A DNA stretch of 39,085 nt. Source: Aquidulcibacter sp. GTDB lineage: Bacteria; Pseudomonadota; Alphaproteobacteria; Caulobacterales; Aquidulcibacteraceae. Below are positions 1 to 39,085 of this stretch, one piece after another; the first letter of the stretch is position 1, and every line of letters starts with the position of its first letter. A model generated the notes under the pieces. It was not told the DNA's origin. It saw only the letters and a list, made by a program, of their open reading frames with translations, and did not search any database. The stretch is taken from contig JAPZTJ010000030.1 in the NCBI GenBank assembly GCA_027532555.1, positions 1 to 39,085 on the forward strand. The letters are read 5' to 3'. Position numbers and translations under genes: made by a program.

Positions 1-516
1 TGACCTCCGGCTTCACACGGCAGTCGGTCTTGAGCACACCGGGCATAAGGACAGCTAATCCTTATGAAAACACGAAGCAGCCACGTCTGCCCCGATTAAC
101 CCCGCTTACCCATCCCCAACCGGTGTCACCGCTGCAGCAACAATGCCCTCTCGTCGGAGATGGGACTAGGTTACTTGGATGGCGGATGGAGGGGGATAAG
201 TTTTTATCTTTGCGCTCCCCCTCTCCTTTTGGGAGAGGGGAGAGCCGCACGAGAACTGGGTATTGGCGCACGCGCCGATGTGGCTGCGAAGCGGTTGTTC
301 AGGAGCGAGCAAATTCTTTGAATGAATGATGGAAGCTTGGGTGCTCAAGTCACCCACCTGCTCCCAATTTGACTAGACAACCCATTCGATGGCTTCAAGG
401 TGGTAAAGCGTGCGCCGCAAAGCTTTCAATACCGAACTCTGTCGAGTGTTAACCCTCTTTTTCCTGCTTCGTTTGAAGTTGCCATATTTTAGGCTTCCAT
501 AGTTCCTGACGCCGCG
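1..516. other. Non-coding region, no gene recognised
   Basis: I found no convincing coding region on either strand. The short open frames here have low-complexity or arginine/proline-rich translations and no family resemblance. The only structured element is a small palindrome at 218-240. The stretch lies downstream of the minus-strand membrane-protein gene and may include the 3' flank of a gene beyond the left edge. Confidence 0.6.
218..240. repeat. Short palindromic intergenic repeat (hairpin)
   Basis: A perfect 9-bp inverted repeat, CCCCTCTCC (218-226) and GGAGAGGGG (232-240), with a 5-nt loop. The CTCTCCC/GGGAGAGG type of palindrome is common between genes in proteobacteria. A related but degraded sequence appears at about 34900-34935 after the SbtA gene. 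Function is unknown; it could be a REP-like element or a weak transcription end. Confidence 0.5.
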
Positions 517-1860
517 TCAGGAAGCGGCAGCATTAACCCCAAGCGCCTGCCGCCAGTCCCTCAGGAACAGCCATGCGCACAGCATGCCCGCGGGTCCCGA
601 GGCCAGCACAGCACATAGGACCAATCCTTCTGGAAGGACTTCAAATTGATCTCCCAGCCCGATCAAAGCGTAGATTGGCGCCCCAATCAGCATGACTAAT
701 GTGTATCCCGTCGGATGGTTGACACGGACCAGCAGGGCCTTTTCAACCGCATCTCCAGCAAATTGGATAAAAGAACGAGTGACGATGATCTGTAGCGCCA
801 AATAAGTGGCGGCGGCATAAAGCCACGGCCAGACTTCTGCCCTCCCGGTAAGGCCTGAAGCAATTGCTAGAAAAAGGGGCGCGACTGCGCCGCTGAGTGT
901 CTCGGCGTAAGACGGCAACCCCCGGCGCGAAATGGCAAGGTGGCCATAGATGAGCCAAGCGGACAGTCCGCTTGAAACAACCCCGATTATTTGGCCCCAG
1001 GTCATAAGACTGGCGCTGTCCAGAGGCCACAGCGTCATCCGGTCACGAGCTTGATCAACCATTTCCTGAAGCGCTAAACCGATGGTGATGCTGATGAGGG
1101 TGATGAAGACATCCGCGACTTTGTCGCGAACCCAGCCCTCGGTTATCGAGCCGACTGCTTGGATTGGTTTGGGCCGTGTTGAAGCTTCCCGAGGACCTTC
1201 ACGTAGTGCCCGCTGCCAGTCCCGGAAATAAAGTACAGGCAGCAGTATCGCCGCAGGGACAGTCGCCCAAGCCATGGCAGCTGCGCCCCAAGACCCCATC
1301 CATTCACCGTGAATGGCAGCAGCGGCGACAAACGCGCACGGTGCACTCAGAACTAGGATAAGAAGAAAGCCCCCGGGCTGAAGCATGCGGCGGAAGGCCT
1401 GTCCCTCGACAGCGCCCGCAGTAGTCAGAACGCTGACTGTGGAGGCGATGACGGACACCGTCAGAAACACGCCCGCCATAAGGAACCAGGTTGTCGGATC
1501 GGCGGAGCCAACAAAACTATTTGAGAATAAGAGCAATAACGGACCAACAAAGGCAGCAAGGGACTCGGTGAAGCGCGGTATTTGACGCCGAGCAATGGCT
1601 AGGTGGGCGTAGACGGCCCAGGTGCCGAGTGCAGAGCTGACCATTCCGAAGATCTGGCCCCAGGTCATGACGGCCTGTGCGTCGAGAGGCCAAAGCGTGA
1701 GATCGTTACGGGCCAACTGTAGCAGGTCGGCCAACACGATGCCCACGAGGATGCTGAGAAAGGTTATGTAAAGGTCCGGCGACCGATCTGCGACATATGC
1801 GGCCAGCCCATTTTCGCGATAGCGCAAGGGCTTGCGCGATGTCTTCGATTTCGTGGCCAC
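517..1860 (-). CDS. Polytopic membrane protein made of two tandem homologous halves
   Basis: This 447-residue hydrophobic protein matches no family I can name. It is an internal tandem duplication: residues about 24-219 and 246-442 align at a constant offset of 221 residues. Both copies carry TLWPLD, MTWGQI, a VSS-L--W--Y-HLAI-RR stretch and a closing RDW-(Q/R)-(R/Q)-AL. By hand about 42 of the first 90 aligned residues are identical. Each half has about five or six hydrophobic segments, so a pseudo-twofold membrane protein is likely. The start is GTG, chosen because a GAGGGG ribosome-binding site sits 7 nt upstream. No partner gene is adjacent. Transport or sensing would be a guess; the coding call is firm but the function is unknown. 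Confidence 0.85.
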   Translation of the reverse strand: MATKSKTSRKPLRYRENGLAAYVADRSPDLYITFLSILVGIVLADLLQLARNDLTLWPLDAQAVMTWGQIFGMVSSALGTWAVYAHLAIARRQIPRFTESLAAFVGPLLLLFSNSFVGSADPTTWFLMAGVFLTVSVIASTVSVLTTAGAVEGQAFRRMLQPGGFLLILVLSAPCAFVAAAAIHGEWMGSWGAAAMAWATVPAAILLPVLYFRDWQRALREGPREASTRPKPIQAVGSITEGWVRDKVADVFITLISITIGLALQEMVDQARDRMTLWPLDSASLMTWGQIIGVVSSGLSAWLIYGHLAISRRGLPSYAETLSGAVAPLFLAIASGLTGRAEVWPWLYAAATYLALQIIVTRSFIQFAGDAVEKALLVRVNHPTGYTLVMLIGAPIYALIGLGDQFEVLPEGLVLCAVLASGPAGMLCAWLFLRDWRQALGVNAAAS

Positions 1861-2272
1861 TAGTTACCCCTCGGAATACGAAGTTGAGATTGATACAGCG
1901 TCTGCCCGCTGTCAATTAAATCAGGGCTTCCGCGATCCGCCGTATGGTCGAGCAGTGCCCATCGAGCCTTGGTAACAAGGGTGTAATTCATGGATGGAAT
2001 GCAATTCCTATGATCGCTTCTGTTTGGCCTCAGGCAAAGTACTTGGAACGGCTTGTCTTTCCACAATCCTGCTTGCGCACTCAAACTCGAGCACGGCCTT
2101 TGCCTAGCCACAGCCTGCAGCAATCGTGTTCCCCTGGTCGAAACAATCAGAACGAAGAGCACCGCTCTCAAGGTGGTGCAGTCCTGTCGGACAGCGCCTT
2201 TGCAGAGTTACTGGACAGATCACCCGCGATGTAGCGGTAGATAGGCGAGCTTTAATAGCTCATTTATGATTG
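1861..2272. other. Divergent intergenic region, no gene recognised
   Basis: This gap separates the minus-strand duplicated membrane protein from the plus-strand SGNH hydrolase, so it should hold both promoters. Open frames exist on both strands but their translations look random. A small hairpin with ACAGCG (1895-1900) pairing with CGCTGT (1907-1912) lies in the leader region of the minus-strand gene. I could not identify clear -35/-10 elements. Confidence 0.5.
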
Positions 2273-2986
2273 ATGGGCCATGTCTCGGCGATGAAGCGCC
2301 CCGTTTTTGTCTTTTCACTCTGCGTTCTGGTGTTTTATAGTGCCCTGTCACTGGCAGATCGCTTTGGACTTTTTGATGGCCCGTCGACACGCCACATCCT
2401 CTTTGTTGGCAATAGCTTTACTGCCGAACATGCTATGCCGACAATGGTTGAAGAGAAGGCACGACGGAACGGCTTCAATGTGCGGGTGACCATGGTTGCG
2501 ACCGGCGGATACACGCTTCAAAAGCACAGTGAAGATGCAAAACTACTATCCACCCTAAACCGCCGTATGTGGGATGTTGTTATCTTACAGGAGCAAAGCC
2601 AGCACTTTACCTTCCCGCGTGAGTATGTTGCCAAAAACAGTTTCATCTATGGTGCTCGCCTTGTGGACTTGATCAAAGCCCATTCACCAGATGCCAAAAT
2701 CTACTGGTATCAAACGTGGGGCTACAGAGCGGGGGATCCAGACAATTGTCTGCATTTCGCTGAACTTTGCACGCGCGAAGGTATGGAGCGCCGAATTTCG
2801 GAGAATATCGGCGAAATAGCACAGATGACCGATGCCCAGATTGTGGACGGCGCGGCCGCTTGGGCGCAATTTGAAAGCGCGCATCCAACTGTCAATCTTT
2901 ACGCTGATGATGGCAAGCATCCATCGCAAGCCGGATCGCGCGTCATTGCCGATGCTTTTTACAAAGCCCTTTTTCAACGTCCATGA
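2273..2986 (+). CDS. SGNH/GDSL-type hydrolase, probably secreted or membrane-anchored
   Basis: This is a serine esterase-fold protein of about 237 residues. The block I serine is in GNSFTAEH near residue 46, where GNS-T replaces GDS. A central segment around VVILQEQSQ fits the block III region, and the C-terminal catalytic pair is in DGKHPSQAGS. The N-terminus (MKRPVFVFSLCVLVFYSALSLA) is a signal peptide or membrane anchor, placing the enzyme outside the cytoplasm. The start is uncertain: ATG 2273 is used here, TTG 2270 is in frame, and ATG 2291 would put the signal sequence directly at the N-terminus; none has a strong ribosome-binding site. Substrate is unknown; GNS-T members include DUF4886-like and carbohydrate-esterase-like proteins. 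It stands alone, with no operon partner. Confidence 0.8.
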   Translation: MGHVSAMKRPVFVFSLCVLVFYSALSLADRFGLFDGPSTRHILFVGNSFTAEHAMPTMVEEKARRNGFNVRVTMVATGGYTLQKHSEDAKLLSTLNRRMWDVVILQEQSQHFTFPREYVAKNSFIYGARLVDLIKAHSPDAKIYWYQTWGYRAGDPDNCLHFAELCTREGMERRISENIGEIAQMTDAQIVDGAAAWAQFESAHPTVNLYADDGKHPSQAGSRVIADAFYKALFQRP

Positions 2987-3038
2987 TCCGTCACCTCAGC
3001 CTGACTAAACAGAGCCAAACCACCCCCAAACCGCAAGC

Positions 3039-6000
3039 TTAAGCGCGCGCCGTCTCCGACAATTCTTTCAACTGCGTATTGGCGATGGCGAGTTTGGCAA
3101 AGCTCCAGCCGCCTTGGCTGGCGCGCAGTTCGCCTAAGGCAGAGCTGGTCCGTCTGAGTTCGGCTTCGTTTAGCTTAGACCAGCTTTCCACCACGGCCTT
3201 AGCCCAAGCGGCATTGGTGCCGGCTTGACCGAGCTTTTGGGCATGGTCGCACACAGTTCCAGTCAGGCCTGCCTGCTCACCCATAAATTCTTCAATCAGG
3301 CGGCGGGTTGCCACGCGGTCCCAATGGTCGGGGGTGGAGGTTTGCCCCGCAGCGGCGCGGATCTCATCAAAGCCGACGGCGGCCCCAAGTGCGTGATAGA
3401 GGCGCGCGACGGCTTCGACCGGCAAGCCCTTGGCCGCAGCGATATCAACAATATCGGTGGCTGAGGTCAAAGGCAAAAGGCCTGCGATGGACTTGGATAG
3501 GGCCTCTGGCGCCCCTGCCGCCTTCAACGTCGTGCTGCGCGCTTCAATGCGGGCTTTTTCGAACGGCGAGACGACCTCGTAAATCATGCTGGCCAGACTT
3601 TGAACGCCGGTGGCATAGGCCGCGACCAGATCGCCAACAGAACGCAACCCCGCCCCATCGCCGCGGCTGGCGCGACGGGCGAGCCAGAAGCTTTGCCGAC
3701 GCAGGACGGTCAAAATCTCCATCATCAGGTCCAATTGCACCGTCGCAGGGACTTTCAGGTCGAGCGCATTGACGGCATTAATCGCCTCATCCAAACCGAA
3801 AATGGCACGTGCCGCAGCAAAAGCCCGCACGATAGAGCCTGTGTCCGCCACCGCACTTTCGCGTACACGGTCCATGAAGGCCGCGCCACCCAAGTCAACC
3901 ATCTTGTTGGATAGGACTGTGGCAATAATCTCCCGCCGCAGGCGATGATTGGCCATGGCGTCCTTAAACTGGCGACAGCCCGGCGGGAAATAGGTCACCA
4001 GCGTATCTTCAAACCATGGATCGTCTGGTGCGTCTGAGGCTATCAGATCGTCAAACAAAGCAAGCTTGCCATAAGCGGTCAGCACCGAAAGCTCCGGCCG
4101 GGTTAGGCCGGTGCGATTGGCGCGACGGGTACGGAATTCTTCGGTCGAGGGCAGGAATTCGACTTTACGCGCCAAGCGACCCGAAGCCTCTAACCGCTCC
4201 ATAAAGCGCTCATGCGCATCGAGGTCTTGCCGGGCTGTCGCTTCCTGCAAGCTGATGGCCAAGGTCTGGGCGTAATTATGCCGCAGAACATGGATGGCCA
4301 CGTCATCGGTCATTTCAGCCAGCAAGACATCGCGGGCCTCGACCGTCATGCTGCCTGCCCGAACAAGGCCGTTCAGCAAGATCTTGATATTGACCTCATG
4401 GTCCGAGCTATCAACGCCCGCAGAATTGTCGATCGCGTCTGTATTCAGGCGCACGCCCGCTTGCGCTGCTTCGATGCGGCCGCGCTGGGTCAGGCCGAGA
4501 TTAGCCCCTTCGCCAATCACCTTACAGCGCAAGGCCTGCCCATCCACCCGGATGATATCATTGGCCTTATCGCCCACTTCGGCGTGGCTTTCGCCTTGGG
4601 CTTTGACATAGGTGCCAATGCCGCCAAACCACATGAGGTCACAGGGCGCCTTTAGAAGCGCGTGCATAATATCGGTAGGCGAGGCTTCTTGGCCCTCAAG
4701 ACCCGTCAGCGCTTTAAGCTCTGCCGAGAGCGGGATCGACTTGGCGCTGCGTGAGAACACGCCACCGCCCTTTGAAATCAGGCTGGCATCATAATCCGTC
4801 CAAGACGAGCGCGGCAAAGCAAACATGCGCGCCCGTTCTGCAAAGCTTTTGGCCAAATCTGGATTGGGGTCGATGAAAATGTCGCGGTGATCGAAAGCGG
4901 CCACCAGTTTGATCTGCTTGGACAAGAGCATGCCATTGCCAAACACATCGCCCGACATGTCGCCGACACCGATGACGGTGAAGGGCTCGGTCTGTGTGTC
5001 GTGGCCCATCTCCCGGAAATGGCGCTTAACGGCTTCCCAGCCACCACGTGCTGTAATGCCCATCTTTTTGTGGTCGTACCCAACCGAGCCACCTGAGGCA
5101 AACGCGTCGCCCAACCAATGGCCGTAATCGGCACTAATACCGTTGGCGATGTCGGAGAAAGTCGCGGTGCCCTTGTCGGCGGCGACCACCAGATAGGGGT
5201 CATCCTGATCCCAACGGACGACATGGCGCGGCGGTACGATCCCGCCATCACCAGCGATATTGTCAGTCAGGTCCAACAGACCACGCAGGAAGGTCTTATA
5301 GGCCTCTATGGCGACGGCTTGGATTTCGTCGCGATTACCTCCCGGCGGCAGGGTCTTTGGGAAGAAAGCGCCTTTTGAGCCCACGGGCACAATCACGGCA
5401 TTCTTCACCTGTTGCGCCTTCACCAGACCCAGTACTTCGGTGCGGAAGTCATCACGGCGATCCGACCAGCGCAGGCCGCCGCGTGCAACTGGACCAAAGC
5501 GGAGGTGCGCACCTTCGACTTGCGGCGACCACACCCAGATTTCGCGGTAAGGCTTGGGATCGGGGACTTCGTCAATCTCGCGCGTGGCGATCTTGAAGCT
5601 CATATAGGGCTTATGTTCACCCGCAGCGTCAGGCTGGTAATAATTGGTGCGCTGGATAGCCATAACCAATTGCGCCAAACGGCGCAAAACGCGGTCTGCA
5701 TCCAAGCTGGGCACGCCGTCTAGCATGGTCAAGATCGACGCCATTTCCGCCTTGGCGGCCGTCTCTCGTGTCTTCTTTGCGCCGAAATCAGGATCAAAGC
5801 GGATGGTGAATAGGTTCAGGATCGCACGCGTAATCTCAGGATATTCGGCAACGGCCTGTTGCTGCACCGATTCTGAAGGATCAAGGCCGGTCTGACCGCG
5901 CCAACGGGCGAGTGCGCGAACAAGGGCTGCTTCCCGCCACGAAACACCAAGTTTCAGGATCAGGCGGTTAAAGCCGTCATTTTCAGCCCGCCCTGCCCAG

Positions 6001-7913
6001 ATCGCCGCAACGGCCTGTTCAAACGAGCCTTCAACCACCTTGAAGTCGAGCGCGCGGCCATTGACAGTGCGCATCGAGACATCTTGCACCCATACGAGTT
6101 CATCGGTGTCGTCAATCGTGCGCTTGATCTTGTGCGGCGTTTCGGTGACCACATAGAGGCCCATGCTCTCAAAGATCGGCACCGCAGCGGACAAGGGGGT
6201 TGGATCGCCCATCTTATAAAGCTTGGCCCGCAAGACGGTTTCGTGATCATCCTCACGGCGATAAGCGCGCACGCGCACATCTTCGCCTTGAACCTGCTCT
6301 AACTCCTCAATATCCCGCAGCGCTTCAGCGGCACTAAAGCTATCACGATAGCCAGCGGGGAAGCCCGCAATATAGTGTTGAAAGGCGCGTGACTTGCCTT
6401 CTGCCAAGGCCTCGACGCCATCTTCCCACGTCCGGGTGATGTCTGCGATGCGGGCCTCGAGGGTCTCCACATCGGGATTGGCGTGTTGATTGGCCGTGAC
6501 GCCGATCACATAATGGACGCGCGCCAAGGGCGCATCACCAAACAATGGATAAAAGGCAGATAGCCTGCCGCCATAGGCTTCGGCCAAAGCGGTGCCGATT
6601 TTGGCGCGAACGTCCGAATTATAGCGGTCGCGTGGAACGAACACCAAGATCGACATGAAGCGGTCAAAGCGGTCACGGCGCACAAAAACCTTTGTGCGAG
6701 GCCGGTCCATCAGATGCTGAACGCCCAAGGCAATCCGCGTCAGGTCTTCTTCTTCGATCTGGAACAATTCATCGCGGGGGTAATTTTCCACGATATTGCG
6801 CAGGCGCTTATCGTTGTGGCTGCCGGGGACAAGGCCCGCGCGCGAAATCACCCGCTCGGTCTTGCCACGCAATAGCGGCACATCGCGCACCATTTGGTCA
6901 TAGGCTTCGGCGGTGAACAGGCCGACAAACCGCTCTTCCCCCAGCACTTCGCCATTTTCGCCAAAGCGCTTGACGCCAATATAATCCATTACCGTGCGAC
7001 GATGCACGCGTGAGCGTAGATTGGACTTCGCGACAATGATGGGCTGAGGCTCTTCAATATAAGCGCGGACGGCATCACTGAGAACCGACGGCTCATTCAA
7101 GCGCCGCAACACCATGCGCAATGGATCACGCAATATGCCGAGATTTAGGTCTTCGCGAATATCGGGCTCGTCCTTGATCCACGCACCATTTTTGTCGCGT
7201 GGATAATCGTAGGAGCGCACGCCAAAGAAGACGAAATGATCAGCAGCTAGCCACTTCAAGAAGGCGATAGACTCGGCAATCTCATCCGCTGTGGCCTTGG
7301 TGTTTGCCACCGCCAATTCCTTGATCGCATTGTTCATGCGGCTTTTCATGGCCTGATAATCGGCAACTGACAGGCGCACATCCTGCAACGTCTCGCGCAC
7401 ACCCATCAGGATGGCATCGCGCTTTGATGGGGGCGTGGGTGGTAAGTGAACTTGGATGAACGATTCAGTGAGCGGTACCCCGCCAGGTTGACGTATGCCA
7501 TCTGGGTCGCGGCTCAGGGACACGATCGGATGGAACATAGCGCGCACTTCCACGCCTTGAGCCCCAATTTCGCCCATGACGCTGTCAACCAAGAACGGCA
7601 TATCCGGGCCGCAAATCTCTAATATGTCCCGTCCTAGAGACTGGCCTTGCGCCCCTTTGGCGTCGATGAGGCGAATATCTTGCGCGTCGGCCCGCTTGTG
7701 CGAGGTCCAGCGCCAAAACCCATCGGCGAGCGCAGCTAGGTCTGCCGAGGTAAGGCCCTGCACATCATCTTCGGTGGCATCTTGGGCAATTTGGGTGAGG
7801 AAAGATTCCGCAGCAGCCTCGAGATGGTCGCCCGACTTAAAGCTTGGAAAGGCCAGTGCCGCTGAAATCAGATCATCTGGTGAGATCCGCCGATCCGTTG
7901 CGTCTACCGACAT
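3039..7913 (-). CDS. gdhB: NAD-specific glutamate dehydrogenase, large (180-kDa) class
   Basis: It converts L-glutamate plus NAD+ to 2-oxoglutarate, ammonium and NADH, the catabolic GDH reaction, in the cytoplasm. The 1624-residue length fits the L-GDH180 class (Bac_GDH family), which has a long N-terminal region with ACT-like modules before the dehydrogenase core. The core shows GGLRWSDRRDDFRTE near residue 812, the lysine-containing VPVGSKGAFFPK near 843 and a nucleotide-binding GVGDMSGDVFGNGM near 979. I placed the start at 7913 because GGGAGG lies 6 nt upstream of that ATG; the open frame extends 28 codons further without a comparable site. Known members are allosterically regulated tetramers or hexamers. 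The next gene upstream is the AI-2E permease, 96 bp away. The symbol follows Streptomyces/Pseudomonas usage and is not universal. Confidence 0.95.
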   Translation of the reverse strand: MSVDATDRRISPDDLISAALAFPSFKSGDHLEAAAESFLTQIAQDATEDDVQGLTSADLAALADGFWRWTSHKRADAQDIRLIDAKGAQGQSLGRDILEICGPDMPFLVDSVMGEIGAQGVEVRAMFHPIVSLSRDPDGIRQPGGVPLTESFIQVHLPPTPPSKRDAILMGVRETLQDVRLSVADYQAMKSRMNNAIKELAVANTKATADEIAESIAFLKWLAADHFVFFGVRSYDYPRDKNGAWIKDEPDIREDLNLGILRDPLRMVLRRLNEPSVLSDAVRAYIEEPQPIIVAKSNLRSRVHRRTVMDYIGVKRFGENGEVLGEERFVGLFTAEAYDQMVRDVPLLRGKTERVISRAGLVPGSHNDKRLRNIVENYPRDELFQIEEEDLTRIALGVQHLMDRPRTKVFVRRDRFDRFMSILVFVPRDRYNSDVRAKIGTALAEAYGGRLSAFYPLFGDAPLARVHYVIGVTANQHANPDVETLEARIADITRTWEDGVEALAEGKSRAFQHYIAGFPAGYRDSFSAAEALRDIEELEQVQGEDVRVRAYRREDDHETVLRAKLYKMGDPTPLSAAVPIFESMGLYVVTETPHKIKRTIDDTDELVWVQDVSMRTVNGRALDFKVVEGSFEQAVAAIWAGRAENDGFNRLILKLGVSWREAALVRALARWRGQTGLDPSESVQQQAVAEYPEITRAILNLFTIRFDPDFGAKKTRETAAKAEMASILTMLDGVPSLDADRVLRRLAQLVMAIQRTNYYQPDAAGEHKPYMSFKIATREIDEVPDPKPYREIWVWSPQVEGAHLRFGPVARGGLRWSDRRDDFRTEVLGLVKAQQVKNAVIVPVGSKGAFFPKTLPPGGNRDEIQAVAIEAYKTFLRGLLDLTDNIAGDGGIVPPRHVVRWDQDDPYLVVAADKGTATFSDIANGISADYGHWLGDAFASGGSVGYDHKKMGITARGGWEAVKRHFREMGHDTQTEPFTVIGVGDMSGDVFGNGMLLSKQIKLVAAFDHRDIFIDPNPDLAKSFAERARMFALPRSSWTDYDASLISKGGGVFSRSAKSIPLSAELKALTGLEGQEASPTDIMHALLKAPCDLMWFGGIGTYVKAQGESHAEVGDKANDIIRVDGQALRCKVIGEGANLGLTQRGRIEAAQAGVRLNTDAIDNSAGVDSSDHEVNIKILLNGLVRAGSMTVEARDVLLAEMTDDVAIHVLRHNYAQTLAISLQEATARQDLDAHERFMERLEASGRLARKVEFLPSTEEFRTRRANRTGLTRPELSVLTAYGKLALFDDLIASDAPDDPWFEDTLVTYFPPGCRQFKDAMANHRLRREIIATVLSNKMVDLGGAAFMDRVRESAVADTGSIVRAFAAARAIFGLDEAINAVNALDLKVPATVQLDLMMEILTVLRRQSFWLARRASRGDGAGLRSVGDLVAAYATGVQSLASMIYEVVSPFEKARIEARSTTLKAAGAPEALSKSIAGLLPLTSATDIVDIAAAKGLPVEAVARLYHALGAAVGFDEIRAAAGQTSTPDHWDRVATRRLIEEFMGEQAGLTGTVCDHAQKLGQAGTNAAWAKAVVESWSKLNEAELRRTSSALGELRASQGGWSFAKLAIANTQLKELSETARA

Positions 7914-8009
7914 CGCTATCCTCCCATGCCTGTCCCGCAGGCGATACATTACGTCCCGCTCATTACTCGAACAAAGCCCGGCGGGTTTTTGGGCCAATCT
8001 CAGCCCTGA

Positions 8010-9146
8010 TTAGACCTTATTATCGCTGGAAGTTGTGGTTTCTTCCTTAACGTCACCCTGATTGGATACAGCAGTGCCCTTGAGAGGTGGATCATCCATA
8101 TCAACGCTAGAATCTGGATTGCCATTATTGGACAGCAGCACGGCGATCCAGCGTGTGGATGGGAATTGTGCGAGCACAATCATCAACATCACAGTCATTG
8201 GCACGGCTAGGAAGGCACCAGGGCCGCCCCAAAGCTTGCCCCAGAACACCAAAGACAGAAACACAACCAACACAGAGATATTCAGGCTATCGCCCGTCAT
8301 ACGTGGCTGAATGATGTTGCCGACGACAAAGCCAATCCCTTGTGTACCGGCTAAAATCACCAAGGCCGGAACAGGACTTGTGAATTGCACCAGTGCGAAT
8401 ATGGCTGGCAGCAAGCTACCAGCGGCACCGCCTACCACTGGAATGTAGCTCAACACGAAGATAATGGTGGCCCAGAACAGGCCATTCTCAAGGCCAACGA
8501 CGGCAAACAAAGCCCAACTTGCAACCGCAATCATCAAGCCCGTAATCGTCTGCACCCACAGATATTGTTCCATCGAGCGGGCAATAGCTTTGCCGATTTT
8601 AGTAGCGCGGCCGCGCTCCTTCTCGTCCTTAAAAATTTCTTCCAGCTTGGCTGGCATGCTGGCTTGGGCCGCGAACAAGCAAGCGACATAAATGATGACA
8701 AACAGCGCTTGGCCACCAAAACTTTGTAACGCATCAGCCACGCCGCGCAGCACCGCACCGGGATTGAGGTTAGCGAACAATTGCCCCACCGTGGGTGGCG
8801 CACCTGACATGTTTACCAGCTGATAGCCTTGGCGGATCAATTCATCCAAGCGGATTTCATAGGCTCCAAGCGAGCGCGAAAAGACCGCCGCATATTCAAT
8901 GACAAAGCCGACAATCGCCGCAAGGCTGATGAAGACAATCAAAATAGCGACAGGGACCGCCGCAGCGCGCGGCAGGAACTTAACGCGCTTGCTTAGCGAT
9001 TGCGCGAATGCGTCAATCGTGAGCCACAGGAAGATTGCCAATGCCAAAGGCGTCAGCAAATCGGCAAACCAATAAAGGCCCGCGATGATCGCCGCGGCTG
9101 CTACCAGCATCCGCGACGCACTCGATTGAGAGTCAGATTTCATCAT
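8010..9146 (-). CDS. AI-2E family transporter (PerM/UPF0118)
   Basis: An integral membrane protein of 378 residues with the typical layout: two N-terminal helices, a helix near residue 60-90, a long soluble segment, then a cluster of C-terminal helices. The family signature is visible in FVLSYIPVVGGAAGSLLPAIFALVQ and in the late GKLWGGPGAFLAVPMTVMLMIVL stretch. Family members are annotated as autoinducer-2 exporters (TqsA) or Na+/H+ antiporters, so substrate cannot be inferred. The C-terminal tail is polar and acidic. The start is the ATG at 9146, which avoids overlap with the preceding gene; the longer frame runs 36 codons into that gene's 3' end. It lies 37 bp downstream of the PQQ dehydrogenase and may be cotranscribed with it. 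Confidence 0.88.
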   Translation of the reverse strand: MMKSDSQSSASRMLVAAAAIIAGLYWFADLLTPLALAIFLWLTIDAFAQSLSKRVKFLPRAAAVPVAILIVFISLAAIVGFVIEYAAVFSRSLGAYEIRLDELIRQGYQLVNMSGAPPTVGQLFANLNPGAVLRGVADALQSFGGQALFVIIYVACLFAAQASMPAKLEEIFKDEKERGRATKIGKAIARSMEQYLWVQTITGLMIAVASWALFAVVGLENGLFWATIIFVLSYIPVVGGAAGSLLPAIFALVQFTSPVPALVILAGTQGIGFVVGNIIQPRMTGDSLNISVLVVFLSLVFWGKLWGGPGAFLAVPMTVMLMIVLAQFPSTRWIAVLLSNNGNPDSSVDMDDPPLKGTAVSNQGDVKEETTTSSDNKV

Positions 9147-9183
9147 GGGTGCAAAAAGAACTGCATCGCACCCTAGGTCAACC

Positions 9184-11358
9184 CTATTTGGTAGGAGACT
9201 CTTTCGCCTCCGCACCCACTTGCTTGTAATGCACCTTAGCCTGTTGAACCACATAGGCGCGGATGTCCTCCATCTCCTTCTGGTTCAACCAAGAGCTAAA
9301 GGATACCATGCCACGGCTGGCATTGGCCCCATCCCATACGATCGCCTTCCAGGTCGCCGCATCTTGGATCGCTGGCGAATAGCGCAAGTCAGGCAACAGA
9401 CCGCCAGTGGCGCTATGACCGTGGCAGACTTGGCAATGGCGCATATAGATGTCGAAGCCCGCCTTTGGATCAGCCGCCACCGTCGTGGCAGAAAGATCAA
9501 GGGCGATTTTTTCAGGCATCTCATATTTGGCCGCCGTGGCTGTGCCGCCTAATTTGAACACCATCAAGCGGCCCTTCAGGCTAATTGGCCGATCAGGTGC
9601 GGCTAAGGGAGCAGCAATAATCGCCCCACCATAGCCGACCATAACTGCCACATATTGCTCCCCATCAATCCGATAGGTCACAGGTGGGGCAATGATGCCA
9701 TTCTGGGTCTCATAGGACCAAACCTGCTTGCCGTTTGCCGCATCAAACGCTTCCAAGAAGCCTTCCGAGGTACCTTGGAACACAAGGCCGCCTGCCGTGG
9801 CGAGGATACCTGAGTTCCAAGGGAATTTGCGCGGTGCCATCCAGCGGGGCTTGCCCGCCACAGGGTCCCAAGCCACCAACATGCCGGTCAGCATAGCGCG
9901 CAGACCTTTGCGCTGGCCCTCATCATCGGGCAAAGCCGCCAAACTCATATTGACGCCTGTGTTCCACGCCCCCGCAACTTGCTTGTACGGACCGACTTCA
10001 TCGCCAGAGGCGGCCGGGACCAGCATGGCTGGTACATAGACAAGACTTTCCTTCGGGCTCATCGCCATCGGGTGCCAATTGTGCACACCGAATGGAGCTG
10101 GGAACACCAAGGCAGGCGCCTTGGCATAACGGGCCGACGGGTTCTCGTTCGGACGACCGGTCTTCAGATCAACCGAATGCGCCCAAGGGATCGGCATGCC
10201 AGCTGGCACATCGGCTTCTTTGGGCATCGGGAACAAGGAATTGGCCGAAAGAAGCTCACCTGTCGCCCGATCAATCACATAGAAGAAGCCGTTTTTGGGG
10301 ATCTGCATGATGACTTTGCGCGGCTTGCCACCAATTGGCAGTTCCGCCAGCATCAAATGCTGGGTCGCGGTGAAGTCCCAAGAATCCCCTGGTGTGGTTT
10401 GATAATGCCAAACATACTCGCCCGTGTCGGGCTTCACCGCCACGATGGAGGAGACAAACAGATTGTCGCCCTTCCCACCGGAGCGGACTTTGTGGTTCCA
10501 AGGCGATCCATTGCCGACGCCGAAATAGAGAAGGTCTAAATCAGGGTCATAGGCCATGGCGTCCCAAACGGTGCCACCACCGCCAGACTCCTTCCACGCG
10601 CCATCACTCCACGTGGCATCGGCTTTTGCCTTCAAGATTTTGTCGGACACCGCGCCATCGGCTTCGCCCTTTGGATTGGGTGTGGTGTAGAAGCGCCAAG
10701 CCATCTCACCTGTCTCAACATCATAAGCGCTGAGATACCCGCGCACGCCATATTCTGCGCCACCATTGCCGATCAGGACTTTGCCCTTCACGACGCGCGG
10801 GGCACCGGTAATCGTATAGGACTTACCTTGATCGACCGTGACCTTTGACCAGATCTCCTTGCCATTGCGGGCATCGAGCGCAATCAAACGGCCATCGAGC
10901 GAACCAACGAATACCTTACCACCCCAAACCGCCACGCCGCGATTGACCACGTCACAACAGGCCTTATGCGCCGTTTCGCCGGGAACTTTGGGATCATAAG
11001 CCCACAACAGATTGCCGGTCTTGCCATCGAAGGCAGAGACTTTCGACCAAGAAGTGGTTGTGTAGATCACGCCATCGACGACGATAGGCGTGGCTTCATG
11101 GCCGCGATCGGTATCGAATTCATGGCTCCAGGCAAGGCCGAGCTTTGAGACATTGGTTAGGTTGATTTGGTCGAGTGGGCTAAAGCGCTGCTCCTCATAA
11201 GTGCGGCCATAGCTCATCCAATTGTCACCATCGGCCCCGGCGGCGGTTAGGCGCGCGGCATCCACTTTGGCAGCTGGACTATTGGACGTATCGGGTGCGC
11301 AGCCACTGGCCAGCAATCCCACGAGCAACGCACTGGTTGCGACGAGCCTCTTTATCAT
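9184..11358 (-). CDS. PQQ-dependent alcohol dehydrogenase with C-terminal cytochrome c domain, predicted lipoprotein
   Basis: A quinohemoprotein dehydrogenase (type II alcohol dehydrogenase layout) that would oxidise alcohols in the periplasm and pass electrons to its own haem. Propeller signatures are present: repeated W-motif strands, vicinal cysteines in KACCDVVNRG (Cys134-Cys135) and the catalytic Asp328 in GDSWDFTATQ. Two residues after that Asp is Thr, not the Asp of lanthanide-dependent XoxF-type enzymes, so a calcium form is predicted. Haem c binds CQVCH near residue 642, with Met684 in RGMVSF a candidate axial ligand. The N-terminus ends in LLASGC, a lipobox with Cys20. The second of two adjacent ATGs is used: AGGGAGG is 5 nt from it but only 2 nt from the first. 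No PQQ synthesis genes are nearby. Confidence 0.92.
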   Translation of the reverse strand: MIKRLVATSALLVGLLASGCAPDTSNSPAAKVDAARLTAAGADGDNWMSYGRTYEEQRFSPLDQINLTNVSKLGLAWSHEFDTDRGHEATPIVVDGVIYTTTSWSKVSAFDGKTGNLLWAYDPKVPGETAHKACCDVVNRGVAVWGGKVFVGSLDGRLIALDARNGKEIWSKVTVDQGKSYTITGAPRVVKGKVLIGNGGAEYGVRGYLSAYDVETGEMAWRFYTTPNPKGEADGAVSDKILKAKADATWSDGAWKESGGGGTVWDAMAYDPDLDLLYFGVGNGSPWNHKVRSGGKGDNLFVSSIVAVKPDTGEYVWHYQTTPGDSWDFTATQHLMLAELPIGGKPRKVIMQIPKNGFFYVIDRATGELLSANSLFPMPKEADVPAGMPIPWAHSVDLKTGRPNENPSARYAKAPALVFPAPFGVHNWHPMAMSPKESLVYVPAMLVPAASGDEVGPYKQVAGAWNTGVNMSLAALPDDEGQRKGLRAMLTGMLVAWDPVAGKPRWMAPRKFPWNSGILATAGGLVFQGTSEGFLEAFDAANGKQVWSYETQNGIIAPPVTYRIDGEQYVAVMVGYGGAIIAAPLAAPDRPISLKGRLMVFKLGGTATAAKYEMPEKIALDLSATTVAADPKAGFDIYMRHCQVCHGHSATGGLLPDLRYSPAIQDAATWKAIVWDGANASRGMVSFSSWLNQKEMEDIRAYVVQQAKVHYKQVGAEAKESPTK

Positions 11359-11468
11359 CATTTCCTCCCTGACCGGTGGCACGCCTGTGGCGGGTCCATC
11401 TCTGTGTCATGGATAGAACAGTATCGGCTTTGCTGATTTGGGCAATAGGCTGGCGTGCGAGGCGAGGC

Positions 11469-11891
11469 TCAAATCGCAGGGTCAGGTGCTACCTGGATCA
11501 AGCGCCCATCCTTGTCAGCCACGGCACGATAGAAGCACGTCTGAAAGCCGACATGACAGCACCCACCGTCGCCATCGACCTTGACCTTCATCACGACGGC
11601 ATCTTGATCACAGTCGATCCGCAATTCGTGGACATGCTGAAGCTGACCCGACGTCTCGCCCTTCTTCCACAAGCTTTGACGTGAGCGCGACCAATAATGC
11701 GCGATCCCGGTCTCTAACGTTAGGGTCAAGGCCTCGGCATTCATCCAAGCCAGCATCAAGACTTCGCCCGTTTCAGCTTCTTGAGCGATCGCTGGGATCA
11801 GGCCATCGGCATCAAAGCGCGGCATTAAAGCAAGACCGCGCTCTAACTCTTGGGTCGATCCAGCTTGTGGGAAAGGTGCAGCAGCGGCCAA
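11469..11891 (-). CDS. hisI: Phosphoribosyl-AMP cyclohydrolase
   Basis: The third step of histidine synthesis: it hydrolyses the adenine ring of PR-AMP to give ProFAR. All expected metal sites are visible: the DCDQD motif (residues 93-97) for Mg2+ and the zinc cysteines at 94, 111 or 112 and 119 in [28 protein letters not shown] is also a family hallmark. Length (140) is normal for a stand-alone HisI without the HisE domain. The start is TTG at 11891, supported by GAGG 7 nt upstream; an alternative ATG at 11825 would begin just before FDADGLIPA, where many HisI proteins begin. No other his gene is in the window, so it is detached from a his operon. Confidence 0.95.
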
Positions 11892-11959
11892 ATGTTTGCC
11901 TCAAATCAAGGTTTAGACGCTAGGCTATCCGTGCGTCCGGTGTTGGAGAGGTCTCGTTC

Positions 11960-12835
11960 TTGCACATCTATGATCAGACCCGCAATGGGGCTCTCGCCCT
12001 TCATGCCCAAGCCCGTATCTGGGCCACGGGAAGTGCGTGGCGCTCCTCTCTGTTTGAGTTTGTGATGTTTGGCATCAAGCAAGCTTGGGCTTGCCTCTAT
12101 GGCGGCGCCATGTTGGCGCTCTTGATCCTAACCATGCTGTTCTGGCCGAAAGAAGACGCGGTGCTCAGTCGGTTTGACTTCTTGTTTTTGGCCGCAATTG
12201 CCCTGCAAGTTTTGCTGGTGGCGCTGAAGCTGGAACGGCTTGAGGAAGTCAAGGTGATCGCCATCTTCCATGTGGTCGGCACGATCATGGAGCTCTTCAA
12301 GACCCACATGGGCTCGTGGACTTATCCCGGTGATGCCTTTTTCAAGATTGGGGGCGTGCCGCTGTTTACTGGCTTTATGTATGCCTGCGTCGGCAGCTAT
12401 ATCGCCCGTATAACCCGCTTGATGGACCTGCGCTTTAGCCACTATCCGCCGATCTGGACGACGTGGGTTCTGGCAATTGGTGCCTATGTCAATTTCTTCA
12501 CCCATCATTTTGGACCCGACATTCGAGTGGGCCTTTATCTGCTGTCGATCCTGATTTTTGCCAGAACGAGGGTCTATTTCACGCCGGATCAAAAAGCGCG
12601 TTGGATGCCGATGCTGATTGGCTTCTTATTGGTGTCGCTCTTCATTTGGTTTGCGGAGAATATCGGGACTTTCACCAACACGTGGATCTACCCGCACCAA
12701 AAGGGTGGCTGGCATATGGTGCCTTTTAGCAAAATGGGCGCGTGGTATCTCTTGATGCTGTTGAGCTTTGTGTTGGTGACACACGTCCACCCGCCAAAGC
12801 CGCCTAGCCCCATAACAAAAACGCCGGACCCGTGA
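11960..12835 (+). CDS. DUF817 family integral membrane protein
   Basis: A 291-residue protein with about eight hydrophobic helices and the DUF817 pattern. Diagnostic stretches are FGIKQAWACLYGG, FHVVGTIMELFKTHMGSWTYPG, LFTGFMYACVGSYI and WFAENIGTFTNTWIYPHQ. The polar and aromatic residues inside the helices suggest a transport or catalytic role, but no function is established for the family (Bacillus YoaT is a member). The start is TTG at 11960 with GGAGAGG upstream. The family usually has a comparable N-terminal extension before FGIKQAW, so the internal ATG at residue 36 is less likely. It is divergent from hisI and convergent with folE. Its stop codon lies in the loop of the folE terminator hairpin. 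Confidence 0.9.
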   Translation: MHIYDQTRNGALALHAQARIWATGSAWRSSLFEFVMFGIKQAWACLYGGAMLALLILTMLFWPKEDAVLSRFDFLFLAAIALQVLLVALKLERLEEVKVIAIFHVVGTIMELFKTHMGSWTYPGDAFFKIGGVPLFTGFMYACVGSYIARITRLMDLRFSHYPPIWTTWVLAIGAYVNFFTHHFGPDIRVGLYLLSILIFARTRVYFTPDQKARWMPMLIGFLLVSLFIWFAENIGTFTNTWIYPHQKGGWHMVPFSKMGAWYLLMLLSFVLVTHVHPPKPPSPITKTPDP

Positions 12836-12844
12836 GGGCCCGGC
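12815..12844 (-). terminator. Intrinsic terminator of folE, overlapping the DUF817 stop
   Basis: On the minus strand a GCCGGGCCC / GGGTCCGGC stem (12823-12831 with 12836-12844, one mismatch) with a 4-nt loop is followed by TTTTTGTT, a standard intrinsic terminator 28 nt after the folE stop. The DUF817 stop codon (12833-12835) lies in the loop on the opposite strand. No T-run follows on the plus strand, so it is directional. Confidence 0.8.
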
Positions 12845-12871
12845 GCATTCGCACAACAAATCGGGGAGGAT

Positions 12872-13489
12872 TTAGTTGTAACCTGCCAAACGCAGGAAAC
12901 GGTCTTTCAATTCCCGGTCGGTCTTAAAGACGCCAGTGAATTGGGTGGTAATGGTTGCCACATTGGGGTGGTGCACCCCACGGGTTGTCATGCACTGGTG
13001 CTTGGCATCCAACAGAACCGCAACACCCGCAGGGCGAAGCGCGTCGGTGATGCAGTCTGCAATCTGAGCCGTCATAGTTTCTTGGGTTTGCAAACGCTTG
13101 CCGAAGATTTCAACGACGCGGGCAATCTTAGAAATGCCGACGACGCGATTGGTTGGCATGTAAGCAATATGCGCACGGCCCAAAATCGGCACCATGTGGT
13201 GCTCGCAATGGCTTTCGAGGTCGATGTCGCGCAGCATGACGATATCGTCATAGCCTTGGACATCCTCAAACGTGCGGCTCAATTCTGCTGCTGGGTCCAT
13301 CTCATAGCCAGCAAAGAATTCGCGGTAAGCTTCGACAACACGCTTTGGCGTGTCGATCAGGCCTTCCCGATCTGGATTATCGCCAGCCCAACGCAACAGG
13401 GTGCGCACGGCGGCCATCGCCTCGTCGCGGCTTGGTCGTTCGGTTTGTGCTACCTCAGAGATGAGGCGCGGGTCTGTAATCGCGTCCAT
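12872..13489 (-). CDS. folE: GTP cyclohydrolase I
   Basis: It converts GTP to 7,8-dihydroneopterin triphosphate, the first step to folate (and in some bacteria to queuosine precursors). The zinc ligands Cys95 and His98 in ESHCEHH and Cys166 in KHQCMTTRG are all present, so this is the zinc-dependent FolE1 type. The spacing Cys95-Cys166 is 71 residues, as in the E. coli enzyme (110-181). The 205-residue length is typical. The ribosome-binding sequence AAAGGGG is 9 nt upstream of the ATG and lies in one arm of a palindrome (see 13499-13513), which may regulate translation. It is divergent from cysS. Confidence 0.97.
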
Positions 13490-13498
13490 GAGCTTCTG

Positions 13499-13513
13499 CC
13501 CCTTTCAAAGGGG
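13499..13513 (-). promoter_or_regulatory. Palindrome containing the folE ribosome-binding site
   Basis: CCCCTTT (13499-13505) and AAAGGGG (13507-13513) form a palindrome with a one-base centre. In the folE mRNA the second arm is the Shine-Dalgarno sequence. A stem of 6 bp with a UGA loop could hide it. Whether this hairpin is regulatory, or accidental, cannot be told from the sequence. Confidence 0.45.
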
Positions 13514-13694
13514 TCGGAGGTCGAGCCGGATTTCCGGTCTTAACGCCCGCCCTGATTTCGTTTCATGCGTCTACACATATAGGCGCACCGTTTATGCCGT
13601 CTTCGCGTCAGCATCATTTCAGTCTACAGGACTGGAGCAATATCAAACACTCAAACCACTGAAGAGTCTACGTTGGCTCTTCGTCTTGGATCAC

Positions 13695-15086
13695 ATGATG
13701 CGTGAAATAGAACTGTTCAATACCCTGCAACGTGAAAAAGTGCGCTTTGTGCCGCAAGACCCGCAACGCGTCACGCTCTATGTTTGCGGGCCCACGGTCT
13801 ATAATTTTGCGCATATCGGCAATGGTCGTCCGGCTGTTGTCTTCGACACACTTTTCCGGCTTCTGCGCGCCATTTATGGCGAAAACCACGTGGTTTATGC
13901 GCGAAACATCACCGATGTTGATGACAAAATCAACGCTGCCGCCTTGGAACAAGGCGTTGATATTAGTCAAATTACAGAGAAGTTTACGAAAATCTATCAG
14001 GGGGATATGGCTGCACTTGGCACACTGCAACCCAGTTTAGAGCCAAAAGTCACCACCCATATGGATGACATTATATCCCTTGTTGGCCGCTTGTTGGATA
14101 AGGGTCACGCTTATACCACGCCTGATGGGGTCTATTTTCATGTGCCGTCCATGGCGACGTATGGGCAGCTGTCAAACCGAAATCTGGAAGACAATGAGGC
14201 CGGGGCGCGCATCAGTGTCGATGGCAATAAGCGCGATCCTGCTGACTTTGCATTGTGGAAAGCAGCTAAGCCCGGTGAGCCCGCTTGGGATGCGCCATTT
14301 GGTTCGGGGCGCCCAGGCTGGCATATCGAATGCTCGGCTATGATTGAAACCAATCTAGGCATCACCATCGACATTCATGGTGGTGGCCATGATCTGATCT
14401 TCCCACACCATGAAAACGAAATCGCCCAATCGGTGTGCGCCCATGATGGCACGCCACTGGCAACGATCTGGATGCACAACGGCTTTTTGACGATGAATTC
14501 CGACAAAATGTCGAAGTCGCTCGGCAATGTGGAATTGGTGCATCAATTGGTGGAACGCTGGCCCGGCGAAGCGCTGCGGCTTGCCCTCCTCTCTGCCCAT
14601 TATCGCGCGCCGCTGGATTGGACCGATGAGTTGATCCTGCAATCCATGAAGACGCTGGACCGGCTTTATCGCGCTTTGGACGGGGTTTGGAACGAACGTG
14701 TCGAACCTGTCCTGCCCGAGGGGATTTTGGCCGCACTGTGTGACGACCTTAACACACCAAAGGCTCTCGCCGAGCTCTCGATGCTCGCGCGCAAGGCCAA
14801 TAAGGCGGAGACGTTTGAGGACCGCAAGCGTGCTAAAGCTGAGCTCTTGGGTGCGGGCTTGCTCTTAGGCATTTTGGGGCAAGAGCCTCAGGCTTGGCTG
14901 TCGCGGGCAGGAACAGCAGTTGAAGACGATGTCACGGCTGAGATTGAAGCCATGGTGCAAGCCCGCTTTGAAGCCCGCGCCAATCGCAATTGGGCAGAGG
15001 CAGACCGCCTGCGCGCTGAACTGGCCGCGCGTGGGGTTGAAGTGACCGATGGCAAGGATGGCGCGAGCTGGCGGTTTATCTCGTGA
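13695..15086 (+). CDS. cysS: Cysteinyl-tRNA synthetase
   Basis: It charges tRNA-Cys with cysteine in the cytoplasm. Class I signatures are HIGN at residue 40 and KMSKS near 270. The zinc-site residues are visible: Cys31 in CGPTVY, the Cys in WHIECSAM and the histidines in PHHENE. Length (463 aa) is normal. The frame is open far upstream into folE, but the protein begins at the paired ATG codons at 13695/13698, followed by the expected N-terminus (IELFNTL). Only a weak TTGGA precedes it. It overlaps the next gene by 4 bp (GTGA), implying translational coupling. Confidence 0.97.
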   Translation: MMREIELFNTLQREKVRFVPQDPQRVTLYVCGPTVYNFAHIGNGRPAVVFDTLFRLLRAIYGENHVVYARNITDVDDKINAAALEQGVDISQITEKFTKIYQGDMAALGTLQPSLEPKVTTHMDDIISLVGRLLDKGHAYTTPDGVYFHVPSMATYGQLSNRNLEDNEAGARISVDGNKRDPADFALWKAAKPGEPAWDAPFGSGRPGWHIECSAMIETNLGITIDIHGGGHDLIFPHHENEIAQSVCAHDGTPLATIWMHNGFLTMNSDKMSKSLGNVELVHQLVERWPGEALRLALLSAHYRAPLDWTDELILQSMKTLDRLYRALDGVWNERVEPVLPEGILAALCDDLNTPKALAELSMLARKANKAETFEDRKRAKAELLGAGLLLGILGQEPQAWLSRAGTAVEDDVTAEIEAMVQARFEARANRNWAEADRLRAELAARGVEVTDGKDGASWRFIS

Positions 15087-15481
15087 TCGTGCGCCGCGAA
15101 CACTTTGCCCTTGGACTGATACTTGGGATTAGTCTGATGGGGCTTGCAGGCTGTAAGCCCGCCAAGCAGGCCCCAGCTGCCGAAGCGCAAGTTGAGGCCC
15201 GCCCGGATGCGACCGCGACTGCGGATGTGGATAAGCGCGCAACCTTGGCCTTGAAGCAGGATTTGGTGACGCGCTTTCCGCAAAACAGCCCGACCGCCAA
15301 AGTCGAAGCGGGCTTGATTAAAGACGGCTTTGTCTGCGGCCCTAATCCAATGAAGACGGACGAGCGCGCCTGCCTGAAGGCCGTGCGCAAGGAGGCCTGC
15401 GAGGAGAACACCATCGTGCGCAGCCAGCCCTATCAGCCAGAAAAAGCCCAATTCATCCGCATTTGCGAGATAAAGAAGTAA
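15083..15481 (+). CDS. Small predicted lipoprotein coupled to cysS
   Basis: A 132-residue protein of unknown function. The N-terminus has a short basic start, a hydrophobic core and the lipobox LAGC, followed by an alanine-rich linker. This predicts a lipoprotein facing the periplasm. The C-terminal domain has three further cysteines (VCGPNP, RACLKA, EACEEN) plus one near the end (RICEIKK), so disulfides are possible. The GTG start overlaps the cysS stop. The pairing with a cytoplasmic synthetase is probably a matter of shared expression only. Confidence 0.8.
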   Translation: MIVRREHFALGLILGISLMGLAGCKPAKQAPAAEAQVEARPDATATADVDKRATLALKQDLVTRFPQNSPTAKVEAGLIKDGFVCGPNPMKTDERACLKAVRKEACEENTIVRSQPYQPEKAQFIRICEIKK

Positions 15482-15489
15482 AGCTGGCT

Positions 15490-15957
15490 CTAAACCTGCA
15501 TGGTTAGGTAGGCTTTACCCGCTAGCGCCAAAAGTGCACCAAGGGTCAAAATGGTCCGCAAGGGCCGGTACCAGAGCGGCCAACGCCGCGTGCCGCCCCC
15601 TGTCGAGACAAAGTCCCAAACCCACATCAGGATAAATCCACCTGCCAACATGCCAAGGCCAATAAGCGGGGCAACATATTGGGTTACGATGGCCATAGCC
15701 GCGACCAGCGAAGGCAGAACTGCAGCGGAAAGAGTCAAAAAGCCCGGTGCTTCTGGGCGTGCCCCAATCTCAAAGCCCCAGCGCGCACCGCCTAGGAACG
15801 AAAGGATCACGCCAGAATAGGCAAAAAACAAAGTCGTGGACACACCATCGTAGGGGGACGTGGCCAAAACGCTGCCTGCCAAAGTTCCAAAAAACGGCAC
15901 CAAACCCAAGACACCAAGGATCCAAGGGGCTTTTGGGGCAACATCTCGACGGCGCAT
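15490..15957 (-). CDS. DUF3429 family membrane protein
   Basis: A 155-residue protein with about five membrane helices. The phrase YSGVILSFLGGARWGFEIG is the family hallmark, and the N-terminal PWILGVLGLVPFFGTL and the late FILMWVWDF agree. Function is unknown for the family. The ATG at 15957 has AAGGAG 7 nt upstream. It is convergent with the cysS-lipoprotein unit, leaving only 8 bp between stop codons, and it lies 140 bp downstream of the TSUP unit on the same strand. The gap to that unit contains two inverted repeats. Confidence 0.87.
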   Translation of the reverse strand: MRRRDVAPKAPWILGVLGLVPFFGTLAGSVLATSPYDGVSTTLFFAYSGVILSFLGGARWGFEIGARPEAPGFLTLSAAVLPSLVAAMAIVTQYVAPLIGLGMLAGGFILMWVWDFVSTGGGTRRWPLWYRPLRTILTLGALLALAGKAYLTMQV

Positions 15958-16001
15958 ACTTGTCTCCTTGCGCCATCACAGCGCCTTAGAGCCTCGCGCG
16001 C

Positions 16002-16020
16002 AAAATCTGAAACAGATTTT
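16002..16020. repeat. Inverted repeat upstream of the DUF3429 gene
   Basis: AAAATCTG (16002-16009), a 3-nt loop AAA, and CAGATTTT (16013-16020) form a perfect 8-bp stem. CGCG flanks it on both sides with one bulged base, so it can extend. It sits about 45 bp upstream of the DUF3429 start and could be an operator or part of its leader. Confidence 0.5.
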
Positions 16021-16063
16021 CGCGGCACATAGGCTCAAAAATATAAAGCTAGATCGACCTGAT

Positions 16064-16083
16064 GTGCGTCAGATCTGACGCAC
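16064..16083. promoter_or_regulatory. 20-bp perfect palindrome, candidate operator or terminator stem
   Basis: GTGCGTCAGATCTGACGCAC is fully self-complementary with no loop. It lies 13 bp beyond the stop of the TIGR02186 gene and about 107 bp upstream of the DUF3429 start on the same strand. As RNA it would be an 8-bp stem with a GATC loop, but no T-run follows on either strand, so a dimeric regulator site is at least as plausible as a terminator. Confidence 0.5.
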
Positions 16084-16096
16084 GGCGAACTAGGCC

Positions 16097-16867
16097 TCAA
16101 CCCGGTGCAAAGCGCCTGACAATCCCTGCAGCCGATAGCCCCGCTATAAGTGCCAGCAGGACCCCTGCTAGTCCATGCAATACAGCATGATCTCTCGCAA
16201 ATTCAAAGAGGGCACGTTCGGCCCCCACCTTGGTGACAACCAAAGTCGTCAAGGTCGACTGTGCCGGCCTGCCATTACGGAATACCATGACTTTGGCGGT
16301 ATAGAGACCCGGCGGCGTGCGGTCCGGCATCTGAATATCAGCGCGGAACAAGCCGCCTTTAAGCAGCTTCACGCCGTTAGGATCGTCCACATAGAGTTTT
16401 TCGCGCTGACGCTGGGCCACAAAGGCGTCAATCAAAGTCTCCGCCAAGGGTGAGTCGGCACTGGCTTTGGCGATGTCCAATTGGCCTTTGGGTCTGAGCC
16501 CATAGAGCGAAAGGGTGTCGCTGGGGGCAATCTGTTCAAGCGGGCGGGCGCTAGCCACACCGAAGAAAGTGGGCGCGGCGGCGAAATTGATCTGATCCTT
16601 GCCGATCCATAAGCCCGCCGTGCGCTTGCGCTGAGCAATCCAAGCTGGGCGGTCTGGACCACGAACGGCTACGACAATATCGGTCCGACCAACAGAGCCC
16701 GCCCGCACCGAGCCAAAGATTGTGACCTTGGCCCCGGTAAAGCTGGACGTGACCAAAACCGCGTCATCAATCAAAGCAGCTGAAACTTGCGTGCTTTGCG
16801 CTTGCGCAGCGGGCCCAATGATGAGGCCCAGCAGCAAGACCATCCAGAGCGAGAAGCGCGCCATCAT
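16097..16867 (-). CDS. TIGR02186 family exported protein with C-terminal membrane helix
   Basis: A 256-residue protein of the alphaproteobacterial TIGR02186 (Alph_Pro_TM) family. It has a cleavable signal peptide (to about AAQAQ, residue 24), a soluble periplasmic domain with the typical AKVTIFGSV and DIVVAVRGPDRP motifs, and a C-terminal helix (HGLAGVLLALIAGLSAAGIVRRFAPG) anchoring it. The family usually accompanies a TSUP transporter, as here: the ATG overlaps the TSUP stop codon by 4 bp (ATGA). A role in helping export or handling of the transported anion is inferred from the linkage only. Confidence 0.88.
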   Translation of the reverse strand: MMARFSLWMVLLLGLIIGPAAQAQSTQVSAALIDDAVLVTSSFTGAKVTIFGSVRAGSVGRTDIVVAVRGPDRPAWIAQRKRTAGLWIGKDQINFAAAPTFFGVASARPLEQIAPSDTLSLYGLRPKGQLDIAKASADSPLAETLIDAFVAQRQREKLYVDDPNGVKLLKGGLFRADIQMPDRTPPGLYTAKVMVFRNGRPAQSTLTTLVVTKVGAERALFEFARDHAVLHGLAGVLLALIAGLSAAGIVRRFAPG

Positions 16868-17790
16868 AGCCCACCCCCGGGCGAAGACAGCTCAAACAAA
16901 GTCGAGGGGACAAACACCAAATCTGCCGCCAGTCGCAGAGCCACCAACAGGACCAAGGCACCCAGAAGTGCGCGCAATTGCTCCCCCTTCAGCTTGCGGC
17001 CAATAATGACGCCGACCTGCGCGCCCATCACGCCGCCCACGATCAACAGCCCCGACAGCACCAAGTCGAGGCTGCCATTGGCCGCTGATTGCAAGAATGT
17101 CGTAGCCGACGCTGTGATCAAGACCTGTAGGGTCGACGTGCCGACGACCAAATTTGGCGGCATGTGGATGATATAGACCAAAGCAGGGATCAGAATGAAC
17201 CCACCGCCGACGCCCATGATGGCCGATAAGATGCCTACGCCAATCCCGATCGCTAAAGGCGGGATGATGCTGATCACCAGTTTAGAGCGCGGGAACCTGA
17301 CCTTAAACGGCAAAAGATGGGCAATATCGTTGGTGGACCTACGGAAACTGGCTGGTGGCCCGCCCGCCCGGGACTTGGCAATCGCGCGCAAGCTTTCCCA
17401 CACGAGACTGGAGCCGAGGGAGCCCAGAAGAATGGTATAGGCGATACGGACCGTGGCTTCTGCCGCACCTTGCGACTTCAACCAGCTAAACAGAAGCGAG
17501 CCGATGCCGACGCCAATGATGCCGCCGATAGAGATCACAAGGCCCATACGCAAATCAACGCCGCGCCGCTCAAACTGGCCCACGACGGACGACATAGACG
17601 AGGCTGCAGCGAGACTTGCCCCGGCAGCAACGGCAACCGGTGCGGGAATGCCGATGAGCATCAGAAGCGGCGTCATCAGAAAGCCGCCGCCAACCCCAAA
17701 GATGCCAGACAAGCAGCCGACCACCAGCCCCAAAGTGGCCATGAGCCACGGGCTTACTGCCATTTCCGCAATGGGCAGATAGACTTGCAT
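16864..17790 (-). CDS. TSUP (TauE/SafE) family permease
   Basis: A membrane protein of 308 residues with two homologous halves, each with a GVGGGF(L/I) loop: SGIFGVGGGFLMTPLLM near the N-terminus and SAIMGVGGGFILIPALVY in the middle. Family members carry sulfite, sulfonates or other small anions. I chose the ATG at 17790 (MQVYLPIAEM) because that is where homologues begin; a second in-frame ATG at 17820 would add ten residues. It is the first gene of a two-gene unit with TIGR02186. No sulfur-oxidation genes are present, so substrate is open. Confidence 0.9.
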   Translation of the reverse strand: MQVYLPIAEMAVSPWLMATLGLVVGCLSGIFGVGGGFLMTPLLMLIGIPAPVAVAAGASLAAASSMSSVVGQFERRGVDLRMGLVISIGGIIGVGIGSLLFSWLKSQGAAEATVRIAYTILLGSLGSSLVWESLRAIAKSRAGGPPASFRRSTNDIAHLLPFKVRFPRSKLVISIIPPLAIGIGVGILSAIMGVGGGFILIPALVYIIHMPPNLVVGTSTLQVLITASATTFLQSAANGSLDLVLSGLLIVGGVMGAQVGVIIGRKLKGEQLRALLGALVLLVALRLAADLVFVPSTLFELSSPGGGL

Positions 17791-17896
17791 GAACGCCGCC
17801 CCGGTGAGTTCGCAGACCATAGGCTGCGTCGGATGGCGTTTCTATGGCACCCGGTCACATTTGCAGCAACCAAGATCGCCTTTCAGGCGCGATTGT

Positions 17897-18109
17897 CTAG
17901 CCGATCCGGTTTTTTGTGGCTTTTGGGCCAAACAACAACCACGCCACGAAGCCAAAAAACGGCACGAACATTACCAGTACCGACCATACGGCTTTGCCAA
18001 AAGGCCCGGTCCGTTCATTCTGGAGGATGTTGATCACAGCCCAGAGCCCTAGAACTAGGGCGAAGAGGAAGCCAAAGGTGAAGCCATTACTCCATTCCAT
18101 TCCGAACAT
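17897..18109 (-). CDS. Small membrane protein, PLDc_N-like
   Basis: A 70-residue protein with two membrane helices. The second half, WAVINILQNERTGPFGKAVWSVLVMFVPFFGFVAWLLFGPK, resembles the N-terminal membrane domain found in front of phospholipase D/cardiolipin synthases (PLDc_N), which also occurs alone. No catalytic domain follows. It is divergent from mtaB and lies 106 bp upstream of the TSUP gene on the same strand. Confidence 0.75.
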   Translation of the reverse strand: MFGMEWSNGFTFGFLFALVLGLWAVINILQNERTGPFGKAVWSVLVMFVPFFGFVAWLLFGPKATKNRIG

Positions 18110-18231
18110 GTGTCAGTCGCTCCTACATCAAGGCCCTGCATTTGCCTTGGACTTATGATATTGGGGCCAACCACGGCAGACGCAATGGCCCTTGAGCCGC
18201 GCGCGTCTTTAGAAAGCATTGCCCAAGTTCT

Positions 18232-19530
18232 ATGACCACCGAAATCCTGCCAGAAGCTGATTTGCCCGTCTCTGACCCGCGCGGGTCCATCGAGACGATC
18301 ACATTGGGCTGTCGGCTCAATCTTTATGAATCCGAAGCCATGCGCAATCTCGCAGAAGATGCCGGGCTGTCGAATGTGGTCCTCGTCAATACTTGTGCGG
18401 TGACAGGCGAAGCCGTTCGTCAAGCACGCCAAACGATCCGCCGGGCGCGCAAGCAAAAGCCAGATGCCCTGATCGTGGTGACCGGATGTGCCGCCCAAAT
18501 CGACCCAGGCATGTTTGCCGCCATGCCCGAGGTCGACCGTGTGATCGGCAATGCCGAAAAGGCCGAACCCAAAACCTTTGTCGCCCTCGCAGGCGGGCAA
18601 AGCGAGCGCGTGCTGGTCAATGACATTATGAGTGTGCGTGAGACGGCCGGCCATCTGATCGATGGCGTGCAGGACCGGGCGCGCGCATATGTGCAGGTAC
18701 AAAATGGCTGCGACCACCGCTGCACCTTCTGCATCATCCCATTTGGGCGCGGCAATTCCCGCTCGGTCCCGGCAGGCGAAGTCGTGGCCATGATTGGCCG
18801 TCTGGTTGCCAAGGGCGTGCCCGAAGTTGTGCTTTCAGGCGTGGACATGACGTCTTGGGGCGCAGATCTTCCCGGCCAGCCCACTTTAGGCGATCTGGTC
18901 CAGCGCATTTTGAAATTAGTGCCCGATTTGAAGCGCCTGCGCTTGTCATCGGTTGATGCGGTGGAGATTGACGACACCTTGTTCCGCTTATTTGCAGAGG
19001 AAGAGCGGATGATGCCGCATTTGCATCTTTCGCTTCAGCATGGGGCAGACATGATCTTAAAGCGCATGAAGCGCCGCCACACCCGCGAGGATGCGATCAA
19101 GCTTGCTGCCCGCTTGCGCGCAGCCCGCCCCGATATCGCTTTCGGGGCAGACTTGATTGCAGGCTTCCCCACCGAGACCGAAGCCCATTTCGCAGACTCT
19201 TTGGCTTTGGTCGATGACGTGGGCCTTGCCTTCTTACATGTCTTCCCCTTTTCGCCACGCCCAGAAACACCTGCCGCCCGCATGCCGCAATTGGACAAGG
19301 CGACGATCAAGGCCCGCGCCGCAATTCTGCGCGAGAAGGGCCAGCACGCTTTAGCCGCCTATCAGGACAGCCAAATTGGCACCACCCAGACCGTGCTGAT
19401 TGAGCGCGATGGCAAAGGCCGCCTCAATAGCTTTGCCGAAATCCAAGTGCCAAGCGGCCTCGCTGGTACCTTGATCCAAGCCCGCGTCACCGGTCGGGCG
19501 GATGGCTATCTTGTGGGTGAACTCGCCTAA
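18232..19530 (+). CDS. mtaB: tRNA t6A37 methylthiotransferase
   Basis: A radical-SAM enzyme that adds a methylthio group to t6A37 of tRNA, giving ms2t6A. The N-terminal UPF0004 domain carries the three cluster cysteines Cys27 (LGCRLN), Cys55 (NTCAVTG) and Cys86 (VTGCAAQ). The radical-SAM CxxxCxxC triad is at 160, 164 and 167. The C-terminal part fits a TRAM-like domain. Use of TLGCRLN rather than the MiaB/RimO variants points to MtaB. Length (432 aa) is normal. No clear ribosome-binding site precedes ATG 18232. Confidence 0.94.
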   Translation: MTTEILPEADLPVSDPRGSIETITLGCRLNLYESEAMRNLAEDAGLSNVVLVNTCAVTGEAVRQARQTIRRARKQKPDALIVVTGCAAQIDPGMFAAMPEVDRVIGNAEKAEPKTFVALAGGQSERVLVNDIMSVRETAGHLIDGVQDRARAYVQVQNGCDHRCTFCIIPFGRGNSRSVPAGEVVAMIGRLVAKGVPEVVLSGVDMTSWGADLPGQPTLGDLVQRILKLVPDLKRLRLSSVDAVEIDDTLFRLFAEEERMMPHLHLSLQHGADMILKRMKRRHTREDAIKLAARLRAARPDIAFGADLIAGFPTETEAHFADSLALVDDVGLAFLHVFPFSPRPETPAARMPQLDKATIKARAAILREKGQHALAAYQDSQIGTTQTVLIERDGKGRLNSFAEIQVPSGLAGTLIQARVTGRADGYLVGELA

Positions 19531-19541
19531 GCCCAGAAAAG

Positions 19542-20138
19542 CTAGGGCTTGCGCCCCTGCAGGCGGGCTAACGCCTGTTCCGCTGCGTCTCGTCGAGAAA
19601 AATTAGGCGATCTCAGCCGGGTCTCTGCATAGGGAACCCCTTTTGAGGTGGCCAAAGGGTCGCGCAGGAAGGCCAAAACCGCCATCAAAAAGGGCGTGCT
19701 TTCCAGCCCAGTTTGGACAGTCTTTCCAATCGGCAAACGGCAAACCAATTGATAGGTTTCAACATCTGAATCATAGGATGACGGGACCACTTCCATCTCG
19801 TCCAAATCGGCCAAGCGATAGGTTTTCACCGAAGTCTTGTTGAAGAGCGTGTAGGTGATGGTCAACTGGCCGGGCCTTATCTCCCAGGTCTGGTCGGGGC
19901 TGAAGGCAGAGCCCGCCATAAAGGCCAAGGTGACCGAGAGACCGCCCAAAACAATGATACCGAAAAACAGGGTCAGAATGGTTGGCGGCCAAAGCGCTGG
20001 CCCCAGCTCAACCAACAACAAAACAGTCCCCAAAAGACCAATCCCGCCAAAGATCAGGCGAAGGGGCGTGGGCATGATATGAGACAGGACGATTGGGTCG
20101 TCCCCGGCACAAGGCGAAACTTCCATAGGCACGATCAT
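19542..20138 (-). CDS. Hypothetical membrane protein with two N-terminal helices
   Basis: The protein (198 residues; 177 if it starts at ATG 20075) has two adjacent hydrophobic helices near residues 27-75, then a cytoplasmic or periplasmic domain rich in beta-strand patterns (TWEIRPGQLTITYTLFNKTSVKTYRLADLDEMEVVP). That layout resembles bacterial PH-like membrane-anchored domains, but I cannot assign a family. It is the last gene of the minus-strand run from 25096 and converges on mtaB, with 11 bp between stops. Confidence 0.75.
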   Translation of the reverse strand: MIVPMEVSPCAGDDPIVLSHIMPTPLRLIFGGIGLLGTVLLLVELGPALWPPTILTLFFGIIVLGGLSVTLAFMAGSAFSPDQTWEIRPGQLTITYTLFNKTSVKTYRLADLDEMEVVPSSYDSDVETYQLVCRLPIGKTVQTGLESTPFLMAVLAFLRDPLATSKGVPYAETRLRSPNFSRRDAAEQALARLQGRKP

Positions 20139-20256
20139 ACACCTGCCGCCTTAAGGAGGGGTGTTGATTTTCGCAAAATTTTTGCAGTTTGGGTGGAACT
20201 TGCCGCCAGGATGTCATACCCACCAGCGCGCGCAGACCTTGCGCGCTGCCCTCATT

Positions 20257-21231
20257 TTACTTGCCCGCCAAAGCTGGGGCGATGGTTTCGACCGTGTCGG
20301 TCCAAACACCCACGCCCTCCGGCAAGCCTTTGAGCAGGGCTGGGTCATTCAATCCACCCAAGGAGGATTGAGAATTCTTCGGCACGGGCCCAACCAAATA
20401 GACGCGGCTGCCTACCTTGGCCATGCGTTTGGCAAAGTTGGATCGCCAGCCCCAGATGAAGCCTGTATGGCTGTGGGGCACCAAGATGACGCTGCGCTTA
20501 CAGGCTTGCGGCACAAAGCCTGACCAACCCCACGCCACATAGGATTTCAAACAATCGGCGACTTGCTTCTTGGAAAACGCACGAAACTCTGGCCCTGCCG
20601 CCTTCATATAGGTGGCAACAGGCACTTCATGGCCATAGACCATGACACGATCTGGGCTGATCTCTCGCTTTGCAAGATAAGCGGCAAGCTTGCGGCCCTC
20701 TTCTGGGTCTCTACTCTTGATATTGATCAAGACTTGCGTGCTGGGCAGCGCCTTTAGCACCTCTTCAAGATTGACCATCAAGCCCACGCCCTTACCCCGC
20801 AGCGGATAAGTCGCGCCTTGATCGGCCGTATAGCCATAGCCAACGTCTAAACCGCGAAGATCGGCCATGGTCTGCCTGCGGGTCACGCCCGTGCCATTGG
20901 TGCGGCACTCCAAAGTCCAGTCGTGGAAGACGACGAAATCGCCATCTGTTGTGGGATGCACATCCACTTCTATGACATCTGCGCCCAGCGCCACAGTCGC
21001 CAACAGCGATGGGATGGTGTTTTCGATGAAGTCATGCGTGGGGGGATTAATGCGCGTCGCCGTGCAGGTATCACGCTCAAGACCTTCTCGCGAATAGGTC
21101 TGATGCACCCCGCGATGGGCCAAAATCGGATGGGATTTTTGCCCCATTTGTTGGGCAGCAACCGGGGTCCAAAGGCCCAAGAGGATCAAACACCCCAGAC
21201 CCAACTGGACGGTGAAACGCAGCTTCTTCAT
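20257..21231 (-). CDS. Glycerophosphodiester phosphodiesterase, exported
   Basis: A GDPD-family TIM-barrel enzyme that hydrolyses glycerophosphodiesters to glycerol-3-phosphate and an alcohol. Signature residues are His39-Arg40 in LAHRG, Glu70-Asn71-Thr in IENTIPS, Glu88-Val-Asp90 and His103-Asp104 in VFHD. A signal peptide (residues 1-26, ending VAAQ) places it in the periplasm. An insertion between HRG and the ENT motif contains a pair of polar loops. ATG 21231 is preceded by GAGG at 7 nt. It sits between apaG and a membrane protein in a minus-strand run with 40-118 bp gaps. Confidence 0.93.
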   Translation of the reverse strand: MKKLRFTVQLGLGCLILLGLWTPVAAQQMGQKSHPILAHRGVHQTYSREGLERDTCTATRINPPTHDFIENTIPSLLATVALGADVIEVDVHPTTDGDFVVFHDWTLECRTNGTGVTRRQTMADLRGLDVGYGYTADQGATYPLRGKGVGLMVNLEEVLKALPSTQVLINIKSRDPEEGRKLAAYLAKREISPDRVMVYGHEVPVATYMKAAGPEFRAFSKKQVADCLKSYVAWGWSGFVPQACKRSVILVPHSHTGFIWGWRSNFAKRMAKVGSRVYLVGPVPKNSQSSLGGLNDPALLKGLPEGVGVWTDTVETIAPALAGK

Positions 21232-21271
21232 TCAGACCTCGAGACCTATTCTTTAAGGCCCCCCAGCCGCT

Positions 21272-21670
21272 TTAATTCACACTACGGATTTCAAACGGGC
21301 TGTCGAGTGAAAAGGTGGGGACTTGGGCTTCGAAGGTTTCGCCATCGTCGGTCTGCATCAAATAGCTGCCCATCATGAGGCCAGATGGTGTCGAGAGCGG
21401 GCAGCCGGAGGTGTAGGTAAAGCTGTCGCCCTCACGCAAAATAGGTTGTTCGCCAACAACACCCGGGCCTTGCACCACTTGGGTGACGCCATGATGGTCA
21501 ATAATCTTCCAAGTGCGCGCAGTAAGCTGCACGGTCTTTTCCGACAAATTGGCGATCTCAACCGTATAGGCCCACATGAAATCATTCTCGTCGGGATCGG
21601 ATTGATCGTCGAGGAAAACCGGCGTCACCTGAATGCGGACACCGCGGGTCGTAGCGGAATATTGGGTCAT
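21272..21670 (-). CDS. apaG: ApaG (DUF525) protein
   Basis: A 132-residue beta-sandwich protein of the ApaG family. The GxGVVGEQP motif (GPGVVGEQPIL), the ENDFMWAYTVEIANLSEKTVQL strand pair, RTWKIIDHHG and the SGLMMGSYLM end stretch are all typical. The family was linked genetically to Co2+/Mg2+ resistance in enteric bacteria; its biochemical function is not settled. It is 42 bp downstream of the aldehyde dehydrogenase gene on the same strand. Confidence 0.95.
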   Translation of the reverse strand: MTQYSATTRGVRIQVTPVFLDDQSDPDENDFMWAYTVEIANLSEKTVQLTARTWKIIDHHGVTQVVQGPGVVGEQPILREGDSFTYTSGCPLSTPSGLMMGSYLMQTDDGETFEAQVPTFSLDSPFEIRSVN

Positions 21671-21712
21671 GGCCTGCCTATACTGCCCCTCATCGCCCTG
21701 CGCATCTCTTGC

Positions 21713-23143
21713 TTACAGATCAAAGACAACGCCTTGCGCCAAGGGCAAGGTGGTGGAGTAATTGATCGTCTGGGTCTGGCGGATCATATAGGCTTTCCAC
21801 GCGTCAGAGCCAGCTTCGCGCCCGCCGCCGGTTTCTTTTTCACCGCCAAAGGCTCCACCAATTTCAGCACCCGAGGTTCCGATATTGACGTTGGCAATCC
21901 CGCAATCAGAGCCTGAGTGCGACAGGAAGGTTTCCGCCTCGCGCAAGTCGGTGGTGAAGATGGACGAGGATAGGCCTTGGGGCACATCATTCTGAATGGC
22001 GATGGCCTCTGCCAGACTATCAGCCTCCACCACATACAGGATGGGGGCGAAGGTCTCGGTCTGCATGATGGCAGTTTGGGCTGGCATTTCAACAAGGGCC
22101 GGCTGGACATAATTGCCCTGCAAGGGCTGGCCGCCCACGAGGATACGCCCGCCTTCGGCTTGGGCCGCCTCTAAAGCGTGCTGCATACTGGCCACAGCCG
22201 CGGCATCAATCAGGGGGCCGATCAAGGTTTCAGGCTTGCGGGGGTCACCAATCGACAGGCTGCGATAGGCCCGGATCAGACGCGCGACGAGGTCTGCCTT
22301 CACGTCGGGATGGACGATCAAGCGGCGCAAAGTGGTACAGCGCTGGCCCGCTGTTCCCACGGCCGAAAACACAATCGCCCGCACGGCAAGATCAAGGTCA
22401 GCACTTGGCCGCACAATCATCGCGCCATTGCCGCCCAATTCTAATAAGCTGCGCTTCAAATGCGCCGCGCAGGCTTTGGCGACTTCCCGGCCCATGCGGG
22501 TCGAGCCTGTGGCCGAGACCAGACGGATCAGCGGATTTTCAACCAGCTCTGCCCCGATCGCCGCATCCCCCTGCAGCACTTGGATCAAACCAGCGGGGGC
22601 TTCGGCTCCGAATTTTGCCACTGCCCGGTTAAAGATGGCGCAGGTGATCTGGGCGCAAAGCGGCGTCTTTTCCGATGGTTTCCAAATCACGGGATCACCG
22701 CAAACCAGCGCCAGCATGGCGTTCCACGCAAACACCGCGACGGGGAAGTTAAACGCGCTGATGACCAGTACCGGGCCCAAGGGCTTCCAGCGTTCCAACA
22801 AATGATGGCCCGGCCGCTCTGACGCCAAGGTCAAGCCCGCCAACTGCCGTGACAGGCCGACCGCATAATCGGCCATGTCGATCATTTCTTGCACTTCGCC
22901 CAAGGCTTCAGAGCGGGTTTTGCCCGCTTCCAGCGTCACCATGTCGGCGAGCTCTTGCTTGCGGGCACGCAATTCCTGCCCCCATAGCCGAACTAACTCC
23001 CCCCGCCGCGGTGCCGGAATAGCCCGCCAAGCGACATAAGCCGCGTGTGCGGTCTCGCACGCTTCACGGCAGTCTTCCGCCGAAGCAGCAGGGACTTCGC
23101 CCAGTTTTTGGCCGTCTATGGGAGAAATGGAGGCGATCAACAT
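21713..23143 (-). CDS. Aldehyde dehydrogenase, ALDH7 (aminoadipate-semialdehyde / P6C dehydrogenase) type
   Basis: An NAD(P)-dependent aldehyde dehydrogenase of 476 residues. Catalytic Cys269 is in GTAGQRCTT and the general-base Glu235 in ELGGNG. The C-terminal EKETGGGREAGSDAWKAYMIRQTQTINYS is characteristic of the ALDH7 branch, whose members oxidise alpha-aminoadipate semialdehyde (in equilibrium with piperideine-6-carboxylate) in lysine breakdown. That substrate is inferred from the branch. ATG 23143 is used because it follows the dcd stop by a single base; an in-frame TTG 18 bp upstream would overlap dcd. No lysine-catabolic partner is adjacent. Confidence 0.9.
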   Translation of the reverse strand: MLIASISPIDGQKLGEVPAASAEDCREACETAHAAYVAWRAIPAPRRGELVRLWGQELRARKQELADMVTLEAGKTRSEALGEVQEMIDMADYAVGLSRQLAGLTLASERPGHHLLERWKPLGPVLVISAFNFPVAVFAWNAMLALVCGDPVIWKPSEKTPLCAQITCAIFNRAVAKFGAEAPAGLIQVLQGDAAIGAELVENPLIRLVSATGSTRMGREVAKACAAHLKRSLLELGGNGAMIVRPSADLDLAVRAIVFSAVGTAGQRCTTLRRLIVHPDVKADLVARLIRAYRSLSIGDPRKPETLIGPLIDAAAVASMQHALEAAQAEGGRILVGGQPLQGNYVQPALVEMPAQTAIMQTETFAPILYVVEADSLAEAIAIQNDVPQGLSSSIFTTDLREAETFLSHSGSDCGIANVNIGTSGAEIGGAFGGEKETGGGREAGSDAWKAYMIRQTQTINYSTTLPLAQGVVFDL

Positions 23144-23144
23144 A

Positions 23145-24182
23145 TTAGGACCATGGCTCAAACAGTTTCGATAACTTCAAGCTTTGGCCCTGATAATGGC
23201 TGCCGACATCGCCATAAAAGGCTTCAGGGGCCGACGATAAGGGCTCATAAATCAGACGGGCCACCGGCTGATTATGTTCCAGTACAAAAGGCACGTCGCG
23301 TCCGCGCACTTCGAGCACGCCCCGCGCACCCGCACTGCCATGATCTTTCGCGCCAAAGCCCGGGTCAAAAAAGCCTGCATAATGGGCGCGGAATTCGCCC
23401 AAGTCTTCGGCCGTCGCTACCATTTCTGCCGCGACATCTTTCGGGATCGACAGACCAGACTGGCTGGCCAAAATGTAAAACTCACCGGGGTCCAGAACCA
23501 AGCGACCATCGCGCGCCGTCAAAGGCTCAAACCAGTCGCGCGGCGCGTGGCCGCCCACTTTTGCAAGGTCCAATAAGGGCGCATGGCGGCGTGCCCGATA
23601 TCCTATAACCGGGCCGAGGGACTCGTGGGATAGATCGAGGTTCAAATCGAGGCGTTGCAGCGTCGGGGTCTGGCCCTTCTTCAAGCGCAGCTGGGCCAAG
23701 CGGTCGCCCGGGCGGGCGAGAATGGAGAAGGTACGCGGGCAAATCTCAACCCACAGCGGGCCTTGATAGCCAGCGCGCACACGGTCAAAGCTGGTCGCAC
23801 CATCGGCTATCACGCGGACAAAAACATCAATCCGCCCGGTAGAACTTTTTGGATTGGCGAGCGCAAATACCGTTTCGGGAAGCGCGAGGCTTTCTTGGAG
23901 GGGGGCCAAGTAAACGCAGCCGGTTTCAAGCACCGCGCCTTCACGCAAATCCAGCTTATGCAGCACCAAATCGCTCTCGCTTAAGCGTTGCGACACCGTG
24001 CGGCCTTGGCCCGGCAAAAAGCTAGCGCGCACCCGATAGGCAAAGTCGCCCAAGCGCAAGTCAAGGCTGGCGGGCTGGATTTGTTTCTCGGCAAAAGGGT
24101 TGGCGGCCGTGATGGCGCCGCCATCGGCCAAGGCCTGCAGAATGTGGTCGGGCAAAACCCCGTCAGCGATGGAATCGATCAT
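23145..24182 (-). CDS. dcd: 2'-Deoxycytidine 5'-triphosphate deaminase, long two-domain form
   Basis: It deaminates dCTP to dUTP for dTMP synthesis. The 345-residue length corresponds to the alphaproteobacterial long form, roughly twice the E. coli Dcd. It consists of two dUTPase-like halves: the first with IQPASLDLRLGD and ANPKSSTGRIDVFVR, the second with LDPGEFYILAS and EFRAHYAGFFDPGFG. The stop is one base before the ALDH start, so the two are probably cotranscribed. Only a weak ribosome-binding site precedes ATG 24182. Confidence 0.93.
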   Translation of the reverse strand: MIDSIADGVLPDHILQALADGGAITAANPFAEKQIQPASLDLRLGDFAYRVRASFLPGQGRTVSQRLSESDLVLHKLDLREGAVLETGCVYLAPLQESLALPETVFALANPKSSTGRIDVFVRVIADGATSFDRVRAGYQGPLWVEICPRTFSILARPGDRLAQLRLKKGQTPTLQRLDLNLDLSHESLGPVIGYRARRHAPLLDLAKVGGHAPRDWFEPLTARDGRLVLDPGEFYILASQSGLSIPKDVAAEMVATAEDLGEFRAHYAGFFDPGFGAKDHGSAGARGVLEVRGRDVPFVLEHNQPVARLIYEPLSSAPEAFYGDVGSHYQGQSLKLSKLFEPWS

Positions 24183-24241
24183 GCCACTTGCATAGCGGGT
24201 TTAGGGCGCTTTCTCTATGCCCTTAAACGGATAAGTCTGGC

Positions 24242-25096
24242 TTAAGCCAGTTCAGCAATCGCCCAGCGTGCGTCGACGCGGTAGGAGGCGAGGAAAGCCT
24301 CTACCTTGCCGCCATCTAACCCGTCGGCATTGGAAAGCTCGGCTGCGTGAATACCACCTGCAACAAACAGACAATCCAGCTTTTGGCCATGCGCTCCGGC
24401 CACATCAGTCTGCACGCCGTCGCCAATGCATAACAGGCGCTCGCGCGCGAGTGGCTTGCCAGCCAGACGCTCGGCCTCGGCAATCGTCAGGTCATAAATC
24501 GGTGCATAGGGCTTGCCCGCCATGATGACGGGGCCACCCAATTCTTCATAAATATCAGCCAAAGCCCCTGCGCATGGGATCAAATGGCCACCAAATTGCA
24601 CCACCCGGTCTGGATTGGCGCAGATGAAAGGCAGGTTGCGGGCGGCCAAGGTTGCCAACTCTTCGCGGTAGCTTTCGGGCGGCTCACTCAAATCGTCACG
24701 CAAGCCCGTGCAGATGACATAATCAGCGGTCTCAGCAGGGCGGAAGTCGACCGGCAGGCCATCATACAGCCCTTCGTCCTTCGAGGGGCCGATCTTATAG
24801 CCACGTGGACCGCGCTTTTCGATCTCTGCTCGTGTGGCATCGCCTGAGGTCACGATCGCATCCCAGGCATCGCGGCGCACCTGAAGCGCTTCCAATTGCT
24901 TCGGGATCACATTGGACGGGCGCGGCGCATTTGAGATCAGCACCACAGGCTTGCCCAACTCACGAAACGCGGCAAGCGCGTTACAGCCCGCTTGATAAGC
25001 CGCCCGGCCATTATGGATCACCCCCCACACGTCACATAGGACGGCGTCATAATGATCAGCAATATCGGCGAGGGTGTGGATGATTCGTACAGTCAT
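24242..25096 (-). CDS. TIGR01459 family HAD hydrolase (subfamily IIA)
   Basis: A HAD-superfamily phosphatase of 284 residues. Motif I is CDVWGVIHNG, with an Asp-x-Trp in place of the common DxDG. Motif II is VVLISNAPR and motif III/IV include AGKPYAPIYD and CIGDGVQTDVAGA. The NagD-like cap module lies between them. TIGR01459 is common in alphaproteobacteria and has no settled substrate; NagD relatives act on nucleoside monophosphates and sugar phosphates. It is the first gene of the minus-strand run. Confidence 0.92.
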   Translation of the reverse strand: MTVRIIHTLADIADHYDAVLCDVWGVIHNGRAAYQAGCNALAAFRELGKPVVLISNAPRPSNVIPKQLEALQVRRDAWDAIVTSGDATRAEIEKRGPRGYKIGPSKDEGLYDGLPVDFRPAETADYVICTGLRDDLSEPPESYREELATLAARNLPFICANPDRVVQFGGHLIPCAGALADIYEELGGPVIMAGKPYAPIYDLTIAEAERLAGKPLARERLLCIGDGVQTDVAGAHGQKLDCLFVAGGIHAAELSNADGLDGGKVEAFLASYRVDARWAIAELA

Positions 25097-25461
25097 GGCT
25101 TCTGATACTGCGACTTGATGACAAGGTCGAGAATGGCGTGTGTGGCTTGTCTATACCCGACACCTTACGTGCGATGGTTGGTGCTTAATCGCACAGCTTT
25201 AGCTTCCGAGCAGGTCAAGTCCGCTGGCCTTGACGCCGCGCGGCAATTCTTTCGCGCAAGATAGGCGTGGAGGCGCGCATTTCGCGCGCCGACTAAACTG
25301 ATTTCACTTCTTTGCACCCGAACATGGGCTTTCCATGACCGCATTGTTAAACTTATGTTAGATTGCACGGAAATACGCTGAAGCGCGTTGACGAGCCTGC
25401 TTTGATAGGGTGGAAGGGAGTTAGTGGCCCTCCCCGCATGCCGCTCATGAGGTGATTAGCC
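25097..25461. other. Divergent intergenic region with inverted repeats and a CtrA-like motif
   Basis: The gap between the HAD gene and an exported alanine-rich protein contains no believable gene. It holds GTGCGAT (25169-25175) facing ATCGCAC (25188-25194) across 12 nt. It also holds a strong hairpin GGCGCGC (25272-25278) / GCGCGCC (25284-25290) with loop ATTTC, and a CtrA-like motif at 25347-25361. Promoters for both flanking genes should lie here. Confidence 0.55.
25347..25361 (+). promoter_or_regulatory. Possible CtrA binding motif (TTAA-N7-TTAG)
   Basis: TTAA ACTTATG TTAG matches 7 of the 8 conserved bases of the CtrA consensus TTAA-N7-TTAA used by Caulobacter and relatives. It lies about 100 bp upstream of the exported alanine-rich protein. 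A single near-match is weak evidence by itself. Confidence 0.3.
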
Positions 25462-26325
25462 TTGCAATATCGACTTTCATTATGTGCCGCTGCGGTCCTG
25501 CTGGCCAGCTTTGGGGCTGCAGGCTCTATAAATGGCTTGTGGGCAACGCCAGACGCCCGCGCCTCCAGTCTTGACGGCCTGAAATTGGCTTTGGGCTTGC
25601 CCTACGGCAACACCACAATAACCCGCAAGGTGGATATGGGCGCCTCGACGACGCTGGCTAGCAGAAGCCCTGCTGCCACTCAGCCTCAGCGCGCGCTCGC
25701 GGCCAGCAACAAGAGCTTAGTCGACGAGGTTTTTCGCGGACGATTGGTGCATACCACACCTCGCTTGGTGATGACCGCCGCAGCCCCCCAGTTTGACACC
25801 TATACCTTGGCTGCCGTCCCGGCCCCACCCGAGCCGCCTGAGCCTCCAGCGCCCGCAGCGGCACCGGCCGCAGCATTGCCAGCCGCCTCGTTGAAGGGCT
25901 TAAAAGCGCTTGCAGAGGCCGAGGCAAGTCGATCGGCCAAATGGGCCGCGCAAGCTGCTGCTGCAGCTAAAGCCGCTGAACAGGCCGATGTTGTTGCGGT
26001 TCAAGCCAGCCTTGATGGTCCAATGATCATCACTCAAAGCCAGTATGAGGGTCTTGAGCGGGCGCTTGATCAAGCGTTGGCTCGGTTAGAAGTCAGCCAA
26101 GCGCTCGCCGCGCGAGTGAATGAACTGGACCCCTCATTCTTCGTCGTGCGAGCCGATGGCAAGAAATTCTGTGGCACGGCGCAGATAGACCGGGATTGTG
26201 CCTTGTTGAGCCCAACTGATGTCGCCCGCATCCGTTCCTATGTGGCGGCGCAGGTGAAGCTAGCCGATAAAGAGGTGCGCCAACTTCAAGTAAAACTTTC
26301 CCGCGCCCGCTTGACGGACGGCTAA
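25462..26325 (+). CDS. Exported alanine/proline-rich coiled-coil protein of unknown function
   Basis: A 287-residue protein that I cannot place in a family. A signal peptide covers about residues 1-21. A Pro/Glu/Ala-rich linker (PPEPPEPPAP...) near residue 124-150 precedes a long Ala-rich helix, and a second helical segment with a Cys pair (KKFCGTAQIDRDCALL) sits near the C-terminus. The linker and helices suggest a periplasmic or envelope-spanning structural protein. The start is TTG, chosen because GAGGTGAT lies just upstream and no ATG offers a signal peptide. It is divergent from the HAD gene and convergent with the UrcA-like gene. Confidence 0.75.
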   Translation: MQYRLSLCAAAVLLASFGAAGSINGLWATPDARASSLDGLKLALGLPYGNTTITRKVDMGASTTLASRSPAATQPQRALAASNKSLVDEVFRGRLVHTTPRLVMTAAAPQFDTYTLAAVPAPPEPPEPPAPAAAPAAALPAASLKGLKALAEAEASRSAKWAAQAAAAAKAAEQADVVAVQASLDGPMIITQSQYEGLERALDQALARLEVSQALAARVNELDPSFFVVRADGKKFCGTAQIDRDCALLSPTDVARIRSYVAAQVKLADKEVRQLQVKLSRARLTDG

Positions 26326-26351
26326 GGCAGCATAGCAAGCCTTTACGACAT

Positions 26352-26386
26352 GCTCGCCCGCCGAGCGCGGCCCAGATTACTGGGCC
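26352..26386. terminator. Two adjacent hairpins between convergent genes
   Basis: GCTCG/CGAGC (26352-26356, 26362-26366) is followed by GGCCCAG/CTGGGCC (26369-26375, 26380-26386) with loop ATTA. The second hairpin contains the stop codon of the UrcA-like gene in its loop. No T-run is present, so they may be a weak or Rho-assisted end for the convergent genes at 26325 and 26377. Confidence 0.4.
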
Positions 26387-26718
26387 AGCGACGTTGTTTG
26401 CAGGCTTGGACGTGCCTCTGGCAATTGAACCCGCACGGTTGAGATTGCAGGACGCTCAGCTAGAGCAACAGCGGTTAAGCTGGGACGATCGGCTTCGGCT
26501 ACGGCATAGGCAATCAGGGTGTTGACGCAGTGAGCCTCATTCACCACCCGATCCCGACGCGCGGCCTCGGCACACATTTTGGTCGCAGCCTGCTCAATCT
26601 GCTTGAAAACCACCTCAGGTGCAGCATTGGCCAACACCTTCTGATCAGCAATTTCTGCCTGTGCAGAACCAGCAGCCAAAACCGCAAACGCAAGTAGTCC
26701 AACAAAACGGTGTGTCAT
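26377..26718 (-). CDS. UrcA-like small exported protein
   Basis: A 113-residue protein with a clean signal peptide (MTHRFVGLLAFAVLAAGSAQA). The mature part resembles the UrcA family: a helix ending MCAEAARRDRVVNEAHCVNTLIAYAVAEADRPSLTAVALA with the two conserved cysteines, probably a disulfide. The C-terminal tail, about 25 residues, is longer than in most members. The family is common in Caulobacterales and Sphingomonadales and has no known function. ATG 26718 is set by AGGAG 7 nt upstream. Its upstream region carries direct repeats with 11-bp period like Pho boxes. Confidence 0.75.
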   Translation of the reverse strand: MTHRFVGLLAFAVLAAGSAQAEIADQKVLANAAPEVVFKQIEQAATKMCAEAARRDRVVNEAHCVNTLIAYAVAEADRPSLTAVALAERPAISTVRVQLPEARPSLQTTSLAQ

Positions 26719-26776
26719 GGCTATCTCCTCAATGACCCACAAAATTGCGCGACCTAATCTGTCCCGTCAGTCAAAT

Positions 26777-26827
26777 GTGACACTAAAGTGACGGCCTGAC
26801 AACACTTATATGACAGTTTAATGACTT
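26777..26827 (-). promoter_or_regulatory. Tandem PhoB-like boxes upstream of the UrcA-like gene
   Basis: Read on the minus strand this contains AAGTCAT-TAAA-CTGTCAT (26827-26810) and CCGTCAC-TTTA-GTGTCAC (26794-26777). Each is a direct repeat of a GTCA-containing 7-mer with a 4-nt A/T spacer, giving the 11-bp period of the PhoB box (consensus CTGTCAT-N4-CTGTCAT). A fifth off-phase unit, TTGTCAG, lies between them. The array is 59-109 bp upstream of the UrcA-like ATG. Other OmpR/PhoB-family regulators use the same period. Confidence 0.5.
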
Positions 26828-26993
26828 TAAGACGACAAAATTGTAGAATATGAAAAATAATCATTATAAATCAACAATTAGAGGCCGGAGAGAGTGTAGT
26901 AAATCTGTCATAAAGCCTCCTGAAAATGGTGTTCAGGCTTATGAAAGCGATAAGCATTTTGCTGTATCTGTGAGAAACATAAGGAGAAAAGGC

Positions 26994-27314
26994 ATGCTAG
27001 CGTTGGGTAGTCCGCCAGATTTATCAGCCATTAGGGCAAGCTATATGGTCAGCCTAAGGGAAGACCTGAGCAGGATCGAAGGGCTACAAAGTGAAGTCGA
27101 CTTCGGCTTTGCCGAACCCCGCACTTTTGAAGAATTGCGCCGTCTTGCCCATGTTCAAGCCGGCAATGCCGCTACGTTTGGCTTTGCCGCGCTTGGCGAA
27201 GCTGCGCGCGTTGTGGCCGTCCATTTAAGTGACGCCGGTAACGCGCCTGAACTACTCCCGTCCTTGATTGCCCAGTGGCGGGCGCAGCTTCAAATTGCTT
27301 GTCAAACTTACTAA
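26994..27314 (+). CDS. HPt-domain-like phosphotransfer protein, orphan
   Basis: A 106-residue helical protein whose centre, RRLAHVQAGNAATFGFAALGEAARVV (residues 49-74), fits the histidine phosphotransfer motif, with His53 the expected phospho-acceptor. Such proteins pass phosphate between a hybrid kinase and a response regulator. The usual H-x-L-K-G pattern reads H-V-Q-A-G, so the conserved Lys is Ala. The ATG at 26994 is chosen because AAGGAG lies 7 nt upstream; the open frame goes 48 codons further into AT-rich, non-coding-looking DNA. No kinase or regulator is adjacent, but the divergent promoter region carries PhoB-like boxes. Confidence 0.7.
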   Translation: MLALGSPPDLSAIRASYMVSLREDLSRIEGLQSEVDFGFAEPRTFEELRRLAHVQAGNAATFGFAALGEAARVVAVHLSDAGNAPELLPSLIAQWRAQLQIACQTY

Positions 27315-27465
27315 AAAAGATCAGCGAAACTAAGACCGACGGGCTATTGCTAGTGCAGCCAGTGGCTAGACAACGCCACATTTGCGACCATAAGCAATCA
27401 CCTTGCGTTCAGGAAGGAAAGCCTAGCTTAGCCTTCGTCTAAAAGCCGAAACGAAAGAAATTCTG

Positions 27466-28284
27466 ATGTCAAAAGTCTCGCTGGTGCGTTCGATTGCGGC
27501 CCTTTGTGTGCTTGCAACCCCCAGTATCGCCCAGAACGGCCCCTCCCAAAGTCTCCTCACTTCTTTGAGCCCGGGTCAGAGCCGATCGGTCGATATTTCG
27601 TTGCGGGCGAGAATTGGGCCGTTGGAGCTGGCAAGAGGCTCGTTCAAAGTCAGTCTGTCGCAAGAAAGCTATAGCGGTGAGGCGACATATCGCACCTCTG
27701 GTATCGCCGCTTCATTCAATAATGATGCTGGCGTTGCAACCGTCAAAGGCGCGATTGATAACGGCCAGTTAAAGCCTAGGTCGTTCGTCAACCAAGAAAC
27801 CAATGGCAAAAGGCGCCGCATCACCATGGCCTTTGGGGGCCGCAATGTGGATGTGACGGCGGCACCGATGTGGAGCAGCATGGGCTTTCCACCTGCAACT
27901 TTAGCCCAAAAGCTTGAATCGGTCGACCCAGTTACAGGTCTGATGGAGCTTTCACTCGTGACCGGTCGGGACGCTGGGCGGGCCTGTGGTGGTGCCGTGA
28001 AGATTTTTGATGGCAAGCGACGCTATGACATCCGCACCCAATATGTTGGAACCGAAAACGTTTCTACACCAGCCTACAAAGGCCCAGCCACCTATTGCCG
28101 TGGCACCTATACCGAAGTGGCGGGATTTAATCAGAAGAAGCCAGGTGAATCGCGCGAGCCAATCCGCCTTGAAATCTGGCTAGCCGATGTCGGCAAAATG
28201 GGCGTATCGGTTCCAGTTCGTATGACAGGCTCCAAGGGCATTTATACGGCGGTTCTCTATGCCGACCGTGCCGTGGTGCGCTAA
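27466..28284 (+). CDS. DUF3108-type exported protein
   Basis: A 272-residue protein with a signal peptide ending near AQ (residue 23) and a beta-rich mature domain. The sequence follows the DUF3108 style: an early IGPLELARGSFKVSLSQESYSGEATYRTSG, mid-region GKRRRITM and VDPVTGLMEL, and the paired cysteines CGGAVKIFDGKRRYDI and YCRGTYTEVAGF. The family is periplasmic or outer-membrane associated and poorly characterised. It ends 8 bp before the stop of the convergent rpoH gene. Confidence 0.82.
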   Translation: MSKVSLVRSIAALCVLATPSIAQNGPSQSLLTSLSPGQSRSVDISLRARIGPLELARGSFKVSLSQESYSGEATYRTSGIAASFNNDAGVATVKGAIDNGQLKPRSFVNQETNGKRRRITMAFGGRNVDVTAAPMWSSMGFPPATLAQKLESVDPVTGLMELSLVTGRDAGRACGGAVKIFDGKRRYDIRTQYVGTENVSTPAYKGPATYCRGTYTEVAGFNQKKPGESREPIRLEIWLADVGKMGVSVPVRMTGSKGIYTAVLYADRAVVR

Positions 28285-28292
28285 CGAACCGA

Positions 28293-29189
28293 TCAAACGT
28301 CTGGCAGGAGGCCGCTATCTTCAGGGTCCCCAACCCTTTTGATCAAGGCGGCCCTTAGTTTCTTCATGGCTTGATGCTCAATCTGGCGAACCCGCTCCTT
28401 CGAGATGCCCATGCGTACGCCCAAGGATTCCAACGTTGCGCCTTCATCGGTTAAACGCCGTTCCTGAATAATGGCGAGTTCGCGCGGATTCAGAGACTTT
28501 AGCGCTTCTTGGATCCAATTGGTGCGCCGCTCGGTATCGGTGCGCTCCATCACGTCTTGATCGGGCAGAATACCTTCGTCTGGCAACAAGTCCTGCCATT
28601 CGCCGCCGCCATCAATGCCATCAGACATCGGCGCATTTAGGGAACGGTCGTTGGCAGACAGGCGCGAAGCCATTTGCTCGACCTCCCGTTCGCTAACCCC
28701 TAGTTTGGTAGCGATGATCTCGCGGTTCTCCCGCGTCATCATAGCTTCGCCCGTGTCACTGATCAGGGCACGCAGTCGGCGCAGATTGAAGAACAACGAC
28801 TTCTGCGCGGCTGTCGTGCCGGTGCGAACAATGGACCAATTGCGCAGAACATAGTCCTGGATCGCTGATCGGATCCACCAAGCTGCGTAGGTGGAAAAGC
28901 GCACTTCGCGGTCGGGCTCAAAGCGCGCAGCCGCTTGCATCAATCCAATATTGCCCTCTTGGACGAGGTCGCTCATCGGCAAACCGTAATTACGGAAGCG
29001 GGCAGCCATGGAGATCACCAACCGCATATAGGCGGTCGTTAATTCATGCAGCGCGCGCTCATCTTGATGATCACGCCAGGCAACGGCAAGCTCACGTTCG
29101 TGATCATGCTCCAGCAAGGGTGCCTTCATAGCCTGTTTAACAAACCGTCGCGTCGCACTTTGGGCTTCGGCTGTCTCATACGTGGCCAT
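28293..29189 (-). CDS. rpoH: Heat-shock sigma factor RpoH (sigma-32)
   Basis: An RNA polymerase sigma-70-family factor of 298 residues. Region 2 (RLVISMAARFRNYGLPMSDLVQEGNIGLMQAAARFEP...FSTYAAWWIRSAIQDYVLRNWSIV) and region 4 (LESLGVRMGISKERVRQIEHQAMKKLR) are complete. The RpoH box QKSLFFNLRR at residues 129-138 distinguishes it from RpoD and RpoS. It directs transcription of heat-shock genes. Many alphaproteobacteria carry two RpoH paralogues; which this is cannot be said. GGAGAG precedes ATG 29189. The 5' leader has an inverted repeat at 29210-29243. Confidence 0.96.
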   Translation of the reverse strand: MATYETAEAQSATRRFVKQAMKAPLLEHDHERELAVAWRDHQDERALHELTTAYMRLVISMAARFRNYGLPMSDLVQEGNIGLMQAAARFEPDREVRFSTYAAWWIRSAIQDYVLRNWSIVRTGTTAAQKSLFFNLRRLRALISDTGEAMMTRENREIIATKLGVSEREVEQMASRLSANDRSLNAPMSDGIDGGGEWQDLLPDEGILPDQDVMERTDTERRTNWIQEALKSLNPRELAIIQERRLTDEGATLESLGVRMGISKERVRQIEHQAMKKLRAALIKRVGDPEDSGLLPDV

Positions 29190-29209
29190 TTGATCTCTCC
29201 GATCCTAGT

Positions 29210-29243
29210 CCGCACCTGATTTGGTTAGTGTGATTACGTGCGG
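29210..29243 (-). promoter_or_regulatory. Inverted repeat in the rpoH leader
   Basis: CCGCAC (29210-29215) and GTGCGG (29238-29243) flank 22 nt, with further partial pairing inside. It ends about 20 nt upstream of the rpoH ATG. It could be a leader hairpin or a regulator site; the ribosome-binding site itself is not obviously included. Confidence 0.3.
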
Positions 29244-29321
29244 CAGCGCGGTTCGGATCAGTCGTTATGACAAATCCATGACGTAAGAACTGCAATTTGG
29301 TGGGAGGTCGCGTGATCTAGC

Positions 29322-30845
29322 TTAGCCAGATGTCCGGACAAATACGGCAGGCGGGAAATCACTATCCATCTGCACTTCTAAGGACCGGATTTTACCAGCC
29401 ACATCGGCTTGAAACGCGAACTTTACATCCAGAAGATCGTCGTCATCTTCACGCGTTGGCTGGCCATTGAATACATCATAATGCCAATGCTTTAGTCGGA
29501 TTGGCATCTCATTATAGGTCCCCTGCAATCCCGCCTCGTCGAGGGTGACCGCCCAAGTGCCATAGCCCTTATGCCTATAAGTGCCGACAAAAGCGGCAAG
29601 CTCTCGCGAAGGGGTGGTGTTGGGGATGGGCGCAGGCGGGGTTTGGGTCGCGGCCTTGGCCTCGTTGGCATCACGCCTGGCAAGCCCCCGGGCTGACCAA
29701 TTGGCAGGTGCCAACCCCATTAAACGATCAAACAAATCCAGGCTCGCATGGCCGGGCAAAGGTGTGCCGCGCATATTTGCAAAAGCGACGATCCCGACAT
29801 TCTGCTCTGGGAACAGGGTCACGCGGGACGAAAAGCCATTGAGATTGCCGCCATGGGCGACACGGCGCATGCCACGATAAAAATCTGTCCTCCAGCCGAG
29901 GCCATAAAGGCCACGGCTCAACTCCGTCGCCTCGGGTTGACCGCCGGTGGAGACAAGCGGTGCCCACATCGCCTCACTTTGGGCCACGGAGATCAAGCGC
30001 TTGCCACGATATTGGCCGCGGCCCAGTTGCATTTCCATCCAAGGAATAAACTGAGTGACCGAACTATGCAGCTCACCGGCTGGGCCAATCGCATCTTCGG
30101 GCCGCAAGGGAATTTGCACGGCTTGCTTGCTAGGTAGAAGTTTATGGCCAAAGGCAAAGTCAGCATCGTGGGCCATTTGGCTCGGACTAAAACCCGTTCG
30201 CCCCATGCCCAAGGGTTTCAGCAAGCGTGCCTCTGTAAAAGCCTCCCACGACTGTCCCGCTGCGCGTTCCACAACAAGGCCCGCCAAAATATACATGAGG
30301 TTGTTGTACTTATACTGGCTTCGTAGGGGTGCTGACGTGTCCAAATAAGGCAAGCGCGCCAAAAGCTCTGTCTTGCTCAGCTTTTCATTATTGTACCAAA
30401 CCAAATCGTGCGTTCCGAGGCCTGTGCGATGTGAGAGCATGTCGCGCAGGCTCAAGCTGGCATATTCCACCCCGCCGGCCATTTTAAGCTCTGGCACATA
30501 GGTGGTGACGGGTTCATCCCACGCAAGCTTGCCCTCATCCACCAAAAGCGCCACCGTGGCCGAAGTGAAAGCCTTGGTGAGTGAGGCAACGCCAAACAAA
30601 GTATCGGGCGTAACAGCTTGGGTCTTAGCCCCATCGCGCCATCCAAAGCCCTTGGCATAAATAGGTGCGCCATCCTTGATGACGGCAATTGCCAATCCCG
30701 GCACGCGCCAATTCTGGCGCGCCAAATCAAGTTCGGCATCGAAGCCGGCGAGAGGATCGGGTTTGCGCTTTGCAGCCCAAGCCGGGCCGACAAGGCCAGC
30801 CCCCAAGCTTGCGCCCAACAAGGATACAAAGGCCCGCCGCTGCAT
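29322..30845 (-). CDS. Serine hydrolase of the class C beta-lactamase (S12/AmpC-like) family
   Basis: A 507-residue enzyme with the three class C motifs: Ser88-Leu-Thr-Lys91, Tyr180-Asn-Asn182 and His331-Gly-Gly. HGG in place of KTG favours an esterase or peptidase over a true beta-lactamase. A C-terminal beta-rich domain (about 405-507, DUF3471-like) follows a proline-rich linker. The N-terminus QRRAFVSLLGASLGAGLVGPAWA looks like a Tat signal, so the protein would be exported folded. Substrate unknown. It stands alone, 74 bp downstream of a small lipoprotein gene on the same strand. Confidence 0.92.
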   Translation of the reverse strand: MQRRAFVSLLGASLGAGLVGPAWAAKRKPDPLAGFDAELDLARQNWRVPGLAIAVIKDGAPIYAKGFGWRDGAKTQAVTPDTLFGVASLTKAFTSATVALLVDEGKLAWDEPVTTYVPELKMAGGVEYASLSLRDMLSHRTGLGTHDLVWYNNEKLSKTELLARLPYLDTSAPLRSQYKYNNLMYILAGLVVERAAGQSWEAFTEARLLKPLGMGRTGFSPSQMAHDADFAFGHKLLPSKQAVQIPLRPEDAIGPAGELHSSVTQFIPWMEMQLGRGQYRGKRLISVAQSEAMWAPLVSTGGQPEATELSRGLYGLGWRTDFYRGMRRVAHGGNLNGFSSRVTLFPEQNVGIVAFANMRGTPLPGHASLDLFDRLMGLAPANWSARGLARRDANEAKAATQTPPAPIPNTTPSRELAAFVGTYRHKGYGTWAVTLDEAGLQGTYNEMPIRLKHWHYDVFNGQPTREDDDDLLDVKFAFQADVAGKIRSLEVQMDSDFPPAVFVRTSG

Positions 30846-30918
30846 CTAATTGTCTCCCAGCTGACTGCGCTACGTATCGAGCATAGTGGGGGGGTCTAGT
30901 CGGGCTTGTCTAGCCCTC

Positions 30919-31116
30919 TCAGCGCCGAATGGCATCGGCGCCGACACAAGTGCGGGTCTCTTCGCTCCACGTGCCACCGCGGCGATAACAGTCTTGGCGC
31001 ATGGCCGCGGCGCGCGCTTCTGCTTGGGCAGGATCGGATTCAACCGGGCCCAAGGCACAGGCAGACAAGGTCGCCAGTGCAAAGGCAAAACCAGCCAAGG
31101 TCAGCGCGCGACGCAT
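30919..31116 (-). CDS. Small predicted lipoprotein
   Basis: A 65-residue protein with a lipobox LSAC at residues 17-20 after a hydrophobic signal. The mature part is about 45 residues with a Cys pair (RQDCYRRGGTWSEETRTCVG) that could form a disulfide. No family is assigned. It begins 5 bp after the stop of the DUF1476 gene on the same strand, so the two probably share a transcript. Confidence 0.75.
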   Translation of the reverse strand: MRRALTLAGFAFALATLSACALGPVESDPAQAEARAAAMRQDCYRRGGTWSEETRTCVGADAIRR

Positions 31117-31120
31117 CGGC

Positions 31121-31438
31121 TTAGGCCGTCAGCTGTTGGCGGGCGACATCCAAGAGCTGCTCCATCTCGCGACGGACCTGATTCTCGCTGACTTCTACAC
31201 CCTTGGCGTCAAGGTCGGCTTTGACTTTGCGGTAGACATCGTCATCACCCGCTTCTTCAAAATCAGCCATGACGACGGTTTTGGCATAGTCTTCAGCGGC
31301 GTCACCCTCGAGGCCCATCAAACCGGCAGCCCAAGCGCCGAGGAGCTTGTTGCGGCGGGCGGTGATTTTGAACGAAAGCTCACTATCGTGCGCATATTTG
31401 GCTTCTTCAGCGCTCTTGCGCTCATCGAACTGGCTCAT
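31121..31438 (-). CDS. DUF1476 protein, F1-ATPase zeta (inhibitor) subunit family
   Basis: A 105-residue acidic helical protein. The pattern FDERKSAEEAKYAHDSELSFKITARRNKLLGAWAAGLMGL...YAKTVVMADFEEAGDDDVYRKV is the alphaproteobacterial DUF1476 family. In Paracoccus denitrificans a member is the zeta subunit that inhibits ATP hydrolysis by F1F0 through its N-terminus. Whether this copy inhibits ATPase is inference, because not all members do. AAGGAAG lies 7 nt before ATG 31438. It is divergent from purC. Confidence 0.93.
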   Translation of the reverse strand: MSQFDERKSAEEAKYAHDSELSFKITARRNKLLGAWAAGLMGLEGDAAEDYAKTVVMADFEEAGDDDVYRKVKADLDAKGVEVSENQVRREMEQLLDVARQQLTA

Positions 31439-31660
31439 GGTCAGACTTCCTTAAAAAACACGTCAGCGGACAGGTTCCTAAGTGGGAACGGCTATGCGGT
31501 CTGGATAGGTCTCTGCGCAAGTTAGCGCAAGGGGATGCGCCACATGATTGAGGCCTGTCGCGCAGCCTGTTAGGGTGTTCCTGTCGTTAGGAGTTTCGAC
31601 TCGGGCCGCGATGGCTGCGAGTGCGTGCCTTGCCACCTGACCACTGAGGAGAGCGCGACC

Positions 31661-32410
31661 ATGTCCCGCCGCAAGAAAATATATGAAGGCAAGGCCAAGG
31701 TCCTATATGAAGGGCCAGAGCCTGGTACCCTGATCCAGTATTTCAAGGACGATGCAACCGCCTTCAACGCTGAAAAACATGCGATTATTGAAGGTAAAGG
31801 CGTTCTGAACAACCGTATTTCAGAATTTATCATGACCAATCTCAATGCGATTGGCGTGCCCACCCACTTCATCCGCCGCTTGAATATGCGCGAGCAATTG
31901 ATCCGTGAAGTGGAAATCATCCCGTTAGAAGTCGTCGTGCGCAATGTTGCTGCCGGCTCGATCTCCAAGCGTTTGGGTATTCCCGAAGGCGAATTGCTGC
32001 CCCGGTCCATCGTGGAATTCTATTATAAGAACGACGGCTTGGGCGATCCCATCGTTGCGGAAGAGCATATCACCGCGTTTAACTGGGCGACCACACAAGA
32101 AATTGATGACATTATGGCCCTCGCCCTGCGCATCAATGACTATTTGTCCGGCCTGTTTGCCGGTGTTGGCATCCGCTTGGTGGACTTTAAGCTTGAGTTT
32201 GGCCGCCTCTATGAAGGCGACATGGTGCGCACTGTTTTGGCAGATGAAATCAGCCCAGACTCCTGCCGCTTGTGGGATGCACGCACCAATAACAAGCTCG
32301 ACAAAGACCGCTTCCGGCAAGATTTGGGCGGCGTCTCTGAGGCCTATGCCGAAGTCGCCCAGCGCTTGGGCATTTTCAAAGACCCACGCAGCGCGTTTGT
32401 AGAAGGCTAA
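31661..32410 (+). CDS. purC: SAICAR synthetase
   Basis: It joins CAIR with aspartate using ATP to give SAICAR in purine synthesis. At 249 residues it has normal length. Visible motifs are [30 protein letters not shown] at the N-terminus, [12 protein letters not shown] and VDFKLEFGR near the end. The ATG at 31661 is set by GAGGAG about 9 nt upstream; the open frame extends 12 codons further without support. purS follows 8 bp later. Confidence 0.97.
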
Positions 32411-32418
32411 ACCGACCG

Positions 32419-32661
32419 ATGAAAGCCATTGTGAATGTCCGTCTGAAAAAAGGCGTGTTGGACCCTCAAGGCCGCGCCATTGCCGAAGCCCTGCGTGGCT
32501 TGGGATTTCATGAGGCCGAAGATGCCCGCGTTGGCAAAGTAATCGAAATCGAACTCGACGAAACCGACCCAGAACGCGGCGCGGCTCGCGCGAAAGAAAT
32601 GGCCGCCAAGCTTCTGGCCAATCCCGTGATCGAAAGCTGGACGGTGGAAATCGCGGCTTAG
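32419..32661 (+). CDS. purS: Phosphoribosylformylglycinamidine synthase subunit PurS
   Basis: A 80-residue small subunit of the three-part FGAM synthase (PurS, PurQ, PurL). It forms a dimer that bridges PurL and PurQ. The sequence begins KAIVNVRLKKGVLDPQGRAIAEALRGLGF and ends in the SWTVEI strand typical of the family. In many alphaproteobacteria purQ and purL follow directly. Here they do not: a palindromic repeat and a LysR gene on the other strand come next, so PurQ and PurL must be encoded elsewhere. Confidence 0.95.
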   Translation: MKAIVNVRLKKGVLDPQGRAIAEALRGLGFHEAEDARVGKVIEIELDETDPERGAARAKEMAAKLLANPVIESWTVEIAA

Positions 32662-32682
32662 GGGAGCTGCGCTTTATTTACC

Positions 32683-32772
32683 GTCTTCCCGCTATAGCGA
32701 AGCGCAGTGCGGGGACCCCACTGGACTTTTGGGCACAAGGTCAGGGACTCGGCTACAGCCGTGCGGGATGAC
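32683..32772. repeat. About 90-bp intergenic element with inverted-repeat ends
   Basis: Ends GTCTTCCCGC (32683-32692) and GCGGGATGAC (32763-32772) are inverted with 9 of 10 bases matching. Inside are further palindromes, for example TCCCGC (32687-32692) with GCGGGGA (32709-32715) and CAGTG/CACTG around GGGGACCCC. The sequence CGCTATAGCG recurs at about 38852-38861. It looks like a compound REP-type or small non-autonomous element between purS and the LysR gene. Confidence 0.5.
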
Positions 32773-32798
32773 AGTGCAAACCTGCCGCAAAGAATGCC

Positions 32799-33704
32799 TC
32801 ATAACGCTTGTGCCGCGCCCTTACGTTCTGCCATCCGCGTTTCAATGAAATGGGCGAGCGCTTGGGCGGCTGGACTTTGCCGTGTGGGTTCCAGCAAGCA
32901 CATGTCGGCGGCTTCCAGTGGCGGCCAATCCCCTAAGACCTCAATGCCCTCTTGAATCAGCCCACGCGGCATGACGGCATAGCCCAGACCGGCCCGCACG
33001 GCCGCCGCACAACCCGCATGACTGGGGCTGGTAAACGCACTTGTCCATGGTGCCTTCGCGCGATCAAGCGCTGCCAGCGCGCGCTCGCGATAGACACAAG
33101 CTGGTGGTGACAACACCAAGGGCAAAGGCCGTTCACGTTTTTCAAAGACTGCACGGGCTTCTTCAAAGGCCTTTGGCAACGTATCATTGGCGGGGCCAAC
33201 CCACACCAATTCCTCCCGCCAGATCGCACGAGCACCTGGATGGACGCGCTCGGTCGATTGCTTAATCAACACGAGGTCATGCAAACCCGCTTCAAATTCA
33301 TCGATTAGAGTACGGGTCAGAGCACAGGAGACATGCAGCATCACTTGCGGGTGCGCATTCATGAAGGCAGCCAGAATGTCGGGCAAATGGGCGGTCGTGA
33401 AATCTTCTGGCGAGCCAAAGCGCACTTCGCCTGCGATCTCTTGCGACCGGAACCGCGCCAACATCGCATCAGCTGAGGCGATCATGTCGCGGGCATAGCC
33501 CAAAAGCTTTTCGCCATCGGGGGTCAGGCGGACATTGCGGGTGTCACGTTCAATCAACTGACGGTCGAAAATTTCTTCCAGCTTCTTGATCTGGCCCGAT
33601 ACAGCCGATTGGGATCGGCCCACGAGGATGCCGGTCCGCGAGAAACTGCGGGTATCGGCCAGCGTCACAAAGGTGCGCAGAAAGGCGGTGTCGACATCGT
33701 ACAT
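32799..33704 (-). CDS. LysR-family transcriptional regulator
   Basis: A 301-residue regulator. The winged-helix HTH is at residues 6-65 (FLRTFVTLADTRSFSRTGILVGRSQSAVSGQIKKLEE), followed by a substrate-binding domain that senses a co-inducer. It is divergent from the sbtA-like gene across 165 bp, a standard layout for a LysR regulator and its target, so regulation of that permease is likely. Its effector is unknown. CbbR, the regulator of carbon fixation, belongs to the same family, but I see no evidence to call this CbbR. Confidence 0.93.
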   Translation of the reverse strand: MYDVDTAFLRTFVTLADTRSFSRTGILVGRSQSAVSGQIKKLEEIFDRQLIERDTRNVRLTPDGEKLLGYARDMIASADAMLARFRSQEIAGEVRFGSPEDFTTAHLPDILAAFMNAHPQVMLHVSCALTRTLIDEFEAGLHDLVLIKQSTERVHPGARAIWREELVWVGPANDTLPKAFEEARAVFEKRERPLPLVLSPPACVYRERALAALDRAKAPWTSAFTSPSHAGCAAAVRAGLGYAVMPRGLIQEGIEVLGDWPPLEAADMCLLEPTRQSPAAQALAHFIETRMAERKGAAQAL

Positions 33705-33869
33705 GGCTTACCTAATGCGGCGATGGCTGCGCGGCGTCAACGAGACTTGCGACTTCTACGCCGCACTTAGCCACGGTTTTTCCGATAAATCCCATTAGGT
33801 TTTCACGTTTCTCCTTCTGGGGGTGACAGACTAAGCAGCGGCGCCGCACCCACAAATGAGGAGCCAAAT

Positions 33870-34856
33870 ATGCCGGTTGAAGTCCTGCTTGAAAACCTAG
33901 TCTCACCCATAACCTTGGCATTTTTGTTGGGCATGATCGCCACTTTGATCAAGTCAGATCTAGAGATACCCGAACCGGTCATCAAAATTTTCGCGATCTT
34001 CTTGCTGTTCTCCATTGGCCTGCAAGGTGGCCAAGAACTGGCTGGCGTGGCCTTTGCCGATATCGCCAACGGGCTGGCCGTTACAGCGGCACTGATTTTC
34101 CTACTGCCCCTCATAGCCTTTTTGATTGCGAAGTTCGTGTTGCGCTTGGACACACCCAATGCGGCAGGCGTTGCAGCCCTTTACGGCTCAGTCTCGTCGG
34201 TGACCTTTGTGGTCGCGCGCACCTATGCTGAGGGCAAGGGCACGCCGATGGACGGTTATGTCACCGGGCTTGTGGCCTTGATGGAGCTGGCAATATTGGT
34301 CGCGCTGTTTTACGGACGCTTCGTGCTCAGTCGGTCTAGTGGGGATAAGGGTAAGCTCACCGAAATCCTGATGGAAACCCTGCGCGGACGCGGCCTTGTC
34401 TTGCTTGGCGGTGGCCTTCTGATCGGCGGTCTGATCGGCGAGACGAATTTCGCCAAGATTGAGCCCTTCTTTGTCGATCTGTTCCGGGGCGTGCTCGTCC
34501 TCTTCCTGCTAGAAATGGGCATGACAGCGGCGCGGCATCTGAAAGAGTTTGCCAAAGTAGGCCCGGCCATGGCGGTTTTTGGGATCGTCATGCCGATGGT
34601 ACATGGTGCCCTCGCCTCGGGCCTTGCAACGTGGGCAAGCCTGCCATTAGGGTCGGCCTTTGTCATCGGGGCGGTTGCGGCTTCCGCCTCTTACATCGAC
34701 GCCCCAGCAGCCGTGCGCGCCACCTTTCCAACCGCGAACCCGGCCATATACCTCACCTCATCGCTAGGCATCACCTTTCCCTTCATGCTGATCATCGGGG
34801 TGCCGACCGTGTATCAAATAACAGTCTTGTGGCGTGGGGTGTTGGGGGGTGGTTAG
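33870..34856 (+). CDS. SbtA-like sodium-dependent bicarbonate transporter family permease
   Basis: A 328-residue membrane protein with about ten helices in two inverted halves. Family motifs are KIFAIFLLFSIGLQGGQEL in the first half and the serine-rich YGSVSSVTFVVA and VAASASYIDAPAAVRATFPTANPAIYLTSSLGITFPFML, which supply the Na+ and bicarbonate site in SbtA. In cyanobacteria SbtA is a HCO3-/Na+ symporter; homologues in heterotrophs may serve anaplerotic bicarbonate uptake. The usual SbtB partner is not here. GAGGAG lies 7 nt before ATG 33870. A LysR gene is divergent. Confidence 0.88.
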   Translation: MPVEVLLENLVSPITLAFLLGMIATLIKSDLEIPEPVIKIFAIFLLFSIGLQGGQELAGVAFADIANGLAVTAALIFLLPLIAFLIAKFVLRLDTPNAAGVAALYGSVSSVTFVVARTYAEGKGTPMDGYVTGLVALMELAILVALFYGRFVLSRSSGDKGKLTEILMETLRGRGLVLLGGGLLIGGLIGETNFAKIEPFFVDLFRGVLVLFLLEMGMTAARHLKEFAKVGPAMAVFGIVMPMVHGALASGLATWASLPLGSAFVIGAVAASASYIDAPAAVRATFPTANPAIYLTSSLGITFPFMLIIGVPTVYQITVLWRGVLGGG

Positions 34857-34965
34857 GGCCGTATCTATGTCGTTAGGAGCGCTTCTAAGTGGACAGGTCT
34901 TCTCCCATCTCCCAGAGTGAGAGGGGGTTTAAAGCCGCCTGAAAAATTCTTCCCCCACACCCCTA

Positions 34966-35180
34966 GACAGACACCTCAAACTAAGGCGCTATGGTGATCC
35001 CATTAGCAACTGAAAGGAGGTGATCCTATGTCTCATTGTCTGCGCCTTAGTGAAATGTCTGTCGGGATCCCTTCGGAGGTGAAGGCTTAACGATTGTAAG
35101 CCTTTCTTCGAATTGAGATCGGGCCGTTTCACCAGTCTGGCAATGGAAAGGTCGCTGGGCAACCAGCGACCTTTCTTGTT
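34966..35180 (+). ncRNA. Structured short transcript unit with an extended anti-16S leader
   Basis: A candidate small transcription unit on the plus strand between sbtA and the GNAT gene. GACAGACA (34966-34973) plus ACTAAGGCGC (34980-34989) pairs with GCGCCTTAGT (35042-35051) plus TGTCTGTC (35056-35063): an 18-bp two-part stem separated by internal loops of 6 and 4 nt. The closing loop holds GAAAGGAGGTGATCC (35012-35026), exactly complementary to 15 nt at the 16S rRNA 3' end, then a 20-codon ORF. Downstream are hairpin AAGGCTTA/TAAGCCTT (35082-35089, 35097-35104) and a strong terminator. Whether it acts as an RNA, a leader peptide or both is unknown. The promoter is not identified. Confidence 0.55.
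35028..35090 (+). CDS. Possible 20-codon leader peptide or small protein
   Basis: An ATG at 35028 opens a 20-codon frame ending TAA at 35090. The peptide begins MSHCLRLSEM and ends PSEVKA. The GGAGG is 7 nt from the ATG, and its surrounding 15-nt match to the anti-Shine-Dalgarno is the strongest in the window. A second GGAGGTGA occurs inside the frame at 35075-35082, with no start codon suitably placed after it. Expression of the peptide is inference; the sequence has no membrane segment or recognised motif. Confidence 0.45.
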   Translation: MSHCLRLSEMSVGIPSEVKA

Positions 35181-35184
35181 TTTC
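35147..35184 (+). terminator. Strong intrinsic terminator of the 34966-35180 unit
   Basis: AAAGGTCGCTGG (35147-35158) and CCAGCGACCTTT (35163-35174) form a perfect 12-bp stem capped by a GCAA tetraloop (GNRA type) and followed by CTTGTTTTTC. The T-rich tail is on the plus strand, so it ends plus-strand transcripts. On the minus strand, downstream of the GNAT gene, only a short TTT follows. Confidence 0.88.
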
Positions 35185-35717
35185 TAAAGCGTCTTGCCCA
35201 TGATTTTCAGAGGGATGATCGCGCCATTTTTGGCGTGCTTTTCGATCACTTCAATCAACTCATAACCACAGCGACGATAGAGCGGTTCACCCGCCAATGT
35301 GGCCCCCATTTGCGCGCTCTTGAAGCCCTCGGCACGGGCAGCGGCTTCGCCGGCATCAATGATCATCTGGCCAATGCCGCGGCGTACATGGTCTGGGTGG
35401 GTATACATGGCGCGGATGCGCGCAGGCTCGGTTGCGGGGTCGAGGAGGCGATTATCCCGCCCAGCGCTGTGATCGCCGCCATAGAGGGTCCCACGCCGGC
35501 TCCATCCGCCACAGCCGACGATTTTGCCGTCTTCTTCCACAACCGCAAAATAGGTACCGTCTTCGATCAACTGGGTGTCGATCCCCATGGTCTCATAACT
35601 GCCTTCTACTTGTTCAGGCGTCAGAAACTCATTCATCAATTGCCCGATGGCCAAGCCCATCAAGACCTTCATTTCGGGCATATCGTCAGGGGTTGCAACG
35701 CGCAGTTTTAAGACCAT
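35184..35717 (-). CDS. GNAT family acetyltransferase
   Basis: A 177-residue N-acetyltransferase. The acetyl-CoA binding motif A is [32 protein letters not shown], with the R-x-x-G-x-G/A pattern RRGIGQ near residue 114-119, and motif B follows in [13 protein letters not shown]. Acceptor substrate unknown. ATG 35717 overlaps the lysK stop by 10 bp, so expression is coupled to lysK, but a functional link (for example lysine or tRNA acetylation) is not shown. Confidence 0.9.
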
Positions 35718-37288
35718 GCAGCCAGCCTTTCCTCAATCAGAGCAATCGTTTCTGTCACGCCAAACAAGGCGACAAAGCCGCCAAAGCGCGGGCCTTGTTC
35801 TTGGCCCAACAAGACTTCATAGAGCGCCTTGAACCAATCGCGTAGATTTTCAAACTGATGCGTCTTGCCGACATCAAACACCATATTCTGGATTTCATCG
35901 CCGTCGCGCATGTCTGGCCCCATGGCTTCGAGACGGGCTTTCATGTCCAATATGGCGGCAAGCTCGGCCTCGGTTGGCGCGCGGAACTTCTTCGTTGGCT
36001 GAATGAAGTCGCGGTAATAGGCGACGGCAAAGCCTGCGAGCTCGTCAAGCAAAGGCTGTTCGGCCGGTGTGGCTTCGGGCGCATAGCGCTTGATAAAGCC
36101 CCACAGCACGTCCTTGGTTTCCGCGTTCGCCGCCGAGACGAGGTTTAGAAGCAAGGCAAAGCTGATGGGCGAGCCATATTGCGGCGGATGGCCATTATGG
36201 ATGTGCCAGACCGGATTTTCGAGCTGCTTGGCAGGCTCTTCCCGGCGGAAGGCGTCTAAGAACTGCACATATTCATCCACCGCGCGCGGGATGACGTCGA
36301 AGTAGAGCTTCTTCGCGACGCGCGGCTTTTGGAAATTATAGAGCGAGAGGCTCTCCGGCGGGGCATAGGTCAGCCATTGCTCCACCGAGATACCATTGCC
36401 CTTGGACTTGCTGATCTTTTCGCCATTTTGATCCAAGAACAGCTCATAGCAATATTGCAACGGTGGCTCCGCACCCAAGATGCGGCAGATCTTGGAATAG
36501 ATTGGGCCATTGGTCTGGTGGTCTTTGCCATACATTTCAAAGTCGACGCCGAGCGCAGCCCAGCGCATACCAAAGTCTGGCTTCCATTGCATTTTGACGT
36601 GGCCACCGGTGACAGGAACCGTAACGTCGGTGCCATCTTCGTCGGCAAAGGTCACCGTGCCCGCTTTTGCATCGGTCGCCTTCATCGGCACATACAGAAC
36701 GCGGCCCGTGGTGGGGGAGATTGGCAGAAACGGGCTATAGGTCGCCCGCCGCTCCTCGCCTAAAGTTGGCAGCATCACGCCCATAATCTCGCCAAACTTT
36801 TCAAGCGCACGCAGAAGCGTGGCGTCAAAAGCGCCAGAACGGTAAAGCTCGGTCGCGGACTTGAATTGATAGTCAAAGCCAAAGCTATCCAAGAAGCCAC
36901 GCAAGCGGGCATTATTGTGCTGGGCAAAGCCTTCGTGCGTGCCAAACGGATCAGGCACATCGGTCAAAGGCTTTTGGAGATAGGGCACCAGCGCCTCTGG
37001 ATTAGGCACATTGTCTGGCACTTTGCGCATGCCATCCATATCATCGCTGACACAGATTAGCTGGGTCTCAATCGTGCCATCGGTCAACGCGATAAAGGCT
37101 TGGCGCACCATGGTTGTGCGCACGACTTCGCCAAAGGTGCCGATGTGCGGCAAGCCCGATGGACCATAGCCAGTTTCGAAGATGACCGGCCCCTGTTTTC
37201 CGACTTTCTTGACCCGATCCAACAACAAACGGGCTTGTTCAAAGGGCCAAGCTTTGGCTTCGGTCGCCAAAAGTGCACGGTTCGCCAT
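35708..37288 (-). CDS. lysK: Lysyl-tRNA synthetase, class I
   Basis: It charges tRNA-Lys. The 526-residue protein is the class I (archaeal-type) enzyme. HIGT at residues 48-51 in [10 protein letters not shown] stands for HIGH, and KISKSKGN near residue 290 is the KMSKS loop. The class II LysS has none of these motifs. Class I enzymes are usual in alphaproteobacteria. Gene order is lysK then GNAT. The divergent NADH dehydrogenase starts 171 bp away. Confidence 0.95.
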
Positions 37289-37459
37289 TCAGGTCTCATT
37301 CTTCACGTGGAGTGGGAGGTTGTTGCCACGCCTTGTGACGGAATCAAGCCCCAAGGTCAAATCCCTGCCCCTGCCCAGACACCCCAACCGCTACGCGGCG
37401 TAGCGCCCAAGTTGTGGGTTGAGTCCGCCGTCTATTCACTGATAAGGCCGAAGGGCGCA

Positions 37460-38797
37460 ATGTCGCGGTCGCAGGGGAATCGAGTGACTCAAAGAAAGAC
37501 GCAAATCGTCGTGGTTGGCGGCGGTGCCGGGGGTCTGGAGCTCGTGCGCTTGCTTGGATCGCGTTATGGCCGCAAGGCCCATGACATCATTCTGATCGAC
37601 CGCAATTTGACCCATATTTGGAAGCCGCTCCTGCACGAGGTTGCGGCCGGGTCCCTCGATGCCAATCTCGATGAAGTGGGCTATGGCGGCCATGCGGTGC
37701 GCTGGGGCTATCGGTTTTTCAACGGCAGCCTTGAAAGCGTGGATCGAACCGCCCGCACTGTCACCACCGCCCCTTTGCTGGACGAGCGTGGCGAAGAGAT
37801 CATCGGGCGGCACACCATTCGCTATGATTACCTGGTGCTGGCGATGGGCGGCATCTCGAACGATTTCGGCGTGCCGGGCGTGCGGGAGCACGCGATGTTT
37901 CTCGAAGACCGCCCCCAAGCGGACCGCTTCCGGCAAAAGCTGCTCAATGCGTGCCTGCGTACCAACCACGCCCACCAAACCGGCGATTTAGAAGCCTGCG
38001 TGCGCATCAGCATCGTTGGCGGCGGCGCGACTGGGGTCGAGCTGGCCGCTGAGCTTTATAATGCCGCCAAGGCCTTGCGCCATTATGGGCTGGAAGTGTT
38101 CGATGAATCTAAGCTCGAAGTATCGCTAATCGAAGCTGGGCCGCGGATCCTGCCGGCCCTCGATGAGAAGCTGGCTGAAAGTGCCAAGCATGAACTCGAA
38201 AAGCTGGGCGTCAAAGTGCTCGACAACACCCAAGTCGTGCGTCTCGCCAAGAATGAAGTTCATACCAGCAGCGGCGAGGTCATACCGTCCAACCTCATTT
38301 TATGGGCTGCTGGCGTGAAGGGGGCAGACGAAATCCGGACGATGGGTGACCTCGAACTGACACGCGGCAACCAAATCATTGTGCGGCCAACGCTACAGAC
38401 CACGACCGACGATCGGATTTATGCGCTGGGCGACTGCGCGTCCTGCATCCTGCCTGGCCGCGACCGCCCCATCCCGCCGCGTGCGCAATCGGCACACCAG
38501 ATGGCCGCCCAAGTGTTTCACAATCTGGTGCGCGCTCAAGCAGGCCAAGCGCAACAGGATTTTGTCTATCACGACCATGGCTCGCTGGTGTCGCTCAGCC
38601 GCTTCTCCACCGTGGGCAGCCTGATGGGCAATCTGGTTGGCGGGCGCATGCGCGTCGAGGGCTGGATCGCGCGGATGGTGTATCAATCACTCTACCGCAT
38701 GCATCTGATCGCCATCCACGGCTGGTGGCGCGGTGTGACACTGATCGTGATCGGCCATGTCAACCAGATCATAAGGCCCAAGTTCAAGCTGCATTAG
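37460..38797 (+). CDS. ndh: Type II NADH:quinone oxidoreductase
   Basis: A 445-residue single-subunit NADH dehydrogenase (NDH-2) that passes electrons from NADH to quinone without pumping protons. The FAD-binding Rossmann motif is VVVGGGAGGLELVRLLG near residue 17 and the NADH-binding one is SIVGGGATGVELAAEL near residue 185. The ALGDCA-type FAD motif is near 325. A C-terminal amphipathic helix region (RMVYQSLYRMHLIAIHGWWRG) is the membrane contact. ATG 37460 is used with AAGGG upstream; GTG 37484 with AGGGG 6 nt upstream is a fair alternative. The frame extends upstream across lysK only by chance. Confidence 0.93.
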   Translation: MSRSQGNRVTQRKTQIVVVGGGAGGLELVRLLGSRYGRKAHDIILIDRNLTHIWKPLLHEVAAGSLDANLDEVGYGGHAVRWGYRFFNGSLESVDRTARTVTTAPLLDERGEEIIGRHTIRYDYLVLAMGGISNDFGVPGVREHAMFLEDRPQADRFRQKLLNACLRTNHAHQTGDLEACVRISIVGGGATGVELAAELYNAAKALRHYGLEVFDESKLEVSLIEAGPRILPALDEKLAESAKHELEKLGVKVLDNTQVVRLAKNEVHTSSGEVIPSNLILWAAGVKGADEIRTMGDLELTRGNQIIVRPTLQTTTDDRIYALGDCASCILPGRDRPIPPRAQSAHQMAAQVFHNLVRAQAGQAQQDFVYHDHGSLVSLSRFSTVGSLMGNLVGGRMRVEGWIARMVYQSLYRMHLIAIHGWWRGVTLIVIGHVNQIIRPKFKLH

Positions 38798-38829
38798 GGG
38801 CGGGCTAGAGGGCGCGCTCGGCATGTAGG

Positions 38830-38852
38830 GTGCCATTCCGACAGGAATGCAC
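38830..38852. repeat. Hairpin downstream of ndh
   Basis: CATTCC (38834-38839) and GGAATG (38844-38849) with a GACA loop, extended by GTG/CAC around one bulged base. No T-run follows. A CGCTATAGCG segment right after it (about 38852-38861) is shared with the repeat at 32683-32772, suggesting a degraded copy of the same element. Confidence 0.4.
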
Positions 38853-38944
38853 GCTATAGCGCGGAGCGCATTGCTTCGGTTTCCCGCTTGGTCGAAGTAA
38901 AATACTTCCTAATAACAACAACAGGGGACGGTCGAAAGTTTTGT

Positions 38945-39085
38945 CTAGCCAACAAGAAGGGTTGGACGATCAAACCCATCCTCAAGAATATCCGTCGTTA
39001 CACTTCCAAACAAAGACTGATGAATTGGACCATGACGAATTGCCCCGGTTGCCAGTACATCTGCCTCAAACTCCTCTGCAGCAGC
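38945..39085 (-). CDS. Universal stress protein (UspA family), C-terminal end only
   Basis: The last 46 residues of a minus-strand gene whose start lies beyond the window. ADVLATGAIRHGPIHQSLFGSV followed by TTDILEDGFDRPTLLVG matches the end of the UspA fold, where ADV(L/I)V(V/M)G, a glycine-rich loop and GSV precede the final strand PVLVV. The nucleotide-binding glycine pattern is only partly conserved, so ATP binding is uncertain. Confidence 0.7.
   Translation of the reverse strand, partial: AAAEEFEADVLATGAIRHGPIHQSLFGSVTTDILEDGFDRPTLLVG

Follow-up and report, generated by a model that had tools for sequence, protein, structure and literature searches.

A conserved relative of the Caulobacter RNA CC2171 in Aquidulcibacter whose behaviour resembles ribosome capture with peptide-independent translation

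Introduction

The Rfam entry RF01867 (CC2171) is typed as a small RNA (sRNA) of Caulobacter, and its source is said to be the original Caulobacter paper by Landt from 2008. A literature search on CC2171 and Caulobacter, with most subscription papers lying outside of it, returned no assigned function for this RNA. Further small RNAs and small proteins described for related bacteria include BjrC68 (RF02353), an sRNA of the Bradyrhizobiaceae; CrfA, a Caulobacter RNA known to sponge sRNAs with a CCUCC motif, aR8 (SisA-D) being an example (PMC12559287); and SEP1 of S. meliloti, a protein of 23 aa with a pI of 4.18, which is conserved in Rhizobiaceae, was seen on a Western blot and showed the highest translation efficiency among 54 high-confidence small open reading frames (ORFs) (PMC10117765). 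A Shine-Dalgarno site is missing from 75.4% of the protein genes of Caulobacter, where ribosome profiling found the ncRNA regions to be untranslated, except for two earlier ncRNAs that were found to be translated and were reassigned (PMC4117421).

Here, we analyzed a 39,085-nt stretch of Aquidulcibacter sp. DNA (contig JAPZTJ010000030.1, positions 1 to 39,085; the window), in which a sequence-only reading had pointed to a small structured RNA or leader peptide unit at 34966-35184. That observation proved to be largely real and is partly confirmed: the unit is conserved and is related to CC2171, and its behavior looks like ribosome capture combined with translation that does not depend on the peptide. 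Among the literature matches listed, no description of the unit was found in the accessible text.

Results

The unit lies on the + strand, in a 327-nt gap between a gene for an Sbt_1 bicarbonate transporter upstream (33870-34856, +) and the convergent gene for a GNAT acetyltransferase (35184-35717, -), both recognized by Pfam scan. From 5' to 3', it comprises a 15-nt complement of the 16S rRNA tail, GAAAGGAGGTGATCC (35012-35026), which we refer to as the clamp; a 20-codon ORF, MSHCLRLSEMSVGIPSEVKA, with an ATG start and a TAA stop (35028-35090); and an intrinsic terminator with a 12-bp core, a GCAA loop, and a T-rich tail (35147-35182), for which the terminator scan counts 14 pairs at 35145-35176 with the T-rich tail thereafter. 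The ORF and the terminator had both been read from the letters alone and are both present, the terminator being strong. A long-range stem, H1, was absent from that reading and is already part of the CC2171 consensus structure in Rfam; its 5' arm CATTGTC (35034-35040) begins at codon 3, its 3' arm GGCAATG (35139-35145) adjoins the terminator, and both arms were located from folds without the upstream arms as well as from the Rfam consensus. The stretch 34966-35184, which includes an outer stem that is considered doubtful (see below), folds better than 200 of 200 shuffled sequences (z = -5.82). Taken as a whole, the unit is best explained as an independent transcript about 180 nt long, with a putative start upstream of the clamp, representing a divergent CC2171 relative.

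At Rfam's own cut-offs, no match was found in the window. When searched in E-value mode, RF01867 aligned from model position 1 to 159 of 159 with 35004-35173 on the + strand (E-value 4.2e-12, 60.2 bits), a score below the gathering score of 75 bits. Intermediates with the same architecture were found above this threshold in the same order (G046, 90.7 bits; G042, 78.8 bits). As to whether an already described Rfam family with an assigned function would account for the locus, a point raised by the sequence-only reading itself, the full-length match to CC2171 bears out the first half, although below the cut-off, and no assigned function was found for the second. The unit is a divergent CC2171 relative and not a new RNA family as such.

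All 8 other genomes of the genus that were searched carry the unit, with 77-94% identity. Within the class, RF01867 matched 85 of 385 genomes at E <= 1e-3, a count that includes some chance matches, since 6 of 20 lower matches that were read proved false; 13 genomes were above the cut-off. In a phylum sample of 200, matches were obtained for 33 of 51 class genomes, which had been taken from a kinship-sorted list, and for 0 of the remaining 149, which were assumed to be outside the class. The motif AAAGGAGGTGATCN{1,3}TGTC was present in 72 of the 385 class genomes at 73 places, which may include some ordinary genes, compared to 1 match of the reversed motif, and a slightly looser motif was present in 55 of 101 genomes of one further class family (reversed control, 4 matches). 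The only motif-positive genome of the class sample with two copies is G072 (C1 places 805113 and 2922049), the other 71 having one. Separately, three motif loci are labelled non-alphaproteobacterial (L219 and L256, Gemmatimonadetes MAGs; L281, a Woeseiaceae MAG), reflecting binning errors, transfer, or chance. The core was also found in at least 3 of 120 IMG/VR contigs classed as viral (L027, L032, L115), two of which resemble the Bradyrhizobium type, and either provirus carriage or host flank could explain this.

Comparisons across clades, whose names are labels given to motif-defined groups after organism titles, started from 193 occurrences of the core. A set of 157 units omits 36 occurrences, which either had an overly long ORF or received no terminator from the simple finder; genuine units (e.g., of sphingomonads) seem to be numerous among them, and several are ordinary genes. 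A non-redundant set of 138 units was used for the duplex, helix, and clamp-accessibility tests. The RF01867 cut-off was passed by 5 of 18 loci searched across the clades, all of them CC2171-like, and sphingomonad- and Bradyrhizobium-type units are taken to be linked to the others by clamp, ORF, stem, and terminator.

As the sequence-only reading had claimed, the clamp is an exact 15-nt complement of the alphaproteobacterial 16S tail GGATCACCTCCTTTC, located just 5' of the 20-codon ORF. This tail was read from a Rhodobacter 16S gene (L389), outside the window's genus; Rfam identifies this locus and a second one from Azospirillum (L390) as SSU rRNA. A search for the 16S tail of the window's own genus gave no match in 9 of 9 genus genomes, and none of the other GGAGGTGATCC places (4, in three genus genomes) looked like 16S. 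The duplex of GAAAGGAGGTGATCC with the 16S tail was calculated at -28.0 kcal/mol, the best of any 15-mer on either strand of the window; the runner-up among independent sites, GGGGGGTGATCC at 25027 (-), reached -23.4 kcal/mol. Within the 3.49-Mb assembly, AAAGGAGGTGATCC occurs once and its reversed control 0 times.

Motif-fetched sets, in which the conservation of clamp and TGTC is partly by construction, cannot show clamp conservation, which was therefore checked on RF01867 matches, with the reservation that the model includes the clamp and conservation among its matches is also partly by construction. The 30 best RF01867 loci, window included, read GGAGGTGATC in 24 cases and GGAGGTGGTC in 6, the latter change keeping the 16S pairing through G-U. 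From the 20 lower matches, which had been chosen for lacking the search motif, 14 were judged by eye to be homologues; their clamps comprise 2 exact 15-mers, 6 with G-U-tolerated changes only, and 6 with a mismatch or deletion. In one AT-rich stretch (L339), GAAAGGAGGTGGTCC is kept and much of the remainder differs. Across these homologues, the clamp is conserved as a predicted 16S match, partly through G-U changes.

This pattern bears on the suggestion, made in the sequence-only reading, that the unit sponges CCUCC-motif sRNAs. For sRNAs of this kind, which include aR8, CrfA provides a precedent in Caulobacter (PMC12559287). Such a function would explain the GGAGG core, but by-eye comparison with the aR8 core UUUCCUCCCU, as given in the accessible part of PMC12559287, indicates that its pairing is confined to GGAGG. 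It leaves the conserved flanks, GAAA and UGAUCC, unaccounted for; these, together with the G-U changes, fit 16S. We consider a sponge improbable.

The start codon of the ORF varies among the 157 units (GTG in 81, ATG in 72, TTG in 4), and its frame is kept. Among 67 CC2171-like ORFs, a CYTGGR anchor was present in 34, and its distance from the start fell into a single frame in 33 of them (34, 37, 40, or 43 nt; 41 nt in the last one), whereas a GACAATGG-like anchor downstream of the stop, present for 53 of the 67, lay at distances from it that were spread over the three phases (18/18/17). All 17 of the 17 Rhodobacteraceae-type ORFs are 18 codons long and end at this one place with three types of stop codon (TAG 9, TGA 4, TAA 4). 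The same length was found in 23 of 24 sphingomonad-type ORFs, ending in TAA or TGA, a count that covers ORFs of 12-40 codons; 27 ORFs have a sphingomonad-type start, and the 3 outside this range are one that is cut off at a contig end and the longer ORFs of L186 and L301. In these two loci, the clamp precedes ORFs of 56 and 59 codons, respectively (near 1515 in L186 and near 6772 in L301, both +), which start with MSHGA and look signal-peptide-like to the eye, with a terminator after the L186 ORF. They could be derived units, or else ordinary small genes that make use of the clamp.

The kept frame has to be weighed against the view that the unit is a trans-acting base-pairing sRNA, the ORF being a side effect or a protection of the RNA. 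Rfam types CC2171 as an sRNA, and a structured, intergenic unit that has its own terminator and is nearly always present as one copy per genome would be in keeping with this, but a passenger ORF is not expected to keep its frame and stop, and the most conserved stretch matches 16S over its whole length. A trans-acting sRNA thus seems unlikely, though less so than a sponge.

The main rival takes the opposite view of the ORF, regarding the unit as a microprotein mRNA with a very strong ribosome-binding site and the peptide as its product. Conservation of frame, length, and stop is what this predicts, and the highly translated SEP1 of S. meliloti may, as far as the accessible part of PMC10117765 goes, be the same ORF. 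Moreover, 30 loci from the further class family, at least one of which (L379) looks like a chance match, encode peptides of 18-29 aa with pI values from 4.05 to 12.0; that this family is the Rhizobiaceae and that SEP1 is the ORF of the unit are guesses on our part. A pN/pS ratio of 0.67 in the window's genus points in the same direction, on 7 ORFs, which are too few to decide on peptide constraint.

The peptides themselves, however, differ widely between clades. For codons 2-18, dN/dS was 1.40 for the sphingomonad type (23 ORFs) and 0.78 for the Rhodobacteraceae type (17 ORFs), and in-frame pN/pS was not lower than out-of-frame values in either (1.30 versus 0.91 and 0.75; 0.82 versus 0.74 and 0.78), i.e., the two clades tested gave no sign of purifying selection on the peptide. 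Of 8 clade-and-length sets, a single one had its highest variability at the third codon position, and by a small margin. Furthermore, a hairpin-like GCARCC motif is found in 26 of 30 MSS-type units, nearly always near the end of the ORF, with one unit having it behind the stop. Rhodobacteraceae-type units carry it directly behind the stop (16 of 17), and none of 69 CC2171-like units has it. Such a shift across the stop between clades is as expected if conservation concerns the RNA and not the peptide. A microprotein mRNA is the strongest of the alternatives, yet still a rather unlikely one, and the ORF looks to be selected for being translated and not for its peptide, which appears neutral where tested.

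In single-sequence folds of most clades, a large stem extends from just after the start codon to the segment adjoining the terminator. Its arms are CUCAUUGUC/GACAAUG in CC2171-like units, UCAUGGUUCAGC/GCUGACCAUG in the sphingomonad type, and GUGAG-type/CUCAC-type in the MSS type. RNAalifold by itself, run on an alignment of 54 of the 58 CC2171-like units, did not choose H1, and the hairpin that it proposed between clamp and codons (together with the terminator) was not accepted, as its columns are nearly invariant and its pairs uninformative. H1 was tested after RNAalifold as a structure named by us. In the 54 homologues, 95.4% of its cells are paired; H1 and terminator together reach 93.8%, compared to 27-62% after sliding, and both partners are altered in 87 cells, compared to 23.6 in shuffles. 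These double changes belong mostly to the terminator, where all 10 pairs counted have changes on both sides; in the stem itself, this applies to 2 of 8 pairs.

In a first duplex test, the arms of a unit gave -26.8 kcal/mol with each other, compared to -20.0 in cross pairings and -19.2 when shuffled, and 50 of 138 units had their own arms in the best 5%. When the test was repeated with GC-matched partners from other clades, this number was 87 of 138 (101 in the best 10%), comprising 48 of 56 CC2171-like, 9 of 13 sphingomonad-type, 15 of 22 MSS-type, 0 of 2 Bradyrhizobium-type, and 12 of 32 remaining units, with a weak result for the Rhodobacteraceae type (3 of 13). A score for uninterrupted helices, which is too strict for bulged stems, gives H1 strong backing in no clade other than the CC2171-like one (41 of 56), as opposed to 1/13, 0/13, 1/22, and 0/2 in four other clades and 5/32 in the rest. 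What stands out is a predicted long-range stem that joins the first codons to the terminator-side segment and whose sequence changes from clade to clade.

The region preceding the clamp shows no conservation beyond a CAACA-like sequence. TA-type -10-like boxes are most frequent there at 26-28 nt before AAGGAGG (44 counts in 138 units), which places the probable transcription start some 13-16 nt ahead of that motif. On the basis of this family-wide peak, a putative promoter of the window was assigned to TAGACA (34964-34969) and TATGGT (34990-34995) on the + strand; its -10-like box starts 24 nt before AAGGAGG, its spacing of 20 nt is long, and a generic sigma-70 scan found no promoter. The 18-bp two-part stem that the sequence-only reading had drawn around the clamp can be found in the letters and also forms in the minimum-energy fold. 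Of 9 genus members, 6 have it in their folds, and it is lost in L125, L128, and L129. Since its 5' arms are sited at the -10-like boxes and the Rfam match starts at 35004, these arms are probably not transcribed; the outer stem was rejected as a functional part of the RNA on account of the promoter position and its loss in 3 of 9 members. Two other details of the earlier reading exist but are not kept: the second GGAGGTGA at 35075-35082 is shared by L122-L124 and replaced by GGAGGCGA, GGAGGCGC, or GGAAGTGG in L125-L129, and the small upstream frame at 34991-35023 is lost in L129. This frame and both 5' stem arms probably lie in the promoter.

Gene order was determined for 120 loci, among which the window's genus is represented several times, with 5 more being incomplete; genes were called by a simple ORF and codon-position score, and single cases may be wrong. 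This allowed us to address the proposal, contained in the sequence-only reading, of a regulatory leader, i.e., a cis-acting leader or attenuator of the next gene. The short ORF, the alternative pairings, and the terminator resemble attenuators, and the next gene is codirectional in 57 loci, in 45 of them within 150 nt of the terminator. It is, however, convergent in 63 loci, as in the window. Moreover, Pfam scans of 20 neighbors, two of them the window's own, revealed no family common to the downstream genes, and 8 of the 9 downstream genes scanned outside the window had Pfam matches, all to different families. As the neighboring genes vary, with no constant codirectional gene downstream, the unit is not considered a leader; this candidate was rejected because of gene order, and we regard it as extremely improbable. 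An observation of a different kind is that a Vut_1 transporter gene lies just upstream in 3 of 3 Rhodobacteraceae-type loci scanned (L211, L227, L247), a clade in which the clamp is predicted to be sequestered.

The predicted openness of the clamp, compared to units with shuffled bodies, differs between clades. It is higher in CC2171-like (0.58 versus 0.38) and MSS-type units (0.54 versus 0.40), slightly higher in the sphingomonad type (0.45 versus 0.39), and lower in the Rhodobacteraceae type (0.09 versus 0.43) and in 2 Bradyrhizobium-type units (0.30 versus 0.37). For a Shine-Dalgarno-mimic switch, in which the clamp would pair within the same RNA, the mean z was -0.92, and 36% of the 138 units were in the best 10% of shuffles, which makes such a switch a weak possibility.

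Discussion

For a unit that is nearly always present as a single copy, is independent of its neighbors, and combines clamp, stem, and ORF, the most fitting interpretation is that translation initiation would determine the state of the RNA. It would be a ribosome-gated RNA under selection for 30S capture and for being translated, a reading that we hold to be about as probable as all others taken together. The short 5' tail would pair with nearly the whole free 16S 3' tail and thereby capture a 30S subunit. Directly behind the clamp follows the mini-ORF, from about codon 2-3 of which the long stem would shut against the terminator-side segment, so that the stem would begin inside the mRNA path of a docked ribosome. 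When initiation is easy, ribosomes would open the stem and translate to the stop; when it is scarce or blocked, the 30S subunit would be parked at the clamp with the stem closed. The fold of the RNA, and hence its stability or trans activity, could in this way report ribosome availability, and selection would act on the capture of ribosomes and on translation across the stem as far as a fixed stop, and not on the peptide.

An RNA that engages ribosomes had been among the suggestions of the sequence-only reading. It is the suggestion that fits the data best, with binding predicted from complementarity, and the interpretation given there is, as a whole, partly supported. Several points count against a ribosome-gated RNA: the clamp is predicted to be closed in Rhodobacteraceae- and Bradyrhizobium-type units; RNAalifold by itself did not choose H1, which the helix score backs strongly in one clade and the duplex test weakly in the Rhodobacteraceae type; the pN/pS ratio of the window's genus leaves room for some peptide constraint there; and the Caulobacter ncRNA regions are described as untranslated, two reassigned ones apart, in the accessible part of PMC4117421.

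More tentatively, and with a probability that we place clearly below that of the ribosome-gated RNA as such, the unit might be under selection for holding the 3' tail of 16S rRNA and act as a gauge of ribosome availability, in which 30S capture at a maximal Shine-Dalgarno sequence and translation of a throw-away ORF would switch the RNA between shut and opened. If true, evolution would have retained a translated RNA for translation itself, and not for a product or a downstream gene. A little-studied sRNA entry becomes a widespread alphaproteobacterial element with a testable ribosome job. It offers a stand-alone gene in which selection on translation can be separated from selection on the peptide, as well as a natural case for the consequence of an mRNA pairing with nearly the whole free 16S tail.

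Comparison with known systems places the unit at different distances from them. RF02353 (BjrC68) gave a weak match over the terminator half (E-value 0.0012), but with 22.5 bits against a cut-off of 39 and in a part without clamp or ORF; at the gathering threshold, it matched none of 5 Bradyrhizobium loci searched. CrfA and aR8 (SisA-D) of Caulobacter share with the unit a purine-rich sequence that faces a CCUCC motif (PMC12559287), but only GGAGG is common to the unit and the aR8 complement, and the accessible part of PMC12559287 describes neither an ORF nor a match of 16S length for CrfA. Among dual-function and leader RNAs, rnTrpL is likewise a small RNA with a tiny ORF (PMC10117765). It acts as a tryptophan attenuator, and the accessible part of PMC10117765 describes its peptide of 14 aa as functional, whereas the unit lacks a constant downstream gene and showed no constraint on the peptide in the clades examined. 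The closest system is CC2171, with which the unit shares the full-length alignment, the 16S clamp, the UGUCUCAUUG start region, the consensus stem of the CAUUGUC/GACAAUG type, and the terminal CAAUGGA with the terminator. It differs from CC2171 in scoring 60.2 bits where 75 are required, and in that the Rfam label is that of an sRNA, whereas the conservation of the frame points to translation.
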